DNA from: Aurantiochytrium sp. KH105
Taxonomy: Eukaryota; Sar; Bigyra; Thraustochytrida; Thraustochytriidae
Direction of reading: 5' to 3'
Length of the DNA stretch: 64,000 nt
NCBI GenBank assembly: GCA_003116975.1
Contig: BGKB01000212.1
Location: 1 to 64,000 of the forward strand
In this document: positions 1 to 64,000 of the stretch, one piece after another
How the letters are laid out: every line of letters begins with the position of its first letter
How positions within the stretch are numbered: the first letter of the stretch is position 1
Made by a program: the position numbers and the translations under genes
The notes under the pieces: generated by a model
What the model saw: the letters and a program-made list of their open reading frames with translations, nothing else
Told to the model about the DNA's origin: nothing
Databases searched by the model: none

Positions 1-1626
1 AAATCTACGCAGGAGTTTGTCCTCAATACACCAACGCTCGCTTCCATGAAGTGGTGGCCTTCCTCGCTTACGACCTCGACGCACACGGTTCTGTACGCGC
101 AGCTCCTCATTGACGGCAAAGAGTATGGCGTCCATCCCTTCTTCCTCCAGGTTCGTGACGAGAACCTCAACACGCTTCCCGGCGTCGAGGTGCTTGACCT
201 CGGCACAAAGGTCGGCGAGAACGAGGTCGACATCGGCCTGCTCCGTCTCCGCGACGTGCGCATTCCGCGACGCCATCTTTTTGAAAAACGGCAGCACGTC
301 GAGCCGGATGGCACCTATGTCAAGCACGATCTCAGCGGCGAGAACGGCGCCGCGGATTCGGGCAAGGGACACTACCTGACGATGATCACCGCGCGCGTCA
401 GCCTGGTCTCGACGGCGTGCGTGTTCCTCAGCAAGGGCGCCACCATCGCCATTCGCTACAGTGCTGTTCGCCGCCAGGGTTTTGTCGACAACGCCAAGGG
501 CCAATCGTATCGCGCCGAGCAGAACAAGATCATCGACTACAACATGAACCGCTTTGTCTTACTGCGCAATCTCGCACTCGCTTTTGCCATCCGTTTCACG
601 AGCAACTGGCTCACCGACTGTCTCGACACCATGCAAAACAACCCCGCCGAGGCAACCGCCGACATCAGCGAACTTCACGCCTCTGCGGCCGGTCTCAAGG
701 GCTACTGCTGCAACGCTACAGCGCTCGGTCTCGAGGAGCTTCGCAAGGCCTGCGGCGGTGCTGGTTACCTCAAAGCGAGCGGTATTGCCGCGCTTGAGGC
801 CGACTACAAGTGGCGTGCGACTGCCGAAGGTGACACGACTGTGATGCAGCTCGAGACCGCCAAGTACTTGATGCGTGCCTGCGAACGCGTTCAGGCGGGC
901 GAGAACCTTACAGGGCTTTCCCAGGCCCTCAACGTGTTGCGCGATCCTTTGTGGACGTTGTCCTCCGCACGTCCTGAAGCGCCGACTTCTGCGGACGCTC
1001 TAACCTCTGTTGACGTCCTTCTCGAGTGGTTTCGGTTCCGCGCGGTCGCGCAGGTCAAGCTAACGAAGGATGCACTTGATGCACGCATCAAGGCCGGCGA
1101 GACCTTTAATGAAGCGTGGAAGGCACTCACGCTCCGTGCCGTCTATACAGGCCAGTCCTACGTGCTTTACTTTATGCTTTCCAAATTTGCGGAAATGATC
1201 CGCTCGTGTGAGAACGCCGCGTGCAAGACGGTCCTTGAGCGTCTTTGCGCGCTCTTTGCTCTCGGCGACATGGCTGAAGGTCGCCAGTGGCATGGTCTCT
1301 TTGACATTGATACGGCTACCATGGTTGAGGAGGCCTGCAGCGCAGTCTGCGCGGCACTGCGCCCCGACGCCGTTGCTCTTGTCGATGCTTGGGACTACAC
1401 GGACGCTGCACTGGGATCTACGATTGGCGCAAAGGATGGCAATATTTACGAGCGCCAATTTCTCGCAGCGGTGGAGAGTGACATCAATCAGGCTGGTCGC
1501 CCGGAGTTTCTCGATGTTCTCGAGGAATTTGTCGACAAAGACTTCCTCGCGCTTCACAATAAGCCCGACCCATCGTGCGACCCAGATGATACCTCTTCGT
1601 ACCCACCGCCGGCGAGCAAGCTCTGA
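1..1626 (+). CDS. ACOX: Peroxisomal acyl-CoA oxidase, 5'-truncated by the window edge
   Basis: FAD-dependent enzyme that oxidises acyl-CoA to trans-2-enoyl-CoA with release of H2O2, the first step of peroxisomal beta-oxidation. The frame is open to base 1, and the first residues (FVLNTPTLAS, KWWP, STHTVLYAQL) are the family's substrate-pocket region, so the ATG at 46 is internal. About 541 residues are present; the family usually has 650-700, so roughly the first 120 are outside. The middle segment with GGAGYL and EGDTTVMQLE fits the conserved acyl-CoA oxidase C-terminal half, and the Glu of EGDTT is at the usual catalytic-base position. The protein ends in Ser-Lys-Leu, a canonical PTS1, so import into peroxisomes is expected. 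No intron is needed. The next gene converges from the right, leaving 222 bp. Confidence 0.95.
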   Translation, partial: KSTQEFVLNTPTLASMKWWPSSLTTSTHTVLYAQLLIDGKEYGVHPFFLQVRDENLNTLPGVEVLDLGTKVGENEVDIGLLRLRDVRIPRRHLFEKRQHVEPDGTYVKHDLSGENGAADSGKGHYLTMITARVSLVSTACVFLSKGATIAIRYSAVRRQGFVDNAKGQSYRAEQNKIIDYNMNRFVLLRNLALAFAIRFTSNWLTDCLDTMQNNPAEATADISELHASAAGLKGYCCNATALGLEELRKACGGAGYLKASGIAALEADYKWRATAEGDTTVMQLETAKYLMRACERVQAGENLTGLSQALNVLRDPLWTLSSARPEAPTSADALTSVDVLLEWFRFRAVAQVKLTKDALDARIKAGETFNEAWKALTLRAVYTGQSYVLYFMLSKFAEMIRSCENAACKTVLERLCALFALGDMAEGRQWHGLFDIDTATMVEEACSAVCAALRPDAVALVDAWDYTDAALGSTIGAKDGNIYERQFLAAVESDINQAGRPEFLDVLEEFVDKDFLALHNKPDPSCDPDDTSSYPPPASKL

Positions 1627-1848
1627 ACGCACTTACTTCTTTGCCTCTTCAGTTCAAATATTGGCACGCAAATCTCTTCGTCTTTTCTTTCTTTTTCTAT
1701 TTACGAGACCATTCTCATTCATTCAGTCATGTTGTCATGTCGTGATCAAGCTGCTGTCACTGATGTGGTCTTTCCTTTACTCTTTCTCCTTTTATGTCTT
1801 TTAGTCTCTCTTTTCTTTGCACTTCTTTGTTCACGAAACGAGCACTGC

Positions 1849-2940
1849 TTAGAGTGTCGCTGTCTCCTCTTCTTCCTCCTCCTCGTCGTCATCATCCTTT
1901 TTGTTCGCATCCTCCCGTTCTTGTGAGTCGAGTGTCACTGCTGATGTCGCTTCACGAGACAGTGCCTCGTCGTGCGCTTCCTTGCTGTCCATATCACCTT
2001 GTGTCTCGTCCGAGGCCTGCTCCTTTGTGTCCTTGGCACCGGTCAAGGTATCCCTCTTCTCTGCCGGTGTCAGATCGAGCTCGTAGGCTTCCTCAAGGAC
2101 AACGTTCGAGGAGGCGTCGGCATTAGCGTCTTGCGCGGTCTGCGTCGGAGGCGGGTGGTCAAAGTCAGCAGGAGATGCAGGCGAAGGCCGAAGCGAGGCG
2201 CTCATTCCACTTGAGGCGAGGCCCTCCTCGTTCTCGTCCGTGATGGTACCAAGTGTCGCCGAAGCGTTCATGAGAAAACGGTATTGGCACAGCTTAAAGC
2301 TGTTGAAGGCCTTTTGAAAGATCGATTCGTGATCACGCTGCAGAAGAGCGTACTCGTCCATGAGCCGAACGCGAGCACGCTCGAACTCTACTTGTTTCTC
2401 AGCAAAGAGATCTTCAGCCTGCCCGACGACAACGGGCGAGGCCTGCCGGGTGCGAAGACGCTCGACATTTTCTTTTCGCGAATCGGCTTCGAGGTGTACA
2501 ATGGCAGCCTCCTTGATTCGATTGCGGATGTCCGCGAGCTCGCGCATCTTGGCACGAATCGGAATGGTCACGTTGCTTTGCAGTTCGCCGCGCAAGCTGT
2601 CCTGGTCATAGGTCGTCTCCAGTGTCGGAGCTTCGCGAACCACAGCCGTGTACTTGCGGATAGGGTCCTTCGGGCCTCCGCGTAGTTGACGTCCGCTCTC
2701 TTGCAGCACGCAAACGCCCTTGTGAAAAATAGTAGCGGCCTTGATAACGCCCTCCAACGAGTCATGGACCTGGGTGGCAAGGTCCATGAATTCGCAGAGC
2801 TCTTGGTCGCCTCCGAGACGCTTGGCGCGCTTTTCGATGTACTCATTATGCACGCCCACCTGCTCCAGCTGCTCCTGCACGCGCTGCACCGTGCGCTCCT
2901 TGAGTAACTCCAACCCAGACCTCGAGAAGAAGGACGCCAT
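1849..2940 (-). CDS. BAR-domain-like membrane-curvature protein with acidic tail
   Basis: About 363 residues. The N-terminal ~240 residues are strongly helical and charged, starting MASFFSRSGLELLKERT, with heptad-like stretches and spacing typical of BAR proteins such as amphiphysin/RVS: an amphipathic N-terminus, then three long helices. The last ~120 residues are low-complexity and very acidic, with a poly-Asp/Glu run just before the end. The frame stays open upstream to about 3291, but that part is Arg-rich and unlike protein, so the ATG at 2940 is chosen. BAR dimers bend or sense membranes in endocytosis and trafficking. The family call rests on overall pattern, not a diagnostic motif. 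Another coiled-coil scaffold is possible. Confidence 0.55.
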   Translation of the reverse strand: MASFFSRSGLELLKERTVQRVQEQLEQVGVHNEYIEKRAKRLGGDQELCEFMDLATQVHDSLEGVIKAATIFHKGVCVLQESGRQLRGGPKDPIRKYTAVVREAPTLETTYDQDSLRGELQSNVTIPIRAKMRELADIRNRIKEAAIVHLEADSRKENVERLRTRQASPVVVGQAEDLFAEKQVEFERARVRLMDEYALLQRDHESIFQKAFNSFKLCQYRFLMNASATLGTITDENEEGLASSGMSASLRPSPASPADFDHPPPTQTAQDANADASSNVVLEEAYELDLTPAEKRDTLTGAKDTKEQASDETQGDMDSKEAHDEALSREATSAVTLDSQEREDANKKDDDDEEEEEEETATL

Positions 2941-3559
2941 GATAGTGTTTCTCACCTCCCTAGCCGGGCTGGCTCGATGGATACCGTTTTCCTTGCTCCC
3001 TTGGCCCTCGCGTCTTCGCTGCCCGTTCGCCGTCCGGCGCCGCGCGTGCGTCGCCTTGTCACGCCACGCCACGCCACGTCGCCTGTCAAGTTGAACTTGC
3101 GCAGACCGCGTTCTCCTCCGACTCGGACCCTGGCGCGGTCGATCGATTGCTTGCTCCCTCGTGAGCAGAGATCCGTGTATGTAGTAGAGCCAAGTCTGTA
3201 TTGGATTTTTTCGACCCCGAAAATGCTCATCGAGTCCCGCAAGCGCAGAGCGGCACTTTCGACCACCCAGACCTGACGCCGCCACGAGCAATCGTGTCGT
3301 AGACGCCTGTCTCCAAACCTGGGTGTATGTGATGCAACGACGAGAAAGTGGATGAACGGTCTGCTGGGGCCTCTAGGCAGGGCTCGGGCAAAGATGACAT
3401 TGAGAGCGCATGAACTCATTCGCGTTGTCATCGACAGAATCAAGCTGCTTCAGAGCATCATGTGAATGTCGAGACCTCGTTCACCAGGGTATACATCGTT
3501 GGAATCATCAAAATTTCCCTCATGGCAAAAAGACAAAGAAGCAAAAATCGCTCAAGTTA
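2941..3559. other. Intergenic spacer between two minus-strand genes
   Basis: It holds the presumed 5' leader and promoter of the BAR-like gene and the 3' flank of the LisH gene. Open frames here are overlapping and Arg-rich, with no recognisable domain. No RNA gene was seen. Confidence 0.5.
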
Positions 3560-5230
3560 TCAGGGTCGAAAAAAAGCCGCCTCGTGGCGAGGGTCGAGGT
3601 GCTCGATGGACTTATGAAAGGCGAGGAGCTGCGCGTCCGCGTCAGCCTCTACCTTTCGAGGGGCGCGATAGGTTGTCCCGTCTGCAAAGAACTGTGAGCA
3701 AAACAAGCACACGCTGACTTCGTCGTAGCACCGCGGCGCACGGCTCCGCTTTACGTCAGGACGCACATGCACGCCCCAAGAGTCGCGCAAGTCCATAATG
3801 GCTTTGTACGAGATCGTCATAGGAAGATTTAGCACATTGAACGCCTTTTGGCAGAGTGCACACTGCCGCTCGCGCTTGCAAGAGTACTTTTCCTGGAGCA
3901 GGAGCATCTCATCCTTGGAGATGCGATCCCGCGACCGCTGAAGATCTTTGGCGATGAGCACATGATGTTTTGCGTTTGCAACACCGACCTTGAGGTCTCG
4001 ATCTAGAATGCGAAAGGTCACAGGATACGTTGCAGGGTGCTCTCGATGGCGATGCAGCGCATGCTGCTGTGCCAGCCATCTGCGATCCATCTGCTGTGCT
4101 CGAGCCAGCGCCGAGCTCGTCTTTGATGCTGTTAGCGCTACACTCGTCGACGGCTGCACTGTCGCCTGCGAATCCTCAAGTTCCTGCGTCCGCGGCAGCT
4201 TGCGGGTTGATGGACCGTTTTCGAGAGGCTGCAACAATTTACGCATAGAGCGCCGCCTGCGGCGTTGGTTTTCTCGGAGACGTGCTGCTCGTCGCTCAGC
4301 CTCTGCCATCTTCTCAAGCCTGCGGGCTAGCTCTTCAACACTTGTCGAACGAGTGGCCTCCTGCTTGATAGTTTTTTCGGGCGCAGGCGCCCCGGATCGC
4401 TCCATTGCAGGCGCGCGTGTCAAATCTCCCGTGCTAGAGTGGAATCGTTGGGCGTTCAAGGGCGTCTCTATGGCTGTAGCATAGAGACTGTTGCGTCGCT
4501 GCAGATCGTCGAGCGCTAGAGCTTCATCTAACAAGGCCAACTTATCACCGTCTTCGTCTTCATCTCCACTGAAGTGCCCTGTGATGCTGCCTTCATAATT
4601 CTCGGTGCCATCAATGATGGATTCTCGCAAGCCAGCCATTATTGCGCGATCTGGACTGCTGTTTGGTGAAATGCGACCAGCCAGCATCGGAGATGATACA
4701 TCATCCTTTGCCTTCTCCTCCTCGTCAGCGAACTTGGTGGTCGTCGTCGGGCAGGCCTCCTTTGTGCGCTCGGCAGCGTTCATGCTTGGTCTGACGTCTC
4801 GCGTTACGCACAGGTATTGAATAAGAAGCGGCAAAAGCGCCGTTTTGCCCTCTATATCCGCACTCTTGCTGACTTCGTCTTCAAGACTTTCATCGTCAAC
4901 ATTGAGATCAGCCCCGTCAATGTCGATATCGCGCTCCTTCTCCTCCTGATAAGATTTGAGCTTTGCACCAAAGACAACATGTCGAAGTTTTGTCACATCA
5001 ATTGCGCGTGAAAACCTGTACCATGCGCCGATCGCAATATTAGTAGACTTCTTCTCGTTGTGGTTCTTTCTGTTGGCCTCAAGCTCCTCATCAAAGACCT
5101 CCAAGGTTTTATGCAAGCTGCGTTTCCGTAAGTAGTCGCGCACCACGAGAGTGGCAAAATCATCCACCTCGCGCTGATCCTGCGGCGGCGACGGCGACAT
5201 GGGTGCGTTCGCTTGTGATGGTGGAGGCAT
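3560..5230 (-). CDS. LisH-domain protein with C-terminal paired-cysteine module
   Basis: 556 residues from the ATG at 5230; the longer frame begins at TTG. Residues ~25-50 (DDFATLVVRDYLRKRSLHKT, then LEVFDEEL) match a LisH motif, a short helical dimerisation element found in many cytoskeletal, centrosomal and ubiquitin-ligase proteins. The middle is low-complexity with acidic runs and an Arg-rich coiled stretch (RRLEKMAEAERRAARL). The C-terminal 100 residues carry CxxC pairs at 457/460 and 508/511, separated by a hydrophobic segment, as in a small zinc-binding fold. I do not recognise a named family with this order. The gene is divergent from the SH3 adaptor, with about 0.8 kb between starts. 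Confidence 0.65.
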   Translation of the reverse strand: MPPPSQANAPMSPSPPQDQREVDDFATLVVRDYLRKRSLHKTLEVFDEELEANRKNHNEKKSTNIAIGAWYRFSRAIDVTKLRHVVFGAKLKSYQEEKERDIDIDGADLNVDDESLEDEVSKSADIEGKTALLPLLIQYLCVTRDVRPSMNAAERTKEACPTTTTKFADEEEKAKDDVSSPMLAGRISPNSSPDRAIMAGLRESIIDGTENYEGSITGHFSGDEDEDGDKLALLDEALALDDLQRRNSLYATAIETPLNAQRFHSSTGDLTRAPAMERSGAPAPEKTIKQEATRSTSVEELARRLEKMAEAERRAARLRENQRRRRRSMRKLLQPLENGPSTRKLPRTQELEDSQATVQPSTSVALTASKTSSALARAQQMDRRWLAQQHALHRHREHPATYPVTFRILDRDLKVGVANAKHHVLIAKDLQRSRDRISKDEMLLLQEKYSCKRERQCALCQKAFNVLNLPMTISYKAIMDLRDSWGVHVRPDVKRSRAPRCYDEVSVCLFCSQFFADGTTYRAPRKVEADADAQLLAFHKSIEHLDPRHEAAFFRP

Positions 5231-6023
5231 CCTCGCCTTCGCCTCGGATGCTTCGGTCTGAGAGGCCGCCTCCACTCGCGACGACGTTTGCACCCAACGT
5301 GGCAAACAGGCAGGCTGCCTGGCCGACCACGCGAGAATTTATTGGAGCAAGCGCTTCTCGACACCAGGCAAGCTTGCGCGCTGCTGCTTCGGCGTTCTCA
5401 CGGCGCATAACCCTCACTTCCGCGCTCGCAGCGCACACCAACCAATGTGCACGTGCTGGAACAGGATCACCGCCGCCGCCAAAGCTACCGCTGCTGCTTT
5501 CTCCAAATAAGAAAAAATCAATTGATCCGTTGGGGAATACGGGGAACTTCCCCGGAAGAAGGCCGCTGGGACTCGCCGTCGATCGTCCCATCGCAGACGG
5601 ACCAATTGGGACGCATTCTTCGCTGTCAAGCAGTCAGGCTTGCTTGGCTCTCTGTCAGACTACAGCGGCAGGAGCCGCGAGGAGAGACTGCTTGCAGCAA
5701 ACATGGCGCCAATCTTGCCGCCGTCGTGGTCGTCGCCGCCGCCGCGTCGCGAGTAGTAGCAAATCGAAAGAAGGGGGGGTGGGTGGGTGGGTGGGTGGGT
5801 GAGTGGGTGAACATCTTCGAAAGGGCCGGGCCGGGCCGCGGCCGGGCCAGAGCGGAGCGGCGCACGCTCGCGCAAGAAGTCGGCCCCGCTCCAAAGCAGG
5901 TGGGCCGAACGTGGAGCTCAGCGAAAATCAGTCAGCATTGCACGCGGCCCCATTCAATCCAATCCAATCCTATCCTATCCAACGCATCACAACGCAACGT
6001 AACGCAAAGATCTTCTGAGCGAA
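5231..6023. promoter_or_regulatory. Divergent intergenic region (LisH gene / SH3 adaptor gene)
   Basis: 793 bp separates the two start codons, so both promoters must lie here or in unseen upstream exons. It contains a run of GGGT units at 5773-5809, a CCAATCC-rich stretch near 5955-5985, and GC-rich sequence. No core promoter motif is clear. The regulatory role is inferred from position only. Confidence 0.4.
5773..5809 (+). repeat. (GGGT)n tract with G-quadruplex potential
   Basis: A run of seven G is followed by repeated GGGT units, with one GAGT interruption. At least four G3 tracts separated by single T are visible. Confidence 0.9.
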
Positions 6024-7436
6024 ATGCCGCCGCCCGTTCCCAAGCGCGCAGGATCCAGAAAGCCTCCAGCCGTGCCTTCACGAGGAAATAGCGTTCTTGA
6101 ACAAAACGAATCAGTGCCCAGACATCATGCCAAGGAGCAAGCCAATGCGTATGCGGCCAAATGCCAAGTCAAAATCCCTCGAGGCGAGGCGATGCTCATG
6201 CCTCCACCTGTCCCTCGACGTTCACCAATGCGGCGAGTGAGTCCACGCATCCCGCCATCTGTACCCGAAACGGACCAAGCTGCTCCCGATCCTACAATCA
6301 AAGATAATCATACAATCGACCATTCAGCACTACTCTCCAGGCCGTCCATTCGGCACGCTCGACGGCCAAGTCGTGCCTCTCGTAGAAGACCCACGCAAAT
6401 GCTCTCGGAGGTGAAAGCATCGATGGAAGAAGCAGCCTCGCAAAGTCCACTTCGGGAATACCGGGAACAACAAGGAGAGTCGCACACCCAGGACAAAGCC
6501 CTGGCGCTGATCGAAACAAGTACCGTGCATGAAGAACAGAAAGACGCCGGGGCCCACGCGTTTGCCGACTCAGACCTCTTCGAGATGGTCGCTCTATACG
6601 ACTTGGTGGTCCCGCTCATGAAGCCATGTGTAGCGTGTGCTACGTTTTCGTTTCGGTCCGAGAACGAGAGCGATCTATCTTTTGACAAGGGTGACATGGT
6701 CACGGTTGACGCTGCTGTTGGCGCGGACTGGCTCCGCGGACGATGCGGTCGCCGCACGGGGATTTTCCCGAGAACCTACATTCAATGGATACAAGGTCAG
6801 GACGTACCAGAAGCAGTTCATCCAGGACCTGATGGCCTGTGGCGAGCACTTGTTCGATTCGACTACGCCAAGAGGCAGACAAATGATCTTCGACTGGTAC
6901 GCGGTACTGAAGTCCTCGTTGAACGCCCCCTCGATGAGCTTTGGTACCAGGGTCGATACGTTGGCGAGAATGCAGAAGTCGGTATCTTTCCACAGTCGTA
7001 CGTCGAGCTCATTGCACCGGGCCAAATCAAGGCCGTTGCTTCTCTCGATTACGACAGTCCGCGCTTGAGCTTTAAAGCAGGCGAGGTTGTTGAGCTTCTT
7101 GCCAAAATTTCTCCTGGCACCAAGATGGTCGGACGCGTGTGTGCGCAAGAAGGCGTCTTTCCGGCGAGCCATGTCAAGTACGACAAGCTGTACGACCACA
7201 AACTGCCCATTATGCCCGAAGACTGGCGCGTTAGCTCTAGAAACGTGACAGAGACTGAGGAACCACTGGCTTTCACAGCCTCGTCCGAACCTCGGATTTT
7301 TCGTCCCGTGTTGGAGGACTTTGAGCAGGACGCTGCTGTATACGAGAATTTGTACGAGAGCAAGCTTCCCATGGCGAGCAAGATTAAGACGAGGAAGGGC
7401 AACAGAAATCAACCTCAGAACTGTGTCATTGCCTAG
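6024..7436 (+). CDS. Triple-SH3 adaptor with proline-rich N-terminus and CaaX box
   Basis: 470 residues. Residues ~203-256, ~270-330 and ~334-390 each form an SH3 domain: ALYDY-like openings (ATFSFRSENESDLSF, ALVRFDYAK, ASLDYDSPRLSF), a DELWYQGR-type Trp/Gly strand, and a GIFPxxYV/GVFPASHV ending. The N-terminal 90 residues contain PPPVPKR, PPAVPSR and PPPVPRR, which look like class II SH3 ligands, so self-binding is possible. The last residues are QNCVIA, so the C-terminal CVIA is a CaaX box, predicted to be prenylated and to place the protein on membranes. The start ATG at 6024 follows an in-frame TGA. Likely a membrane-tethered scaffold for actin or endocytic factors; the partner is unknown. 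Confidence 0.85.
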   Translation: MPPPVPKRAGSRKPPAVPSRGNSVLEQNESVPRHHAKEQANAYAAKCQVKIPRGEAMLMPPPVPRRSPMRRVSPRIPPSVPETDQAAPDPTIKDNHTIDHSALLSRPSIRHARRPSRASRRRPTQMLSEVKASMEEAASQSPLREYREQQGESHTQDKALALIETSTVHEEQKDAGAHAFADSDLFEMVALYDLVVPLMKPCVACATFSFRSENESDLSFDKGDMVTVDAAVGADWLRGRCGRRTGIFPRTYIQWIQGQDVPEAVHPGPDGLWRALVRFDYAKRQTNDLRLVRGTEVLVERPLDELWYQGRYVGENAEVGIFPQSYVELIAPGQIKAVASLDYDSPRLSFKAGEVVELLAKISPGTKMVGRVCAQEGVFPASHVKYDKLYDHKLPIMPEDWRVSSRNVTETEEPLAFTASSEPRIFRPVLEDFEQDAAVYENLYESKLPMASKIKTRKGNRNQPQNCVIA

Positions 7437-7599
7437 GAAGAGACGGTCTTGCCCTGCGCTGGGGGAATTCTCGTGAGCAATATGCATACAATTGGGATAT
7501 CCTAAATTTGATTGAATCGCAAGAGCAACAACGTAAAATGTCACGTGAACGTGCGCTGTGTAAAGTAAGTAAATGGTAGAGCTTGAAATGTGAAATTTT

Positions 7600-8844
7600 C
7601 TAATAGAGCCTGGGATGGGCTGCGGCAGAAGCGGTACGTAGACGCTGTACGAGGTCAAAAGCATCCGGGACCTCATCAGGAAGCGGCGACAGGTAGTCGC
7701 GATGACCGTCAGCAGCCCAAAGTTCCGAAAAGCGGATATTAAAAACACGGACGCCCTCTAGCAGGTCAGCGGCATACGTCGTTCGCACAAAGTGATTTTC
7801 CACGGCGCTTGCGACCTGGTTCCGTTTGGTCATTGCCTTCCACATGATGAGCAGAAGATGCTTAAATTTATCCGCCAACGTTGCTCCCTCGTGAGCAACA
7901 CGACCGATGGTCAAGGCACAGCGCACCAACGCCTCAATGTATTCCTCGTAAAGCATCTTGGGCACCTTGTCGTGATACGCATGATAGTCAATCGACGCGA
8001 GAAAAGCCTCTCCGAGTGATTGCATTGACAGGAGAGCCGAAGCACCAAGGCCGAAGTCTTTGGCGAGCTCAATGAACGACTGATAGCTTAGCTCGTCTCT
8101 CATGCGGTTGCCCGTACCTGCGATCGTTCGAAAGGAGCCCGTGGGAGACTTTGGGCAGGCCTTTCCATTAAAGCTGGTTTGATCGACCTCACGTTCGGCT
8201 GCTGATGCGTAAAAGTGGAAGATGGGTCGAAGCGCAGACTCGAAGCGCATGAGCAGCTTGCGAACTTCTGCGTCCTGGAGCACGGATGCGATGGGTAGAG
8301 GATCTCTATGTTGTGCTCGCCACAACCTGGATTGCACAAAGAGTCTAAGCGCCATCTCAGCACTCGAAGCGTCGGGGAACAGGCGAAGGGCAATCTTGAG
8401 GACAACATTTAGAAAAGCTTGAAACGTCATTCTTCGAGACCCGTGCATCTTCGTTGATTGCGCCGCGGTCTGCTTGGATGATCCGCTACGTTTGCCCACC
8501 TCTGCAGAGATGAGTACGTTAATATCGGCGACGCGGAGCAAGCTTGCCTCGGAGTCCGCCGCTGGCTCATTTCCGGCGTCGTTCAGGATGCCACAATCGC
8601 GAGCAAACTTGGTAAATTCGTAGGCACGGAGACGATTAGGCTGCAGGGCGTCGCCATGAATAGCGTAATGAGTGAACGTGTTCCAAAGTTGGAGGTGCGC
8701 CTTGTCCCAGTCAAAATGGAGATCTTGCTTCGATGCGAGCGACTTGCAGTCCTCCATGCCGCCTTCTTGAGGCAGCTGTATCTGCATGCTTTTATTAAGC
8801 TGCTCGCGCTTGCGCTCGTTCGCAGCCGGCTCTGACGCCAGCAT
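7600..8844 (-). CDS. Conserved protein with p25-alpha/TPPP-like repeats
   Basis: 414 residues with an ATG at 8844; a second ATG lies 19 codons in. Two helical modules resemble the p25-alpha/TPPP fold, in which an F..Y..HGD segment precedes a KFARDCGI helix and a later FQAFLNVVLKIA helix. The second module repeats the plan with FHFYAS, SYQSFIELAKDFGL and YEEYIEALVRCAL. TPPP proteins bind and stabilise microtubules and are common in flagellate protists. No Ca-binding loop is obvious. The gene converges on the SH3 gene with 163 bp between stops. An upstream exon cannot be excluded. The family call is from pattern similarity only. Confidence 0.5.
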   Translation of the reverse strand: MLASEPAANERKREQLNKSMQIQLPQEGGMEDCKSLASKQDLHFDWDKAHLQLWNTFTHYAIHGDALQPNRLRAYEFTKFARDCGILNDAGNEPAADSEASLLRVADINVLISAEVGKRSGSSKQTAAQSTKMHGSRRMTFQAFLNVVLKIALRLFPDASSAEMALRLFVQSRLWRAQHRDPLPIASVLQDAEVRKLLMRFESALRPIFHFYASAAEREVDQTSFNGKACPKSPTGSFRTIAGTGNRMRDELSYQSFIELAKDFGLGASALLSMQSLGEAFLASIDYHAYHDKVPKMLYEEYIEALVRCALTIGRVAHEGATLADKFKHLLLIMWKAMTKRNQVASAVENHFVRTTYAADLLEGVRVFNIRFSELWAADGHRDYLSPLPDEVPDAFDLVQRLRTASAAAHPRLY

Positions 8845-9911
8845 CTTCTCCTCGAGTCTGACAGCGAGTCAGCCGCCCGGAGTCGCTGTCCTGCGAGACA
8901 GGGCGCGGAATCGGGTCTGGGCGAGGGAAAATGCGCACGCGTGCGCGCGCGAGCAAACATGGATGAGCTTCGGCCGGAGCCCATCTCCGCCTTCTCGCCT
9001 GTCAAGACGTCTGGTGTTCGCGCGGAATCCACTTTTCAATGCGACTAAAGCGACTCAAGTTAGGTGGGGGCTTTACACTGATGGAAGGAAAGCTTCGGAT
9101 CAATTTTTGTGGACAACTCCAGCTCCTTCCTTTCCCTACTTTGCCACATGCAGCGCATGCAAATGCCCTGTCTGCGGCAGCCGCAAGCGCAGCCTCAGCT
9201 AGGCCCTCGACCACGCCAGCGCACCAGTCCAAAGAGACACCACAAACGGCCCAAAATCGTCAACCTCACCGTGGACTCGAATAACGACCAACAAGACGGG
9301 CCTCCTCCTATAAAGCTCCGCAACGCCAGCCTCGAAACCGAGCCTGGCCGCAAAGCCAGCCTCAAAACCGGGCCTGGCCTCAAAGCCGAGCCACACGCCG
9401 ACCAACCCGACAGAGGATTCATCCAACAACAACAAAGAATCATTTCATTTCTTACTCTCGATCACTCTTTTCTTTTTTTTCAGCGCCTTCGCGGCCGACT
9501 GCGTTCCTGCTTGCAATCTTTCTTCTTTTCATCCGCCTCCTCTCCCTCCTTTATGCTCTCCAACGAGCACCCGTTCACCCTGCGCCCCTTTCGCTCCATC
9601 AAAAGCTCAACGATCAGCCGCAGCTTCATGCGACGCTCCATTTGCACTTGGTCCTTAAGCTGCGCTGCCGTAAAATGGTTCGAGGACAGCGTCATCCTTT
9701 GTCCTTTATTTCCTTTCCTGTTCCTTTCAGCCAATCAATCAATCAATCAATCAAGCATGCATGCATCCATCAATCGATCGTATATCGATTTCCGTTTAGC
9801 TTTTCCTTCATCTGTTCCTCATTCATCCATCGATCTCAGCAGAACTTTGCTTGGCAGAACCATGCTTGGTGGAAGAATTCTTCTCCCGCGATGACGTCGC
9901 AAGCTCGGCGG
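8845..9911. other. Gene-free spacer with short tandem repeats
   Basis: About 1.07 kb with no supportable gene. A 30-bp unit starting GCCAGCCTC is repeated at 9325-9354 and 9355-9384. A run of (CAAT)n/(CATG) units lies at about 9731-9785. The longest open frame begins at GTG and is low-complexity. The first part must hold the promoter of the p25-alpha-like gene. Confidence 0.5.
9325..9384. repeat. Two-copy 30-bp tandem repeat
   Basis: Two head-to-tail 30-bp units differ at three positions and are followed by the first bases of a third. Confidence 0.85.
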
Positions 9912-10439
9912 CTAAGTCGACATTTGTTTCGAGTTGATCCTGTTCACGATCGTGTCATCCATTTCACCCATGAAATTCACGCATTCTTCTCGTGAGTACG
10001 CTAAACCTTCACACGACGCGAAACTCCAATGTTTGACCGAGTCCGGCCGGTAGAAGCGCGGAACCGATGTCGTCTGCGTTGACATCGACGTGGAACGAGA
10101 CTCCGGATCATACTGCAACCAACCCGTCCAGATCGAGCGAAGATTATCTCGAGCATACTGCGCTCTTGCCTCCTCTTTCTCGGCTCTCTCCTGTTCTTTC
10201 TCGGCTCTCTCCTTCTTGATGATTCGTGCTGAATAGGCGTGACTACGGATCACACCATGTAAAGTTTTGCTGATCCATCCAGGACCATAGAAACTAGTTA
10301 GGTCTTGCATATCATCATAGACCGCCAGAAGCCCATCGTAGTCTTCCGCCTCAGCCAATTCATTGACAGTATCAAGGTCCACACGGCTTTCGAACAACGC
10401 TCTCCGCTCGTGGTACTCTCCATCCTGCGCCTCGTTCAA
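9912..10439 (-). CDS. Unidentified ORF, probably part of a gene lacking its 5' end
   Basis: 175 codons without an ATG at the start: the frame opens after a TAG at 10452-10454, and the listed first codon is TTG. The product is acidic and helical, with a tandem KERAEKEQERAEKEEARAQ coiled stretch in the middle. No domain was recognised. Base pattern and residue mix look protein-like, so it may be a 3' exon whose acceptor is that TAG, or a gene relic. It lies beside a decayed TPR gene and may belong to the same decaying locus. Confidence 0.3.
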   Translation of the reverse strand: MNEAQDGEYHERRALFESRVDLDTVNELAEAEDYDGLLAVYDDMQDLTSFYGPGWISKTLHGVIRSHAYSARIIKKERAEKEQERAEKEEARAQYARDNLRSIWTGWLQYDPESRSTSMSTQTTSVPRFYRPDSVKHWSFASCEGLAYSREECVNFMGEMDDTIVNRINSKQMST

Positions 10440-10778
10440 ACCATGTCCATCCTATTCCTCAAGTGGACTCGGCCATCTCGTCTGCACATGCTTCATACCC
10501 AAGCACGGCTCAACCACCACGGCCGCCGCTGCTCTTGCTGCTGCAGCGATGGCCGCCGCTGCTGTACAGCCAGGCCCATCGCAACGCACTGCGCCCGCGT
10601 GCAAGCCGCTGGCTGCTGCCGCACTTGCAGGTCTGCTGCACCCAAATCTAGCTGTCTGAACCAAACCTAGCACAATAGGCCCATAGACCTCAGCAACTGA
10701 CAAACCCGAGTCAACCTATCCCTGAAAAGGATGGGTGAGTGCTTCCCTAATCTAGCACCTAGACCTAGTCAAGTTAAT
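10440..10778. other. Spacer with no recognisable gene
   Basis: 339 bp, rich in CAG/GCTGCTG triplets near 10525-10570. Short Ala/Cys-rich frames in several registers are products of the triplets. Nothing else was seen. Confidence 0.5.
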
Positions 10779-11520
10779 CTAGTCCGTTTGTTGCATCAAC
10801 TTGCGGGTTATTCTGATGTTGTTGAGCGTGTTCGCCACTGAGGGGTGCCGGTCGCCAAGACTTTCCTTAGGAATCGGCAGCGCTTCCTTGTAGTGCGCAA
10901 AGGCCTCCTCGTAGCGGCCTTGATCGCGATATACATTGGCGATGTTGTTGAGCGTGGTCGCCACTGAGGGATGCCGGTCGCCAAGACTTTCCTTCGCAAT
11001 CGACAGCGCTTCCTCGAGCACCTGCAAAGCTTCAATGGTCTCGCCCTGATCACTCAAAAGTAGACCAGTGCAGACAAGAATCTTAGCAAGCTTAAGTGCA
11101 TCATTATCACCACTCCGAGCTTCCATTACTGCGTCTCGCGCCATTTTCAGCCGCCATGTGTGCACGTTTTATTGACCTCTTTGACCAAAATCACATAGCC
11201 ACCTTCCACGGTTGCTTCGATTGCTTTGTCAATCATCTCCTTGTCTTCTTTCTTCCAGCGCTCTGCATTGCGCATATGATCTTGGCCAATCCAAAAACAT
11301 TGTCAATCAGCGCCTCGACAAAAGCCAGCTCTTATCCCGGCGCGAAAACGACCTGAACATTTTGCACCTGCGTAATGGCGTCCGTGATCTCCCATACGTA
11401 CCAGGCTCGTTGCAGCGGCGCGGGCACGTCCCAGCGGACAAAGAAGATGACAAAGGTGCCTTGGAAATCTTTGCCAACGTCCTCTTCTTCGAGCAGACTG
11501 AGGTATGTCTGCGTGTTTAC
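10779..11520 (-). pseudogene. Decayed kinesin-light-chain/nephrocystin-3-like TPR gene
   Basis: Read on the minus strand, the segment first gives an uninterrupted stretch with FVIFFVRWDVPAPLQRAW and VWEI, the module that precedes TPR arrays in many large stramenopile KLC-like proteins. An in-frame TAA falls at 11332-11334. The frame then resumes with ELAFVEALIDNVFGLAK, needs a shift near 11263-11268 to continue as ERWKKEDKEMIDKAIEATVE, and needs another near 11160 to enter MARDAVMEARSGDNDALKLA. Two TPR units follow, each with GDRHPSVA.TLNNI, and the second is cut off after NNI. One stop and two frameshifts within 400 bp indicate a pseudogene. Sequencing error is unlikely to explain all three. 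Confidence 0.75.
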
Positions 11521-12192
11521 TTGTTTGCTTGCGGAACTTCGTCGAGCCCAGCAAGCTGAGTCAATTCGGGCTGCGATCCGAGCTCACGGGTCCTGGCCTA
11601 GCCTCGACGGAGGGTGATCCCTCACCACAAAGCAAGCGGGGTCCGCGTATTTCAGCCCTAGCATACCGCTACTGCCATACACACCGTGTGAGACACTTTG
11701 TATGAGTCCTGGCGCGCCTGGGCCTTAGCGCATGTCTAGGCGTAATTGGAGATAGATAATTTATTCCAAAAACTTTTTTATTATTTCAACGGCTCGTTGG
11801 CATTGTTCACATCATACTCGCGTGGTAAGTATTACGACGAGCCGCGTGCCTGTCGCCCTGCCTACTTGCCTGCCTGCCTGCTTGCCCACTAGTCTGCCTG
11901 CCTGCTCCGAACACGAACGCACCACCAGACAAATTTGGTCGAATGCGGGGCGAACGAACCCGTTTATCGTTCGCTTTGCTTTGCACCACGCCATTTCATA
12001 ACAAACCAGCAGCAGAGAGCGCGCGTGCGCCGTCGCGCGTGTGCGCCGTGGCGCTGCGGCGAGAGCGCGCATCAGCAGCTAGCAGGCAAGGACGCCGCAG
12101 GCTGGCGCTGATAGCTAGCTACACGTGCTGCTTCGCTGCGCCCACGTCCAAAGCGTTCGGGGCCGCGATAAGCCTGCGAGAACACAAGTCAA
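11521..12192. promoter_or_regulatory. Upstream region of the K+ channel gene
   Basis: About 670 bp. It contains a CCTG/CTTG-type repeat at 11848-11907 and GC-rich sequence before the ATG at 12193. No gene was seen. Confidence 0.35.
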
Positions 12193-15100
12193 ATGCTCCG
12201 AAAACGAAGCTCGCGGTCCTCCAAGGTCGACCCCGCGTTACAGTATGGGGTGGATGGCAAGGAGGTCGCCACTGAGAATGAGGACGTCTTGAAGGTGATG
12301 ACCTCGACGTCTCATGACCAGCTACGCAAATTCCAGGACGAGCTTCGTGAATCGTCGGCAAGCTCGAGCACTTTTCGCGAGAGACTCGAGTATGCCCTCG
12401 CGACCTCTCGGAGTGGCATGCTGCTCGACGCGGCCAACGCGATCCTTACAATCACCGCTTGCGCGCTCTACGTGGCAGAAACATATGTGTGGAGTAGGCA
12501 GGACTGCACCTTGTCAAATTCCAACGAAAGGAATGGAACCTTGAGGAATTTCGTCACGGCTGACTTATGCCTCAGCATTGTCTTCGCTGTCGACTTTGCA
12601 TTGCACTTTTTTGTGGCGCACAAGCGCCTCGTTTTCATCGTGAGCGCGCAAGGTATCATCGAACTCGCCACAACGTTACCAGGATTCCTCTGCGAGTACA
12701 TGCTGCTGAACGACATGTACACAGTGTGCGATCTTCGAAAAGAGGTTTCGCCCTTGACAGTTGTGTGCTTACTCCGAGTGCTCCGGGTCTTTCGCTTAGT
12801 GCGAACAAGCCGACTCTTGGCCTTTGTGGAGTCCGAGATTCTAAGACAGGTGTACACAATGACGCTCTCAGTTCTCTATCTGATTTTCTTTGCATCTGGG
12901 GTTTTGCATCTCGTGGAGAACACAGAGGCCTTATGGCAAAACGGCACAGAAATGACTCGCAAATCGTTCTTTGACATCAACTACCTCATTGTCACGACAA
13001 TTACAACCGTAGGGTACGGCGACGTTGTGCCTGAGACGATGCTGGGGCGCGCCGTCATTATGGGAATGATGTGCACTACGGTTATTCTCGTCCCTAAGCA
13101 GACAAACAAGCTCGTGGCGCTCATGGCAATGACGTCGGTCTACGCGCGACAGTCGTACAACCGCAAGGGGCAGACGTCTCATATCGTAGTTTCGGGCGAC
13201 GTGCATGGTCGGGCTATTCTCGACTTCTTTCGCGAATTTTTTCACCCCGATCATGGAAACACGAACCAGGGCGCAGTCATCATTGGGGAGGGCCTTCCTT
13301 CGCCCGAGATCCGCTCTTTGCTCAGCGACCCAAGATTTGCGTATATGATCACCTACCTCGATGGTACCGTCATGCTCGACCGCGACCTTTCGCGGGCCGC
13401 CCTGGAAGACGCTGAAGGCATTTTTCTGCTCACGAACAAGCATTCTCGAATGCCACAGCACGATGACGCGAGCTGTATTTTGCGCGCGCTTTCTGTCCAC
13501 CGATACCTGCAGAAGCGATGCGGTTCACATGAGCCGGCGGGCGAGGCGAGTCTGTCAAAGGAGAGCAGCGTTCCAAGTCTCCCAGGACCAATGCTTCGTC
13601 GACGAACGAAGAAACCGACACTCTGCATTCAGCTTTTGCAGTCTGAGAGCAGGAGACTCTTCGAGTCCTCGCGACGGCAGATAGGGCACCATGATCTGTG
13701 CCATACCCAGCTCGTCTGCATTGATGAGATTAAAAACAACATCATGGCCAAAAGCTGTCTTGTGCCCGGGTTGACGACAATGATCAACAATCTCGTAGCC
13801 TCAAGCGAGGAACCTACGCTTTCGAGCAACGAAGCACCCTGGCTCCATGAATATGCCGAAGGCGTCGGCTATGAAATGTACCGTATCGAGCTCTCCGGAT
13901 ACCTACAGGGACTGCCCTTTTCATCCATGGCAGAAGAAGTCTATCTCGCGACAGGAGTGCTGGTTTTTGCACTGGAGCTTGCGCATGTACGAGCTGGCTC
14001 ATATGTGGCGTTGAACCCAGGCCGCTTCGTTATTCCACATGCTGTGCCCGAGCTTGCCATCTTTGCGATTGTCCTTGCCGGGGATCTGGACGAGGCGCTG
14101 GTCATTAGCACCTCAGATAAGGTCACGGAAGAAATCCGTGACAAGGTCTTTCAAAACATCACTCTCAACACCGCCGACCAAGAAGGTTTTTCTCCCCCGC
14201 AGCCAAAGAATGATCGTACGAGAATGAGCATGAGTGCGCATCTCCCGAGACTCTTTGCTGGATTCTCTCGAGGAAGCTCGACCAGCGTTATTGGAAGCGA
14301 AATGAGCCAAAATGGGGGCAGCGGCAGACATCTCAACGTATCGCAGCGTCTGCTGAAAATCGACAACGATGAGGACACGGCGCCAACGTTTAGCCGGCAA
14401 TTTTCTTCCCAGATGCTTGGCCAAGCGCGGCACAGCATGAGCTTTCGAGCGAGAGATGGTCTTCATCGCGAATTTTATGCCGCCGAAGAGCCGTCAACGC
14501 TGGAGGAGCGTCAGCTTTCGTCGTGCGGACCGGACTTCAATAAGCACATTGTCGTATTCGGAGAAGTTTCGCAGCTGTACAACTTTGTCTTGCCCCTTCG
14601 GCGAAAAAAGTTAGGGGAGATTGTTCCGATTGTTGTCGTACATACTCGTGTTCCTAGCGAGCAAGAGTGGCAGGCAATTGCACGATTTGATGAGCTTTAC
14701 TTTATGCAAGGGTCGTCGCTGGACGTGCATGACTTGCGACGCGTGAGCATTCGGCATGCCTCTCGCGCTGTACTCTTTGCCAAGGTGAATGAACTTGGTC
14801 AAATGCCGAGCGAAGCTCTCGTCGATGCAGACTCTGTGTTTGCATATTCAATCATTGCCAAAGACTGCCCAGATGTGCAAATCAACGTCGAGTTGGCCGT
14901 ACAGACAAACATTTCGTACTTGGCGGATGAAGACAAGCTCCGGGCCTGCGGTATCAAGGCTTCGGATCGGTACATGTACGTCCCCCCCTTTGCCGCCGGC
15001 CAAATCTACACGTCATCTGTCCTCGATACGCTCTCGGGGCAATCCTACTACAACCACAAGCTCATTGACATTTTGCATCAGCTTGTCATTGGCCAAAGTC

Positions 15101-15780
15101 CGGAGTCCGCGTCTCGCTGGCAACAAGAAACAGACCATCTAGTCGCAAACGCGATTCACAGCAGTGAATTACACATGATCCCCGTTCCCCCTGAGCTGCA
15201 CGACAAGACTTACGGAGACTTGGTTGGCTATCTGAATAAGCAGGAAATCATCCCGCTCGGTCTCCGCCGCGGTGTCTTGAAGGAGCGTCAAAACGTCATG
15301 CCCTACGTGGTGACGAATCCCCCGCGCGACATGGAGATCAAGCGCATCGACAAGGTCTTTGTGCTTTCCCGTGAGCCGCCAGTCCAGCGAGTAAGCCAGC
15401 GCAACCTTTTAGGGGATGAAGGCCTGAAAAGCGAAGTCCCTTCGTCATCTAACCCGGAATCATCCCTCGACACAGTGGACGAGAGCGTCGTGTCCAAGGG
15501 TCCGTCTTCGCGTCGAATTTCGGTGTCAAGACGAGCCTCGACTTCGTCGAGAATTTCTTCCCGGAATTCTCGCATTTTCTCGCAAGAGAGTCTCGGAGAA
15601 GGCGAAGCGGACGTCGACGTTGATGACGAGCACGACGACGACGAACTCAAGGCCGCGCTCAGCTCTTTCCAGACCGAGATGCGTACAGAGCTTGCTTCGC
15701 TCTCGAGCGAGATGCGCGTCTTATTGCAAAGTATCCGGGCGGACAGCTCAAACGAGGGCGACGAGGAGACACAAGCATGA
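12193..15780 (+). CDS. Calcium-activated (BK/Slo-type) potassium channel alpha subunit
   Basis: 1195 residues in one exon. Hydrophobic segments S1-S6 lie in about the first 310 residues. S4 carries Arg at 195, 198, 201, 204 and 207, a perfect every-third-residue array. The pore signature TVGYGD is at residues 272-277. The large cytosolic part starts with an RCK1 domain (SHIVVSGDVHGRAILDFF, ~330) and contains a second RCK/TrkA-N-like domain (NKHIVVFGEVSQ, ~783). This order, with a gating ring of two RCK domains, is that of Slo-family K+ channels. The C-terminus is Ser-rich, then acidic. The stop TGA is at 15778. A plasma-membrane or ciliary K+ efflux channel gated by voltage and intracellular ions is expected. 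The S0 helix of animal BK is not evident. Confidence 0.9.
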   Translation: MLRKRSSRSSKVDPALQYGVDGKEVATENEDVLKVMTSTSHDQLRKFQDELRESSASSSTFRERLEYALATSRSGMLLDAANAILTITACALYVAETYVWSRQDCTLSNSNERNGTLRNFVTADLCLSIVFAVDFALHFFVAHKRLVFIVSAQGIIELATTLPGFLCEYMLLNDMYTVCDLRKEVSPLTVVCLLRVLRVFRLVRTSRLLAFVESEILRQVYTMTLSVLYLIFFASGVLHLVENTEALWQNGTEMTRKSFFDINYLIVTTITTVGYGDVVPETMLGRAVIMGMMCTTVILVPKQTNKLVALMAMTSVYARQSYNRKGQTSHIVVSGDVHGRAILDFFREFFHPDHGNTNQGAVIIGEGLPSPEIRSLLSDPRFAYMITYLDGTVMLDRDLSRAALEDAEGIFLLTNKHSRMPQHDDASCILRALSVHRYLQKRCGSHEPAGEASLSKESSVPSLPGPMLRRRTKKPTLCIQLLQSESRRLFESSRRQIGHHDLCHTQLVCIDEIKNNIMAKSCLVPGLTTMINNLVASSEEPTLSSNEAPWLHEYAEGVGYEMYRIELSGYLQGLPFSSMAEEVYLATGVLVFALELAHVRAGSYVALNPGRFVIPHAVPELAIFAIVLAGDLDEALVISTSDKVTEEIRDKVFQNITLNTADQEGFSPPQPKNDRTRMSMSAHLPRLFAGFSRGSSTSVIGSEMSQNGGSGRHLNVSQRLLKIDNDEDTAPTFSRQFSSQMLGQARHSMSFRARDGLHREFYAAEEPSTLEERQLSSCGPDFNKHIVVFGEVSQLYNFVLPLRRKKLGEIVPIVVVHTRVPSEQEWQAIARFDELYFMQGSSLDVHDLRRVSIRHASRAVLFAKVNELGQMPSEALVDADSVFAYSIIAKDCPDVQINVELAVQTNISYLADEDKLRACGIKASDRYMYVPPFAAGQIYTSSVLDTLSGQSYYNHKLIDILHQLVIGQSPESASRWQQETDHLVANAIHSSELHMIPVPPELHDKTYGDLVGYLNKQEIIPLGLRRGVLKERQNVMPYVVTNPPRDMEIKRIDKVFVLSREPPVQRVSQRNLLGDEGLKSEVPSSSNPESSLDTVDESVVSKGPSSRRISVSRRASTSSRISSRNSRIFSQESLGEGEADVDVDDEHDDDELKAALSSFQTEMRTELASLSSEMRVLLQSIRADSSNEGDEETQA

Positions 15781-16086
15781 TTGTCCAAAACGAACATGGG
15801 AAAAACAATAACGTGATCGAACCTGATCTGATCTGATTTAGAAACAAGAAGGAAGAAAAAAGGAGAAACAAACGAAGGTAATCATGAAGAAGAAGAAGAA
15901 GAAGAAGAAGGAGAAGAAGAAGAGGGAATGCAATAACGAGAAGAAAGGAACCTCTGCTCGGTGTTTGTTTTCGTTCATTCCTGGTCTGGTCTATTCTGGT
16001 CTATTCTGGTCTGGTCAGGTCTGGTCTAGTATTGTCTTGTGCACATAATCTTCCCTTTTTTCGCCCTTCAGCTACACAGCGCCCCA
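15781..16086. other. Convergent spacer with GAA and TCTGG repeats
   Basis: It holds (GAA)n at about 15886-15926 and a degenerate CTGGTCTATT/CTGGT array at 15979-16030. No gene was seen. Confidence 0.7.
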
Positions 16087-16642
16087 CTACGCTCTCCAGA
16101 CAGCGCTAGGATTTTCCCGGAAGTCCCAAATGTCTGCGGTGGGCGAGAAATCCTCGGTGCCTGTGATTTCCTTTAACAAATCTTCTTTCTCCTGCGCAGT
16201 GCGGTGCATTTTGATCTTTAGACATTTGAAGAGGTTCGACTGCATTTGCTGGCAATCGTCCACGCTACCGCGCTGGTAGTAAGTCGACACCTAGAGATAT
16301 TTATAGGCCGTTCAATCATCAGGTTTCATGCCGTTCGTCAGCTTTCGCAATTTGGCAAAGACATCATACACTTTCACATAAAGACGCTGCAAAAGTAGCG
16401 GTAAATCATCGCTGCAGACCATCCCGTCCCTGAGTCTCTTTGACATTGTCACCTACCTGGTTGGCTGGGCTGTAGCAGAACATGAGCGCGTCGAGATGCT
16501 TGACGCAATCTGTTTTGGTGCCGATCTCCACCGCCCGTTCTTCATCCGAGAGCTCTTTCGATGGCGCGGGAACGGCGGTAGTTGCGGCCGAGCCATTGGC
16601 CGTTGCCAGCGGGATCTCCTGACCTTCTTTGTCGTCGCTCAT
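16087..16642 (-). CDS. Twin CX9C (DUF3128/EMI1-like) small protein, two exons
   Basis: Exon 1 is 16457-16642 (62 codons, ATG at 16642). An intron of 166 bp starts CAG|GTAGGT and ends CTAG. Exon 2 is 16087-16290, phase 0. The product is 129 residues. Cys46/Cys56 and Cys75/Cys85 form two CX9C motifs within predicted helices, flanked by a C-terminal IWDFRENPSAVW. This arrangement fits the DUF3128 group, which includes yeast Emi1, a coiled-coil-helix-coiled-coil-helix-type fold oxidised in the mitochondrial intermembrane space or related to mitochondrial biogenesis. The N-terminus is an acidic and Ala-rich linker without an obvious transit peptide, as usual for such proteins. Confidence 0.75.
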
Positions 16643-17038
16643 CGTGCCAAAGACATGAAGGGGTTTGCTTGCAGTCTCTCTCTCTCTCTCGCTGTCTTCG
16701 CAGCGCAGACCATTCAACAAGGGGTACGCACGCGCACCCCCCCCTTCATTTGTTCACACGTGTGCATACGTAATGAGTAGAAGTAGGCCTAGGCCTAGCC
16801 TAGGCACGGAAAGAGAGTTGTCACATCGTGAGCCCCATTCTTCACTGCACTCCCATCCAGTTCAACGCATTAAAGGAGCCTGCGACTTCTGCATTTCTTG
16901 GACCAAAGAACTCGAAGAAGGTGTGAGTGCTCTTGATGATTATGAATTGCTTTCCAGCATCAAAAGCATAGGCCTAGGGTAAAAAGAAGAGGTAGAGATA
17001 CATCACGAACAGAAGGAGACAGTTTATCGTTATCAGGA
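16643..17038. other. Spacer with TAGGCC palindromes
   Basis: It holds a (TC)n tract near 16675-16690 in the leader of the CX9C gene. Interlocking TAGGCCTA palindromes lie at 16783-16805 and 16969-16979. No gene was seen. Confidence 0.5.
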
Positions 17039-19102
17039 CTACGCGTCGAGAAGCTGACGAACTTGCTGTGGATCGTGAAGTAAAATGTTGGAAAGCTGCG
17101 CAGGCTGATAACCGCTGCGTGAGAGGTCTTGTAAAGTAGCGTAAAACTGCTCATAGGTCGCGGCAATGGCGCCCGCCGTGGCGTTGCGAGCACTTGCACG
17201 CAGCCGAGGGCTGGAGAGGCGGTCGAACTCCGGCATGACGAGCGAGAACATGGATTTGTAAAAGCTGTCGAGGACTTCGCGAAGCGCATCGAGCGTCATG
17301 CCCGGCTGCTGCGCAAGAGGCTGTGATGGGTCTGCGCGTGCAATAAGTTCCATCTTATCAGCCATGCCACTGCGGCGCAAAATAGCATCCGCCTGCTCCC
17401 TCACCAGCAGGTCGGTCCAATCTCCAATTTCGGCGGTGAGACGCTGCACCCAGCTCACGGTAAAATCATACCGGGTGAGACTGCTTTGCATGGCCACGAG
17501 ATTGTTGATGATATAGACAGCAGCATCGGCTCGGTCGAGGCCCGAGGCACTTTGCCGGCACGCCTGCATGAGCGGGCCAATGAAGGCGTTGAGCACAGGC
17601 GCGAAGCGGCGTTCACGCTCCTCTGCAGTTTGTGCCTCAAGCGCCGCCGTGGAGAGCGCTTCGTCGTGCACGGCAAGAATATCAGAGAGCCTGCGAATGA
17701 GCTCGCTGACCTCGAGGGCGACGGAGAGATCCCGCGGATACGCCGGCGGAGCAGCGAGAAGCTTGTCGCATTGTGCTTTTACAGACATGAAAAAGGTCTC
17801 CTGCGCCGCTGCATGCAGACCCCCGATGGTCTCCACTGCGAGAGCACGCGGACTTGCGAGAACGTTTTCAAGGGTTCCCTGGTAGAACTCGAGCAAATTG
17901 GTCATCTTGAAAACAACGAGAAGCGTTGGATCCGAGGCAAGTACCTGGCGCACGCGTCCTCCGAGTGGTCCTGCTACGCCCTGAAAGATCATATCCAACG
18001 TGGCAACGTTTCTTTCAAGAGGCGTTGCTTCTTTCTTGGTCTCGTTATCTTCGGCGCCTTTGATCCCCTCGACGACGGAGTCGCCCACCTTGGCGGTTTC
18101 TTTGCTACCCTCGAGACTTGTTTCCCCTGTAACAGCCTTCTCCATGTCTTGAAGCGTAGGAGGCGCCTCCACGCTGGGATGAGGGTTAAGGGGAAAGAGC
18201 GCAAAGACGAGACGCTTTTCCACTGCCATGGCTTGATGCACCCACGCCAGCATATCTCCCACATATCGTAGCGGGTCGTGAGCATGCAGCTCAATCGGTC
18301 GCGCAGCGCCACCAGCACCGCCCTGAGTGAGTGCGGCGGCAAAACGAGCTGCGATCGCTGCAGATCGATGTTCAGCGATGCAGTTGCGGGCTTGATCGTA
18401 GTATGCTGGAGCTTCGGCCAGTGTGGCAATGCCGCGTTTGAGTGCTTCCGACGGATCGGGAAAGTCGGGGTCGAGCTGGCCACACTGGCTTTGGACCCAG
18501 CCAAAGAGCTGCTCGTACGCTTGGCCCTGGAAAACGGCCATGGCGTCAAAAAGTTCAAGGCCCGCGCTCTGGAATTGTGAGCTAATGAGAGCTTGGCACT
18601 CCGTTCGGATTCGCTGGACATCTTCGAGTGCGCTGAAGAAAAGCGCGCCACCATCGGTCCCTTGTGGACCCTGGCGGAGGGCCAGGAGCTGGGCATCGGT
18701 GAGCTTGAAGCGCTTCAAAAAGTTTTCCATGACCTTTGATCTCTCTACAGCGTCGTTGCGACGGGACGCAAGGTCCTGCGTCAGCTCTTTAAACTTGCTC
18801 GTCTCCTCTGCGCACTTGTCGAGGCGGTCGACGAGGTCGTCGCACACTAGATGGATATCCTCCACGCTGCGGCTGAGGACGTCGATGCTCGACTGGATCG
18901 GTTCGAACTCGGCAACGAATTTCTCGACGAGCTCCAGGCCGCGTGTTTCCAGGTCTGCGCGCAGGTTTCGCCTCGCCTCGAGCGTGTTCTCCTGAGGGAA
19001 AAACGCTGCCAGCGCGTCGAGGGCGTCCAACATGGCCGGTGTGTCTGTCCTCATCTCCTGCACCTTTCTCAGTTTCTTACGGAAGACCGAGGGAGGCGCC
19101 AT
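17039..19102 (-). CDS. COG6: Conserved oligomeric Golgi complex subunit 6
   Basis: 687 residues, close to the family's usual ~650, with the ATG at 19102. The N-terminal 160 residues form the coiled-coil that joins COG6 to its lobe, with FFPQENTLEARRNLRADLE and, later, IQSSIDVLSRSVEDIHLVCD, which fits COG6 well. The rest is the helical-rod region with blocks such as LFGWVQSQCGQLDPDFPD, DPLRYVGDMLAWVHQA and RYDFTVSWVQRLTAEIGDW. COG6 is part of lobe B of the eight-subunit COG tether, which captures vesicles recycling Golgi enzymes. An insert rich in Lys/Glu (residues ~305-350, ETAKVGDSVVEGIKGAEDN) is longer than usual. No transmembrane segment, as expected. Confidence 0.9.
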   Translation of the reverse strand: MAPPSVFRKKLRKVQEMRTDTPAMLDALDALAAFFPQENTLEARRNLRADLETRGLELVEKFVAEFEPIQSSIDVLSRSVEDIHLVCDDLVDRLDKCAEETSKFKELTQDLASRRNDAVERSKVMENFLKRFKLTDAQLLALRQGPQGTDGGALFFSALEDVQRIRTECQALISSQFQSAGLELFDAMAVFQGQAYEQLFGWVQSQCGQLDPDFPDPSEALKRGIATLAEAPAYYDQARNCIAEHRSAAIAARFAAALTQGGAGGAARPIELHAHDPLRYVGDMLAWVHQAMAVEKRLVFALFPLNPHPSVEAPPTLQDMEKAVTGETSLEGSKETAKVGDSVVEGIKGAEDNETKKEATPLERNVATLDMIFQGVAGPLGGRVRQVLASDPTLLVVFKMTNLLEFYQGTLENVLASPRALAVETIGGLHAAAQETFFMSVKAQCDKLLAAPPAYPRDLSVALEVSELIRRLSDILAVHDEALSTAALEAQTAEERERRFAPVLNAFIGPLMQACRQSASGLDRADAAVYIINNLVAMQSSLTRYDFTVSWVQRLTAEIGDWTDLLVREQADAILRRSGMADKMELIARADPSQPLAQQPGMTLDALREVLDSFYKSMFSLVMPEFDRLSSPRLRASARNATAGAIAATYEQFYATLQDLSRSGYQPAQLSNILLHDPQQVRQLLDA

Positions 19103-19399
19103 GGTGCCTAGTGCGCGTGTCCCCTTGCGGGGCGTCCCTCCGTCCTTGTCCTCGTCGCCCGCCGCTCGTCGTCGACGTCAAAGACCTTGGTGCTTTGGTC
19201 TTTTGGCGGCGCGAAACAACCCAAAATCGACTCTTCACGAAAAAGAAGTGCGTCAAAATCGGTCAAAAGAAAGAAAAGATCACATGCTTTGCTATGTTCT
19301 TGAAACTACAAACCAGCCGGCCGAGATCAAACGAATGCACTCAACCTCAGCTGGCAGGGGACCCAGGCACAAGTAGGGATGTATATACCTCTTCACTTG

Positions 19400-20650
19400 C
19401 TAGCTGCGCTGAGCAATTTGCACCTGAGGATTTGCCTTTTGCTTTTCCGTCGCGTCGGGGAGCATGGAGGCCACATGCGGAACAATGTCGATCGAGACGC
19501 CGCAATGCTTGAAGCGACCATTGTAAAGTTCGTAAAAGAGCGTGCTCGACGTTGGTCCAAAGTGATTGCCCCAAAGGGTCAACTCCGTGATGGAAGCATT
19601 CGAGGCAAGACGTTTGGCGAGACGTGCAAGCGAACTGTCAACAATTGAGCAGTGCGCGAGGCGTAGGACGCGCAATGTTCGCGTATACGCGAGCGCGTCG
19701 CTGAGCGCCTCAGTACCCTTGGCCACTGGGTTTGCCTCTAGATCCAAGAGCTCAATAGTACACTTTGGCGAAAGCAAAAGCTTGGCAAGAGACTCTGCCC
19801 CAGCAATGCTAATTTGATTTCCTGGCAAGCGAAGCTTGCGCAGACGATCGTTTTCGAAAAGAGCCTCAGAGAGAATGGCTGCGCCCGCGCAGCGAATCTG
19901 CTGCTGGCCAAGACTCACGTCTTGGAGCGTTGGGTGCTGGCTGAGCACGTGGGCAATATGTGAGGTGATCTCATCATCGCGGCTAAAGACGCGAGCATTG
20001 TCCAGATTGAGAATCTCGAGGCTGGAATTCTGACCGAGAGCACATGCAAGTGCAACCAGGCTATCTGTATCTTGCTCTGTACTGCCAAGGTGCAGTGAGA
20101 GCAACGAGCAATCTGGCGAGGAGAGACATGGGGCGAGCGCCTTGCCACCTGCTGAGCCGATAGGATTGTGGCTGAGGTCAAGGTGCGTCAGCGATGATTT
20201 ACCACTCAGAATGACCTCAGCGAGCGGTCCGATGGCCTGAGCGCACAGCTCATTTGACGCAAGGATGAGCTTTTGCAGTTGACCAAACATGACGAGGTCC
20301 ACCAACGCTTGTGCGCATTGGCCTGTGAGCTGATTAAATCGAAGATCTAGCTCTTCAACAAGGATCCCAGTCTCCTTTACGGCAGCAGCCAAGGCTTGGA
20401 GATCAGTGTTTTGGATGCGATTTGGAAAGAGCTTGAGCGAGTTTCCAGGAAGGGCGAGTCGAAGGCCGCGCGCGGATGCACATTGGCCCTTTTCCTCTTC
20501 CACTTCGCCGCCCTTTTCTTCGAGACCTTTACCGTGATGTTGTACGGCTTCAACGATTTCTTCGTACGCAGTCACGCCGCAGGCATTGCAGGCTGCTCTG
20601 TAGGTCTCCACAAATTCATCTGCTGCTCCGGGCATGATGTCCGTCCGCAT
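19400..20650 (-). CDS. LRRC34-like leucine-rich-repeat protein
   Basis: About 416 residues from the ATG at 20650; a second ATG is 5 codons in, and the longer frame begins at GTG. Ribonuclease-inhibitor-type LRRs of 28-30 residues cover residues ~85-375, with ELDLRFNQLTG, HLDLSHNPIGSAGG, ILNLDNARVFSRDDE and LRLPGNQISIAG. The C-terminal WGNHFGP and VDIVPHV-like ending and the irregular repeat with LDNARVFS resemble LRRC34 of animals, matching order and spacing. Function is not settled even in animals. The gene is divergent from DRC3, with 552 bp between starts, so co-expression with flagellar genes is possible. Confidence 0.7.
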   Translation of the reverse strand: MRTDIMPGAADEFVETYRAACNACGVTAYEEIVEAVQHHGKGLEEKGGEVEEEKGQCASARGLRLALPGNSLKLFPNRIQNTDLQALAAAVKETGILVEELDLRFNQLTGQCAQALVDLVMFGQLQKLILASNELCAQAIGPLAEVILSGKSSLTHLDLSHNPIGSAGGKALAPCLSSPDCSLLSLHLGSTEQDTDSLVALACALGQNSSLEILNLDNARVFSRDDEITSHIAHVLSQHPTLQDVSLGQQQIRCAGAAILSEALFENDRLRKLRLPGNQISIAGAESLAKLLLSPKCTIELLDLEANPVAKGTEALSDALAYTRTLRVLRLAHCSIVDSSLARLAKRLASNASITELTLWGNHFGPTSSTLFYELYNGRFKHCGVSIDIVPHVASMLPDATEKQKANPQVQIAQRS

Positions 20651-21202
20651 GAGGATGATTTGCACTCAAAGACGCCCGTTTGCCCGAACAGCTCGCACAC
20701 GCGCACTCGCACGCACGCGCGCTCCTGTGCACGAACGTATGCAGGAAGGTGGTGGTGAAAAGTCGCAGTCGCAGTCGCAGTCGCAGTTGCGGTCGCCCAG
20801 CCCGCCTCGATGCCCAAGCTGTGACCCTAGCGAGCAGCACGAACGAAAGGGGAGCTCTCTTTTCCTCATTGAGCAAGTATCGGTTGAGCACGTGAGCGCA
20901 CCTTTACAGCTCGCTCGTCCGCAACGGACATGTGTCATTCCCAGCTTTCTTTTATTTGGGAAGAATTGGATAGCATGCATGTGTGCTCGCGGCGCATGCG
21001 GCAGGTAAGCGGAGCTGAGCTGACAAGCGGAAGGTGGCTTTATTGGTGGTGTACAACGACGACGTGCTCGTCGTGCACGTTGTGAATTGCAAACCTTTTC
21101 TGTTTTTCTTGTTGGCGGGGTGGCCGCTGCGCTCCAGGTAGACGGACCGCCCGACCAATCGCCCGCCCTCCCGCCCGCCCGACCGACCGACCGACCGACA
21201 CC
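20651..21202. promoter_or_regulatory. Shared divergent promoter region, LRRC34-like / DRC3
   Basis: It contains a (GCAGTC)n array at 20761-20795 and a (CCGA)n run just before the DRC3 ATG (about 21180-21199). The bidirectional role is inferred from position. No core motif could be assigned. Confidence 0.4.
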
Positions 21203-22951
21203 ATGGTGCTCGAGAGCTCCGGAGGCCAGAGCAGCGGGCCCCAGCTCATGGCTCAATACACAGTCTTGGACGAAGATGTTGTACGCGGAGCGGTCATCGA
21301 AGAGCGCGAACTTGAGCAAAAGGCGAAAAATGACAACAATGGGCGCGGCAGCGGCGGTAGCAATGGCCCGGGCGGAGGAAACGATGGGCGTGGCAACGCT
21401 CTCGCGGCCATGCGACATGCTTCCCATGGTGGTGCCAACGCAGCGCCGGTCGACGACGAGGTTCGCTTCGAAGAGTTGGCGGTCCTGCGTCTTTCGTACA
21501 AGAACATTCTCCGCATCGACAACCTCGTCGGTTTGCAGGCGCTGACCACGCTCTGCCTGGACAACAACGTGATTGAAGAGATCGAGAACCTCGGACACCT
21601 CGTCAGTTTGCGATGGCTAGATCTTTCGTTCAATAACATTTCATGCATCAAGGGACTCGAAACGCTGACAGAGCTGCAAGACCTGAGCCTGTATGCGAAC
21701 AACATTGAGAGCCTCGAGAATCTGGAAAAGTGCACGAAGCTTGAGTGCCTCTCGGTGGGAAGCAACAAAATCAACAAACTTGAAAATCTGCTGTACCTGC
21801 GACAGTTCAAGAAGCTTCGACTCGTCACGCTCGAAGGCAACCCTGTGTGCAACGACCCAGAGTACCGCATGTTTGTCCTCGCGTACCTGGACCGTCTCAA
21901 GTACTTTGATTACGCGCTTATTGAGGCAAATGAGGTGGTAAGCGCGCGAGAGCAATTTCAAGATGAGCTTCTCGAGGCCCAAGAACGCGATCAGCTTGAA
22001 GAGGTCAACGAGAAGGCTGCAGCGCAACAGCGCGAGTATTTGGCTCGGCTCAAGACGGCGGGACTGGAGATTGTGGAGACGCTCTTTGATGATATGTTCC
22101 GAGAAGACAAGGAGCTTCCGAAGCTCAAGCTCCTGCCTGGCTTCGATTCCATCTTTGAAAGTTACCAGCACGAGTACCGTGTGCAATCGGAGGCGACAGT
22201 GAACATCGGATTGGAGTTCTTTCAAAAGTACCTTGCCGAGCGTGAGCGCATGGAAGTCGCGCTCGAGAAGATTACAGACGCCAACGAAGCACGCAGTATT
22301 GAGATGGTCGAAGCCTTTTTCAAGGCTCTTAAGCAAGCCACCGTACGGCTGCAAGACCTTCAAGAAAAGCAACGGCATGGCGAAGACAGCCCCGAGGAGC
22401 TGCGTGGCATCACCGCCGAGGTGAACAGGCTGAGCCGACGGCGGCTCGACTTGCGTGAGGATCTTATGACAATCGAGACTGAACAGACGCAGCAGCTCAA
22501 ACAGCTTCTCGACGTGTATGAAAACCGAGCGGGGGCAATCCGAACGGAGCGCATCGATCATGCCACGCTCTTTTTCCGTGCCGTCGAAGATCTTGAGAAC
22601 TCGTTTGCAACGGCACTCGAAGAGCTTGCCGTGGATCTCGTCGAGAAGCTCGCCAACAATCTCCTCGAAGACCTCAATGACGAGACGATGGCGTTCCTTT
22701 CTGATCGTGACAACTTACTCGTAGCTATCCAGGGCGCGCACGATGTGCATCTCGGGAAGCTCTTGGCCCAGGAGGACGCTTTGCGCGAGGGCCTTTTGCG
22801 CGAGCTCAACGAGAAAGTTGCGAACCTTAAGAAGGGCTTTTCCAAGCAGAATCGCGATCGCGTCTTTGAGGTGGCGCGAATGCAGGAGAATATCAAGGAG
22901 GAGCTTGAAGCACTCGAGCAGAGACTTTCATCTCACGACAGCGACGATTAA
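21203..22951 (+). CDS. DRC3: Dynein regulatory complex subunit 3
   Basis: 582 residues, ATG at 21203. After a Gly/Asn-rich linker (residues ~35-75), SDS22-type LRRs of 22 residues run from ~90 to ~210 (RIDNLVGLQALTTLCLDNN, IENLGHLVSLRWLDLSFNN, INKLENLLYLRQFKKLRLV), closed by the LRR cap GNPVCNDPEYRMFVLAYLDRL. A long coiled-coil of ~350 residues follows. This architecture and the cap are diagnostic of DRC3/LRRC48. In the axoneme it belongs to the nexin-dynein regulatory complex that links outer doublets and regulates dynein, so the organism builds motile flagella. Length compares well with ~520 residues in animals. Confidence 0.93.
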   Translation: MVLESSGGQSSGPQLMAQYTVLDEDVVRGAVIEERELEQKAKNDNNGRGSGGSNGPGGGNDGRGNALAAMRHASHGGANAAPVDDEVRFEELAVLRLSYKNILRIDNLVGLQALTTLCLDNNVIEEIENLGHLVSLRWLDLSFNNISCIKGLETLTELQDLSLYANNIESLENLEKCTKLECLSVGSNKINKLENLLYLRQFKKLRLVTLEGNPVCNDPEYRMFVLAYLDRLKYFDYALIEANEVVSAREQFQDELLEAQERDQLEEVNEKAAAQQREYLARLKTAGLEIVETLFDDMFREDKELPKLKLLPGFDSIFESYQHEYRVQSEATVNIGLEFFQKYLAERERMEVALEKITDANEARSIEMVEAFFKALKQATVRLQDLQEKQRHGEDSPEELRGITAEVNRLSRRRLDLREDLMTIETEQTQQLKQLLDVYENRAGAIRTERIDHATLFFRAVEDLENSFATALEELAVDLVEKLANNLLEDLNDETMAFLSDRDNLLVAIQGAHDVHLGKLLAQEDALREGLLRELNEKVANLKKGFSKQNRDRVFEVARMQENIKEELEALEQRLSSHDSDD

Positions 22952-23133
22952 ATTGGGTGGGGACTTTCTTATAAAAGTTTGTTTTGATTTTTTTGTGCTT
23001 TTCGATTTCTAGGTGACTTTCAAAATAACCTACAAGATGAGGGCGTCGGTTGGTCGCGGTTAGGTCGAAAATCAGCCAGCTCGCCATCAACAACAAAATT
23101 TCGGGCCTGAGCTTCTTGATGAATTATTGAAAA

Positions 23134-25791
23134 TCAATAGTTGGGTTGGCCCAACTTGTTTCGTGACCACCACTGCTTGGCATGATTCACGATTTCCCCT
23201 GTAAGCCCAAGCACAATCGTTTTGGTGTCAGTCTCATATTGCATGCGTTTCGTATACACCTTGATGCGAGCTTGATAGCAGATGGCCACAACAGACTTGA
23301 TTACAAAGAGATTCATAAAGAGAGCAAAGATGATCTCGAGCGAGATGCCCAACGTAGGATCACGTCTGCCAATCGCCATGCTCATTTCGCCTGTGAAGAT
23401 GCGCTGCCACCACAAGAAATTTTGCAAAAAGTAGCTTTCGCGCGACAGATCGCTAGCATAAAAGAGAAGCGAGGCGATAGACATGGCGAGCGTCAAAAGT
23501 GTACCGCATATGGCGAGCGTCAAGACCTGGCCCAGACTATAGTACAAGATGCCGAACTCGAGAAAGACGTACGCAGGGACTGGCGTTAGCTTGAAGAGCT
23601 TCACGCCGAGGAGTACGACGGCATGCGCGGCGAAGAGACGGCCCAGTTCGGCAAAGCGGCCGAGGATGCTCACGTCAACAAATCGAGAGTACGTGGGGAT
23701 TCGAAGCTTGCCGAAGCGGTCACTCTCGTAGCAGAGAATAAAGTACGAAGTCCCCAATACCGCGCAGACGATGATGAGAATGTCAATAGCATTCCACATG
23801 TCAAAAAGAAATCTCGTCAACACCCGAAAGACCGGAATGCTGCGTGAGGTTACCGGGGCGAGGTCGTCTTTGTCAAGACTGGCACCTGCTAGGCCGTGCG
23901 CGAGACGACTGTTGCGTTTGCGTTCGCGATGCTGTCGAGAAAATTCGCGCTCGTGCCCTAGAATGACCCGAAAGTACTGTATGAGCGTAAACGCCATGTA
24001 GGTCACAACAAGGAGCGTCATTGCGGACAGGGCATACAGCACACGTCTGCGTTTCGGTGTCTCATCCTTGAGTGCGTGCAAGTCAACGGCAGTATCGAAC
24101 AATCCCTGTTCCGAAAGCCAGATGCTAAAATGCGCCATGATAAACATCCCATAGTTCGCATTGTAGAAAACGAGCGAGAGACCAAGGAAACGCGTCTGGC
24201 TGTCGACCCAAGACGTTGGTCCGTCAAAGAAGATATCTCTGAGCACGCTAACATCGAGGGTCCCATTTTCAAATATAGGAACGCTGAATACATAACCACC
24301 GGAAGGGAAGCCCTGCATGGGAGCGAGATCGGGGCTTTCCTCTGGGGGATAATGCCAGCGGTAGGAAGGTGTCCAAGGGTTTTGCACGTACTGAAAGGCT
24401 TGCTCCGCGCCAACGGGTGGGCTGATTGGGGGTATGTTGGATGCGCCTTGAAAAAAGTGTTCAGCAGCGTTCGTTGACTCATCATAGGCCGGAAAGCAAA
24501 AGCCATTGCCAAGAAAGTCCCCCGCAGACCCTACAAAGTCAGGACACTCGTCTTGGCCCATGGGCACCATTTTGACGCGATTCTGGCGCACGCGCAGGGG
24601 CATGATGGCCTCATTGCGCGCAAGCTCGGTTGAGTTTTTGCGTACAAAGTCTGAAAGAGGACCCAAAACAAAGTTGCCCGCATCGGGCCAGTTGGAAACG
24701 TTGTTGAAGGTGATGTAGCCCCCTCGTTCGCTTAAAAAGGGCTCGTCACGGACCCTGTCTACCTGCTCGAGGCACTCATGCATGACTGTCACGTCTTCAA
24801 GAACAATAATCGTGAGCAGGAGACCCATGAGCAGAAGCGAAAGGGCCGCATCTAAAAGACAACGCGACTTGGTGGTGATGACCTCATCAATATAGGCGCC
24901 CTTTGCGTCGAGATCTCCCCTTTTGGAGTCGTCTTCCTCTCTCCGATCCCGGCGAGCTGGAGGGTTGCGATCTTGGTCCTCCTTGTTGGCTTGCGCACGC
25001 TCTCGCGCGTAGACTGCTTGCTCGCCAAGAAGCGGTGCAAGAGGTGTGGAGATGGCAAGATTTTGCGAAAGATTGCCATGACCAATACGTAATTCCTGAC
25101 GCGCATGTTCGATGGTTTCCAAAAAGAGGCTTGGTTCGGTGCCTTGGCAAACCTCATGCAAAACTCTTGCCTTTTCTGGCCAGGTTGTGCCTGCCTGATC
25201 CACTACAACGTATAAGCTTCTTGTGTGATTGTTCGCGAGTCCCCAATGTCGCAACACGAGCGAAGTGAGGTCGCCAAAGGTGAGTTCAGGTGTTGCAAGT
25301 ATTACACATTGATTCTCTTGATTGGCAAGATCAATGCCACTTGATGAGATACGGTGGACAAAGACACGCTTCCCCTTGGCGCTGTGGCCGCTGAGGGTGT
25401 CGGCCAGGTCGCTGGCACTTTTCGATAGGTTTCCAACAATTTCCTGCAATATTGCGCGCTCTTCTTCCCCGTCGGCCTCAAGATGATCCGTTGCGACTGC
25501 GGGGCTCTCGCCTTTGTGTTTGTCCTTGTTACGGTCATCTCTTGCATCATCTTTACTACAGGCACGAAGAACTTCCCCTGCAACCTGCTCAAGGACCTCG
25601 TTGAGCGCGGCATCAGTTCTCTGCGCCTTGGCATTGTTTGACGAGAAAATTTGCTGGCGTGTGCTCTCTTTGCGCTGCTTTTCGAGTTCCTCGAGTTTTT
25701 GCTTTTGCGCTTGCAGCTTTTCCTGGAGAGCAAAAATCTCTTCCTCAAGACGTTCGTGCTCCTCCTCGCGCTCGCGCTCGTCCTCCTCCAT
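23134..25791 (-). CDS. Polycystin-2-like TRP cation channel
   Basis: 885 residues. Residues 1-45 form an acidic coiled-coil. Residues ~142-228 look like a small beta-grasp (ubiquitin/Ras-binding-like) domain with TFGDLTSLVLRHWGL and TTWPEKARV. The first membrane helix is at ~311-332. The large extracytosolic polycystin domain (~340-580) ends in FFDGPTSWVDSQTRFLGLSL and YNANYGMF, the polycystin motif. Membrane segments at ~585-610, ~665-688, ~720-740 and beyond lead to a pore-like stretch with FLWWQRIFTGEM. The protein ends after a short cytosolic tail. PKD2-type channels conduct cations, often in the ciliary membrane. The neighbour on the left is DRC3, and this gene is divergent from a coiled-coil gene. 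Confidence 0.88.
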   Translation of the reverse strand: MEEDEREREEEHERLEEEIFALQEKLQAQKQKLEELEKQRKESTRQQIFSSNNAKAQRTDAALNEVLEQVAGEVLRACSKDDARDDRNKDKHKGESPAVATDHLEADGEEERAILQEIVGNLSKSASDLADTLSGHSAKGKRVFVHRISSSGIDLANQENQCVILATPELTFGDLTSLVLRHWGLANNHTRSLYVVVDQAGTTWPEKARVLHEVCQGTEPSLFLETIEHARQELRIGHGNLSQNLAISTPLAPLLGEQAVYARERAQANKEDQDRNPPARRDRREEDDSKRGDLDAKGAYIDEVITTKSRCLLDAALSLLLMGLLLTIIVLEDVTVMHECLEQVDRVRDEPFLSERGGYITFNNVSNWPDAGNFVLGPLSDFVRKNSTELARNEAIMPLRVRQNRVKMVPMGQDECPDFVGSAGDFLGNGFCFPAYDESTNAAEHFFQGASNIPPISPPVGAEQAFQYVQNPWTPSYRWHYPPEESPDLAPMQGFPSGGYVFSVPIFENGTLDVSVLRDIFFDGPTSWVDSQTRFLGLSLVFYNANYGMFIMAHFSIWLSEQGLFDTAVDLHALKDETPKRRRVLYALSAMTLLVVTYMAFTLIQYFRVILGHEREFSRQHRERKRNSRLAHGLAGASLDKDDLAPVTSRSIPVFRVLTRFLFDMWNAIDILIIVCAVLGTSYFILCYESDRFGKLRIPTYSRFVDVSILGRFAELGRLFAAHAVVLLGVKLFKLTPVPAYVFLEFGILYYSLGQVLTLAICGTLLTLAMSIASLLFYASDLSRESYFLQNFLWWQRIFTGEMSMAIGRRDPTLGISLEIIFALFMNLFVIKSVVAICYQARIKVYTKRMQYETDTKTIVLGLTGEIVNHAKQWWSRNKLGQPNY

Positions 25792-26459
25792 AGTTTACAA
25801 GTTCACTGTCAAGACACTGTTCAACCTCGGAAGACTGCCTCGTTGCCTGATTATCCACCTCAGACGCGGAATACTTTGTCAACCTGGCGTTGGCGATCGT
25901 GAAGTTCTGATGTCACCGCGTTGTTGCAGCTGGCTACGAAGGGCGTGCAGCTCTACCACCCTCGCGCGCGCGCGCACGCGCGCGTGCTCGCCCTTCAGCT
26001 CGTCGGTTTTGGGCTTGATCTTCAATCATCTCTCTTCGAAACGTTACGAAACCGCTGCGCCTGAAACGTTGGGTGATCTCAAGGCACCCAATATATTCTG
26101 GGGCCTGTCCGGTCACGGCAGTAAGCACGCAAGTAAAAGCAAACACGAGTCCCCCGTTCGATCGATCGATCGTTCGTTCGCGCGCGCGAAGAGGCGCGCG
26201 CGAGCTGCCGCGAGGTCTTCGTTCCCTTCTTCTTCCTCTTCTTCTCCTCCTCCTTCTCCTTGGGTGAAACAGGCGCTGCAGCGGCAGGGGAGGAGACCAG
26301 CAGGTGAAAGCACCAGAGCCCACCCAGCCCAGGTGCTAACCGCCTCATCGACATACACCTTGACGAAGGCAACGCAGACTTGGCGAGACGCGGGAAGCTG
26401 GACGCACGGAGAGACAGGGTCGGGGAAACGAAGAAGGCAAGGACGTACGAGCTTTAGCC
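25792..26459. promoter_or_regulatory. Divergent region, polycystin-like / coiled-coil gene
   Basis: 668 bp between start codons. It contains (GCGC)-rich and (GATC)n/(TTCG) stretches near 25965-26180 and a TTC-rich run near 26225-26260. No gene was recognised. Confidence 0.35.
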
Positions 26460-28144
26460 ATGCAACGCCATATTGTGCGAGAAGGTGAGTTTTTTTGGAG
26501 GGGGGGGGAAGGGAAATCGCTGCTGCTGTAGTGGATGGATTCGAACGACTACCCCTCTTGCAAAGGTCTTCCTCACTTGGACGCGAGGTATGTGAACTAA
26601 CAAGGTTGTTTGGCGCCTGAGAAGAGTCTGCATACAGTGCATCCGTGACGTATCGTAAGGAGCTGTTGGAGCTACGAAAGGTCGTGCAAGAACTTGAGCG
26701 GGCCCGCGACAAGGAATCCAAAAAGGCGACGCAGTCCACTCGGGAATTGCAAAGATTGCGATCCCAATTGCAAGCACGAGAGCGCGAGGTCCGGGCGCTA
26801 CGAACGGGACGTTTCGAGTCTTCGACATCATCACTTGTATCTGAGAGCAGCGGGAGCCCCCGCGCGACCCGAAAGAACCGTGTCACAGTAGTACCCGTAG
26901 TCCAAAGCCCGCCAAACTCTGCACCCGGCGCGAGGTCTCGCTCACCAATGTGGAGAACGACGTCTTCCTTGTCACCCTCATCTACTACAGCAGGATCTAG
27001 CGCAGGGATCGCAGTGGGTCCACTGTCGCCAGCTTCTGTGTCTTCCGGGTCAAGGGCCGTTGCTGCGGCCACATCAATGTCGAGGCGCGTACGCGCCACT
27101 CGAGCTCGATCTGTGCACGATGCGCTGGCCGAGCAAGAGGGCGAGCGTCAGCGAACAACGCAGGCGCTGCAGGCCGCCGAGTCTGAATGCGAGAGACTGC
27201 GGGCTACAGTAGCGTGTCAAGAGGATGATTTGCATCGCGCAGCGAGCGAAATTGAGGTTCTTGCTTGCGCCCTTGAGCAGCGCGCCGAGGATCTAGGTGT
27301 CGATGGCAATTTGCAGACCGGACTCTTGTACCAGGTTGGCTTTTTCCAAAAGGAAGTGCGGCGCATGGAGATGGAGCTGGCGACCCGCGAGGGCGCGGAG
27401 CGAGAGCTCAAGCGTGAGATTGTCGAGAGTCAGCGTCACACACGGAGCTTGCAGGATCGCCTCGAAAGTGCAGAGTCGCGCATCAAGGGTCTATTGGAGG
27501 AGCGGCAGGTTGTTGTTGACTATTTGAAGGAGAACAAGGCCAAAACGGGCCGTTTAGAGGAGGAAATTGAGCAATTGACGCACGAACGGGATCAGTTTGA
27601 GAACCAGGCGCGACGCGCCGTCGCTGGGGAGCAGACGGCGCGCCTGGAGCTCGAGGGCGTTCGCGCGCAATTGCACCGCGTGCAGACTCGATCGGTACTC
27701 GCGTCGGGGACGGCGGACGTGAGCCCTGTCGGTGACCCGGCCTTTGAGACGATTATGCGCGAAACGGAAGCGGAGATTCACGCTGGGGCAATGGCCGCGG
27801 AGCGCTCCAAGCTGCTAGAGGAGCTTCGAAGTCAGCGAGACCGGGTTGCCAAGCTGGAGGGCCAGCTGCAGGGTGAAACTCGGGTCCCTTCGCTCGAGGC
27901 GGAGGTCGAAAGTCTGCGCGTCCAGCTTCGACGCGCACGCGCGGTGGGCACGCGCGCGGTCGAGCCCACGAATGACAAGGATATGCAATTTCGCCAGTCG
28001 CGTCTTGAGGGTTTGCTCAAAGTCGCAAACGAGGCGCGCGAGATTTCGGAGCGCGAAGCAGTTCGTCTCGAGGCCGAAAATGCGCGCTTGCGACGCGAGC
28101 TCCGCGGTCAGCAGCAGGACCAGCAGCAGGACCAGCAGGACTAG
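26460..28144 (+). CDS. Long coiled-coil protein, two exons
   Basis: A tiny first exon, 26460-26484 (MQRHIVRE plus one base), is followed by GTGAGT. The best-phased acceptor is GAAG ending at 26624, giving exon 2 from 26625 and a joined reading MQRHIVREESAYSASVTYRK. The ACTAAC about 30 bases upstream fits a branch point. The ~515-residue product is nearly all heptad coiled-coil (residues ~20-60 and ~165-510), with a Ser/Pro-rich break between. It ends in a Gln/Asp repeat. No named family was recognised. The divergent pairing with a polycystin gene suggests, but does not prove, a ciliary or centrosomal scaffold. The short exon is an inference from splice phase. Confidence 0.6.
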
Positions 28145-28243
28145 CAAAAGGATCANCGAGGCCGAAAATGCGCGCTTGCGACGCGAGCTCCGCGGTCAGC
28201 AGCAGGACCAGCAGCAGGACCAGCAGGACTAGCAAAAGGATCA
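28069..28243 (+). repeat. Exact 87-bp duplication either side of a single N
   Basis: Bases 28069-28155 and 28157-28243 are identical, separated only by N at 28156. The unit covers the last codons and stop of the coiled-coil gene. Most likely an unmerged contig overlap rather than biology. Confidence 0.9.
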
Positions 28244-28770
28244 GGAGAGTCGTGGATTCGTATTCGTCAATCATTGTGTATATCCCAAAATAACGAAAGA
28301 TGACATTCGCGTAAGAGATCAATCGTCGGTGTGGTGAGGTGAGTGATTGGAAATGGAGTGAGAAAAGAACTTACTTGCCGTTGGTCAATTTGAAGAGCAT
28401 CTCGTCACTGACGCGACAAATCATGAAGCTTGGCGAGTGCTTGTTTCTCTTTCTTTATTGTAATTACAAAAACTTGCTTTGCTCTTGCTTACTTGCTTGC
28501 CTTTGCACGCTTGCTTGCTTTTGCTTGGATCTACGAGTTCATGTCTGCCTGCGTGCGCGTCCACCGCCTCCCTTCACTACAAGAATACAGCTGAAACGGC
28601 GCAATGTTGCCGTAACAGTGCTCTCTGTCTCGCCCTCTTTGTTCCAGATAAAAAAAAGAAAAGAAAAAAAAAGCACACGGCGCGGCAAAAGGCAATCTGG
28701 ACGAGAAGCGCCAGCCAACATCATCCGTGCACAAGCTCGGCGCGCGCTCGCGACTCTGGCCCGGCGCACG
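28244..28770. other. Spacer upstream of dehydroquinate synthase
   Basis: About 0.5 kb. It holds CTTG-type repeats near 28480-28525 and an A-rich tract near 28650-28672. It presumably carries the promoter of the next gene. No gene was seen. Confidence 0.5.
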
Positions 28771-30500
28771 ATGACGTCCACGGGCGCCGTCCAGGTGGAC
28801 CTCGGCGACCGCAGGTACGTTGCACTGCTCTCTCCGGGCTCGGGCCCGTGGCAGGGAGGCAGGGAGGGAGGGATGAGGTGGGATGGGATGGACTGAATGG
28901 TGGCGGCGTGCGGCTGCGGTCCGGCCGGCGTGAGACGCGACGCGGGAGAGGATGGGGGCGCGGCAGGGGATCGCTCGCTCGCGAGGCGAGCTGTCATTGG
29001 CGATTCGCAACCGCCTTGCACGCGCTTGGCAATTCATGTACTTTGAAAAGCGCATGGACTCCGATGAAAACACGAGGACTGACGATGACGACAACGACGA
29101 CGACAATGGCAATGATGGTAACGGTGACGACGATGACGACGAAAACATGGAAATTCTTGCGCACTTTCCCCCCGCATGAACATGTTGTTGGCATTGCGAT
29201 TCGCAGCTACCCGATCGAGTTCCGACCGATCAAGGAGATTGGCGCAACGCTGGCAGGTCTGCACAAACCAGGAAAGTGCGTGGTGGTAACCAACGACGTG
29301 GTCGGCCCACTGTACGGCCAAGTTGTCCAGGATAGCCTGCGCAGCGCGGGATGGGCGCCCGAATACATTGAGCTCGAGGATGGCGAGGCGAAGAAGACCA
29401 CGGACACGTATATTGGCCTTGTCAATCGTCTCCTGGAGCTGCAAGTGGACCGCAAGACGCCCGTCGTTGCTGTAGGCGGTGGCGTGACGACTGACATTGC
29501 CGGATTCGCTGCCGCGACGACGATGCGTGGCCTGCCGTTCGCCAACGTGCCGACGACCCTGCTCGCCCAGGTGGATGCCTCTGTGGGCGGCAAGACGGGC
29601 GTGAACACTTCGCACGGCAAGAACCTTTTGGGCGCCTTTTGGCAGCCCTTTTTGGTGCACGTTGCGGTCGATGCCCTCGATACGCTCTCGGATCCGGAGT
29701 ACCGTTGCGGTTTGGGCGAGGTCGTCAAGCACGCCGTTCTCGAGGAGAAGCAGGATCCGAGCGACCCCAGCAAGTGGGTTCCGAACACGGAGTTCTTTGA
29801 GTGGCTCGAGGCCAATGCGGAGGCTATTGTGGCGCGTGACCAGGAGGCCCTCAAGCACACTGTGCGGCGTTGCTGCGAGATCAAAGCGGCTGTGGTGAGC
29901 CAGGATGAGCGCGAGTCTGGCAAGCGTGCCCTTCTCAACCTTGGCCACACGGTCGGGCACGCTGTAGAGGCTGTTGTGGGCTATGGTGGTCTGCGGCATG
30001 GCGAGGCCGTGGCCATGGGCACCGTCGCGGAGACGCACCTCGCTGTGCTTCGTGGTTGCTGCGACGCCTCGGTTCCGGAGAGGATCGCTTCTCTTTTGCG
30101 CAAGCTCCAGTTGCCCACGGGTCTCGAGGGTCTCAAGACGGATGACCTTGTCAAGGCTTCGTTCATGGACAAGAAGCGGGAGCAGGCTCACATTACTGTG
30201 ACCATGCCTCATTCCATCGGTGACGTGCGTCTGGTCAAGATCACGCCGGAGGAACTCATCCCGGCCTTTGAATCGCTGACGACGAACGCAGGTTCTGCCG
30301 ATGCGGCGAGCAAGGAGGACGCTTCGAGCAATGGCGGCGCGAGCAACGGCGAGGCGAACGGTGCTGCGCCCCCCTCGCCGCCGAGTGCCAACTCTTTTGC
30401 CTCTGGCGCTCACCAGAACTCGGAGAACTTTATGACCGGCCGCCCCACGACGCGCGTGCACCAGCCACCAGGCGGCGCCTCGAGCATCATCTTCGGGTGA
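28771..30500 (+). CDS. 3-dehydroquinate synthase with SPIRAL1-like C-terminal tail, two exons
   Basis: Exon 1 is 28771-28814 (MTSTGAVQVDLGDR plus two bases; CGCAG|GTACGT). The 392-bp intron ends TTCGCAG, and exon 2 is 29207-30500. Joining gives VDLGDRSYPIEF, the usual N-terminal strand. The product is ~445 residues. It converts DAHP to 3-dehydroquinate, the second shikimate-pathway step, using NAD+ and a divalent metal. Visible motifs: VVAVGGGVTTDIAGFAA (NAD site), DASVGGKTGVNTSHGKN (substrate), GEVVKHA, LNLGHTVGHAVE and RHGEAVAMG (metal ligands). A free-standing enzyme instead of the pentafunctional AROM form. After the catalytic domain come ~70 Ala/Ser/Asn-rich residues, and the protein ends NFMTGRPTTRVHQPPGG then ASSIIFG, close to the C-terminal motif of plant SPIRAL1 proteins. 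The intron contains (GAC)n-rich repeats. Confidence 0.92.
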
Positions 30501-30638
30501 TCGATCGATTTTAATCAATCGATCCTTTGATTCATGGCAATTGACCGAAAGAGCTCTTCAGCTTGCCTTGAGCATCATTTCCGGGTGATCAGTCGATTCA
30601 TCACTCTAGAGCAATTGACCGAAAGAGCTTGTCAGCTT
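30477..30638 (+). repeat. Imperfect tandem duplication across the end of the dehydroquinate synthase gene
   Basis: Unit 1 (30477-30564) begins in the last codons, includes the TGA and runs into the 3' flank. Unit 2 (30565-30638) repeats it with substitutions and a ~14-base deletion. Shared blocks are GAGCATCAT, CGGGTGATC and CAATTGACCGAAAGAGCT. Confidence 0.85.
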
Positions 30639-30810
30639 GTCAGCTCGCGAACTTGCAGTCCGTAGAATTCCACCGAGAGATCTTATCTTACCTTTATCTT
30701 ATCTTCGCTTTTGATACACAAACTTGTGCGGGCAGCAGAGCTTGGGCTTGGACTCGGACATCGTGGAGCTCGACCTCGAGACGGACGGCCTTGCATCATA
30801 TTGTTGTTGT

Positions 30811-30842
<32 letters not shown>

Positions 30843-33033
30843 CTGGGCGGCCTGGGTCGCTTGAGATCTGCAGCTGAGCTCATACGGACCCGGTCCACTT
30901 TCTCTCAGGCCGCTTCGCTTTTGCTCGCTCCTCCCGAGCGTGGCTTGCCCGCCAAGCCTGCCTGCTTTGCGAGCGGGGCCGGAGAACGGCAGCGAACCCT
31001 CGCAACGAGTGCGGTCCCCTCGCAGGAAGATCGTTCGAGTGTGCCGCCGCAGCCGCAGTCGCTCTCGCACTCGCCCTCGCCGTCTGTGTGCCGTCGGAGC
31101 TCCTCCTCGGCGATGCATCGATTCTTGCCGTCGGCGCGGCATGCCATGTTGCTCATGCGAAAGCTGCGCACAGCGGCGCGGACGCTCGGAGGACGGTCTG
31201 CGCACAGCGGTGCGGCTCGGGTGGGTTGGTTCATTTCGACATCGCATCGTGATCGCCGCAGCTGCAGCTGCAGCTGCAGCGTGACGTGCCTTCGCTGACC
31301 AGATCTTTTCTTTTCGTCTTCGCTCGAAAATGTCAAAGGAGTTGGAACCGCACGTTGCGCTCGCTCATGAAGAAATGATGTGCGCTCGAATGATAAGCTG
31401 CAGCTGCAGCTGCTGCTGCTGCTGCTGCTGCTGCTGCAAACAAATGCGCGTCCGGGACGATTCTGGCGGCCGCGATCCGCAACGCGACGCGGCCTCGTGC
31501 TGGCAGGGCAGCGCAGCGCAGCACGGCACGCAGCACTGAAGCGCAGCAAGCTCGAGCAGCACGGCGCGGCTCGGGGCGCCCGCCGATGCGATCGCGTGTT
31601 GCCAGTCTCCGGCGCCCCGTCGCGTCTCGGCCCCGTGCATCTATCTATCTGCACGTGCGTGCAACACAAGCAGCGCCTCGCTCGGCAGCGGACACCGCGC
31701 GTGCCGCGGCGCAGCGCGGGAGTCGATGCAGGCGGAGGAGCGTGCTCCGGCCCACCGCGAACGCGAACGCGGGCGGCGGTCGGATGTCGTCTGCAGCGTG
31801 GATCGATCGCGGGCGGAGCGCAGGATGGATGGGTCGATGGATGGATCGATGAATCGGTCCATGCATCGAGCGTGGACGCGGCGCTTGAGAGAGAGAGATC
31901 GTCTCGGGCTCACAGGTGTGGGCGCGCTCTCCCACAGCTGGGGCATCGGGGGTAATTCCCGTTCCCTGACCTCGCCGGACGCGCCTATCAACGGCTTTTG
32001 CCCCCACCACGCACATAGCTATAGCTTTCCCGAAGAAGCCGTGTGCCCCCGCACAGCTGCGGGTTCTCCGTCGAGGCTCGGTGTCCCGGCTGTCAGAAAG
32101 GCGCGCTCAGCTTCCGCACATCTCGAATCACTCCCGCAGCGCGGAGAGCACGCGCGGGCGCCCACTGCGCGCGTTGGGGCCGGGGACCTCGCAAAAGCAC
32201 ACCCACGCGGAAAAGGAGCTGGAGGAGGCGGCCGCTCGCGCCGCGCCTCGCCGCGCCTCGCCGCCCCAGAAACGCCGCCGCCCCGTCCACCTCCTTCCCT
32301 CCTTCCCTCGCTCCATCGCTCCCTCGCTCCCTCGCTCGCGCCGCTCGCGCCGCTCGCCGCGCTCGCGCCGCTGGGCGCCGGGCGTCTCCCCTGGCGCGGC
32401 AGCAGCAGCAGCAGCAGCAGCAGCAGGCGGGGCGAACGCCGTCCTCCGTGCCGGCCGAGCGGCGCAGGGCGGAGGGGCGAGCCGAGCCGATCCACGGCGA
32501 GCTTCGCAGGACGCGAGACGGGGAGGGAGAGCGAGGGCGGCGCGTGCCGCGAACGAGGCGAGGCGAGGCGAGGAGAGGAGAGGAGAGGAGGATGGATGTC
32601 TGTAGGGACGAGGACCGGAGAACGAGCCGCGCCGGAGGAGGGAGGGGTCCTTGCCGTCGTTGTCGCCGTCGCGTGCTCCTGCGTCCTCTGCCCTGCTCTC
32701 CTCGTGTCTCCTCTGCTGTGCTCGTCGTAGGCTACTACTAAGGAAAGCCGCTCGGAAGTAGGGTGAGGGGATGAGAAGGACCATCTGGAAGAGTGCGGAT
32801 GAAGCCTTGCGAGAACGCCTCACATGCCAGTCGCTCCTCCACGGATTGATTGACTGACTGTTCGATCGCCCGCTCAATCGCTCACTCGCTCAATCGATCG
32901 ATCGATCGATCGGGCGCGGGCGAAGCAGTCCGCGATCGCTCAATCGATCGATCGCTCGATCGATCGACCTGCAGCTGCCTGCGCGCGAGCCCGCCGCCAG
33001 CCGCGCCGCCGCGGAGAGAGTGCGGAGGAGGGG
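30501..33033. other. 2.5-kb GC-rich, microsatellite-dense spacer
   Basis: No gene can be supported. Repeats seen: (TTG)n(CTG)n at 30800-30846, (GCTGCA)n at 31258-31280, (CTG)n at 31396-31438, (AGC)n at 32399-32427, a GGCGA/GGAGA run near 32555-32592, and ATCG repeats near 32890-32970. Long open frames on both strands here are Arg/Ala/Ser-rich and change with every frame, as expected of GC-rich DNA. The last few hundred bases should include the cyclin promoter. Confidence 0.6.
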
Positions 33034-33159
33034 ATGAGCGCGCGCAAGGGCAACGTGAGCGTGCTGCGCGGCGCCAGACTCGAGGCCATGCGGCCTCTGC
33101 AGCTGCAGCCGCTGCAGCCGCTGCAGCCCTTGCGGGCGAAGAAGGCGGCGCTGCGGAGA

Positions 33160-33190
<31 letters not shown>

Positions 33191-33768
33191 CGCCGAGCGC
33201 GCGGCTGCTGCCCGAGGCCGCCAGCCAGCAGACGCAGGCGCGCTCGCGGACCCTGGCCAGCGGCGAGGACGGCGGCGTCAACGAGGAGGAGGTCATCCGC
33301 AGACTGTCCACCTCGCTGTGGGCCCTGGCGAGCCAGGAGGACTTGGTCGAGAGCGAGAAGCGCTTCTCCGTGGGCACCGTGCCTAAGCGCGCCATGGACA
33401 AGTACGTGCAGGGCATCGTCGGGTTCCTCAACGATAATCACGACGGGGAGGCCACCACGGCGGGCGTGTCCCCGGGCCTCGTGGCCGCCGTCGTGGCCGT
33501 CATCTTCGTGGACAGACTCATGCAGCGCCACAAGGACTTTCGCGTCTGCCGCAGCAACGTCCACCGCCTCTTTCTCACCGCCGTCACGCTCGCTGCCAAG
33601 ACCTGGCGCGACAAGGCTATTCCCAACAAATTCATGGCCGCCGTCGGAGGGATTCCTCTGCAGCAGCTCAACACCTTCGAGCTCGACTTTTGCAAGATGG
33701 TGGGCTTCGACCTCTCATCGAGCGCGGACGAGTTCTGGCACTCGCTCGCGATTCTGCTCAATGCCTGA
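33034..33768 (+). CDS. PHO80/U-type (P-type) cyclin
   Basis: 244 residues, ATG at 33034. Residues 1-95 are low-complexity, with an LQPLQPLQPL repeat and a run of ten Gln (residues ~43-52, from CAG at 33160-33189). The single cyclin box covers ~100-240. VIFVDRLMQRHKDFRVCRSN followed by VHRLFLTAVTLAAKTWRDK and GGIPLQQLNTFELDF is the signature of the PHO80-like cyclins, which activate PHO85/CDK5-type kinases in nutrient or cell-cycle control. The fold ends 4-5 residues before the stop, as in many short family members. The poly-Gln run could vary in length between strains. Confidence 0.9.
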
Positions 33769-34259
33769 CTTGATGCCTGACGAAAGATTCGTGCAAAACC
33801 TCGTCACGAGTCATTCTTTCTTCTCGGCTCTTCACGTATTACTCACCCCTCCCGCAAAGATGGGTCCCCGGTCGAGCAAGCCGAGCTGCTGATTTTGTAT
33901 ATTTCCCTCCACGCCTGGCGCAATGGCAACTGCACAGGCGACGTATTTTATCTTGTCTTTTCTCCACGGATGATCTTCAACAACACCAATAACAAGAAGA
34001 AGATGATGAAGGAGAAGACCTTCACCATGACAACAAACGCGCTGTTGCCATTGACACAAGGATTCACCCGCCCTATTTTCGATTCTCAGATACTGAAAAA
34101 GTACACCAAACAAAACAATGAAAACGCATGTACATTTGTCTTTCCATATTCATTTCGAGTTTCATTGACACGAGCTGACGACGTCGATGTATCGATCACA
34201 GTATCCAGCCTTGGCCTTTGTTTCCCTCCTTTACTCCCTCCCTCCCTCTGCGATTCTAG
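33769..34259. other. Convergent intergenic spacer
   Basis: About 490 bp between the stops of the cyclin and the phosphatase genes, less GC-rich than its surroundings. Overlapping short frames only. No gene was seen. Confidence 0.5.
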
Positions 34260-35448
34260 CTACGAATTGGAAGTGATGGAACCTGTCCGGCGTTTCTTTC
34301 TCGGACTGGTACGTGTGGGCTTAGATGCAAAGGGCGGGATATATGGTTCACCATCGATGACCTCCCAGCGATTTAGACATTCAAGCAGCCACTCAACCTT
34401 GTAGACCGGCGTGCCTTTCTCCATGGCCTTCGTAAGCACAGCACTGGCCGTCAGCGACGAGGTCACCACGCAAGTCGTTGAATCGTCTAGGGTCGTTTGA
34501 AGGGTGGCGCCCGCATCTGTGGCCTCGATATGCAACTCGCACCCCGGGTTTCCCACTCTGTCCATCAACAATACTTTGCCCTCGAGTACGCGACGGCGAA
34601 TGGCCCGTGCAGCAGCAAAGAGTCCCTTGCCTGGCGCGAGCAAAGAGCGATGCCAAATGTCTACGACCAGGTCGCCGATACGCTCGAGATAGATAAATTT
34701 CGAGTCGTCAAAGTCCATCGTTAGGTGAGCCTTCACAGGCACGCCATGCAGCTGCTTGATACGTCTCGTTGTCTCAACGGGATTGCTCCCTCGAAACCAA
34801 AGAAAAGGTTTTACACGAATCACGCGCAGGCGATTCTCTTCCGCCCCAATGTCGCCCCAGACGTCCACTCTATCATCAAGAACTATGATTTGATGTGCTT
34901 CCACCTTGAAGGTCTCGGCCACGATCGCAAACGTCTTGATCGGTCGATCCGCGGAGCAATCAGGAGCGGCAATAAGTCGGGTCCCGAAAATTGCGCCGCG
35001 TGGATCCAGAATGCGCAAGATCTGCCGCGCGTACGTGGTTGCGCCTTGCGTGAATGCGACGAGGACAAAATTCATGCGGCAGAGCTTGGCCAAGAGCGCC
35101 CTCGCGCCCGGCCGAACTTTGACCCAAAAGATCTTTGGGTCGTTCGGTCTGCTCATTGAGATGATGTTTCGGGTGTTATGTGACGACCGTAGCGTATCAC
35201 GAATCGAGCGTATGTGTGTTGTCAGAATGAATGTATTATTGATAAGCCCTGACCGTCTGATGTTGCTTTGCAACTTACGAGATGTCAATGCGAAAAACGT
35301 CCATATGTTCGAAATGTTCGTCGCGTTGCTCTTCAAGCTCCGCCCTCGAAGGGATTTCGGACGAGGCATGCACGAGCGTATGGTCTAGATCCACGACCAT
35401 CACTGGCAGCGACGCGTGGCGCTTGGTTCTGTTCAGGTCTGCAACCAT
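34260..35448 (-). CDS. FCP1-like CTD phosphatase domain with BRCT region, two exons
   Basis: Exon 1 is 35279-35448 (ATG at 35448), ending ATCTC|GTAAGT. Exon 2 is 34260-35148, after a CAG acceptor that overlaps a GAG acceptor (tandem GAGCAG). The product is about 352 residues. Asp20-Leu-Asp22-His-Thr24 is the DxDxT motif of HAD/FCP phosphatases. KVRPGARALLAKL, FTQGATTYARQIL and IIVLDDRVDVWG are the remaining HAD-fold blocks, with DD as metal ligands. The C-terminal ~100 residues (GCELHIEATDAG... VVTSSLTASAVLTKAMEKGTPVYKVEWLLECLNRW) are a BRCT domain, and a basic KKRR sequence near the end could be a nuclear signal. The enzyme probably dephosphorylates Ser in the RNA polymerase II CTD. It is much shorter than fungal FCP1. 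Confidence 0.85.
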
Positions 35449-36848
35449 GACGCCGTGATCTTGGCCTCGCACGCAGATGTCGCTGTCTGTTTGTCTGGCT
35501 GTCTCCCCCGAGCGGCGACGATTGCTCGAGCAGCTTGAGCGCCCTTGTTACTCCTGCAAGCACGCGTGAACCGAGCGCGCGCGTATCGACGTGGCGCTAC
35601 AAGCGCGCGTGCGCACGCACGCATAAGCAAGCTAGCAAGCGAGTTTGCCAGTTTTGGTCGTTAAGAAACTTTTTTCACAGACGACGCAAAGACGATGTCA
35701 GGTTGAGCGAAAGGTCGGGCGGATGGGCGAGCAAGCGAGCGAGCAAGCACCGAATACCAAGTTGCGAGCCCTTCATAGGTGTCATTCTTGTCTCTCTCGC
35801 AGACATGAAGGTCCAGCTCGATGCTTCTTGGCAACACATTTTTCACTTGTTCTCGCTTGTTCTACGTAATTCTAAACGCACAAGGGCGAGCTCAATGGCA
35901 GGCTGCGAGCTTGAGTTTGAGGGTGTTGATGTCGGGCTTCTGATGCTTTTTGAGCTGCTATTGCTCAATTTTGTGGAGTGACGGCCTTGTATTTGTTCGA
36001 AGCTACGCGAGCGCCTGGATCTTCATGAAGCAGCTCGTGCGCCTTCCCTTGCGAGAAAATGCAAACCAAGGAACCCCTCAGATTGCACCCTGTTCTGTTG
36101 TCTTCGTAGAGCGCGTGACGCCGCACTTTGCTTGCTTGCGCGGGCATCACTTTGCCCTTGTAGGTGCCAGAGAGTGCATTCCTTGATGACCACACCCGGG
36201 CCAAGCGCTTCCAAAGCGTGCTTGGATGATCTGTTCCCAAATGAATGAATGAGGGTAGCAGCTGCCAGTCATCCGGTCCACTTGAATAGCCACGACTCCT
36301 GCCGCTGATAGATGATGCCGCCTGCGCGCGCCCCAAGAGAGGACGACGGCGGCGCTGGCACTGCACTGTCACTAGGCCTACCTTATTCCACTGTATGCAC
36401 GAGCACACCGAGACTGGCTGGCCTACACAAACCATGCAAGACGCTCGCGGCCACCCTTAACAGACGACTCGTCCTTTGCTTGCTTGCTTGCTTGCTTACT
36501 TGCTTGCTTCGACCCATGCAGCAAGAGCTCGTGCGTCCATCTTTTGCGGGGAAGAGAAGACGCGATCTGACGCGGCCCATTTTTTCTGCCGGACTGGACG
36601 ATGGACTAGGTCCAGCTAAGGACCCCGTGGAAAAAGTGTGAACCTCGTTGTCTGACATTGACACCGACCGATCAGGTGCAAGCAGCCCGCGGCAAAACGG
36701 CAACGTGGGCGGCGCGCTGGCCAGCAGGATCGGCCGCACGGACAGACGGATAGCTTGCGCTCGCGGCCCGGTGCAGTTCTTTGCTTTGCATTGTTGCCTT
36801 TTTGGCTGTTTGCGTCTCCACGTCGGTCTTTATCACCACACCGCCACG
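35449..36848. other. 1.4-kb divergent spacer
   Basis: It separates the phosphatase and dehydrogenase starts. It holds (CTTG)n at 36477-36509 and CGAG/AGCA-rich runs near 35625-35750. A 156-codon ATG frame on the minus strand (35965-36435) has a partly protein-like stretch, but I recognise nothing in it. Left unannotated. Confidence 0.45.
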
Positions 36849-37772
36849 ATGGCGGTCTCGCTGCTTGTGAAGAAATATGGCGTGCGACTACTCGCCGTGG
36901 CTCTGGTCGTGGTGGTCGCACGCCGGATGCTTCGTCGCAAGAAGAAGACCGTCGAGGGAAAGACCGTGCTCGTCACCGGTGCGGCGTCCGGTGTCGGGCG
37001 TAGCCTCGCGCTCGCGCTCGCCAAGCGCGGCGCCAGACTGGTGCTCTGGGACGTGCAAGGGGACCAACTCCAAGAAACGCGCAAACTCGTCGAAGAGGCC
37101 ACGCCTAGCGCGACGATTCAAACGGATCGCGTCAATCTCGCAGCGCCAAGCGAAATCTATGCTGCCGCCAAGCGTGTTGACGGAAATGTGGACATCTTGA
37201 TCAACAATGCCGGCATCGTCTCTGGCAACGACTACTTTACAGACGTGGACATGGACAGGGCCGAACTCACGGTCCGCGTCAACATGCTGGCGCACATGCA
37301 CATGGCCAAGGCATTTCTCCCGGGAATGATGGAGCGCGACACCGGCCACATTGTGAGTGTGGCCTCCGTCGCCGCCTTTTCGGCCGCCTCTCGCATGGTT
37401 GACTACTCTGCGAGCAAGTTTGGCGCCCGTGGATTCGCTGAAGGACTCTGTGTCGAGCTCGACGAGCGCAAATCCAAGGTCAAAGTTTCCTGCGTTTGCC
37501 CCACGCATATCAACACGGCCTTGTTCCAAGGCTTTAGTCATCCGCTCACCCCGACACTTTCGATCGACGAGGTCGTGCAAGGCACGATTGATGCTATTGA
37601 GTATGAGACCGAGCTCGTCCTTTTGCCTGACAGGCTCAAGTACCTCCTTGTGCTTGGCAAGTCTCTTCAAGAGACTTTCATGTATGAGCTCGGCGTCAAG
37701 CTTCCTATCGAAAGTCCCTTGACCACGCACGATCGCTCGCAATTGAACCGAGTTTTCGACGCCATGAAATAA
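36849..37772 (+). CDS. Membrane-anchored short-chain dehydrogenase/reductase
   Basis: 307 residues from the ATG at 36849; the longer frame begins at TTG. Residues ~10-25 are a hydrophobic segment followed by RRMLRRKKK, a type of anchor seen in ER and lipid-droplet SDRs. The Rossmann motif TGAASGVG lies at ~45, NNAGIVSG at ~120, catalytic Ser in SVASVAAFSA and YxxxK in YSASK. The LWDV after the second strand fits NAD(H) preference. The length and anchor resemble SDR16C enzymes (retinol dehydrogenase 10, 17-beta-HSD11), so a lipid or retinoid-like alcohol is plausible. The substrate is unknown. Confidence 0.85.
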   Translation: MAVSLLVKKYGVRLLAVALVVVVARRMLRRKKKTVEGKTVLVTGAASGVGRSLALALAKRGARLVLWDVQGDQLQETRKLVEEATPSATIQTDRVNLAAPSEIYAAAKRVDGNVDILINNAGIVSGNDYFTDVDMDRAELTVRVNMLAHMHMAKAFLPGMMERDTGHIVSVASVAAFSAASRMVDYSASKFGARGFAEGLCVELDERKSKVKVSCVCPTHINTALFQGFSHPLTPTLSIDEVVQGTIDAIEYETELVLLPDRLKYLLVLGKSLQETFMYELGVKLPIESPLTTHDRSQLNRVFDAMK

Positions 37773-38061
37773 ATGACGTGATTCTCTTTGCGAAATAGCT
37801 GCCTCAACACGTATACCCGATAACCATCTCTTTCTCTCTCTCTCAATTCTTGCCCATTTCTCCCGTTCTTGCCATCACCAACTCATTGGCACTTGCTCGC
37901 TTTCGTATTCGACGTCGTTTGGTGTGAGAGGTTCCAAACGTTCCACACGCTCGCCCTTGTAGAGTCAACGGCTCCTATTACTTTTTCTTCTTTTTCCGTG
38001 GGCTCACGAAGAATAGAATGAATGTCCCAGTCCGCGCGTGGTGCTCGCCCGTCGTCCATTA
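37773..38061. other. Intergenic spacer
   Basis: 289 bp with a short (TC)n near 37830-37845. It separates the SDR stop from the TPR-gene ATG. No gene was seen. Confidence 0.5.
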
Positions 38062-39006
38062 ATGAATGCATCGTCGAGAACGTCGGTCATGAAGACGGAG
38101 GAGTACAGGGATGCCGCCGCGTTCGCGCCCGAGACGAACACGAACGAGAGACGCACGGAAGAAGGAGATGGCGCGAGCGCCGGCAACCAAAACGGCGTCC
38201 TGTCAGCGAGCTTTCTCGTCAAGACGCTCAACACGCACCTCGCTGCGGCAGGTGGCGGGTCAGTGGAGCTCAAGCGGTGCAATCGCGAGACGGGGGAGAT
38301 TCTGGAGGACGAAAATGAAGCAGAAATGCTCTCCCAAGCCGACTTTCAGATGCGCGCCGGACAGCTTGCAAGAATGCTCCAGGTCCTCTCTGCCGACGAA
38401 AAGCTCGAGTGGGCTGTGGCGCGCAAGGAAGAAGGCAACAAACATTTTGCTGCCATGGAGACTGATCGCGCCATACAATGTTATCTCGACGCCACCGTGG
38501 GGCTCGATTTTGGCAATACACCTGAACAAGCAGGACGTGCGCGCGAGCTTGTCCAGCTTCCTGTCCTGACAAACCTTGCGGCGTGCTATTGGCGTAAAGC
38601 AGAGTGGAACAAGGTTGTCTGCTTTTGTGACCAGGCATTGCAAGTAGACGCAGACTATGCCAAGGCCTTGGTGCGAAGAGGCTGGGCTCACATCGAGCTT
38701 GGCAATCTCCGAAATGCAAAACGGGACCTCGTCCGTGCAAACGAGATATTTCCAGGATGTGCCAAGGCAGCCCTTCATCGTCTACGGGAGGCCTCTGCTG
38801 CTGAAGCCAAAGCACGCGAACAGCGTCGAGCCCTGGCGGAACGCATGTTGCGGGACTCTCCGCGTTGCGCCAGCAGCAAAATCGAGATCCCAACGGGACC
38901 ACATGGACTTGCGTTGCGCAGGGAAATGGGACTTTGCGAGATTGTAGCGGCCAAACTACGCCGATTCTTGAGTTTTCGGATTGACCCGCCTGTCAAGTTT
39001 GAATAG
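38062..39006 (+). CDS. TPR protein with immunophilin-like repeat organisation
   Basis: 314 residues from the ATG at 38062; the longer frame begins at GTG. The first 100 residues show no domain. Residues ~115-245 carry three TPRs: ARKEEGNKHFAAMETDRAIQ, a central NLAACYWRKAEWNKVVCFCD, and AKALVRRGWAHIELGNLRNA. The Lys/Asn/Asn/Lys/Arg pattern (KEEGN, NLAAC, KALVRR) is that of carboxylate-clamp TPRs, which bind the EEVD end of Hsp90/Hsp70, as in FKBP- and AIP-type cochaperones. No isomerase domain is visible. A basic helix follows. A role as an Hsp cochaperone is likely, the client unknown. Confidence 0.75.
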   Translation: MNASSRTSVMKTEEYRDAAAFAPETNTNERRTEEGDGASAGNQNGVLSASFLVKTLNTHLAAAGGGSVELKRCNRETGEILEDENEAEMLSQADFQMRAGQLARMLQVLSADEKLEWAVARKEEGNKHFAAMETDRAIQCYLDATVGLDFGNTPEQAGRARELVQLPVLTNLAACYWRKAEWNKVVCFCDQALQVDADYAKALVRRGWAHIELGNLRNAKRDLVRANEIFPGCAKAALHRLREASAAEAKAREQRRALAERMLRDSPRCASSKIEIPTGPHGLALRREMGLCEIVAAKLRRFLSFRIDPPVKFE

Positions 39007-39320
39007 TGTAATTTTAGGCGACAAAAAAATAGGAATGTGCTGATTCTGCTCAAAGCCAGGCCAGGCATTCAAGCCGGCACCCATCCAGGCAGTCAAGCAG
39101 GCCGCGGCTTGGGCGACAGTGATCCAGGTAAGCAGCCTCGAAGCGCTGACTTCAGCGCGAGTTGAAGCGCGCGCGATTGGAAACAAGCACAGGTCTGCAG
39201 ACAAAGAGTAAATTATAAAAATGATTGCGCCACAAAGCTTAGGTTCTTTGTTATGCTGGATGCGTCGTCTTTGGTGGTTCTTTAGAAGAAAAATTCTTCT
39301 GTTTCGCCCTTGATAGTAAA
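39007..39320. other. Convergent spacer
   Basis: About 310 bp between convergent stops, with CAGGC-rich short repeats at 39055-39110. No gene was seen. Confidence 0.5.
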
Positions 39321-40301
39321 TTACTTCTTCTTCTCGTAATCGAGCTTGAAGCCAAGGTCACCGAAAAGGTGACCGCCACCGTCGACAGCGATCGTGACGC
39401 CGTTCGTGTAAGCGCCAGCCGGCGAGCAGAGGTAGAGAAGCGTGCCGGCCATGTCCGCAGTGCGGCCGACGCGCTTGAGTGGGTTGTTGGCAGCTGACGC
39501 CTCGCTGCCAGCCTCGCTGTTCAGCATAAACTTTGTCATCTGACTCGGGAAGACACCAGGGGCAACGCAGTTGACAGTGGTGTAGTACGGCACCATGGCA
39601 CGCGAGAGCGCCTTGGTCAGGTGGACAACAGCACCCTTGGAGGTCGTGTAAGCAAACGCCGCGGTGGGGCCCGCCGTCTGGGTCGCGCGAATGCCGTCGA
39701 CACTGGCAATGTTGACGACGCGGGCCGGATCACCCTCGCGGGCGGCCTTGCCGAGAAGCGGGGCGCACTTTTGCGTGAGGTTAAAGAGGTGGCGCACGTT
39801 GAGGTCCATGACCTTTTGCCACGCAGAGTCCGGGTACTCCTCAAAGGGTGCACCCCACGTCGCTCCAGCGTTGTTGACGAGGATATGGAGCTCGGATTCC
39901 AGTTCCGCGAGGCGCTTGGCAACACGCTCGACGCCCTGCACGCTCGAGAGGTCTCCCGGAAGCGAGACGGCCGAGCCGCCATTGCCATACTCCTCGGCCT
40001 CCTTGCAGAGCTCCGCGGCGACTTCATCGCAAAGATCCGCCTTGCGCGAGCAAATGTACACCTTGGCGCCGTTCGCCACGAACCCGCTGGCGATCATCTT
40101 GCCGATACCCTTGCTGCCGCCGGTGACGAGGGCCACCTTGCCGCGCAGCGAAAAGAGGTTCGAGCCGTCCAGCTTGTACGCATCGCGAGACTTGTCCTGG
40201 AAGACCTTGGCCGCCGTCTCGGCCCGCTCCACGCGATCCGAGGTCGCCTCGTGCGCCGCCTGCGCGCTCAGGTGCTGCGTCAACTTGCTCACGCGCTGCA
40301 T
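39321..40301 (-). CDS. Short-chain dehydrogenase/reductase with N-terminal PTS2
   Basis: 326 residues from the ATG at 40301. Residues 3-11 read RVSKLTQHL, which matches the peroxisomal PTS2 pattern R-V-x5-H-L, and a helical spacer follows. The reductase core begins ~40: VALVTGGSKGIG (nucleotide site), CSRKADL (an Arg after strand 2, typical of NADPH use), NNAGATWG, catalytic Ser in IASVDG, YTTSK, and VNCVAPGVFPS. The C-terminal GVTIAVDGGGHL is characteristic of classical SDRs such as RhlG-like and 3-oxoacyl reductases. A peroxisomal 2-enoyl- or 3-oxoacyl-thioester reductase is likely. The frame stays open upstream through a Gln-rich stretch (CTG/CCG repeats at 40340-40388), but no ATG is found there. 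Confidence 0.88.
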   Translation of the reverse strand: MQRVSKLTQHLSAQAAHEATSDRVERAETAAKVFQDKSRDAYKLDGSNLFSLRGKVALVTGGSKGIGKMIASGFVANGAKVYICSRKADLCDEVAAELCKEAEEYGNGGSAVSLPGDLSSVQGVERVAKRLAELESELHILVNNAGATWGAPFEEYPDSAWQKVMDLNVRHLFNLTQKCAPLLGKAAREGDPARVVNIASVDGIRATQTAGPTAAFAYTTSKGAVVHLTKALSRAMVPYYTTVNCVAPGVFPSQMTKFMLNSEAGSEASAANNPLKRVGRTADMAGTLLYLCSPAGAYTNGVTIAVDGGGHLFGDLGFKLDYEKKK

Positions 40302-41307
40302 CTTGAAGACCGAGCTTGTCGCGACCTTCTGTTCCTTCTGCCGCTGCTGCTGCCGCTGCTGCTGCCGCTGCTGCTGCTGCTGCTGCTCTTGGTGGCGTCG
40401 AGCTCGTCCGATCAGGGTTTGGGTGCCGCCAGGATACGCCCCGGTTCTGCGCGGTCCAGGTCGCCCCCGCCTGCCATGAGTCCGCCCGAAGGTACCGCCA
40501 GCGTCGGACTCGCAAAGTGAACGAACCAAGGCAAAGGCAGGGGAAGAGAAGAGCAGCAGAGCAGAAGAGAACAATCAGGATTGCATGAAGCCTGTCGCAG
40601 CAGTCGCTCGAGCCAACTCGTGAGAATCGGCGGGGAAAACGGCAAGGGAGCGGTGGGCGCACTGGAAACTCGGAATAAACAACGCGGGGACAGGAACAAT
40701 GGTGGGAAGGAGGGAAGGAGGTTAAATGGGCGACGACGAGGACTGGAGAGACGCAGTCCTCGTAGCAGTAGTGTCAATCCCTGTTTTCCTTTGCCAAGCG
40801 AGACGCGTGGCTTCACTGTCAGCCAAACCAGTGAGCCGCAGCTGCTGCAGGCAGATGCTTGATCAGGGAGTGATAAAAGTGGTCTTGTTTTTAACGGTGT
40901 GGCCACGCAACGCTGAGTTGACAAATCCGCAATGTCGCCGAGTGCGCACGTGGACGAGAGCGCCAATTCCGCTCCCAGTCTAGCACTCTTCGTCTCCGTC
41001 TTGTCTAGGCTCCTTTCGTCTGACATGCGACGCTCGCGAGTCTCAATGAAGTGGAGATCTCCGCGATTTGAAAAAAAAATCAAAAAAACATTGACAGTGA
41101 AAAAAAAAGTTTACTCCCCGCACGCGCGCGTGAGCGAGACGGAACCCTCTTTCTTTTTTTGCTGCAGACCCAGAACGACGCACGCGAGCGGGGGAAGAAG
41201 GGAGAGCTTGCGTGCGCGCGCACGAGCGAGCGGGCGGAGAGAGGGGCGCGGAGAGGAGCGCGGAGAGGAGCGCGCGCGGGCGCATGTAGAGGAGGAAGGG
41301 CGGCGCG
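40302..41307. promoter_or_regulatory. Divergent spacer upstream of the PTS2 reductase
   Basis: About 1 kb. It includes (CTG)n/(CCG) repeats at 40340-40388 (poly-Gln in one frame of the reductase leader), A-rich runs near 41070-41110, and a GCGCGGAGAG repeat near 41240-41275. No gene was seen. Confidence 0.45.
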
Positions 41308-42688
41308 ATGGCGACCACGAAGCCTTTCGCTGATGTCCTTCTCGACACGCCAATGGAAAAGGCCACGATGGTCGACCTTCTTGCTGCGTACCGTGCAGAG
41401 ATGATGCAACGCGCAGAGCAAGCTGAGCCCGAGCTTTTTAATAACGATTTGGCCCCGAGAAGCTGCGCAAGCTCGCAGTACTCGTCGAGGAGCCGCGGAG
41501 GCCTTGCGCCCCAAAGCGACGTGCAAGCTCGCCTCGACCTATTCCCCAAGCGTGTGACCCGCTGGCGGGATTTCCACGACGAGGTTGGATGGGATGCATT
41601 CAGGCAGGAGGCCGGATTCGGCGACGTCCCCGTCGCGCCGATTTTGTTTCGAACCAACATTCCGGATATCGTTGAGATCAACGAGAATGATGCACTTGAT
41701 CGCTTGCATTCTAGGTTCATGGCCCCAGCGAAGAGTGAGGTGTTTTCACGTTATTCAGACAGCGCGCCAAACGGATGGACGCGCTTTCATATCAATGCGG
41801 CCCCAAAGGCGACGGGCGTTGGGCACCGGGTGGACTATGTGTGGTCTCGTGACATGGTCAATGGCGCTTTCGCTCCAGGGCTGGCATCCTCACCCCGCAA
41901 AATCCGAACCGCGCGCGCTTCCTCGTGCACGAGCATGAGTCGCCTGCGAAGTTCCCCTATGGCCTGACCCAAGACGATCTCGACGAACTCGCCCAGGCGT
42001 TAATGCAAGATACGTCTTATACCCTCGACGAGGCTAAGGAAGTCGCGAACAGCGCCTGGGAGATGGCTTGCGACGACCTGGTCGACTACTGGGAACTGGG
42101 AGAAAGATTCCCTGACCGGGAAAGCTCTGTGCGGTTTCGCTATCCAATTATCCAAATCTACGTTGACATGCTACGCTCTTTCTGCAAGTACGGCGTTCTC
42201 TCCACCACCGACAGGACTTGGTTCTTCAAGCTTGACCACGACAACGTCTTGCACATTTCGGACTCATTCCTCTCAACGGCGACGGGACGCGGATCGATGC
42301 GACATGCGTACGCGTGCATGTTGCGCCGCAACTTGGTCTCCGCGGCGCGCCTGACGCTCAACGAGGAGCATTTGCGGGCCATTTGCCAGTCGGACATTCG
42401 CATCGTGAATCCCGATTGGGCCGAGATGTTGCGCCGATTTGGCAGTTGCGGCGGCGCGGGGAAAACCGCAAGCGGAGGGCGTCGCGGAGCCGCGCTGCCT
42501 GGCAATGGTGATTGTTTGGATCAAGGGTGTATGAAAGGAACTTGTTCGCGCAATTTGCAACGGGTTCATCCGACGGCGGCTGGATCCAGTTGCGGCGCTC
42601 CTCAGGCGATTCATCAGCCATGAAGATTCGGTTCAAAATCTCTGTGAATTTGTCCATTGGAGCCGTCTCTTTTTCATCTTGCGAGTTG
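41308..42688 (+). pseudogene. Unidentified protein gene broken by frameshifts
   Basis: It begins ATGGCGACC at 41308 and reads well for ~195 codons (DVLLDTPMEKATMVDLLAAY, VGWDAFRQEAGFGDVPVAP). Near 41878-41880 the sensible frame moves by one base, consistent with loss of one G in the GGG run, and continues as ILTPQNPNRARFLVHEHESP and YPIIQIYVDMLRSFCKYGVL. Near 42460-42500 another shift leads to a frame with RAICNGFIRRRLDP and VQNLCEFVHWSRL, which is interrupted by a TGA at about 42530. No family was recognised. The segments look like one ~450-residue protein, so either the gene is decaying or the assembly has indels. Confidence 0.5.
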
Positions 42689-43214
42689 ACCGACTTGTCC
42701 GTTAGAGCCGTGGCATTGCCGTCACGCGAGTTGCCCGGCCCCTCTCTGTTTGCCTACTGTGACGCAACATGACTCATTTGAGCCCGAGAATGGCAACGCT
42801 TTCTGACGCGCAAAATTCGCGACAATACTTGTCATTTTTATTTTTATTTTTTTTCTCGTTGGAAGGTTTTCCACGCGGCTTCGAGGCGGCGAAATTTAAC
42901 AGACCCAGTGCGCTTGCCGGGGGGGGTAGCATGGAGAGGAGGGGGGTAGGAAAAAATGGGCGCACAGCGAGGCTCAGCATGAAAAAAACGACCAAGTACA
43001 CCCTCTGTAGCAAGGGTGAAAAATGAGTCGATCATCAAAAATATGACGAAGGCCGCCCTCTGTGGCAAGAGTGTAGAATGGCTCCAATCCCTGCAGTAAA
43101 GGGGTGGAGAGGAAAATGAGCCCAAAATTCGACAAAGTCCAACTGATGTAGTGAAGGGTCGTACAAAGACACTGCAAATGCAAGAAGGAAACGTTTGTAC
43201 ACAAATGATTTCGT
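42689..43214. other. Spacer with degenerate ~50-bp reiterations
   Basis: Segments starting near 42989, 43044 and 43094 share a ...CCCTCTGT(A/G)GCAAG(G/A)GTG... core and its relatives, suggesting an old tandem repeat. G-rich runs lie near 42918-42950. No gene was seen. Confidence 0.5.
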
Positions 43215-43550
43215 TTAAGCAGTTTCGGAAGTGGTAGCACGGCTCATAAGAACTACCTTTACGGGTCTTGAAAAGCGTTCTCGCCATCCTTGCGTCTTCT
43301 GCTTGAGATGCTCGTACGATCTGTAAACGGTGTCTTCCACACTGTATAAGGAGTCTCCGAAACCAATCTTGTTGCGAATTGTATCATCGGTGATGGGATC
43401 CTTACGTGTCACACGCATCTCTTGATCAAGACAGTCGAAGAACTCCTTAAAGTTGACGGTCAGTGCCATTTGTCTGCCTGCATACTCGAGCCCAAAGCCA
43501 ACATTCGTCTGCAGGTTCTGGTCAAGATGGGGATGAAAGGACTTCCCCTG
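43215..43550 (-). CDS. 3' end of an unidentified gene, cut by assembly gap
   Basis: 111 residues reading from the gap to a TAA at 43215. The sequence looks protein-like (NVGFGLEYAGRQMALTVNFK, ITDDTIRNKIGFGDSLYSVE) and contains no repeats, but I do not recognise a family. The part beyond the gap cannot be connected. The frame on the far side of the Ns (LDLIIRDNKQL) may or may not belong. Confidence 0.4.
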   Translation of the reverse strand, partial: QGKSFHPHLDQNLQTNVGFGLEYAGRQMALTVNFKEFFDCLDQEMRVTRKDPITDDTIRNKIGFGDSLYSVEDTVYRSYEHLKQKTQGWRERFSRPVKVVLMSRATTSETA

Positions 43551-43770
43551 NNNNNNNNNNNNNNNNNNNNNNNNNNNNNNNNNNNNNNNNNNNNNNNNNN
43601 NNNNNNNNNNNNNNNNNNNNNNNNNNNNNNNNNNNNNNNNNNNNNNNNNNNNNNNNNNNNNNNNNNNNNNNNNNNNNNNNNNNNNNNNNNNNNNNNNNNN
43701 NNNNNNNNNNNNNNNNNNNNNNNNNNNNNNNNNNNNNNNNNNNNNNNNNNNNNNNNNNNNNNNNNNNNNN
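43551..43770. other. Assembly gap of 220 N
   Basis: Unknown bases. A poly-C run follows shortly at about 43838-43850, which may have hindered assembly. Confidence 0.99.
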
Positions 43771-46323
43771 GCAAGCTGTTTATTGTCGCGAATGATCAGA
43801 TCCAAACGCTTTCTGCTCGAATGCCTGCCTCCCTTCCCCCCCCCCCAAGCTTACACACGGCCTCGATGAACAGCGGTCGTTTCGAGAACATTTCCGCTTA
43901 TCCGCCCCACACCAGCACGAACAGGTTTGTCCATTTGAATGACACCGACCATTGCACGAGGCACCCTGGAATGCTTGACGATAGGTATGCGATCCGTTGC
44001 GGTTCGTATGCGATCCGTTACATTTACTGCAAGGTCGACTTGGGCATTGATCGCGCCGGCACGATTTATCACTCTTGTTGCGCCCGTTTTTGCACTTCAG
44101 AAACAAGGTCGTCAGAAAACTGGCGAACTGGCGAACTGGCGAGCTGAGCAAAACAAGGTAGTCAGAAAACTGGCGAATTGGCGGGCAGCCTCTACATTGG
44201 CCTCCAAAAGGGGTGGCAACTTTTTTGCAAACCGAAGGCAGTCAGAAAACTGGCGAACTGGCGAGGAGCATATACACTTCCATTTCCATTTTCGACAATC
44301 AAAAAGGTGCGAAATCATGACGATCACACAAACTGCGATTGGAGTACCGATACTATGCTGTTCAAAGGCCCTAACAACACATTATTTGGGGCAAAACAAG
44401 GTACTAGTTAGAAAACGGGTGAACTGGCAAACTGGCGAGTTGTCTGTATTATGATCGCCAGACGAGCTTGATCTGAAACTGGGGAACTGGCGAGAAGGCA
44501 GCTGGAACTTCTAGAAGGTCGGTACATGGAGCCGCGACCGTACGGAAGAAGTTCGCCCCCCGAGTAATAAATCAGTGCCCAAAACGCACTTCAGACATGA
44601 GCGGGTTCGCACTGCACGGCGCGCGGTCTGTGCCAGCCAGCCCACCGTGCGCCACAGCACGCCTCGCCCCGCCTCGCCGCGCAGAGTGACGAGAGGGAGG
44701 CTTCCCTGGACGCCTGTCGGATACGTGCGACTGCGTGCGTTTCTAGCACTCGACTCGACTTGACGGCGCTTGACGAACAGATAGATGATCATCGTCTTGC
44801 GGAGACGCCGCCGCGCAGGCGGGTAGGCAGCCCTGATGCGCGTGCTTGGTGGACGGTGTCGCAAGCTTGCGGTGCCCATACTCGGGCAGGGGCGCGCTCA
44901 CCACCTTGCTCGGCGCGGAGTCTCGCCGCTGGGAGCAGCTTGAAGATCAGTGAAGTTGCGTGCGGGTGCTGACGGCGCGAGCAACGAGAGGCGAGGCGCG
45001 GGGAGGCCAGGACGCGGCTGTATCGATGGAGATGCGCGTTCCGAGATGACCGCCTCGCGCTGCCCGGCGACTTGAGTCTTGGATTGAACAGCAGCAAGCA
45101 AGCAAGAAAGAAAGAAAGACCAACGCAGCGTTCCGGACGCTGCGAGCGCGCCTAGGGTGCGCGTCGCGTCAAGCCCGTAGTCATGCGGTCTGCAACTTTA
45201 TACGTTGTGAAAGTCGATGTTTGAGTCGATGCTGGCGGCCAAGCAGGGTTCAGGTCAATGAGTCGATGCGGCCACGACCGCTCGCTTTACAGTTATGGCG
45301 TCAAACGCGTAGCGAGCGAGAGGCCCACGCACAGCGAGAAAACATTGCAAGGAGGACCGCCGTCATGTGCTGGGTCATGCATACTGTGCCCTTTGAAGCG
45401 TGCGTGCTGGGCCAATGCCACATCGTCAAGCCTGTTGTCGCCTGCAATGTTACTCTGCCTTTTATGGCATATTTGAGACAAATCAGTAGCGCCAAGGCGA
45501 AGTAGTTTCTTGCAAAATGTGTGTAGCAGACGAGCGCCGGCCTCGGTGTCGAATCTGGGATACTGTTCAGGCCAGCGCCGAAGTGTCATTGAGCCATATC
45601 ACGCTTACGGGTACGATTAGGCAAGGACACTTTTTGTTGTAGTTGCTGTTGATGCGATGGAACGAGAGGCAGAGCCGCGGCAAGGATGGCATTCGAAGCT
45701 GGCCGTGGCTAGATGGGTCAAGTTCAGTCGGGGATTTGAGGCGCTCAGAGCGAATTTGAGGCGCTTAGAGCAAGTCGCAGTCGGCCCCATTTAGCCTCCG
45801 CGCGTCGTATCCAGATTCGTATTTTGAGTTATGATGCCGCGGAAATTCTTGCGCGGCTCTTTCGTGCCAGACAAAACTTCATTGCGACCCCATTCTTGAA
45901 GATAAGGAAGGAACGCCGATTGGATGACGAAGCACACTTGACGATGACCACTCGAAAAGGTCAGTAGACGGAGGATGAGTTGCTACTGTAGTGATGTCTA
46001 GGTAAGAGATGGCAGTCTCCCTAACATGATCCTCGAGACAGTATCAATTGAAAAAGTTTCTCATCAGCATATAGTGCTTGAGGTGCGCTCTCCTTGCAAT
46101 TGTAGTCGTGCCCTCGGAGATTTGTGACGCCGCCGCCGCATCTCCCGCAACCCATACCCGCTGCGTCGTGTGCAACAAAAAAGACCAAGAGGGTAAAAAA
46201 GTAAAGCAAAAGTTTATAAGTGAGATATAACTACTGCGTCGCAGTGAGTGATCTCAAACAGTTAATGTCGGTCGCCCACCCATGCAGGCATGGCACACGG
46301 TAGCGCAAAGCCGAACCGCACGA
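43771..46323. other. 2.5-kb gene-poor spacer
   Basis: The first half carries the dispersed CTGGCGAA repeats described separately. 44520-45200 is GC-rich with an (AAAG)n near 45105-45118. 45200-46320 shows no convincing gene on either strand. No tRNA or rRNA gene was recognised. Confidence 0.5.
44101..44500 (+). repeat. Dispersed minisatellite-like copies of GTCAGAAAACTGGCGAACTG
   Basis: Five diverging copies lie at about 44101, 44150, 44230, 44391 and 44471. Most begin AAACAAGG and continue with TCAGAAAACTGGCGAACTGG. The 8-mer GAACTGGC (or a near match) recurs inside them. Spacers between copies are unrelated. Confidence 0.75.
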
Positions 46324-49300
46324 TTAGGTCCCATGTTCGATTTCTTGGACATGCAAGATGTGTACCATCCCGCTATCGTCGCCAATAACGTAAACACTTC
46401 CCTGGCGAGCTGATCGTGTAATGTGGTAATCCGTCGTGAAGCCTATGCCTTCGCTAAACTTCACATGCGTTCCGTTCTCAACGTTCACCAACGTGTTTGT
46501 TCCAGGTGTAGTCGATGCCTCCGCTTCATCCGCGTCAAATGCCTCGTCCGTTCGAGCGTTCCAGTAAAGAATTTTATTGCGTGACTGTGAAACGATGGTG
46601 TCGCCCTGTATCGCCACGCTGGTGACTGCATCAGAGTGCCACTTCAACACGTGCTGCTCCTCGCCCGACGTAGCGTTCCAGATGCGGACCGTATTGTCAT
46701 CGGACCCACTGACGATGGTGTTCCCCTGTATCGCCACGCTCCATACCATACCAGAGTGCCCCTTCAACACGTGCTGCTCCTCGCCCGACGTAGCGTTCCA
46801 GATGCGCACCGTGTTGTCATCGGACCCACTGACGATGGTGTCGCCCTGTATCGCCACGCTCCATACCATACCAGAGTGCCCCTTCAACACGTGCTGCTCC
46901 TCGCCCGACGTAGCGTTCCAGATGCGCACCGTGTTGTCATCGTACCCACTGACGATGGTGTCGCCCTGTATCGCCACGCTGTTGACGTCACCAGAGTGCC
47001 CCTTCAACACGTGCTGCTCCTCGCCCGACGTAGCGTTGCAGATGCGCACTGTCTTGTCCGAGGACCCACTGACGATGGTGTCGCCCTGTATCGCCACGCT
47101 CCTGACCCAACCAGAGTGTCCCTTCAACACGTGCTGCTCCTCGCCCGACGTAGCGTTCCAGATGCACACCGTCTCGTCATCGGACCCACTCACGATGGTG
47201 TCGTCCTGTTTCGCCACGCTGTATACCGGACCAGAGTGCCCCTTCAACACGTGCTGCTCCTCGCCCGACGTAGCGTTCCAGATGCGCACCGTCTTGTCTC
47301 TGGACCCACTGACGATGGTGTCGCCCTGTATCGCCACGCTGTAGACCCGACCAGAGTGCCCCTGCAACACGTGCTGCTCCTCGCCTGACCAAGCGTTCCA
47401 GATGCGCACCGTGTTGTCCCAGGACCCACTGACGATGGTGTCGCCCTGTATCGCCACGCTCCTGACCGAACCAGAGTGCCCCTTCAACACGTGCTGCTCC
47501 TCGCCCGACGTAGCGTTCCAGATGCGCACCGTGTGGTCACCGGACCCACTGACGATGGTGTCGCCCTGTATCGCCACGCCCAAGACCGGACCAGAGTGCC
47601 CCTTCAACACGTGCAGCAAAGGGTCGCGGGGATGAGCAAGGGTGACGCGAATAGGCTCCAGCCATGGCTGATCATCAGGTGTTTGCAGACTACGTCTCAA
47701 GGGATCTTTCGAATCGTGACCAAGACGGGCCAGAACTTGCGACGCAAGTTCGTTGGGATCGTAGCTGAGAGCATGCACTGCTTTGCTTAGGAAGCGGGGC
47801 GTATCACTTTCAGGCGCAAAGTAGATGCCAAGTTCGACGCAGTCGCGAATGAGGTTTCCGATTGTTGCGCGCCTTTGCGCTTCATCGTCACCGACAGAGA
47901 TGGCGCTCTTTACCCATGCAAAGTCATTCAGGAGCTCGAAAGCCTCCGCGTGCCGGCCGCTCTTGACGAGGTGAAAGACGGCGTGACGGAGTGAGAAAAC
48001 GTCGTCCAGCGAGCTGCTGCAGTAGTCGGCCAATTGTTTATGCCCGTGTTTTTTCTTCACGAAGAGCTTTTTTCCGCTCTGCTTCTTATCCGAGAGCCAA
48101 TCTGCCATGCGCTTGTGGATGAGCGCCACACGACCATCGCCGCCTTGATATAAGAGATTGCTCGCGTCGTCGACAATTTCATCCATATCATCTTGCTTTA
48201 ATTGCAGAACTGCGCTTAGTTGCTCGACACTCAGCGGTTCACGAGCAGCTACGATTGGCGCCAGGAGCATCTTGTACGTTTTCTCCCCGCCAACTTTTTC
48301 TTGCAGGCGCTCAAAGTACTCTTTGAACATGCCGCCAAGCCCGTTGGGAATTGCGTCTTTGTGAAAGATGTCCTGCAAGGTCAGCACTCCACCTTGTTTC
48401 TCCTCGTGCATCCGGTCCAGGGTCTCGGGAAGGAAGCTCGCCCAGAGAAAGAGACCTTCGGATCGCTCGGAAAGAATCTTGGCGCAAGAAGCAACGTCCT
48501 TTTGCTCCACGGTTTCTTTCATGTCGCACAGCAAATGCTCGATGTGCTTTTCGATGTCGCGAAAGTTCTCTTCGTCCTTGAGCTCCAGCACTTTAGAATC
48601 AAGGCAATTGTTGGTGATGCCGCGTTGAATCTTGCCTTCGGGACGTGTACTCACAACCAAGCTGAGCCATGAGGGCATCACATCCTTCCACGTACGAATG
48701 ACCTTTCGCAAAACATCGTCGCTCTTGCTGCACTCGTCGAGAGCGTCGAGCACGACCACTTGTCGCATCTGGTCTGGGCCGAGATTGTTCAAAGAGTCGA
48801 CGAGAATGGTCTGGAATACGTCGGCCAATGGCTTGTCACGGATACCGCCGAAGCTCATGAAGTCAAGCGCATCGGCAAAGCCAGGCACGCTCAGGCAGAG
48901 CTGCCATGCAATGCTCACAAGAGCCTCTTTTGGCGCAGCGGTCGTGACTTGATCATGCCGAAAGAAATGATACGCCGCAACAAAAATAGGCTGGCGCTCT
49001 TTCTTGCTACGGCGCCACAAGCTACGTACACGTGACGACTTTCGGCGCGGCTCGGCGCGGTCATCAGCCTTGCTCTTTTTGACATCTTCAGCAGTTTTCA
49101 GAGCGCCTCCACGGTGGCAAAGTTCAGCCATGATGACGCTTTTGCCGACGCCGCCGTCGCCCACAAGAATGAAGACGGAACTCTGTTTCTTGTTGTACCA
49201 GTCGCAAAGCTCGTCGATGATCCAGCTTCGCGTGCCGAGGGTAAAGTTTTCCGCCTTGCCCTTGGCCCAAACCTCTGAGCTGCACGGGTTGAGGCGAGGA

Positions 49301-50373
49301 TAGATGTCGCGCATCAGAGGGGTGAGGTCCGATGAAGCCTCGGGTGTCTCGATGCGCATGCGAATGGCATTGGCGAGGCGTTCGATCGCATCGTCCGAAA
49401 AAGTGCCATCCAAGATTTGCGAAAGATCCACCGGTGCTTGCCTTGTGAGCGCGAGCTGAAATCGCCCAGTCCACCCGGTTGCGGGCTTGGTCATATCTTC
49501 TTCCAGCGCGGCGACCACGATGCTGTCAAACCGTTTGTTGCCGGCGTATTGGAACTCCTTAAGACAGTTTTCTGACCGGTCACCTGTGTTGATCTTTTCC
49601 ATGTACCCTTTGGTCGCGAGGACGAGGAATACGGTCGACGAGTCGATGCCATCAGCCATACTTCCATGAATACTGCCTGACACTTGCTGAGCATCGAGCC
49701 AGACGTCAATGTCGTGGTCGCGGAGTCGCAACGCGAGTTCGATGGCCATCTTGTGTACCCATTTGTCTTTGCCCCACTCGTGCGAGAGAAAGGCGTGAAA
49801 GCTCCGGCGTCCTGGCGCACCTACGGCACGGCCTTTTGCGGCAACAGCTTCGCTCATCACCCAATCAGCGGCGTCCTTTGTGGGCTTGCAAAAGTTGATG
49901 AACAAGTCGTCGGAGATGTACCAGGCAAGCGCGCCCATCCAGTCCTTTGTATTAGTCATGGCTTCGTCGATGAGGATGGGCACAAGTGAGTTAGGGAGGA
50001 TCTTTGCCACTGCTTCGATGAGCTCCCAATTCTCTTCGAGTTTTTTGCTCACGAGCAGTAGAGCGACCTCGGCATATTTGGCCTCCTGTTCGGCCTCTGC
50101 GACGATGCTGCCGGTGCGCACGGGCACGCTGAGGCGGGGCTGGATCGCGTGGATTAGCTGCTCGGCCCAGGACTCGTCGGCGGGATCGTGTACGATGAGG
50201 ACGGCGACCTCGGCGAGCACCTCAGGGGGGTCGAGAAGCGCCTCCGCCTGTTCAGACGCGGCAGTATGGAGCTCTGCCTCCGCCTGCGCGGCATCGCTCA
50301 CCTCGACGTCTGCGCGCGCTCCGCCGACGCGGCCTTCGTTGAAGAGCGCAATCAAGTTCTTCACCCTCACCAT
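46324..50373 (-). CDS. TIR-NACHT-WD40 STAND receptor (NLR-like)
   Basis: 1349 residues in one exon from the ATG at 50373; the longer frame begins at TTG. Residues ~50-140 form a first TIR-like fold (VLIVHDPADESWAEQLIHAI, YAEVALLLVSKK). Residues 191-315 are a TIR domain (SFHAFLSHEWGKD, DVWLDAQQVSG, TVFLVLATKGYM), with Glu273 in NCLKEFQYA at the position of the NAD-cleaving Glu of active TIRs. NACHT: Walker A GDGGVGKS at 405-412 and Walker B VVVLDALDE at 539-547, followed by helical ARC-like segments. Residues 921-1279 are nine WD40 repeats of 40 residues. STAND proteins of this order act as ligand-triggered signal switches, often in defence or self/non-self recognition in fungi, corals and bacteria. 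The ligand-sensing part would be the WD40 propeller. Such a role here is inference. Confidence 0.9.
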   Translation of the reverse strand: MVRVKNLIALFNEGRVGGARADVEVSDAAQAEAELHTAASEQAEALLDPPEVLAEVAVLIVHDPADESWAEQLIHAIQPRLSVPVRTGSIVAEAEQEAKYAEVALLLVSKKLEENWELIEAVAKILPNSLVPILIDEAMTNTKDWMGALAWYISDDLFINFCKPTKDAADWVMSEAVAAKGRAVGAPGRRSFHAFLSHEWGKDKWVHKMAIELALRLRDHDIDVWLDAQQVSGSIHGSMADGIDSSTVFLVLATKGYMEKINTGDRSENCLKEFQYAGNKRFDSIVVAALEEDMTKPATGWTGRFQLALTRQAPVDLSQILDGTFSDDAIERLANAIRMRIETPEASSDLTPLMRDIYPRLNPCSSEVWAKGKAENFTLGTRSWIIDELCDWYNKKQSSVFILVGDGGVGKSVIMAELCHRGGALKTAEDVKKSKADDRAEPRRKSSRVRSLWRRSKKERQPIFVAAYHFFRHDQVTTAAPKEALVSIAWQLCLSVPGFADALDFMSFGGIRDKPLADVFQTILVDSLNNLGPDQMRQVVVLDALDECSKSDDVLRKVIRTWKDVMPSWLSLVVSTRPEGKIQRGITNNCLDSKVLELKDEENFRDIEKHIEHLLCDMKETVEQKDVASCAKILSERSEGLFLWASFLPETLDRMHEEKQGGVLTLQDIFHKDAIPNGLGGMFKEYFERLQEKVGGEKTYKMLLAPIVAAREPLSVEQLSAVLQLKQDDMDEIVDDASNLLYQGGDGRVALIHKRMADWLSDKKQSGKKLFVKKKHGHKQLADYCSSSLDDVFSLRHAVFHLVKSGRHAEAFELLNDFAWVKSAISVGDDEAQRRATIGNLIRDCVELGIYFAPESDTPRFLSKAVHALSYDPNELASQVLARLGHDSKDPLRRSLQTPDDQPWLEPIRVTLAHPRDPLLHVLKGHSGPVLGVAIQGDTIVSGSGDHTVRIWNATSGEEQHVLKGHSGSVRSVAIQGDTIVSGSWDNTVRIWNAWSGEEQHVLQGHSGRVYSVAIQGDTIVSGSRDKTVRIWNATSGEEQHVLKGHSGPVYSVAKQDDTIVSGSDDETVCIWNATSGEEQHVLKGHSGWVRSVAIQGDTIVSGSSDKTVRICNATSGEEQHVLKGHSGDVNSVAIQGDTIVSGYDDNTVRIWNATSGEEQHVLKGHSGMVWSVAIQGDTIVSGSDDNTVRIWNATSGEEQHVLKGHSGMVWSVAIQGNTIVSGSDDNTVRIWNATSGEEQHVLKWHSDAVTSVAIQGDTIVSQSRNKILYWNARTDEAFDADEAEASTTPGTNTLVNVENGTHVKFSEGIGFTTDYHITRSARQGSVYVIGDDSGMVHILHVQEIEHGT
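46540..47613 (-). repeat. Nine tandem 120-bp WD40-encoding repeats
   Basis: Period is exactly 120 bp: repeat 1 starts at 47613 and repeat 9 at 46653 (minus strand). Repeats 1-8 are nearly identical, and repeats 7 and 8 differ by one amino acid (Asp/Asn). Differences are concentrated at two residues after HSG, before and after the conserved Val, and at the residues flanking the GS-D of the next loop. Repeat 9 is degenerate. Confidence 0.95.
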
Positions 50374-51160
50374 GGTCGCCCACGGAAGCAGCGTCCGGAC
50401 TTGCCGCGGCACTCTTCGTTCCTTCGCTCGACCGCGCGCACCTTCTCGTGCGCGGCTGCCCCCACCCGAGCGCCGTTCCCCTTGCCCCCGCGGCTGCGCG
50501 TCCTCGACCTCGCTCTCCGTTCGCGTGCGGCGAACCAGTTCTACTGCTCGAACCGCCCTCGCTTCAATCAAGAGGAATTGTCATTTTCATGACACTCCCT
50601 GATAGATAGGCCAACACTCTGATTACTGATCCGCGCAGCGCCCTCGCGCCTCAGCTCCTCGAGCTCGCGCTCCTTGGCTCGGCGCCAATCCTTCTCTTGC
50701 TTAACCTCCAGCTGCGCGGCGGTCAGTTTCCCCCCGCAACGTGTTCTTCTCAGCGCGCGAGACGTTAAGCTCGCGGGCAAGCTTCTTGCGGTCGGCCGCC
50801 AGAATGCCTCTAGAGGATTGGAGGTGCTGAGGCGGAGCAAAATGGGTTGTGCACGCACGCACGCACAGCAATGGAGAGGGCCAGGCAGCAAAGCGCGAAG
50901 AAAACGCAGGCGGAGACGCTCGCGCGCACGCAGGACCAAGCGCAAGCGCTCGCGCGCGGCGCAAGCGAGGTCGGGCGCAAGCACTTCGGCTGCGAGCGCT
51001 CGTTCGCTCGAGCAGTGGCGTGCGCAGACCCACTCACTCGTGAAGCGGAAACCTGCTAGGGTGGAAACCATTCTGGCCAGAGACTCGGGTGGCCGAGGCC
51101 GGCGCACGCAGAGCTGTCCGCAAGGGTTAACGAGAAGCCAAGGCAAGGCAAGGCAAGGGA
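50374..51160. promoter_or_regulatory. Divergent spacer, NLR / choline kinase
   Basis: 787 bp between the start codons. It contains a GC-rich block rich in GCGCGC/CGCAAGCG near 50900-51010 and an (AAGGC)n run near 51139-51158, just before the kinase ATG. No gene was seen. Confidence 0.4.
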
Positions 51161-52351
51161 ATGATGGCGAGCGCGTCGGAAATGGCCATTCTCGGCGCAA
51201 GAAACACCGTGCCCGGGTGGTCGGCCCTGGCGACGGAGATGTTCGAATGCAAGGTGATCACGGGCGGTCTCACGAATATGCTCAACCTGGTCCGTGTCAA
51301 GGACGAGGCGCACACGGACGCCGTCGCCGGTGCCGCCGCTGAGACGGCTGCCACGGTAGAAACGGCAGAACAGGCCGCCGCCGCGGACGGCGAGGAAGCT
51401 GCGTCTACCATGGCCCTTGTTCGAATTTTTGGAGAAGGCACGGATGAGTTCATCGATCGCGCCGCCGAGCAGGCCGTCTGCACGGCTGTCGCGCGCGCCG
51501 GAATCGCTCCGCACGTCTTTGGCACCTTCCCGGGGGGGCGCGCTGAGCAATTCCTTGTGCGCGCTAAATCGCTCATCAATCACGACCTTCACAATGAGCA
51601 GATCCTCGTCGAAGTTGCCCAGCTCATGGCCAAGATGCACACCTTGTCTCTCCCCAAGGAGGCGGCCCACACGCCTCTAAGCGAGCCCATGACGCCCCAG
51701 ATTCTGCGCCGTCTGTATTCTTCTGCTGTGGAGACTCGCTTTGACGTGGGAGAAGAGCCTTTCAAGGCGCTCAAGCTCGCCGCGCTGCGCGTCGACACAC
51801 TCGCGACCGAGATTGATCGCATTGAAGAGGAGCTCAAGAGCTCTGGCATGGGCGTCGTCCTTTGTCATCGTGACCTGCAATCAGGTAACGTCATGATTGA
51901 CCGCGATGAGGCGGGGGCCCTCAAGCGCGCTTATCTCATTGACTTCGAGTATAGTGGCAAGGACTTTTGTGGCTTTGACTTTGGCAACACCTTCAACGAA
52001 ATGTCCATCAATAACTTTAGCTCACGCTATCCTGGGTTCTGTCTGGACGTCGATATGTACCCGACGCGGGACCAGCAGCACTTCTTCTTTGATCACTACC
52101 TGCGTCACATCCCAGATCCCAAAACGTTGTTCGCCCCGGACTGCGTCCCGACGAGTCGTGACGCCATGATTGACAAGCTTTGCGAGTTTGCATATTTGGG
52201 TTCCTTGGCGTCGCATATGCAGTGGACGCTATGGGGCATTGCCCAGGCTGATAGCTCATCGATCGACTTTGGTCACCTCGAATACGCGACCGCAAGATTT
52301 GATCAGTATCGGGCCCTTCGCGCGCAGCACGATGACAGCAGCGCACCGTAG
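51161..52351 (+). CDS. Choline/ethanolamine kinase
   Basis: 396 residues, two ATGs in a row at the start. It phosphorylates choline and/or ethanolamine with ATP, the first step of the Kennedy pathway to phosphatidylcholine and phosphatidylethanolamine. The N-lobe has an Ala-rich insert (residues ~45-85) not usual in the family. VLCHRDLQSGNVMID is the Brenner (catalytic) loop with its His-x-Asp-x4-Asn, and LIDFEYSGKDFCGFDFGNTF is the choline kinase motif. FAYLGSLASHMQWTLWGIAQ near the end is typical of the family. Cytosolic. Choline versus ethanolamine specificity cannot be read from the sequence. Confidence 0.93.
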   Translation: MMASASEMAILGARNTVPGWSALATEMFECKVITGGLTNMLNLVRVKDEAHTDAVAGAAAETAATVETAEQAAAADGEEAASTMALVRIFGEGTDEFIDRAAEQAVCTAVARAGIAPHVFGTFPGGRAEQFLVRAKSLINHDLHNEQILVEVAQLMAKMHTLSLPKEAAHTPLSEPMTPQILRRLYSSAVETRFDVGEEPFKALKLAALRVDTLATEIDRIEEELKSSGMGVVLCHRDLQSGNVMIDRDEAGALKRAYLIDFEYSGKDFCGFDFGNTFNEMSINNFSSRYPGFCLDVDMYPTRDQQHFFFDHYLRHIPDPKTLFAPDCVPTSRDAMIDKLCEFAYLGSLASHMQWTLWGIAQADSSSIDFGHLEYATARFDQYRALRAQHDDSSAP

Positions 52352-53123
52352 ACGCGACCAACGAACACACATTAGCTTTGACCTATTTCATCCAACTTGC
52401 GGCGGAAAGTGTGACCAAGGAGACTGGCTGATTGACTGACTCCTGCTGCCCTGTATCTTCGAGTATACCAAGCAATTTCCCTGCAAAAAAGTTCATTTAT
52501 CGACTCGTATACTCTGTTCTTGGGCTGTTCAGGAATCACCGAAACCATCATGATCGACTTGGATCCTTTGAGGTACTTTTTTTGGCGGAAATATGCGAGA
52601 GAGGTAAAACAAAAAAACACAAGTGGGCTTCGTTCCTGCTGACTTGTGATGAGCTCATGACGGTAACCTTTTCTTCAAGCGAAGTTCGCCTTGAACACAA
52701 ATTGAGTTTGTTCTTGATGACTTGCAGCAAGTCCATTGCGGTACCTTGGGAAGTGGAGCTGACGTGACCGGTGGTCTGTCAGGGACAGCGAGGGAGGTGA
52801 TGATAAAGTCAACCTAGCTGCAATACGGCGTCAGGCTCCCTTCTATTATTGAAAAAGAAATTATCGTTCTTAGGTTCTCCATTCCTGTGCTATTCTTTCT
52901 TACATCATTTTCAATTGGATTCTATTCAATTGGTCACGCACCATGCATGCTCGAGTGGCACGAATATTGGAAAGATGCGAGACGTCATCAACTTTCTTCT
53001 TCTTCTTTTTCTTCTTCTCAAACCCGGGCTTAAGGAAAAGAGAATACAGCCAAGTCACAGCGCCCACCTGCCAGCCATTGAGCCAGCAGCAACGCGCCGA
53101 GAGACTAATTTTACTGCTTGTCG
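52352..53123. other. Convergent spacer
   Basis: About 770 bp, AT-richer than its surroundings, with a TTC/CTT-rich run near 52993-53020. Nothing else was recognised. Confidence 0.5.
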
Positions 53124-55646
53124 TTAGCAGGGTTTTGTGTGTCGCTGAGGGTCATACGGATTACACGCGACTTCGGGGTCAATCTCGATGTCGACGCCAT
53201 CGTAAATTGCTGGAAGTTGCGGAGGGTCGTCGAATGTCTGCGAAAGGAGCGGAAAGCGCCGTCGCAAACGCAAAATGTAGAGAGTAAAGGTAGAATAAGG
53301 ACTGCCCATGAACTTGTAGGCATATGAACACACGAGCTGCTCGATGATGCCGAGCATGTCAAAGTACATGGTCGGAGGATAGCGCGTCAAGAACGCCTTG
53401 AGCAGCTCTTGGTCAAAGTCTTTGTAGGTGATGACCTCATAACCCATTTCCACCAGGGGGTCAAAGTACGAGCGATTCCGCTCATCCGAAGCGACATACA
53501 TTTTCGTCGTCTCCGGCAAGTACTTGAGAAAGCGCGTGCCAAAGTAATTTGGATCGCGCGCGACTTCGTCAAAGGTGGCTTCGTGGCGCTTGTCGCCGCG
53601 CCGCACGTGAATGGCATTGTACGAGCCGCCCAGCGAATTCGCAAAGACAATGGCCTGCTTCTTGAGAGTGTCCGTGAAGGTGAGATGCGCTTTGATGGCG
53701 AGATATTGGGGACTGAGCATCATGAGGTCAATTGTGCGCCACATTGATGCGTTTGCAAAAAAGAGAAAGCGAGACTCGTCCTTGGCGAAGATTTTCTTGA
53801 TGTCGTTGTCGCGCCAAATAAAGGAAGAGACCATTTTACGCGCGTCCCGCATGACGACGCGCCAGCCCGTTTCCGAGGTGTTGGTCGAAAGACCCGTCGG
53901 CGTTCCAATGTATGGCGTGCCTCCGATGGCGTCAATCCAGGACATGAGTGTATGACCTTCGGGAATTGTGCGGACTTTGACGACCTCAAGCAGGCGCGGA
54001 ATATTGAAGACGCGCTGCATGCTCACCATCCTCCGTGGGTGGTGCATATTGTACCGGAAGAAAAAGTTGGTATGCTGCGCAACGGGCGGAAGCACACACG
54101 TGCGGTCGAGCAGCAGGCAAATGACCAAGGCCGTCTCGAGCTGGATACGCTGATTGTTGATACCACCCGAGGGCTGGTAGAGGAAAAAGCGCTCATCCGG
54201 GTCGATGGGCGTGCGTTCGGGCTCCATTGGAAGCGGAAAGTCGAGCGAGACATTGTACTGGGGCAGTGTCTTGGGTAGCACCGGATAAGCAATGTCTTGG
54301 TCGAGGACGCAGCCAGACTCTTGCCGCGACGCGTTGAAAAACCACGTACACAGTGGACGCTGCGTGCATGCCGCCCAGGAAGTGATGGAATAGCAAACCT
54401 CGCGGTCCGATTTGGCGGGCAAGAGCATGTCCATCATGTCGTCAAAGGAGTGCGTTGCCGCAGACGCAACAACCTCTTGGGTGCCAATGCGACGCAGGCG
54501 AAGCAGACCCGACTCGCTGAGCACGCGACGCAATTCGGTAATGAGATGCATCATGCGAAAGCACGAATTGCGGGCCGAGAGGTCGCGAACCCAGGCACAG
54601 TCTCGCCGCATGTCGTCGTAAACGCGCTCATTCATGACACGATCCGAGGTGATTTTCATGTCAAGGCGTAGGTGCACAATGGTCCCTCCGCGTCCTACCA
54701 CGCGCGAATGAATAGGAACGTACTCGCGAGGCCCGAGTTTGAGCCAAAAGGAGCTTGCCTTTTTAATCATTTCCGTCCGCAGCCCCAGGACCTTGTCGCC
54801 GCGGTGCACGAAGCGAACAAACTCTGGTTGCGACGTTGCAGGGGCTCCGAGCTGAACAGACGATGTGATTTCACGATACACGGGCAGCTCTAACGACTCG
54901 ACAGTGTAAAACAGGAGAAAGTGTTGAATTTCTCGAGAGGCCAATTCCTCGGCGGACAGCTCGACGGGCTCATACTCTGTGGATCTTTCAACATCTTGCA
55001 AGTGAGAGTTGAGCGTCGTAAAGTTTCGCCAGCTGGCGGACGGATCCCATCCGCCTTTGGAGGAGAGCGCCCACGCTTCTCGCGGCGACGTCAGCTCTGC
55101 GGTCTCGGCGAGGACGTCAAAGGCACTTTGGCCTGTGCCTTTGACGTGACGCACCGGCAACGGCCCATGAAGGACTGTATCTGTTGTCGTGTGCGTCTTG
55201 ATCGCAGCGGTCGTTGTTGTTGGTGGTGTGCTGCCCTGGGGAGCAGCGCCAATATCAAGAAAATTGTACCTTTTGCCACTGACGATGGGTGGCCTTGGTT
55301 GGTGCAGAGAAGGGATTGCGTCTGCTCGTGCGCCTGAGGACGATTTCTTTGGTGGGAATGTTGGTGGCGGCACGAGGTTATCGATTTGGACAAACACAAA
55401 TACACAGTAAAGGGCGGCAGAGGCCACAAAGATTAACACAAGCATGGACGAGACATTTCGTCTCGAGCGCACGCTTGGAGCGTTCGCGTGCGTGAAGGAG
55501 CCCATGGATCCTCCCCACGCCCCGCTCGCGCCCAGGCCGCTCACACTCGCCGCGGCTGCTGTGAGCGGCTGTTGCAGTTGCTGTTCCTGCGAGAGCTCAT
55601 GGTTCTGCGCGGTGACAGCTCTTCGGCCCACGGAGGAGACGGCCAT
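53124..55646 (-). CDS. Type II membrane O-fucosyltransferase-like glycosyltransferase
   Basis: 840 residues from the ATG at 55646; the longer frame begins at TTG. A single hydrophobic segment (MLVLIFVASAALYCVFVFV, residues ~68-88) after a basic stretch indicates a type II Golgi/ER protein. The stem region is Pro/Thr-rich. The catalytic half carries FLYQPSGGINNQRIQLETAL and NAIHVRRGDKR, the GDP-fucose protein O-fucosyltransferase motifs, followed by YVASDERNRSYFDPL and a C-terminal MYFDMLGIIEQLVCSYAYKF. Before it lies a small Cys-rich stretch (CYSITSWAACTQRPLCTWFF and a later Cys), resembling a PSI-like module. It likely transfers fucose to Ser/Thr in the secretory pathway. Acceptor and exact family (GT65, GT68 or a plant-type relative) are uncertain. 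Confidence 0.8.
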   Translation of the reverse strand: MAVSSVGRRAVTAQNHELSQEQQLQQPLTAAAASVSGLGASGAWGGSMGSFTHANAPSVRSRRNVSSMLVLIFVASAALYCVFVFVQIDNLVPPPTFPPKKSSSGARADAIPSLHQPRPPIVSGKRYNFLDIGAAPQGSTPPTTTTAAIKTHTTTDTVLHGPLPVRHVKGTGQSAFDVLAETAELTSPREAWALSSKGGWDPSASWRNFTTLNSHLQDVERSTEYEPVELSAEELASREIQHFLLFYTVESLELPVYREITSSVQLGAPATSQPEFVRFVHRGDKVLGLRTEMIKKASSFWLKLGPREYVPIHSRVVGRGGTIVHLRLDMKITSDRVMNERVYDDMRRDCAWVRDLSARNSCFRMMHLITELRRVLSESGLLRLRRIGTQEVVASAATHSFDDMMDMLLPAKSDREVCYSITSWAACTQRPLCTWFFNASRQESGCVLDQDIAYPVLPKTLPQYNVSLDFPLPMEPERTPIDPDERFFLYQPSGGINNQRIQLETALVICLLLDRTCVLPPVAQHTNFFFRYNMHHPRRMVSMQRVFNIPRLLEVVKVRTIPEGHTLMSWIDAIGGTPYIGTPTGLSTNTSETGWRVVMRDARKMVSSFIWRDNDIKKIFAKDESRFLFFANASMWRTIDLMMLSPQYLAIKAHLTFTDTLKKQAIVFANSLGGSYNAIHVRRGDKRHEATFDEVARDPNYFGTRFLKYLPETTKMYVASDERNRSYFDPLVEMGYEVITYKDFDQELLKAFLTRYPPTMYFDMLGIIEQLVCSYAYKFMGSPYSTFTLYILRLRRRFPLLSQTFDDPPQLPAIYDGVDIEIDPEVACNPYDPQRHTKPC

Positions 55647-56223
55647 TTCCGCGCCTCGCTCGTCCGGGCCTGGCGCTCGAAAACCAAGCAAGGAGGCACG
55701 CAGCGGAAGCGTGTATGAATTTCTCGCTCGCTCGTCGCTTGCTTGCTTGCTCTCTTGCTGGCCTTCCTTCGTCTGTCTGTAAGAAGTTAGTCGGCTGGGC
55801 TGGTCACGGGCCCGCGTCGCGGCGCGTGAGCGCGAGCGGCGCGCAGCCGGGCGGGGGCCGTGTCGTTCTGCGGCAGAGACGCGCGTTCGCGCCAGGGGGC
55901 GCGCAAGCAAGCAACGAGCGCGGGGACCCCGGGACCGTGGCGCAACGGGAGCGCCACGAAGCGGAGCGCCGCACGTGGCCCCACGTCGCGTGCGTCCCGC
56001 CGTGCTGGTCGCCGCGCGAGTGTCTGCCCGACGCGCGCTCTTGCTCGCTCGCAGCGAGGCTGGGCCGCGGCGAGGCGAGGCCTGGCTCCCGCTCTCCCCC
56101 GCGCGCGAAGCGGTTTTGCCGCACGCTCTGCTGCGGAAGCGCGAGGCGCTCGCCAGGGCTCGTGCGCAAGTGGCCGGTCTCCTGCTTGCGTTCCTGCGCC
56201 TTCCTTCCTCCCTTGCTCGCCCG

Positions 56224-56239
56224 CTTTCTTTCTTTCTTG

Positions 56240-56304
<65 letters not shown>
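56224..56304. repeat. (CTTT)n tetranucleotide microsatellite
   Basis: About 20 TTTC units, with one TTGC interruption near the left end. Confidence 0.95.
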
Positions 56305-56305
<1 letters not shown>

Positions 56306-56555
56306 CCCCGGCTCCTCGCGCTCTGCCGCTGCTCGCGGCGCGGCGCTGCGCTGCGCTGCGCGAGGAGGGGAGGAGCGGGCCGGGCGCGCGGTCGCGCTGC
56401 GCGGCGGGCGGAGTGGCGGCGCCGCTCGGTCGATCTGGCCGTCTCGACCCGACTTGACTCGAGATGACTTGACTTGACTCGAAGCTGCAGAGCGGAGCAG
56501 AAGCTGCGGCGCGATGCTCAGCGCCGGAGCACGCGGCACCCAGCGGCGAGACGAC

Positions 56556-56591
<36 letters not shown>

Positions 56592-56721
56592 GAAGAGCGT
56601 GGTCGCGACGCAGCGCTCGCACGCGGGTCAGAATGGCGGCAGGAGGGGCTCGATGGCGAGGTCTCGCAGAATTGATTTTTGGACACAACTGGGCCTAACT
56701 GCTGCTGCCTGCCACTGCTGA

Positions 56722-56775
56722 TCAATCGATCGATCGATCGATTTGAATTCGAATTCGAATTCGAATTCGAAGTTG
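56722..56775. repeat. (ATCG)n followed by (GAATTC)n array
   Basis: ATCGATCG units lead into at least four head-to-tail GAATTC palindromes. More degenerate GAATTT copies continue to about 56815. Confidence 0.9.
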
Positions 56776-58280
56776 ACTGTGAATTTGAATTTGACTGTGA
56801 ATTTGAATTTGAAACTCAAGTTTATTTTGAACTCAAGTTGGAATCGCCTGAATTTGAATTGTCGCGCAGCGTGATTGCCAGCGAAACGCGGAATCACGCT
56901 CCGACCGGGCTCGCTCGCAGTCGCTCGCCCCGCCCCCCCTTCCTCCCTCCCTCCCTCCCGCTCCCCCGCCCTCCCTCGGCTCGAACGGCCGCGACCGTGC
57001 GCCTGGCTGGCCGCTGCGGTCTCGCAGGCGCGGCTCGGGACACAGAGAGAGAGAGCGAGTGCGCGCCGGCCGTGCAAGGGAGGGACGCGGGAGAATGTAT
57101 CGTCATGCGATGCGCGAACGGACGAGGCCGTGCGCACGGCCGCGGCGGGACCGACTGCGAGCGCGGCGGGCGGACGCGAGCCGCGACCTGCAGCTGGGTG
57201 AGGGCGGGCGCGAGGGAGCGAGGAAGGGCGGGCGCGGTCCATTTCAGGAGCTGACCCGGGCGGGCGGCCGACGAAGTTGACTTGACATGGCGTGCATGGC
57301 CTCTGGGCTGGACTCCGAGGAGCTTGCAGTGGCAGCTGCTGCTGCTGCTGCAGCTGCTTGAGTGTGGCGCGGGAGAACGAGGCGCAGGACCTACGCGACC
57401 GAACCAGGCAGGCCGTGCCGCCAGGTCGTGGCGCAACGATGACGGGGACGAGGAGGAGGAGAAGGAGGAGGAGGAGGAGGAGGAGGAGGAGAAACGCGTG
57501 AGTGCATTTGCATACAGCAGCAGCCACCAGCGAGACTTTCTTTTTCAATCCTGATGATGGTCGTGCATCGCTTGCTTGCTTGCTTGCTTGCTTAGAGAGA
57601 GAGAGAGACACGCCCTGCACCGCCGCCAGTGCTCGTTTGTGCTCACGTCACCGCACCGCCGCGGGACGGAAGCGAAGGATGGCTGGTCAAGAACGCCTGC
57701 GCGGTGTCCCGGATGAGCGGGGCTTGGACAGCGAGCCAGAACCGCGGTCTAGCTGGGATAGCTAGCAATCTAGCTATCCATCTGCTGGCTGTCGTCTGTC
57801 CATGACACATGGATGAAGAAGAAAGAAGAAAAAGAGGGGTGTGCACTCACGTCCTGGCGGCAATACTTGGGAGTCAATCAAGTAGTGTCGGCTGCGGCCG
57901 ACACACTTTTTCCCACCTCTCTTCCAAGACAATGACCGAGAGAAAGGAAGCAAGGAAGAAACGCAAAGGTGGCGAGAATAATCCGGAGTCCAGCTCAGCT
58001 ACAGTGGCCTTGATCAAATCTCACGCTGGCCGGGTGTGTATCATGGCTGTCTAGCCCATGAAATAAACGGCGCCCGTGTGCGGACGCGCGCGGTGAGTAC
58101 CAGACCGATGCGAAGGGTTGCGAAAGAAAACAAGTAGCTGCAGCTGCAGCAGGTGGCAGGTGCAGTCAGAGCTTCTGACCTAAAAAGCAAAAATAAAATT
58201 TTAAAAAAACTACTTTCTGACTGTGAATACTTGGACCCGACGCAGCGCAGCCAATCTCAAGGAGACACGAAGAAATCAAC

Positions 58281-60155
58281 TCACGCGTCTTCGTTGTCTT
58301 CATCCTCCCGCACAAGGGTAACCGCGACATGATGATAAGAGTTATTCATGATGCCACGCAAATTCCACACCGCTTCAGGACGCTCAGGCTGATGATTCAT
58401 GGACACATCGACGGCGCGACAGCAAATGTCGAGCTCAACGCCCGGCTTGCGCAACTCAGGAGGAATGTCCACCTCAGCCTCCCAAAAGGTCCAGGCCCAA
58501 GCACGGTTCTGGCCCTGCTCTGCACCCCGACCCAAATCTGCACCTTGCCACGTCTTGCCCCCATCCACTGATACATCGACGCGGATGATGTTACGGCCGC
58601 CCCCACTCCATGCCCAGCCCTTGAGCGTAACGCTGCCATCATCCACGTCGACTGTACTTCCGGGCCGAGGCAGGCAAATGGCCGAGTTCACCGGAAGTTC
58701 CTGGACCGAAGTCAGAGTCTCCGGATCCACACCATCAAAGGTCCGCATGTACGAGGGCGCACCCTTGTACGCGATGCCTCGCTGCCAACCCGAATGCCCC
58801 TCGCCCTTGCTCGCCGTGATGCGCTCGCACCACTTTACGCTGCGGGCTGCCAAGTGGCCTGGCACAATAATACGCACGGGTCCCCCGTGCTCGCGCGGGA
58901 TTGGCGCGCCGTTCATCTCGTAGGCAACCAAAACGTCTCCAAACTTGCTGAGCGCCTTGTCGATGGGGATTGAGGCGTCGTATGGCTTGTCGAGACCCTC
59001 AAAGCAAATGTGCTTGACGCCAGCGCGCTCAATCAGTGCGGACTCGTCCCCAAAGCCAGTGAATTCGAGCACGTCCCGTAACAGACAGCCGCCCCAAACA
59101 GCCGTACTAATGGCGCCGCAGTCCCACTCCAAACCCTGTACGGGAGCCACCTTGTTGAGCTCCTGACGCCGGTTGCCGGCACATTGTAGCGTGACGGGAA
59201 ACTCGTGCTTTTTGAAACGTGAGCGAAGGTCCTCCGTGCTCACCTGCAGGATATTGGCGTCCTCGAAGGCCAGCACAAGCCGGAAATCAGCCTCGTTCGC
59301 CTGCGGTACCGGGTGATGATGGCGCTTGTAATGCATTGGGATTGGGGTAATGTAGTTGTCTGGAATGAGCTCAATCACGGTCTCTGAATTGTATGGCTTT
59401 TGGCACCGCACTGCGCCAAGATTTGCGCGTGGCGGATCATTTGCAAAAGGGTCGTCGAGACTAATTGATGCCTCGAGCTCCTTGAACTCGTGTTCGTACA
59501 AGGTGCCAATGCGCAGAGATGCGAGAATCTCCATGACCTGACGCGTGCTGTGCTGCTGGTACATGGCCCAGTATGGGTCAATGGCGCTGCCGGCTGCCAG
59601 CAGAATACGCTCGCCGCCTGGATGCATGTTCACAAATTCGGTCACGTCATAAACACCGTCCTTGTACGTGACATAGATACGGTCTTCGGCGTGCTTGTGC
59701 TTGCTTACCTCCTTGCGCGAAAAGTACGGAAAGCCCAGCGGGCATCGTTGGGCTCGATTTCCCCCGGGAGCGCACTCGTTCGGACCTGGCACTTGCGCTT
59801 TCTTCACGAGATCGTCCGGATTTGGAGGTGCATTTCCCTCTGTCTGCGCCGCCGTGTCGGGCTGAATGAGTGACAAGGCACCAAGACTCAAGGCCGTCGC
59901 CAAGCCTGCGAGCGCGGCAATGGTGCCGCTGCCAAGGCCGCCAAGGCCTCGGTCGGCCTTTGGTCCCCGGTGATTTGTGCTCTCGCCATAACTCGCCAAG
60001 CCTCGCGCTCCCGATCCTAGGACGCAGAGGTTGCTGCGTGCGAGCGTGCGCGCGTTGTTGCGGACGCCGTTCGTAGACCTTGCCGTCTGCGCGTGACCTG
60101 CGCGACGCAAGGCGCTGCGCAAGAGCAGTCCGCGCCGTGCCGTGGTGAGAACCAT
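58281..60155 (-). CDS. SUOX: Sulfite oxidase with N-terminal cytochrome b5 domain
   Basis: 624 residues from the ATG at 60155; the longer frame begins at GTG. Residues 1-75 are Arg/Ala/Ser-rich without acidic residues in the first 50, a mitochondrial presequence. Residues ~78-98 are a hydrophobic stretch. The cytochrome b5 domain (~140-220) has its heme histidines at H178 (in HPGG) and H202. The molybdenum-cofactor domain (~255-460) includes Cys325 in LQCAGNRR, the Mo ligand, and GGPVRIIVPGHLAARSVKW. The C-terminal ~150 residues are the dimerisation domain (GWAWSGGGRNIIRVDVSVDGG). It oxidises sulfite to sulfate in the intermembrane space, passing electrons to cytochrome c. This is the animal-type arrangement; plant enzymes lack the b5 domain. 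Confidence 0.95.
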   Translation of the reverse strand: MVLTTARRGLLLRSALRRAGHAQTARSTNGVRNNARTLARSNLCVLGSGARGLASYGESTNHRGPKADRGLGGLGSGTIAALAGLATALSLGALSLIQPDTAAQTEGNAPPNPDDLVKKAQVPGPNECAPGGNRAQRCPLGFPYFSRKEVSKHKHAEDRIYVTYKDGVYDVTEFVNMHPGGERILLAAGSAIDPYWAMYQQHSTRQVMEILASLRIGTLYEHEFKELEASISLDDPFANDPPRANLGAVRCQKPYNSETVIELIPDNYITPIPMHYKRHHHPVPQANEADFRLVLAFEDANILQVSTEDLRSRFKKHEFPVTLQCAGNRRQELNKVAPVQGLEWDCGAISTAVWGGCLLRDVLEFTGFGDESALIERAGVKHICFEGLDKPYDASIPIDKALSKFGDVLVAYEMNGAPIPREHGGPVRIIVPGHLAARSVKWCERITASKGEGHSGWQRGIAYKGAPSYMRTFDGVDPETLTSVQELPVNSAICLPRPGSTVDVDDGSVTLKGWAWSGGGRNIIRVDVSVDGGKTWQGADLGRGAEQGQNRAWAWTFWEAEVDIPPELRKPGVELDICCRAVDVSMNHQPERPEAVWNLRGIMNNSYHHVAVTLVREDEDNEDA

Positions 60156-62022
60156 TTCTTGTCTTGGCTTTCTCGTTCTCGCAGACGAAGCGCGCGCACG
60201 CGAGGCAAGGTTGTGCGTTGCTGGGCTGCGCGAGGCCGTGCGTGGCTGCACCCGGATGCGCGCGGCGTACGCGCGGTCGGCGGCGCCGCGAAGCCACGCT
60301 GACTGCGTCCCTGCGGCCGTGAGCTTTGGGTTCTGTTTTCAAGGCGGCATGGCACGATGCTAAAAATAGCTAGGCCTAGGCCTAGCTCAACATAGGCCTA
60401 GCTAGAACTTTTTGATTTTTTCTTCCACTGGCACAGTCGGGTCAGGATTAGGCCTTCTGGCAGTCGTCAGCCCGAATGAACACAGCCTTCACTGGGGGCG
60501 GCTGCAGGCCCGTTGGCGAGCGCTTTAATTGCTTGCACTGACAGGATGTGTGCGTGTGTGTCTGTGTGTTTATTCTGGACCACTCGCAAAAAAAAAATAT
60601 ACGATCCTCTGCGCGCACAGTGCTTTGTCCTAAACAAGGACAAAGGCTACCCGCAGCAGATGATGCGAGCAAGCAGTTCGATTGAGACCTCAATGTGAAC
60701 ATAGCGAGAGAGGTCGTCGCTGGCGAGATTTGATTTTTTTCCATCTCGAGATGGATGGAGGCCCTTCACGCCTAGCAGAACCAAGGCAACTTGGATCGAT
60801 TATTGACTTCTCAACAAGCAAGGACGGCGGTATAGAGAACTTGGTTGACTGGTCACGCTTTCCCCGGCCAAAATTTAAAGAACTTCATTGTGCAAGTGGC
60901 AGTCAGTCAGCTAGCTGCTTTGAGCGGGGAGGGAAGCAGGTCCCCAAGAGTCTCTAAACTACCCCACTCAAAAGTTGAGCCGGGAGCTAATCCTAGGACA
61001 AGGTACAAGAGATAGTAAGGCTAAAATGTTTCGAAATCTTTTAAAATCATGTATATACCCGACCAAGAGTCATGACGCTGAGTCTTGGCATCTGATACCT
61101 CAAGTTGCAAAGTAACCCCCTTCTTGGAGCTTTGATGATCTTGTTGTTTGTTGTTTTTGTGCGTTTATTATGTCTGTCACACGTGCGTGCGTACGTGGTT
61201 GGCGGCCGCGTGGCGGGCGTGGCGAGCGAGCTTAGCAGAGTGAGCCGCTCGACAGCGACGATGGACGAGCTTTGTTGGTTAATTCCACTTTTTTGGTGAA
61301 TTGTAGGCAGGAAGGCACAAAGACACGCAAAAGGTCGATGCAAGCAGGGTGGGTTGCGTGAGAGATCTTGACGGCATCGTAATCTTCGAGCCTGCCCGAT
61401 ACCGAGAGTAGCGCGCGCGGCTTTTTGCAACGGGGAAGGTTTTTCTTTTCGAGCTAATTGTGCCGCAAACTGCGAATCCGAATGAGAGATCCGAAATCAA
61501 GGAAAACCCCCTAGGTGCAGGAGACGCAGCCGATGCATGAGTGAATCCCGTCTGTACTGCCTAATGTCTGCTAGCGGATCGAGATGGCATTTGGTGTTCC
61601 TTACCAGCCACTTTCGAAAGATTCGAAAGATCAAATAGCGCGTGGTGACGGGATGTGCGCCAGATTCAACTCTCTTATTGACCGAGGAGTACAGCTTTTG
61701 CTTTTGAATCATCACTCCGAGGTGTCCAGGACTGGTAGAGCTGCCAGTGACAACGGAAAAGAGGGCGAATTCGTCTACTCTTTCCACATCTTCACAGTGC
61801 TGTGCTGGAAAAAGCAGATCCTTGAGACAGGCCTATCTGTAGCGCGGGTCATTCATGTCAAAAAACTTGATGAAGGAGCTCTTAATGCGAGCCTTGTTCG
61901 CTCTCAAGATAGTTCAGCAAAGCCACAGGCGCGACATCATTTCACAGTGACTGATAAGTTTCTTTAGAGTTTTTGTTTTTGTTTGGTATTTCATTACGAA
62001 GTTGCAGCGCGATTCATTCATT
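60156..62022. other. 1.9-kb spacer
   Basis: It contains TAGGCCTA palindromes at 60371-60405, a (GT)n near 60550-60570, and short low-confidence frames. The part at 61848-61912 is a relic of the neighbouring gene's 3' end, described separately. No gene was seen. Confidence 0.5.
61848..61912 (-). pseudogene. Relic of the 3' end of the adjacent PHPT-like gene
   Basis: About 65 bp resemble 62013-62077, the terminal codons and stop region of the gene that follows, with shared blocks CTTGATGAA, GAGCTCTT, ATGCGAG and CGCTCTCAAG. One added base puts the relic out of frame. It lies in the same orientation, ~165 bp downstream of the gene's own end. Confidence 0.6.
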
Positions 62023-63099
62023 TCATGAGCACTTGATGAAAGAGCTCTTGATGCGAGACTCGTCGCTCTCAAGGTAGCCCTGGTTGGAGTAGCGCACAAG
62101 GTATTCCGGGTAGGCTGCAGCCACAAAATCACAGACCTTCTTGTTGCAGTCATCGCAATGACCATAGGTGCGAGAATAACCAAAAATAGAAATGAGGCCC
62201 GCGCGCTCCGAGTGCTTCAAGTGGTGGCGCGTGATGCGGCCGCCGCCCAGCACGGTTCCGCTCAGTCCGTATTTGGCAAGCGAGTGCCGCACAGTTCGCG
62301 CGGCGTCAGGGTGTTTGCATGTTTTCGAGCGGTGCGAGCATCCCTGCACGATATATGCGCCATCGCCATTCTTGTCCTTGGCATGCACCAGGACGAATTT
62401 GAAGCTGCCAGAAGGCGAGATATTCACGGTCTTCTTGTTGAGATTTGAAAAGTAGGCGTCAATGGTGAGTCGCTTGTCGTCAGGACCCGTGAACGCCGGA
62501 AGCTGCTCTTGGCCAAGTCTAGCCCGCGCTGCGTCTTCTTCTGCGATCTCGGCGGAGCGCTGCTGCTCCAAGTCGGGAATGTCGTCGAATGGATTTCCTG
62601 CAGCGAGTGGCGCGTCTTCGTCCTCGCTGTCCTCGTCCTCGCCGGCACTGTCCTCGGTATCCTCGTCATCCTCGTCATCGGTGGTCGTCGCTTCGTCTTC
62701 GTCGTCGTGCTCCTGAGTGTCTTCGTCGTCTGCCTCCCCGCCTTCGTCGTCCTCATCCTCGTCCTCGTCGTCCTCGTTGTTGGCGAGGCCGCCCCGAAAG
62801 GCGCCGTGAACGATATCGGCGTCTTCCGGGTCCATGACTGCGGCTGGCCCTGCGCCGCCGGGCCGCACCGCCTGTTGCGCGGCCGTCATGGCGTCATCGT
62901 CGCCGGCGTCGCCGCCCATCACAAAGTACACGACCACGAGCGCGAGGAAGGCGACGAGTCCGAGCGCGAGCTTGCGCGGGGCGCCACCACTGCCTTTGCC
63001 ATCCTTGCCGTTGGCGTAGGCTCTGCTGCCGCCGCTGCTGCCGCTGTCTGCGCGCGCCGGCTGCTGGAACTGCCGCGGCCTGATCACGCCCTTGCGCAT
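62023..63099 (-). CDS. Membrane-anchored Janus/phosphohistidine phosphatase (PHPT1)-like protein
   Basis: 358 residues from the ATG at 63099. A basic N-terminus precedes a transmembrane segment at ~44-61, so the C-terminal part should face the lumen or outside (type II). Residues ~105-165 are an almost pure Asp/Glu low-complexity linker. Residues ~225-345 are a Janus/PHPT domain: FKFVLVHAKD, VLGGGRI, ISIFGYSRTYG, PEYLVRYSNQGYL. His263 is 22 residues before the GGG of LGGGRI, exactly as the catalytic His53 of human PHPT1. Known PHPT1 is a 14-kDa soluble protein; this one has a membrane anchor and an acidic spacer. Cys254, Cys261, Cys315 and Cys318 could form disulfides. Activity is inferred from conserved His and motifs. 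Confidence 0.8.
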   Translation of the reverse strand: MRKGVIRPRQFQQPARADSGSSGGSRAYANGKDGKGSGGAPRKLALGLVAFLALVVVYFVMGGDAGDDDAMTAAQQAVRPGGAGPAAVMDPEDADIVHGAFRGGLANNEDDEDEDEDDEGGEADDEDTQEHDDEDEATTTDDEDDEDTEDSAGEDEDSEDEDAPLAAGNPFDDIPDLEQQRSAEIAEEDAARARLGQEQLPAFTGPDDKRLTIDAYFSNLNKKTVNISPSGSFKFVLVHAKDKNGDGAYIVQGCSHRSKTCKHPDAARTVRHSLAKYGLSGTVLGGGRITRHHLKHSERAGLISIFGYSRTYGHCDDCNKKVCDFVAAAYPEYLVRYSNQGYLESDESRIKSSFIKCS

Positions 63100-63418
63100 C
63101 CTGCCCTCCGTCTGTCTGCGCGCCGCCGCCGATCGATGGATGGATGGATTGATCGATCGATCGATCGATCGATCACTGATTGATTGCTTGTCTGATCGCC
63201 CGTGCCCGGGTCCTGGGGAGCGGGATCTCACTACAGAGCAAAGGAGAGCACTCACGCACTAACCAAGTCGGCTCCTCGCTCTGGCTGCTCTCATAACAAG
63301 CTGGTCTGATCCGGGGACCACCGTCACGTGGGAGGAGGACGAGAAGGAGGAGAAAGGGAGAGAGGAGGGGGCCGGGAGGCAGACAGAGAACAAGAGGAGC
63401 TAGAAATGAAGAGCATGT
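63100..63418. other. Spacer between two minus-strand genes
   Basis: 319 bp. It contains (GATC)n near 63150-63175, in the leader of the PHPT-like gene, and a G/A-rich stretch near 63330-63390. No gene was seen. Confidence 0.5.
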
Positions 63419-64000
63419 TCATGGGGTTATAGAGGAGGCCGAGGAGGCGCGCTGGAGAGCCGCAGGCTCGGAGGCGGGCCAAAAGTCCTGGATCCGGAGG
63501 TTGCTGTGCGCCTTGAGCTGGACGCGGTTCGCCTCCAAGTTGGGGAGGAGCATGTCGCCCAGCGCGGGAGACCACACCGCGAGAGTGTCAACAAAGTCCT
63601 GCACGATGTAGTCGAAAAAGTACGTTTGCATCTCGCAGGGGAAACACACGTTGCGGTCGTAGCCCTTGGCGACTTCGAGACCAAGCGTACGCTCCTCGTC
63701 GCCCTGATCGAAAAACTCTTGGAACACAAGAGTGATCCACTGGCGGTAAATGAGCCACGGCTTGGCCGTGTTGCCCACGTCAGAAACATGGACGATAGAG
63801 CAGAGAATCGTGTTGAGGTCCGTGTTGAGCGCGCTCTGTTCGTTCTCGTCGAGCGTCTTGAGCAGATTGGCGTCGAGAGGCCCGGCACGAGCCAAGGGCC
63901 GCGAGCTCTCTACGAGATCCTTGAAAATGCCCGTGTGCTCCATGTGCATGGCCAGGTCGGTGCCAAGCACCATCTGAATCACGCGCTCTCGGAAAAGCAC
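63419..64000 (-). CDS. 3',5'-cyclic nucleotide phosphodiesterase, C-terminal part
   Basis: 193 residues reading out of the window; the gene's start lies beyond base 64000. HVSDVGNTAKPW holds the conserved metal-binding Asp of class I phosphodiesterases, and QEFFDQGDEE contains the invariant Gln that contacts the purine. CFPCEMQTYFFDYIV and the last helix also match the family. The HNxxH metal motif should be outside the window. The enzyme cleaves cAMP and/or cGMP. Which nucleotide is preferred cannot be told here. A short C-terminal tail (ASSASSITP) follows the catalytic domain. Confidence 0.88.
   Translation of the reverse strand: MLFRERVIQMVLGTDLAMHMEHTGIFKDLVESSRPLARAGPLDANLLKTLDENEQSALNTDLNTILCSIVHVSDVGNTAKPWLIYRQWITLVFQEFFDQGDEERTLGLEVAKGYDRNVCFPCEMQTYFFDYIVQDFVDTLAVWSPALGDMLLPNLEANRVQLKAHSNLRIQDFWPASEPAALQRASSASSITP

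Follow-up and report, generated by a model that had tools for sequence, protein, structure and literature searches.

A predicted TIR-NACHT-WD40 receptor family in Aurantiochytrium sp. KH105 whose repeat units differ mainly at four fixed codons

Does a TIR-NACHT-WD40 gene of a thraustochytrid belong to a repertoire of recognition receptors that diversifies as the fungal HNWD incompatibility genes do? The question is raised by a locus in the first 64,000 nucleotides of contig BGKB01000212.1 of Aurantiochytrium sp. KH105 (this stretch is referred to as the window). The initial annotation described nine almost identical WD40 repeats that vary only at a few fixed sites, and suggested a rapidly evolving receptor. 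We compared the window gene with its relatives across the genome.

Domains and repeat array of the window gene

The gene occupies positions 46324..50373 of the minus strand, on which all of the features below also lie, as one intact open frame of 1349 aa. The ATG is at 50373, and the same frame stays open further upstream. We identified a TIR domain (aa 195-323, 49405..49791; Pfam TIR_2, 1.9e-14) that has profile matches to SEFIR/TIR structures (E 0.002-0.005), a NACHT-type STAND NTPase (NPHP3_N, aa 380-576, 48646..49236; Pfam, 2e-17) and a TANC1-type winged helix of the STAND module (aa 702-788, 48010..48270; PF25521, 6e-8). The Pfam domain search covered aa 1-920 of the protein, and the WD40 repeats are C-terminal to the winged helix. 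This order of an N-terminal TIR, a central NACHT plus winged helix and a C-terminal WD40 sensor array is the NLR/STAND layout. The older NACHT model PF05729 scores below threshold (20.2 bits vs a cut-off of 26.7), and the Walker A motif (49138..49161) keeps its GKS in 38/38 members read. Glu273, within C-x-x-E-F (49555..49557), is a candidate catalytic residue of a TIR NADase, which we take to correspond to the catalytic Glu of plant and SARM1 TIRs; the site holds Glu in 36 and Asp in one of the 37 members that have it (L034 is truncated there). PADLOC gave weak matches (Avs1b, 3.5e-6; bSEFIR, 4e-5), and a search of the window against Rfam found nothing.

The region ahead of the TIR (aa 50-187, 49813..50226) is possibly a degenerate second TIR-like domain. 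TIR_2 matches in 2/11 family members (best E 3.4e-4) provide a weak hint of this, and the window gene itself, at 19.4 bits, falls short of the cut-off (28). The 4HBT_3C model, which is unrelated, matches the same region in 4/11 members (best E 0.006), and an hhalign profile comparison of the region with the TIR alignment found no relation. The AlphaFold2 model of aa 1-375 (pLDDT 39) was set aside as unusable.

The array comprises eight near-identical 40-codon units of 120 bp each (aa 921-1240, 46654..47613), for which the description as almost identical repeats holds. The ninth (aa 1241-1280, 46534..46653) is a degenerate cap that matches the others over its first part only. In 34/38 loci read, the last unit found stops just short of the end of the 40-position model, at 38 or 39. 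The C-terminal tail that follows (46327..46533) is alike in most of the 30 loci compared (L022 and L029 end before it; L024 and L037/L038 are more divergent). The array is gap-free and in frame (Tandem Repeats Finder: period 120, 8.5 copies, 90% matches), and its allelic counterpart is absent from the assembly.

The hypervariable codons of each unit are 9, 11, 25 and 27, and the nearly invariant V10 and D26 lie between them. The pairs listed by the initial annotation are present in the eight full units (PL, SR, RY, PY, WR, DN, MW, MW in the first loop; G/H, W/N, R/K, D/E, S/K, D/N in the second, where the series ends D/N, D/N, D/N), and units 7 and 8 are identical at all four sites. Variation is concentrated at these sites rather than exclusive to them: the four columns hold 20 of the 29 residue differences from the consensus of the eight units, and 9 fall elsewhere. 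The hypergeometric P for this concentration is 6e-17 with columns named after seeing the data; with columns unnamed, the best four sum to 20, whereas 20,000 shuffles average 9.2 and never exceed 15. Strand assignment from an AlphaFold2 model, the check that had been proposed, places codons 9 and 11 at the d-a loop and the beginning of strand a, with codons 25 and 27 falling in the b-c turn; these are the loops that vary in HNWD. A structure search confirms a WD40 propeller, and nothing more.

A family of loci, many of which appear to share a pool of repeats

Paralogs, for which the initial annotation proposed a search, are numerous: we count about 59 family loci, with both haplotypes included (the assembly appears to hold two), of which 38 were read. 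Matches extend over at least 707/733 residues in 44 of the approximately 59 loci, and 43 of these 44 lack internal stops (counted from 66 rows). Arrays contain 4-13 units in 31 gap-free loci (L021, L022, L029, L034, L044, L047 and L051 were dropped from the list), and repeat numbers outside the window gene may be wrong because several arrays contain N runs (L044, L047) or stop at contig ends (e.g., L022); L051 has a frame break. At least 14 units, spread over 8 loci, carry loop insertions of 5-6 residues. L036 and L050 have 8 vs 13 units and N-terminal parts that are 95.9% identical; we do not treat them as alleles, as the distal flank of L050 lacks a close second match (best 77%, in repeated sequence).

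Many family copies are near contig ends. A search of the assembly for an exact five-copy TTAGGG array, as a sign of subtelomeric location, found none, so the contig ends may mark assembly breaks only.

We divided the loci into two classes after viewing the data, using a gap in within-gene pS (homogenised ≤0.205, frozen ≥0.388). The homogenised class comprises 26 of the 38 loci read, and its repeats form one common pool. At conserved codons pS is 0.100 within and 0.104 between genes, vs 0.331 for the N-terminal domains (26 loci). Repeat distance is unrelated to gene distance in this class (Mantel r 0.06, p 0.34; 25 loci, without L047, which has two units), and follows it when frozen loci are included (r 0.52, 36 loci). 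The N- and C-terminal trees reject each other (AU p 1e-45 and 3e-6) for 23 of the 26 loci, L021 having been dropped by hand and L029 and L047 being without the C-terminal part. Units 3-5 of the window gene agree at 96.4% with three units in a row from L050, although the N-terminal parts of these two genes have a DNA identity of 77.1%. L013 and L035 have a unit in common that is identical at 120/120 positions, with N-terminal parts that are 86.1% identical. Sharing is also visible in N-terminal, C-terminal and flanking segments, none of which are tandem repeats. These comparisons of sequence support exchange of repeat units between paralogs of the homogenised class, in line with the earlier suggestion that recombination keeps the repeats alike.

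Substitution by codon position separates the four sites from the remainder of the unit. Across 225 gapless units from the first 30 loci (excluding 27 units that are partial or have indels and 28 C-terminal caps), pN is 0.61 at the four codons vs 0.11 elsewhere. In the 26 homogenised loci it is 0.56-0.59 at the four individual codons (overall about 0.57) and about 0.04 at the others. All four sites are within the five most variable columns in 16 of the 26 loci that have at least five units (mean 3.46 of 4), and not all of them reach the top five in the other 10. A co-linear pair, L012/L014, differs at 19/36 four-site positions vs 31/315 elsewhere (Fisher 4.5e-9). A larger set of 272 gapless units, which covers all but one of the 38 loci read, contains 218 residue combinations at the four sites; it supports concerted evolution of the repeats, fixed-site diversification and the HNWD parallel. 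Site pairs within a loop are linked (z 4.4, 2.9), whereas pairs that span the two loops come close to linkage equilibrium (z -0.6 to 1.2).

Interpretation of the four-site diversity

We assign a probability of about 0.78 to the reading that this NLR repertoire is diversifying and operates as HNWD does but carries TIR instead of HET, and so is not an HNWD member. The window gene product would be an intracellular NLR-type receptor, with the four sites of each blade predicted to form the ligand surface on the top face of the propeller. A stock of loop variants may be reshuffled by unequal crossing-over and gene conversion, both inside single genes and from one gene to another, and selection would keep those that recognize a changing ligand. 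Ligand binding could open the NACHT module and lead to oligomers, and the TIR would then act, probably through NAD+ cleavage, to cause cell death or another defence. The ligand could come from a pathogen or from another individual.

Many NLR repertoires with changing sensors act in defence, which argues against the alternative that the same architecture and evolution serve to recognize other individuals, in incompatibility at fusion or mating, instead of pathogens. We consider this role unlikely. It is consistent with L020 (C17) and L047 (C36), different members (N-terminal parts 80.6% identical) at a haplotype position matched by one flank, and with the control of incompatibility by het-d, het-e and het-r of Podospora, the closest mechanistic analogues (PMC12222747).

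Neutral concerted evolution with relaxed constraint, in which repeats are homogenised and four exposed sites tolerate any residue, gains from the frozen class. This class comprises 11 loci with diverged repeats and includes four allele-like pairs, co-linear and with equal unit numbers, in which change at the four sites is no faster than elsewhere (11/144 vs 90/1260). The initial annotation had counted equal repeat numbers and residues against its own proposal; equal numbers with nearly the same residues are seen in these four pairs, which belong to a separate class. Its description as rapidly evolving applies to the homogenised class, window gene included, but not to the frozen pairs. For the homogenised loci, the neutral explanation predicts approximately the silent rate of the pool (0.10) at neutral codons, but pN at each of the four codons is more than fivefold the pS of their neighbours. 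If homogenisation acted alone, differences next to the nearly invariant V10 and D26 should be erased as well. This explanation appears quite improbable. The Nei-Gojobori pS at the four codons themselves (0.43) is inflated by multi-step paths, so the comparison was made with the pS of neighbouring codons and with silent differences between units that have the same residue.

Those same-residue silent differences are 0.18 at the four codons vs 0.075 elsewhere (2.4 times higher), so a local mutational contribution is possible. Targeted mutagenesis would go further, with a DGR-like or RIP-like mutator striking the four codons and selection secondary. Putative sensors diversified by DGRs have been reported from multicellular bacteria (PMC10907252), and for Podospora an auxiliary role of RIP has been proposed (PMC1805685). 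However, the nearly invariant codons 10 and 26 would demand single-codon precision, and no adenine-only pattern is apparent in base counts. The few codons used per residue (dominant-codon share 0.75-0.86 vs 0.55-0.61 expected) point to inherited variants rather than fresh mutation, and we regard a mutator as the main cause as very improbable.

That mis-assembly of near-identical repeats created false sharing and false counts is extremely improbable. Arrays of this kind are reported to defeat short-read assembly (PMC12222747), and there are the N runs, frame break and contig ends noted above, but the array of the window gene is gap-free and in frame, sharing extends beyond the tandem repeats, co-linearity and equal unit numbers are seen in the four frozen pairs, and random misassembly would not restrict changes to four codons.

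Returning to the HNWD-like repertoire, a broader statement is possible, to which we give somewhat less than even odds: that a non-fungal eukaryote has around sixty loci for TIR-NLRs and that many of these take their WD40 units from a single recombining stock, with two ligand loops that assort independently, loop length that changes and a second gene set that left the pool and became fixed. Such a system would generate an innate repertoire in a protist, by convergence or through ancestry shared with fungal HNWD. With a shuffling pool and frozen genes side by side in the same genome, one can ask directly what makes receptors leave the pool.

Comparison with known systems

Podospora HNWD proteins are the best-studied receptors that diversify by repeat exchange and selection at four codons. 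Like the window family, these HNWD/NWD proteins (het-d, het-e, het-r of Podospora anserina) combine NACHT with C-terminal near-identical WD40 repeats, and units are exchanged within and between genes in both (here in the homogenised class). Both have four hypervariable codons beside two conserved ones, in the d-a and b-c loops, and the positively selected codons 7, 9, 25 and 27 reported for Podospora (PMC1805685) are equivalent to 9, 11, 25 and 27 here, where the unit is two residues shorter (40 vs 42 aa). Four-site combinations are mostly distinct in both (55 in 69 HNWD units according to PMC1805685). The occurrence of the same four positions in TIR-type NLRs suggests that the WD40 propeller has served repeatedly as a modular surface for recognition, and that HET domains are not required for the process.

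The effector is HET in HNWD and TIR here: none of the 8 Pfam hits (E≤1) obtained for aa 1-920 of the window gene product is to the HET model, and TIR_2 was found instead. The HET domain is itself reported to be TIR-related (PMC12222747; PMC4986451). There are 10 genes in Podospora vs the approximately 59 loci of this apparently two-haplotype assembly, and the window family differs from HNWD in having loop insertions and a separate frozen class. HNWD genes control incompatibility, whereas the window family is not known to have such a function.

Other systems share parts of the pattern. Fungal NLRs with high internal conservation of WD, ANK or TPR repeats are described in a survey (PMC4986451) that reports diversifying selection for the Podospora members; it covers fungi, and the effector of the window family is TIR. 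Highly repetitive WD40 proteins of bacteria, fungi and protists (PMC5587647) likewise have high internal identity and diversity at predicted interaction hotspots, but in the available parts of that account there is no mention of a multigene pool, of unit exchange or of an NLR context, unlike what we find here. Brown-algal LRR-ROCO candidate immune receptors (PMC11378527), which likewise come from outside animals and land plants, are reported to diversify by repeat shuffling with diversifying selection. They use LRR exons with a ROC-COR GTPase, whereas the window family carries WD40 units in one open frame with TIR-NACHT.

Domain structure and repeat array of the window gene

The minus strand encodes an open frame of 1349 aa (46324-50373), in which Pfam places a TIR_2 domain (aa 195-323), a NACHT-type NPHP3_N domain (aa 380-576), a winged helix (aa 702-788) and a WD40 array from aa 921. 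The initial annotation described nine almost identical 40-codon repeats; this holds for eight units, but the ninth is degenerate. Its proposal that the repeats vary at fixed sites is borne out, as columns 9, 11, 25 and 27 hold 20 of the 29 residue differences among the eight units (P = 6e-17 for these four named columns). When the best four columns were taken in each of 20,000 shuffles of these units, the null maximum was 15, against the observed 20.

Around the gene lie long open frames (12193-55910) with matches to choline kinase, COG6, an O-fucosyltransferase and a BK-type potassium channel. These matches mark the genome as eukaryotic and show that the window copy lies among ordinary genes. 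A dispersed repeat (41128-42507) occurs in at least 15 or so other places at ~73-88% identity. An element of ~200 bp (42803-43001), for which an Rfam search gave no match, recurs with 99% identity at 17 or more further places, a similarity that suggests recent spread. The run of N at 43551-43770 is either an assembly gap or withheld sequence.

Family members and diversity at the four sites

Paired loci suggest that the genome (76 Mb, 367 contigs) comprises two haplotypes. The search for paralogs sharing the repeat, proposed earlier, was productive: the TIR-NACHT part returned 66 rows, counted as about 59 loci (with 61 of 146 candidates scored), 44 of them with a match that spans 707 or more of 733 residues. 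Internal stops fall within the match in only two of the 66 rows. The 38 loci read (L009-L038, L044-L051) all have the Walker A GKS, and a candidate TIR glutamate is present in 36 of the 37 having the site. In L009-L038 the shared domains follow short N-terminal leaders of at least four kinds (e.g. MVRVKSLIARF, MERLRKSIYAVFGRG, MSWATRLLALFKGG and MGWATRLLTLFNRG), possibly swapped signalling or membrane segments. Two apparent haplotype pairs, L001/L002 (contigs C59/C88) and L003/L004 (C145/C67), are other NLR-like genes with NACHT and apparent WD40 or TPR C-termini. Their N-terminal stretch is, we presume, DUF4062-like, a domain reportedly described in a 2026 preprint as a TIR-like NADase.

An HMM made from 180 WD40 units matched 340 units over the 38 loci read, 280 of them in the first 30. 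Of the 280, 28 C-terminal caps and 27 partial or indel-bearing units were set aside, which left 225 gapless units in the first 30 loci; all loci read gave 272, from 37 loci. Among the 225, pN is 0.61 at the four columns vs 0.11 elsewhere, and pS 0.54 vs 0.34. In 16 of 26 loci with at least five units each, the five most variable columns include all four sites (mean over the 26 loci, 3.46 of 4). Column 8 is also moderately variable, and the b-c loop carries 5-6 extra residues in at least 14 units of eight loci.

Homogenised and frozen arrays

Among the 36 loci that have three or more units, silent divergence between units of one gene, taken over the 35 conserved codons, is <=0.205 in a homogenised class and >=0.388 in 11 frozen loci. 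In the 26 homogenised loci (174 units), units of one gene differ at a pS of 0.100 and units of different genes at 0.104, with 0.331 for the N-terminal domains; pN is 0.56-0.59 at the four sites vs 0.04-0.05 elsewhere. A Mantel test of mean unit distance against N-domain distance gave a correlation of 0.06 over 25 homogenised loci (p 0.34), and of 0.52 when frozen loci are added (36 loci). Thus the homogenised class behaves as one pool, whereas the frozen loci do not.

Window units 3-5 resemble three consecutive L050 units at 96.4%, with N parts 77.1% identical. The first three units of L020 and L045 (11 and 4 units in total, caps counted) are 100% identical, with N parts at 93.2%, and one unit is identical at 120 of 120 positions between L013 and L035. 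Within one gene, the segments (upstream, N, C and downstream) often point to different nearest relatives. For 23 loci, the N-part tree (2211 columns) and the C-tail tree (270 columns) are mutually rejected (AU p 1.3e-45 and 3.1e-6).

The 166 unique homogenised units hold 152 distinct four-residue combinations. With kinship of units ignored, sites within a loop are linked (9-11, z 4.4; 25-27, z 2.9), cross-loop pairs are not (z -0.6 to 1.2), and column 8 with 25 gives z 1.6. Codon usage at the four sites is narrow (dominant share 0.75-0.86 vs 0.55-0.61 expected from N-domain usage). Such linkage within loops, independence across them and paucity of codons favour a stock of inherited loop variants that is reshuffled. 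Even so, silent differences in same-residue pairs are more frequent at the four codons (0.18 vs 0.075), which may reflect a higher mutation rate or an older coalescence.

The initial annotation's rapidly evolving receptor fits part of the family. Assuming unit-by-unit homology and treating them as two loci, L012 and L014 (N parts 94.9% identical; 10 units in each with caps, nine compared) show 19 differences in 36 four-site positions vs 31 in 315 others (Fisher 4.5e-9). However, four pairs of frozen loci with the same number of units (L037/L038, L030/L032, L028/L033 and L018/L026) show 11 of 144 differences at the four sites vs 90 of 1260 elsewhere (Fisher 0.86); only L030/L032 lie on contigs independently evidenced as haplotypes (C88 and C59). 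This parity is the strongest result against a blanket reading of rapid evolution.

Two places in all match the flank 50600-53600: the window itself and C284:38538-41561 (92%). The latter adjoins L022, which is therefore likely the window gene's allele; C284 stops inside its first unit. Window 36000-41067 matches C286:1777-6816 (94%). L020 (end of C17) and L047 (start of C36) occupy matching positions by one flank (85%), although identity between their N parts is just 80.6%. One flank of L023 matches C36:400505-401260 (79%), a place with no listed family member (61 of 146 candidates scored). Its other flank, a tandem array of period ~700-750 bp around L054 (C17:557847-561437), had no C36 match; the partner of L023 is likely absent from C36.

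Predicted fold and comparison with HNWD

In a single-sequence AlphaFold2 model of aa 895-1349 (mean pLDDT 77.5; 247 of 455 residues at >=90, both ends <50), the first-unit strands span positions 10-16, 19-24 and 28-33. Positions 9 and 11 thus lie at the d-a loop and where strand a begins, and the b-c turn holds 25 and 27. By this strand assignment, all four sites would lie on the top face of the propeller. By analogy with NLR biology, a ligand would sit on the propeller face, the NACHT would then open and oligomerise, and the TIR would act.

Hotspot diversity is described for highly repetitive WD40 proteins, of which half are bacterial and about a third fungal (Hu et al., 2017; PMC5587647), so the single-protein pattern is already known. 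Among the matches listed in searches of open-licence literature, none reported such a family from stramenopiles or other protists, although one may exist. As far as these searches reach, what is new is a multigene pool with TIR-NACHT, split into shuffling and frozen genes.

In the Podospora HNWD unit, codons 7, 9, 25 and 27 are under positive selection, surround constrained codons 8 and 26, and lie in the d-a loop and b-c turn at the propeller top (Paoletti et al., 2007; PMC1805685). In the window-type unit, pairs 9/11 and 25/27 likewise lie on either side of V10 and D26, which are nearly invariant. The two-residue offset in spacing equals the length gap between the 40-aa unit here and the HNWD unit, given as 42 aa in PMC12222747. 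The HNWD-like pattern noted initially is therefore upheld at four matching positions, and, judged by the sequence features tested, allelic repeat number apart, the family resembles HNWD in all but the effector domain. Because that effector is TIR here and HET in HNWD, we do not file the TIR-NACHT-WD40 family as HNWD.
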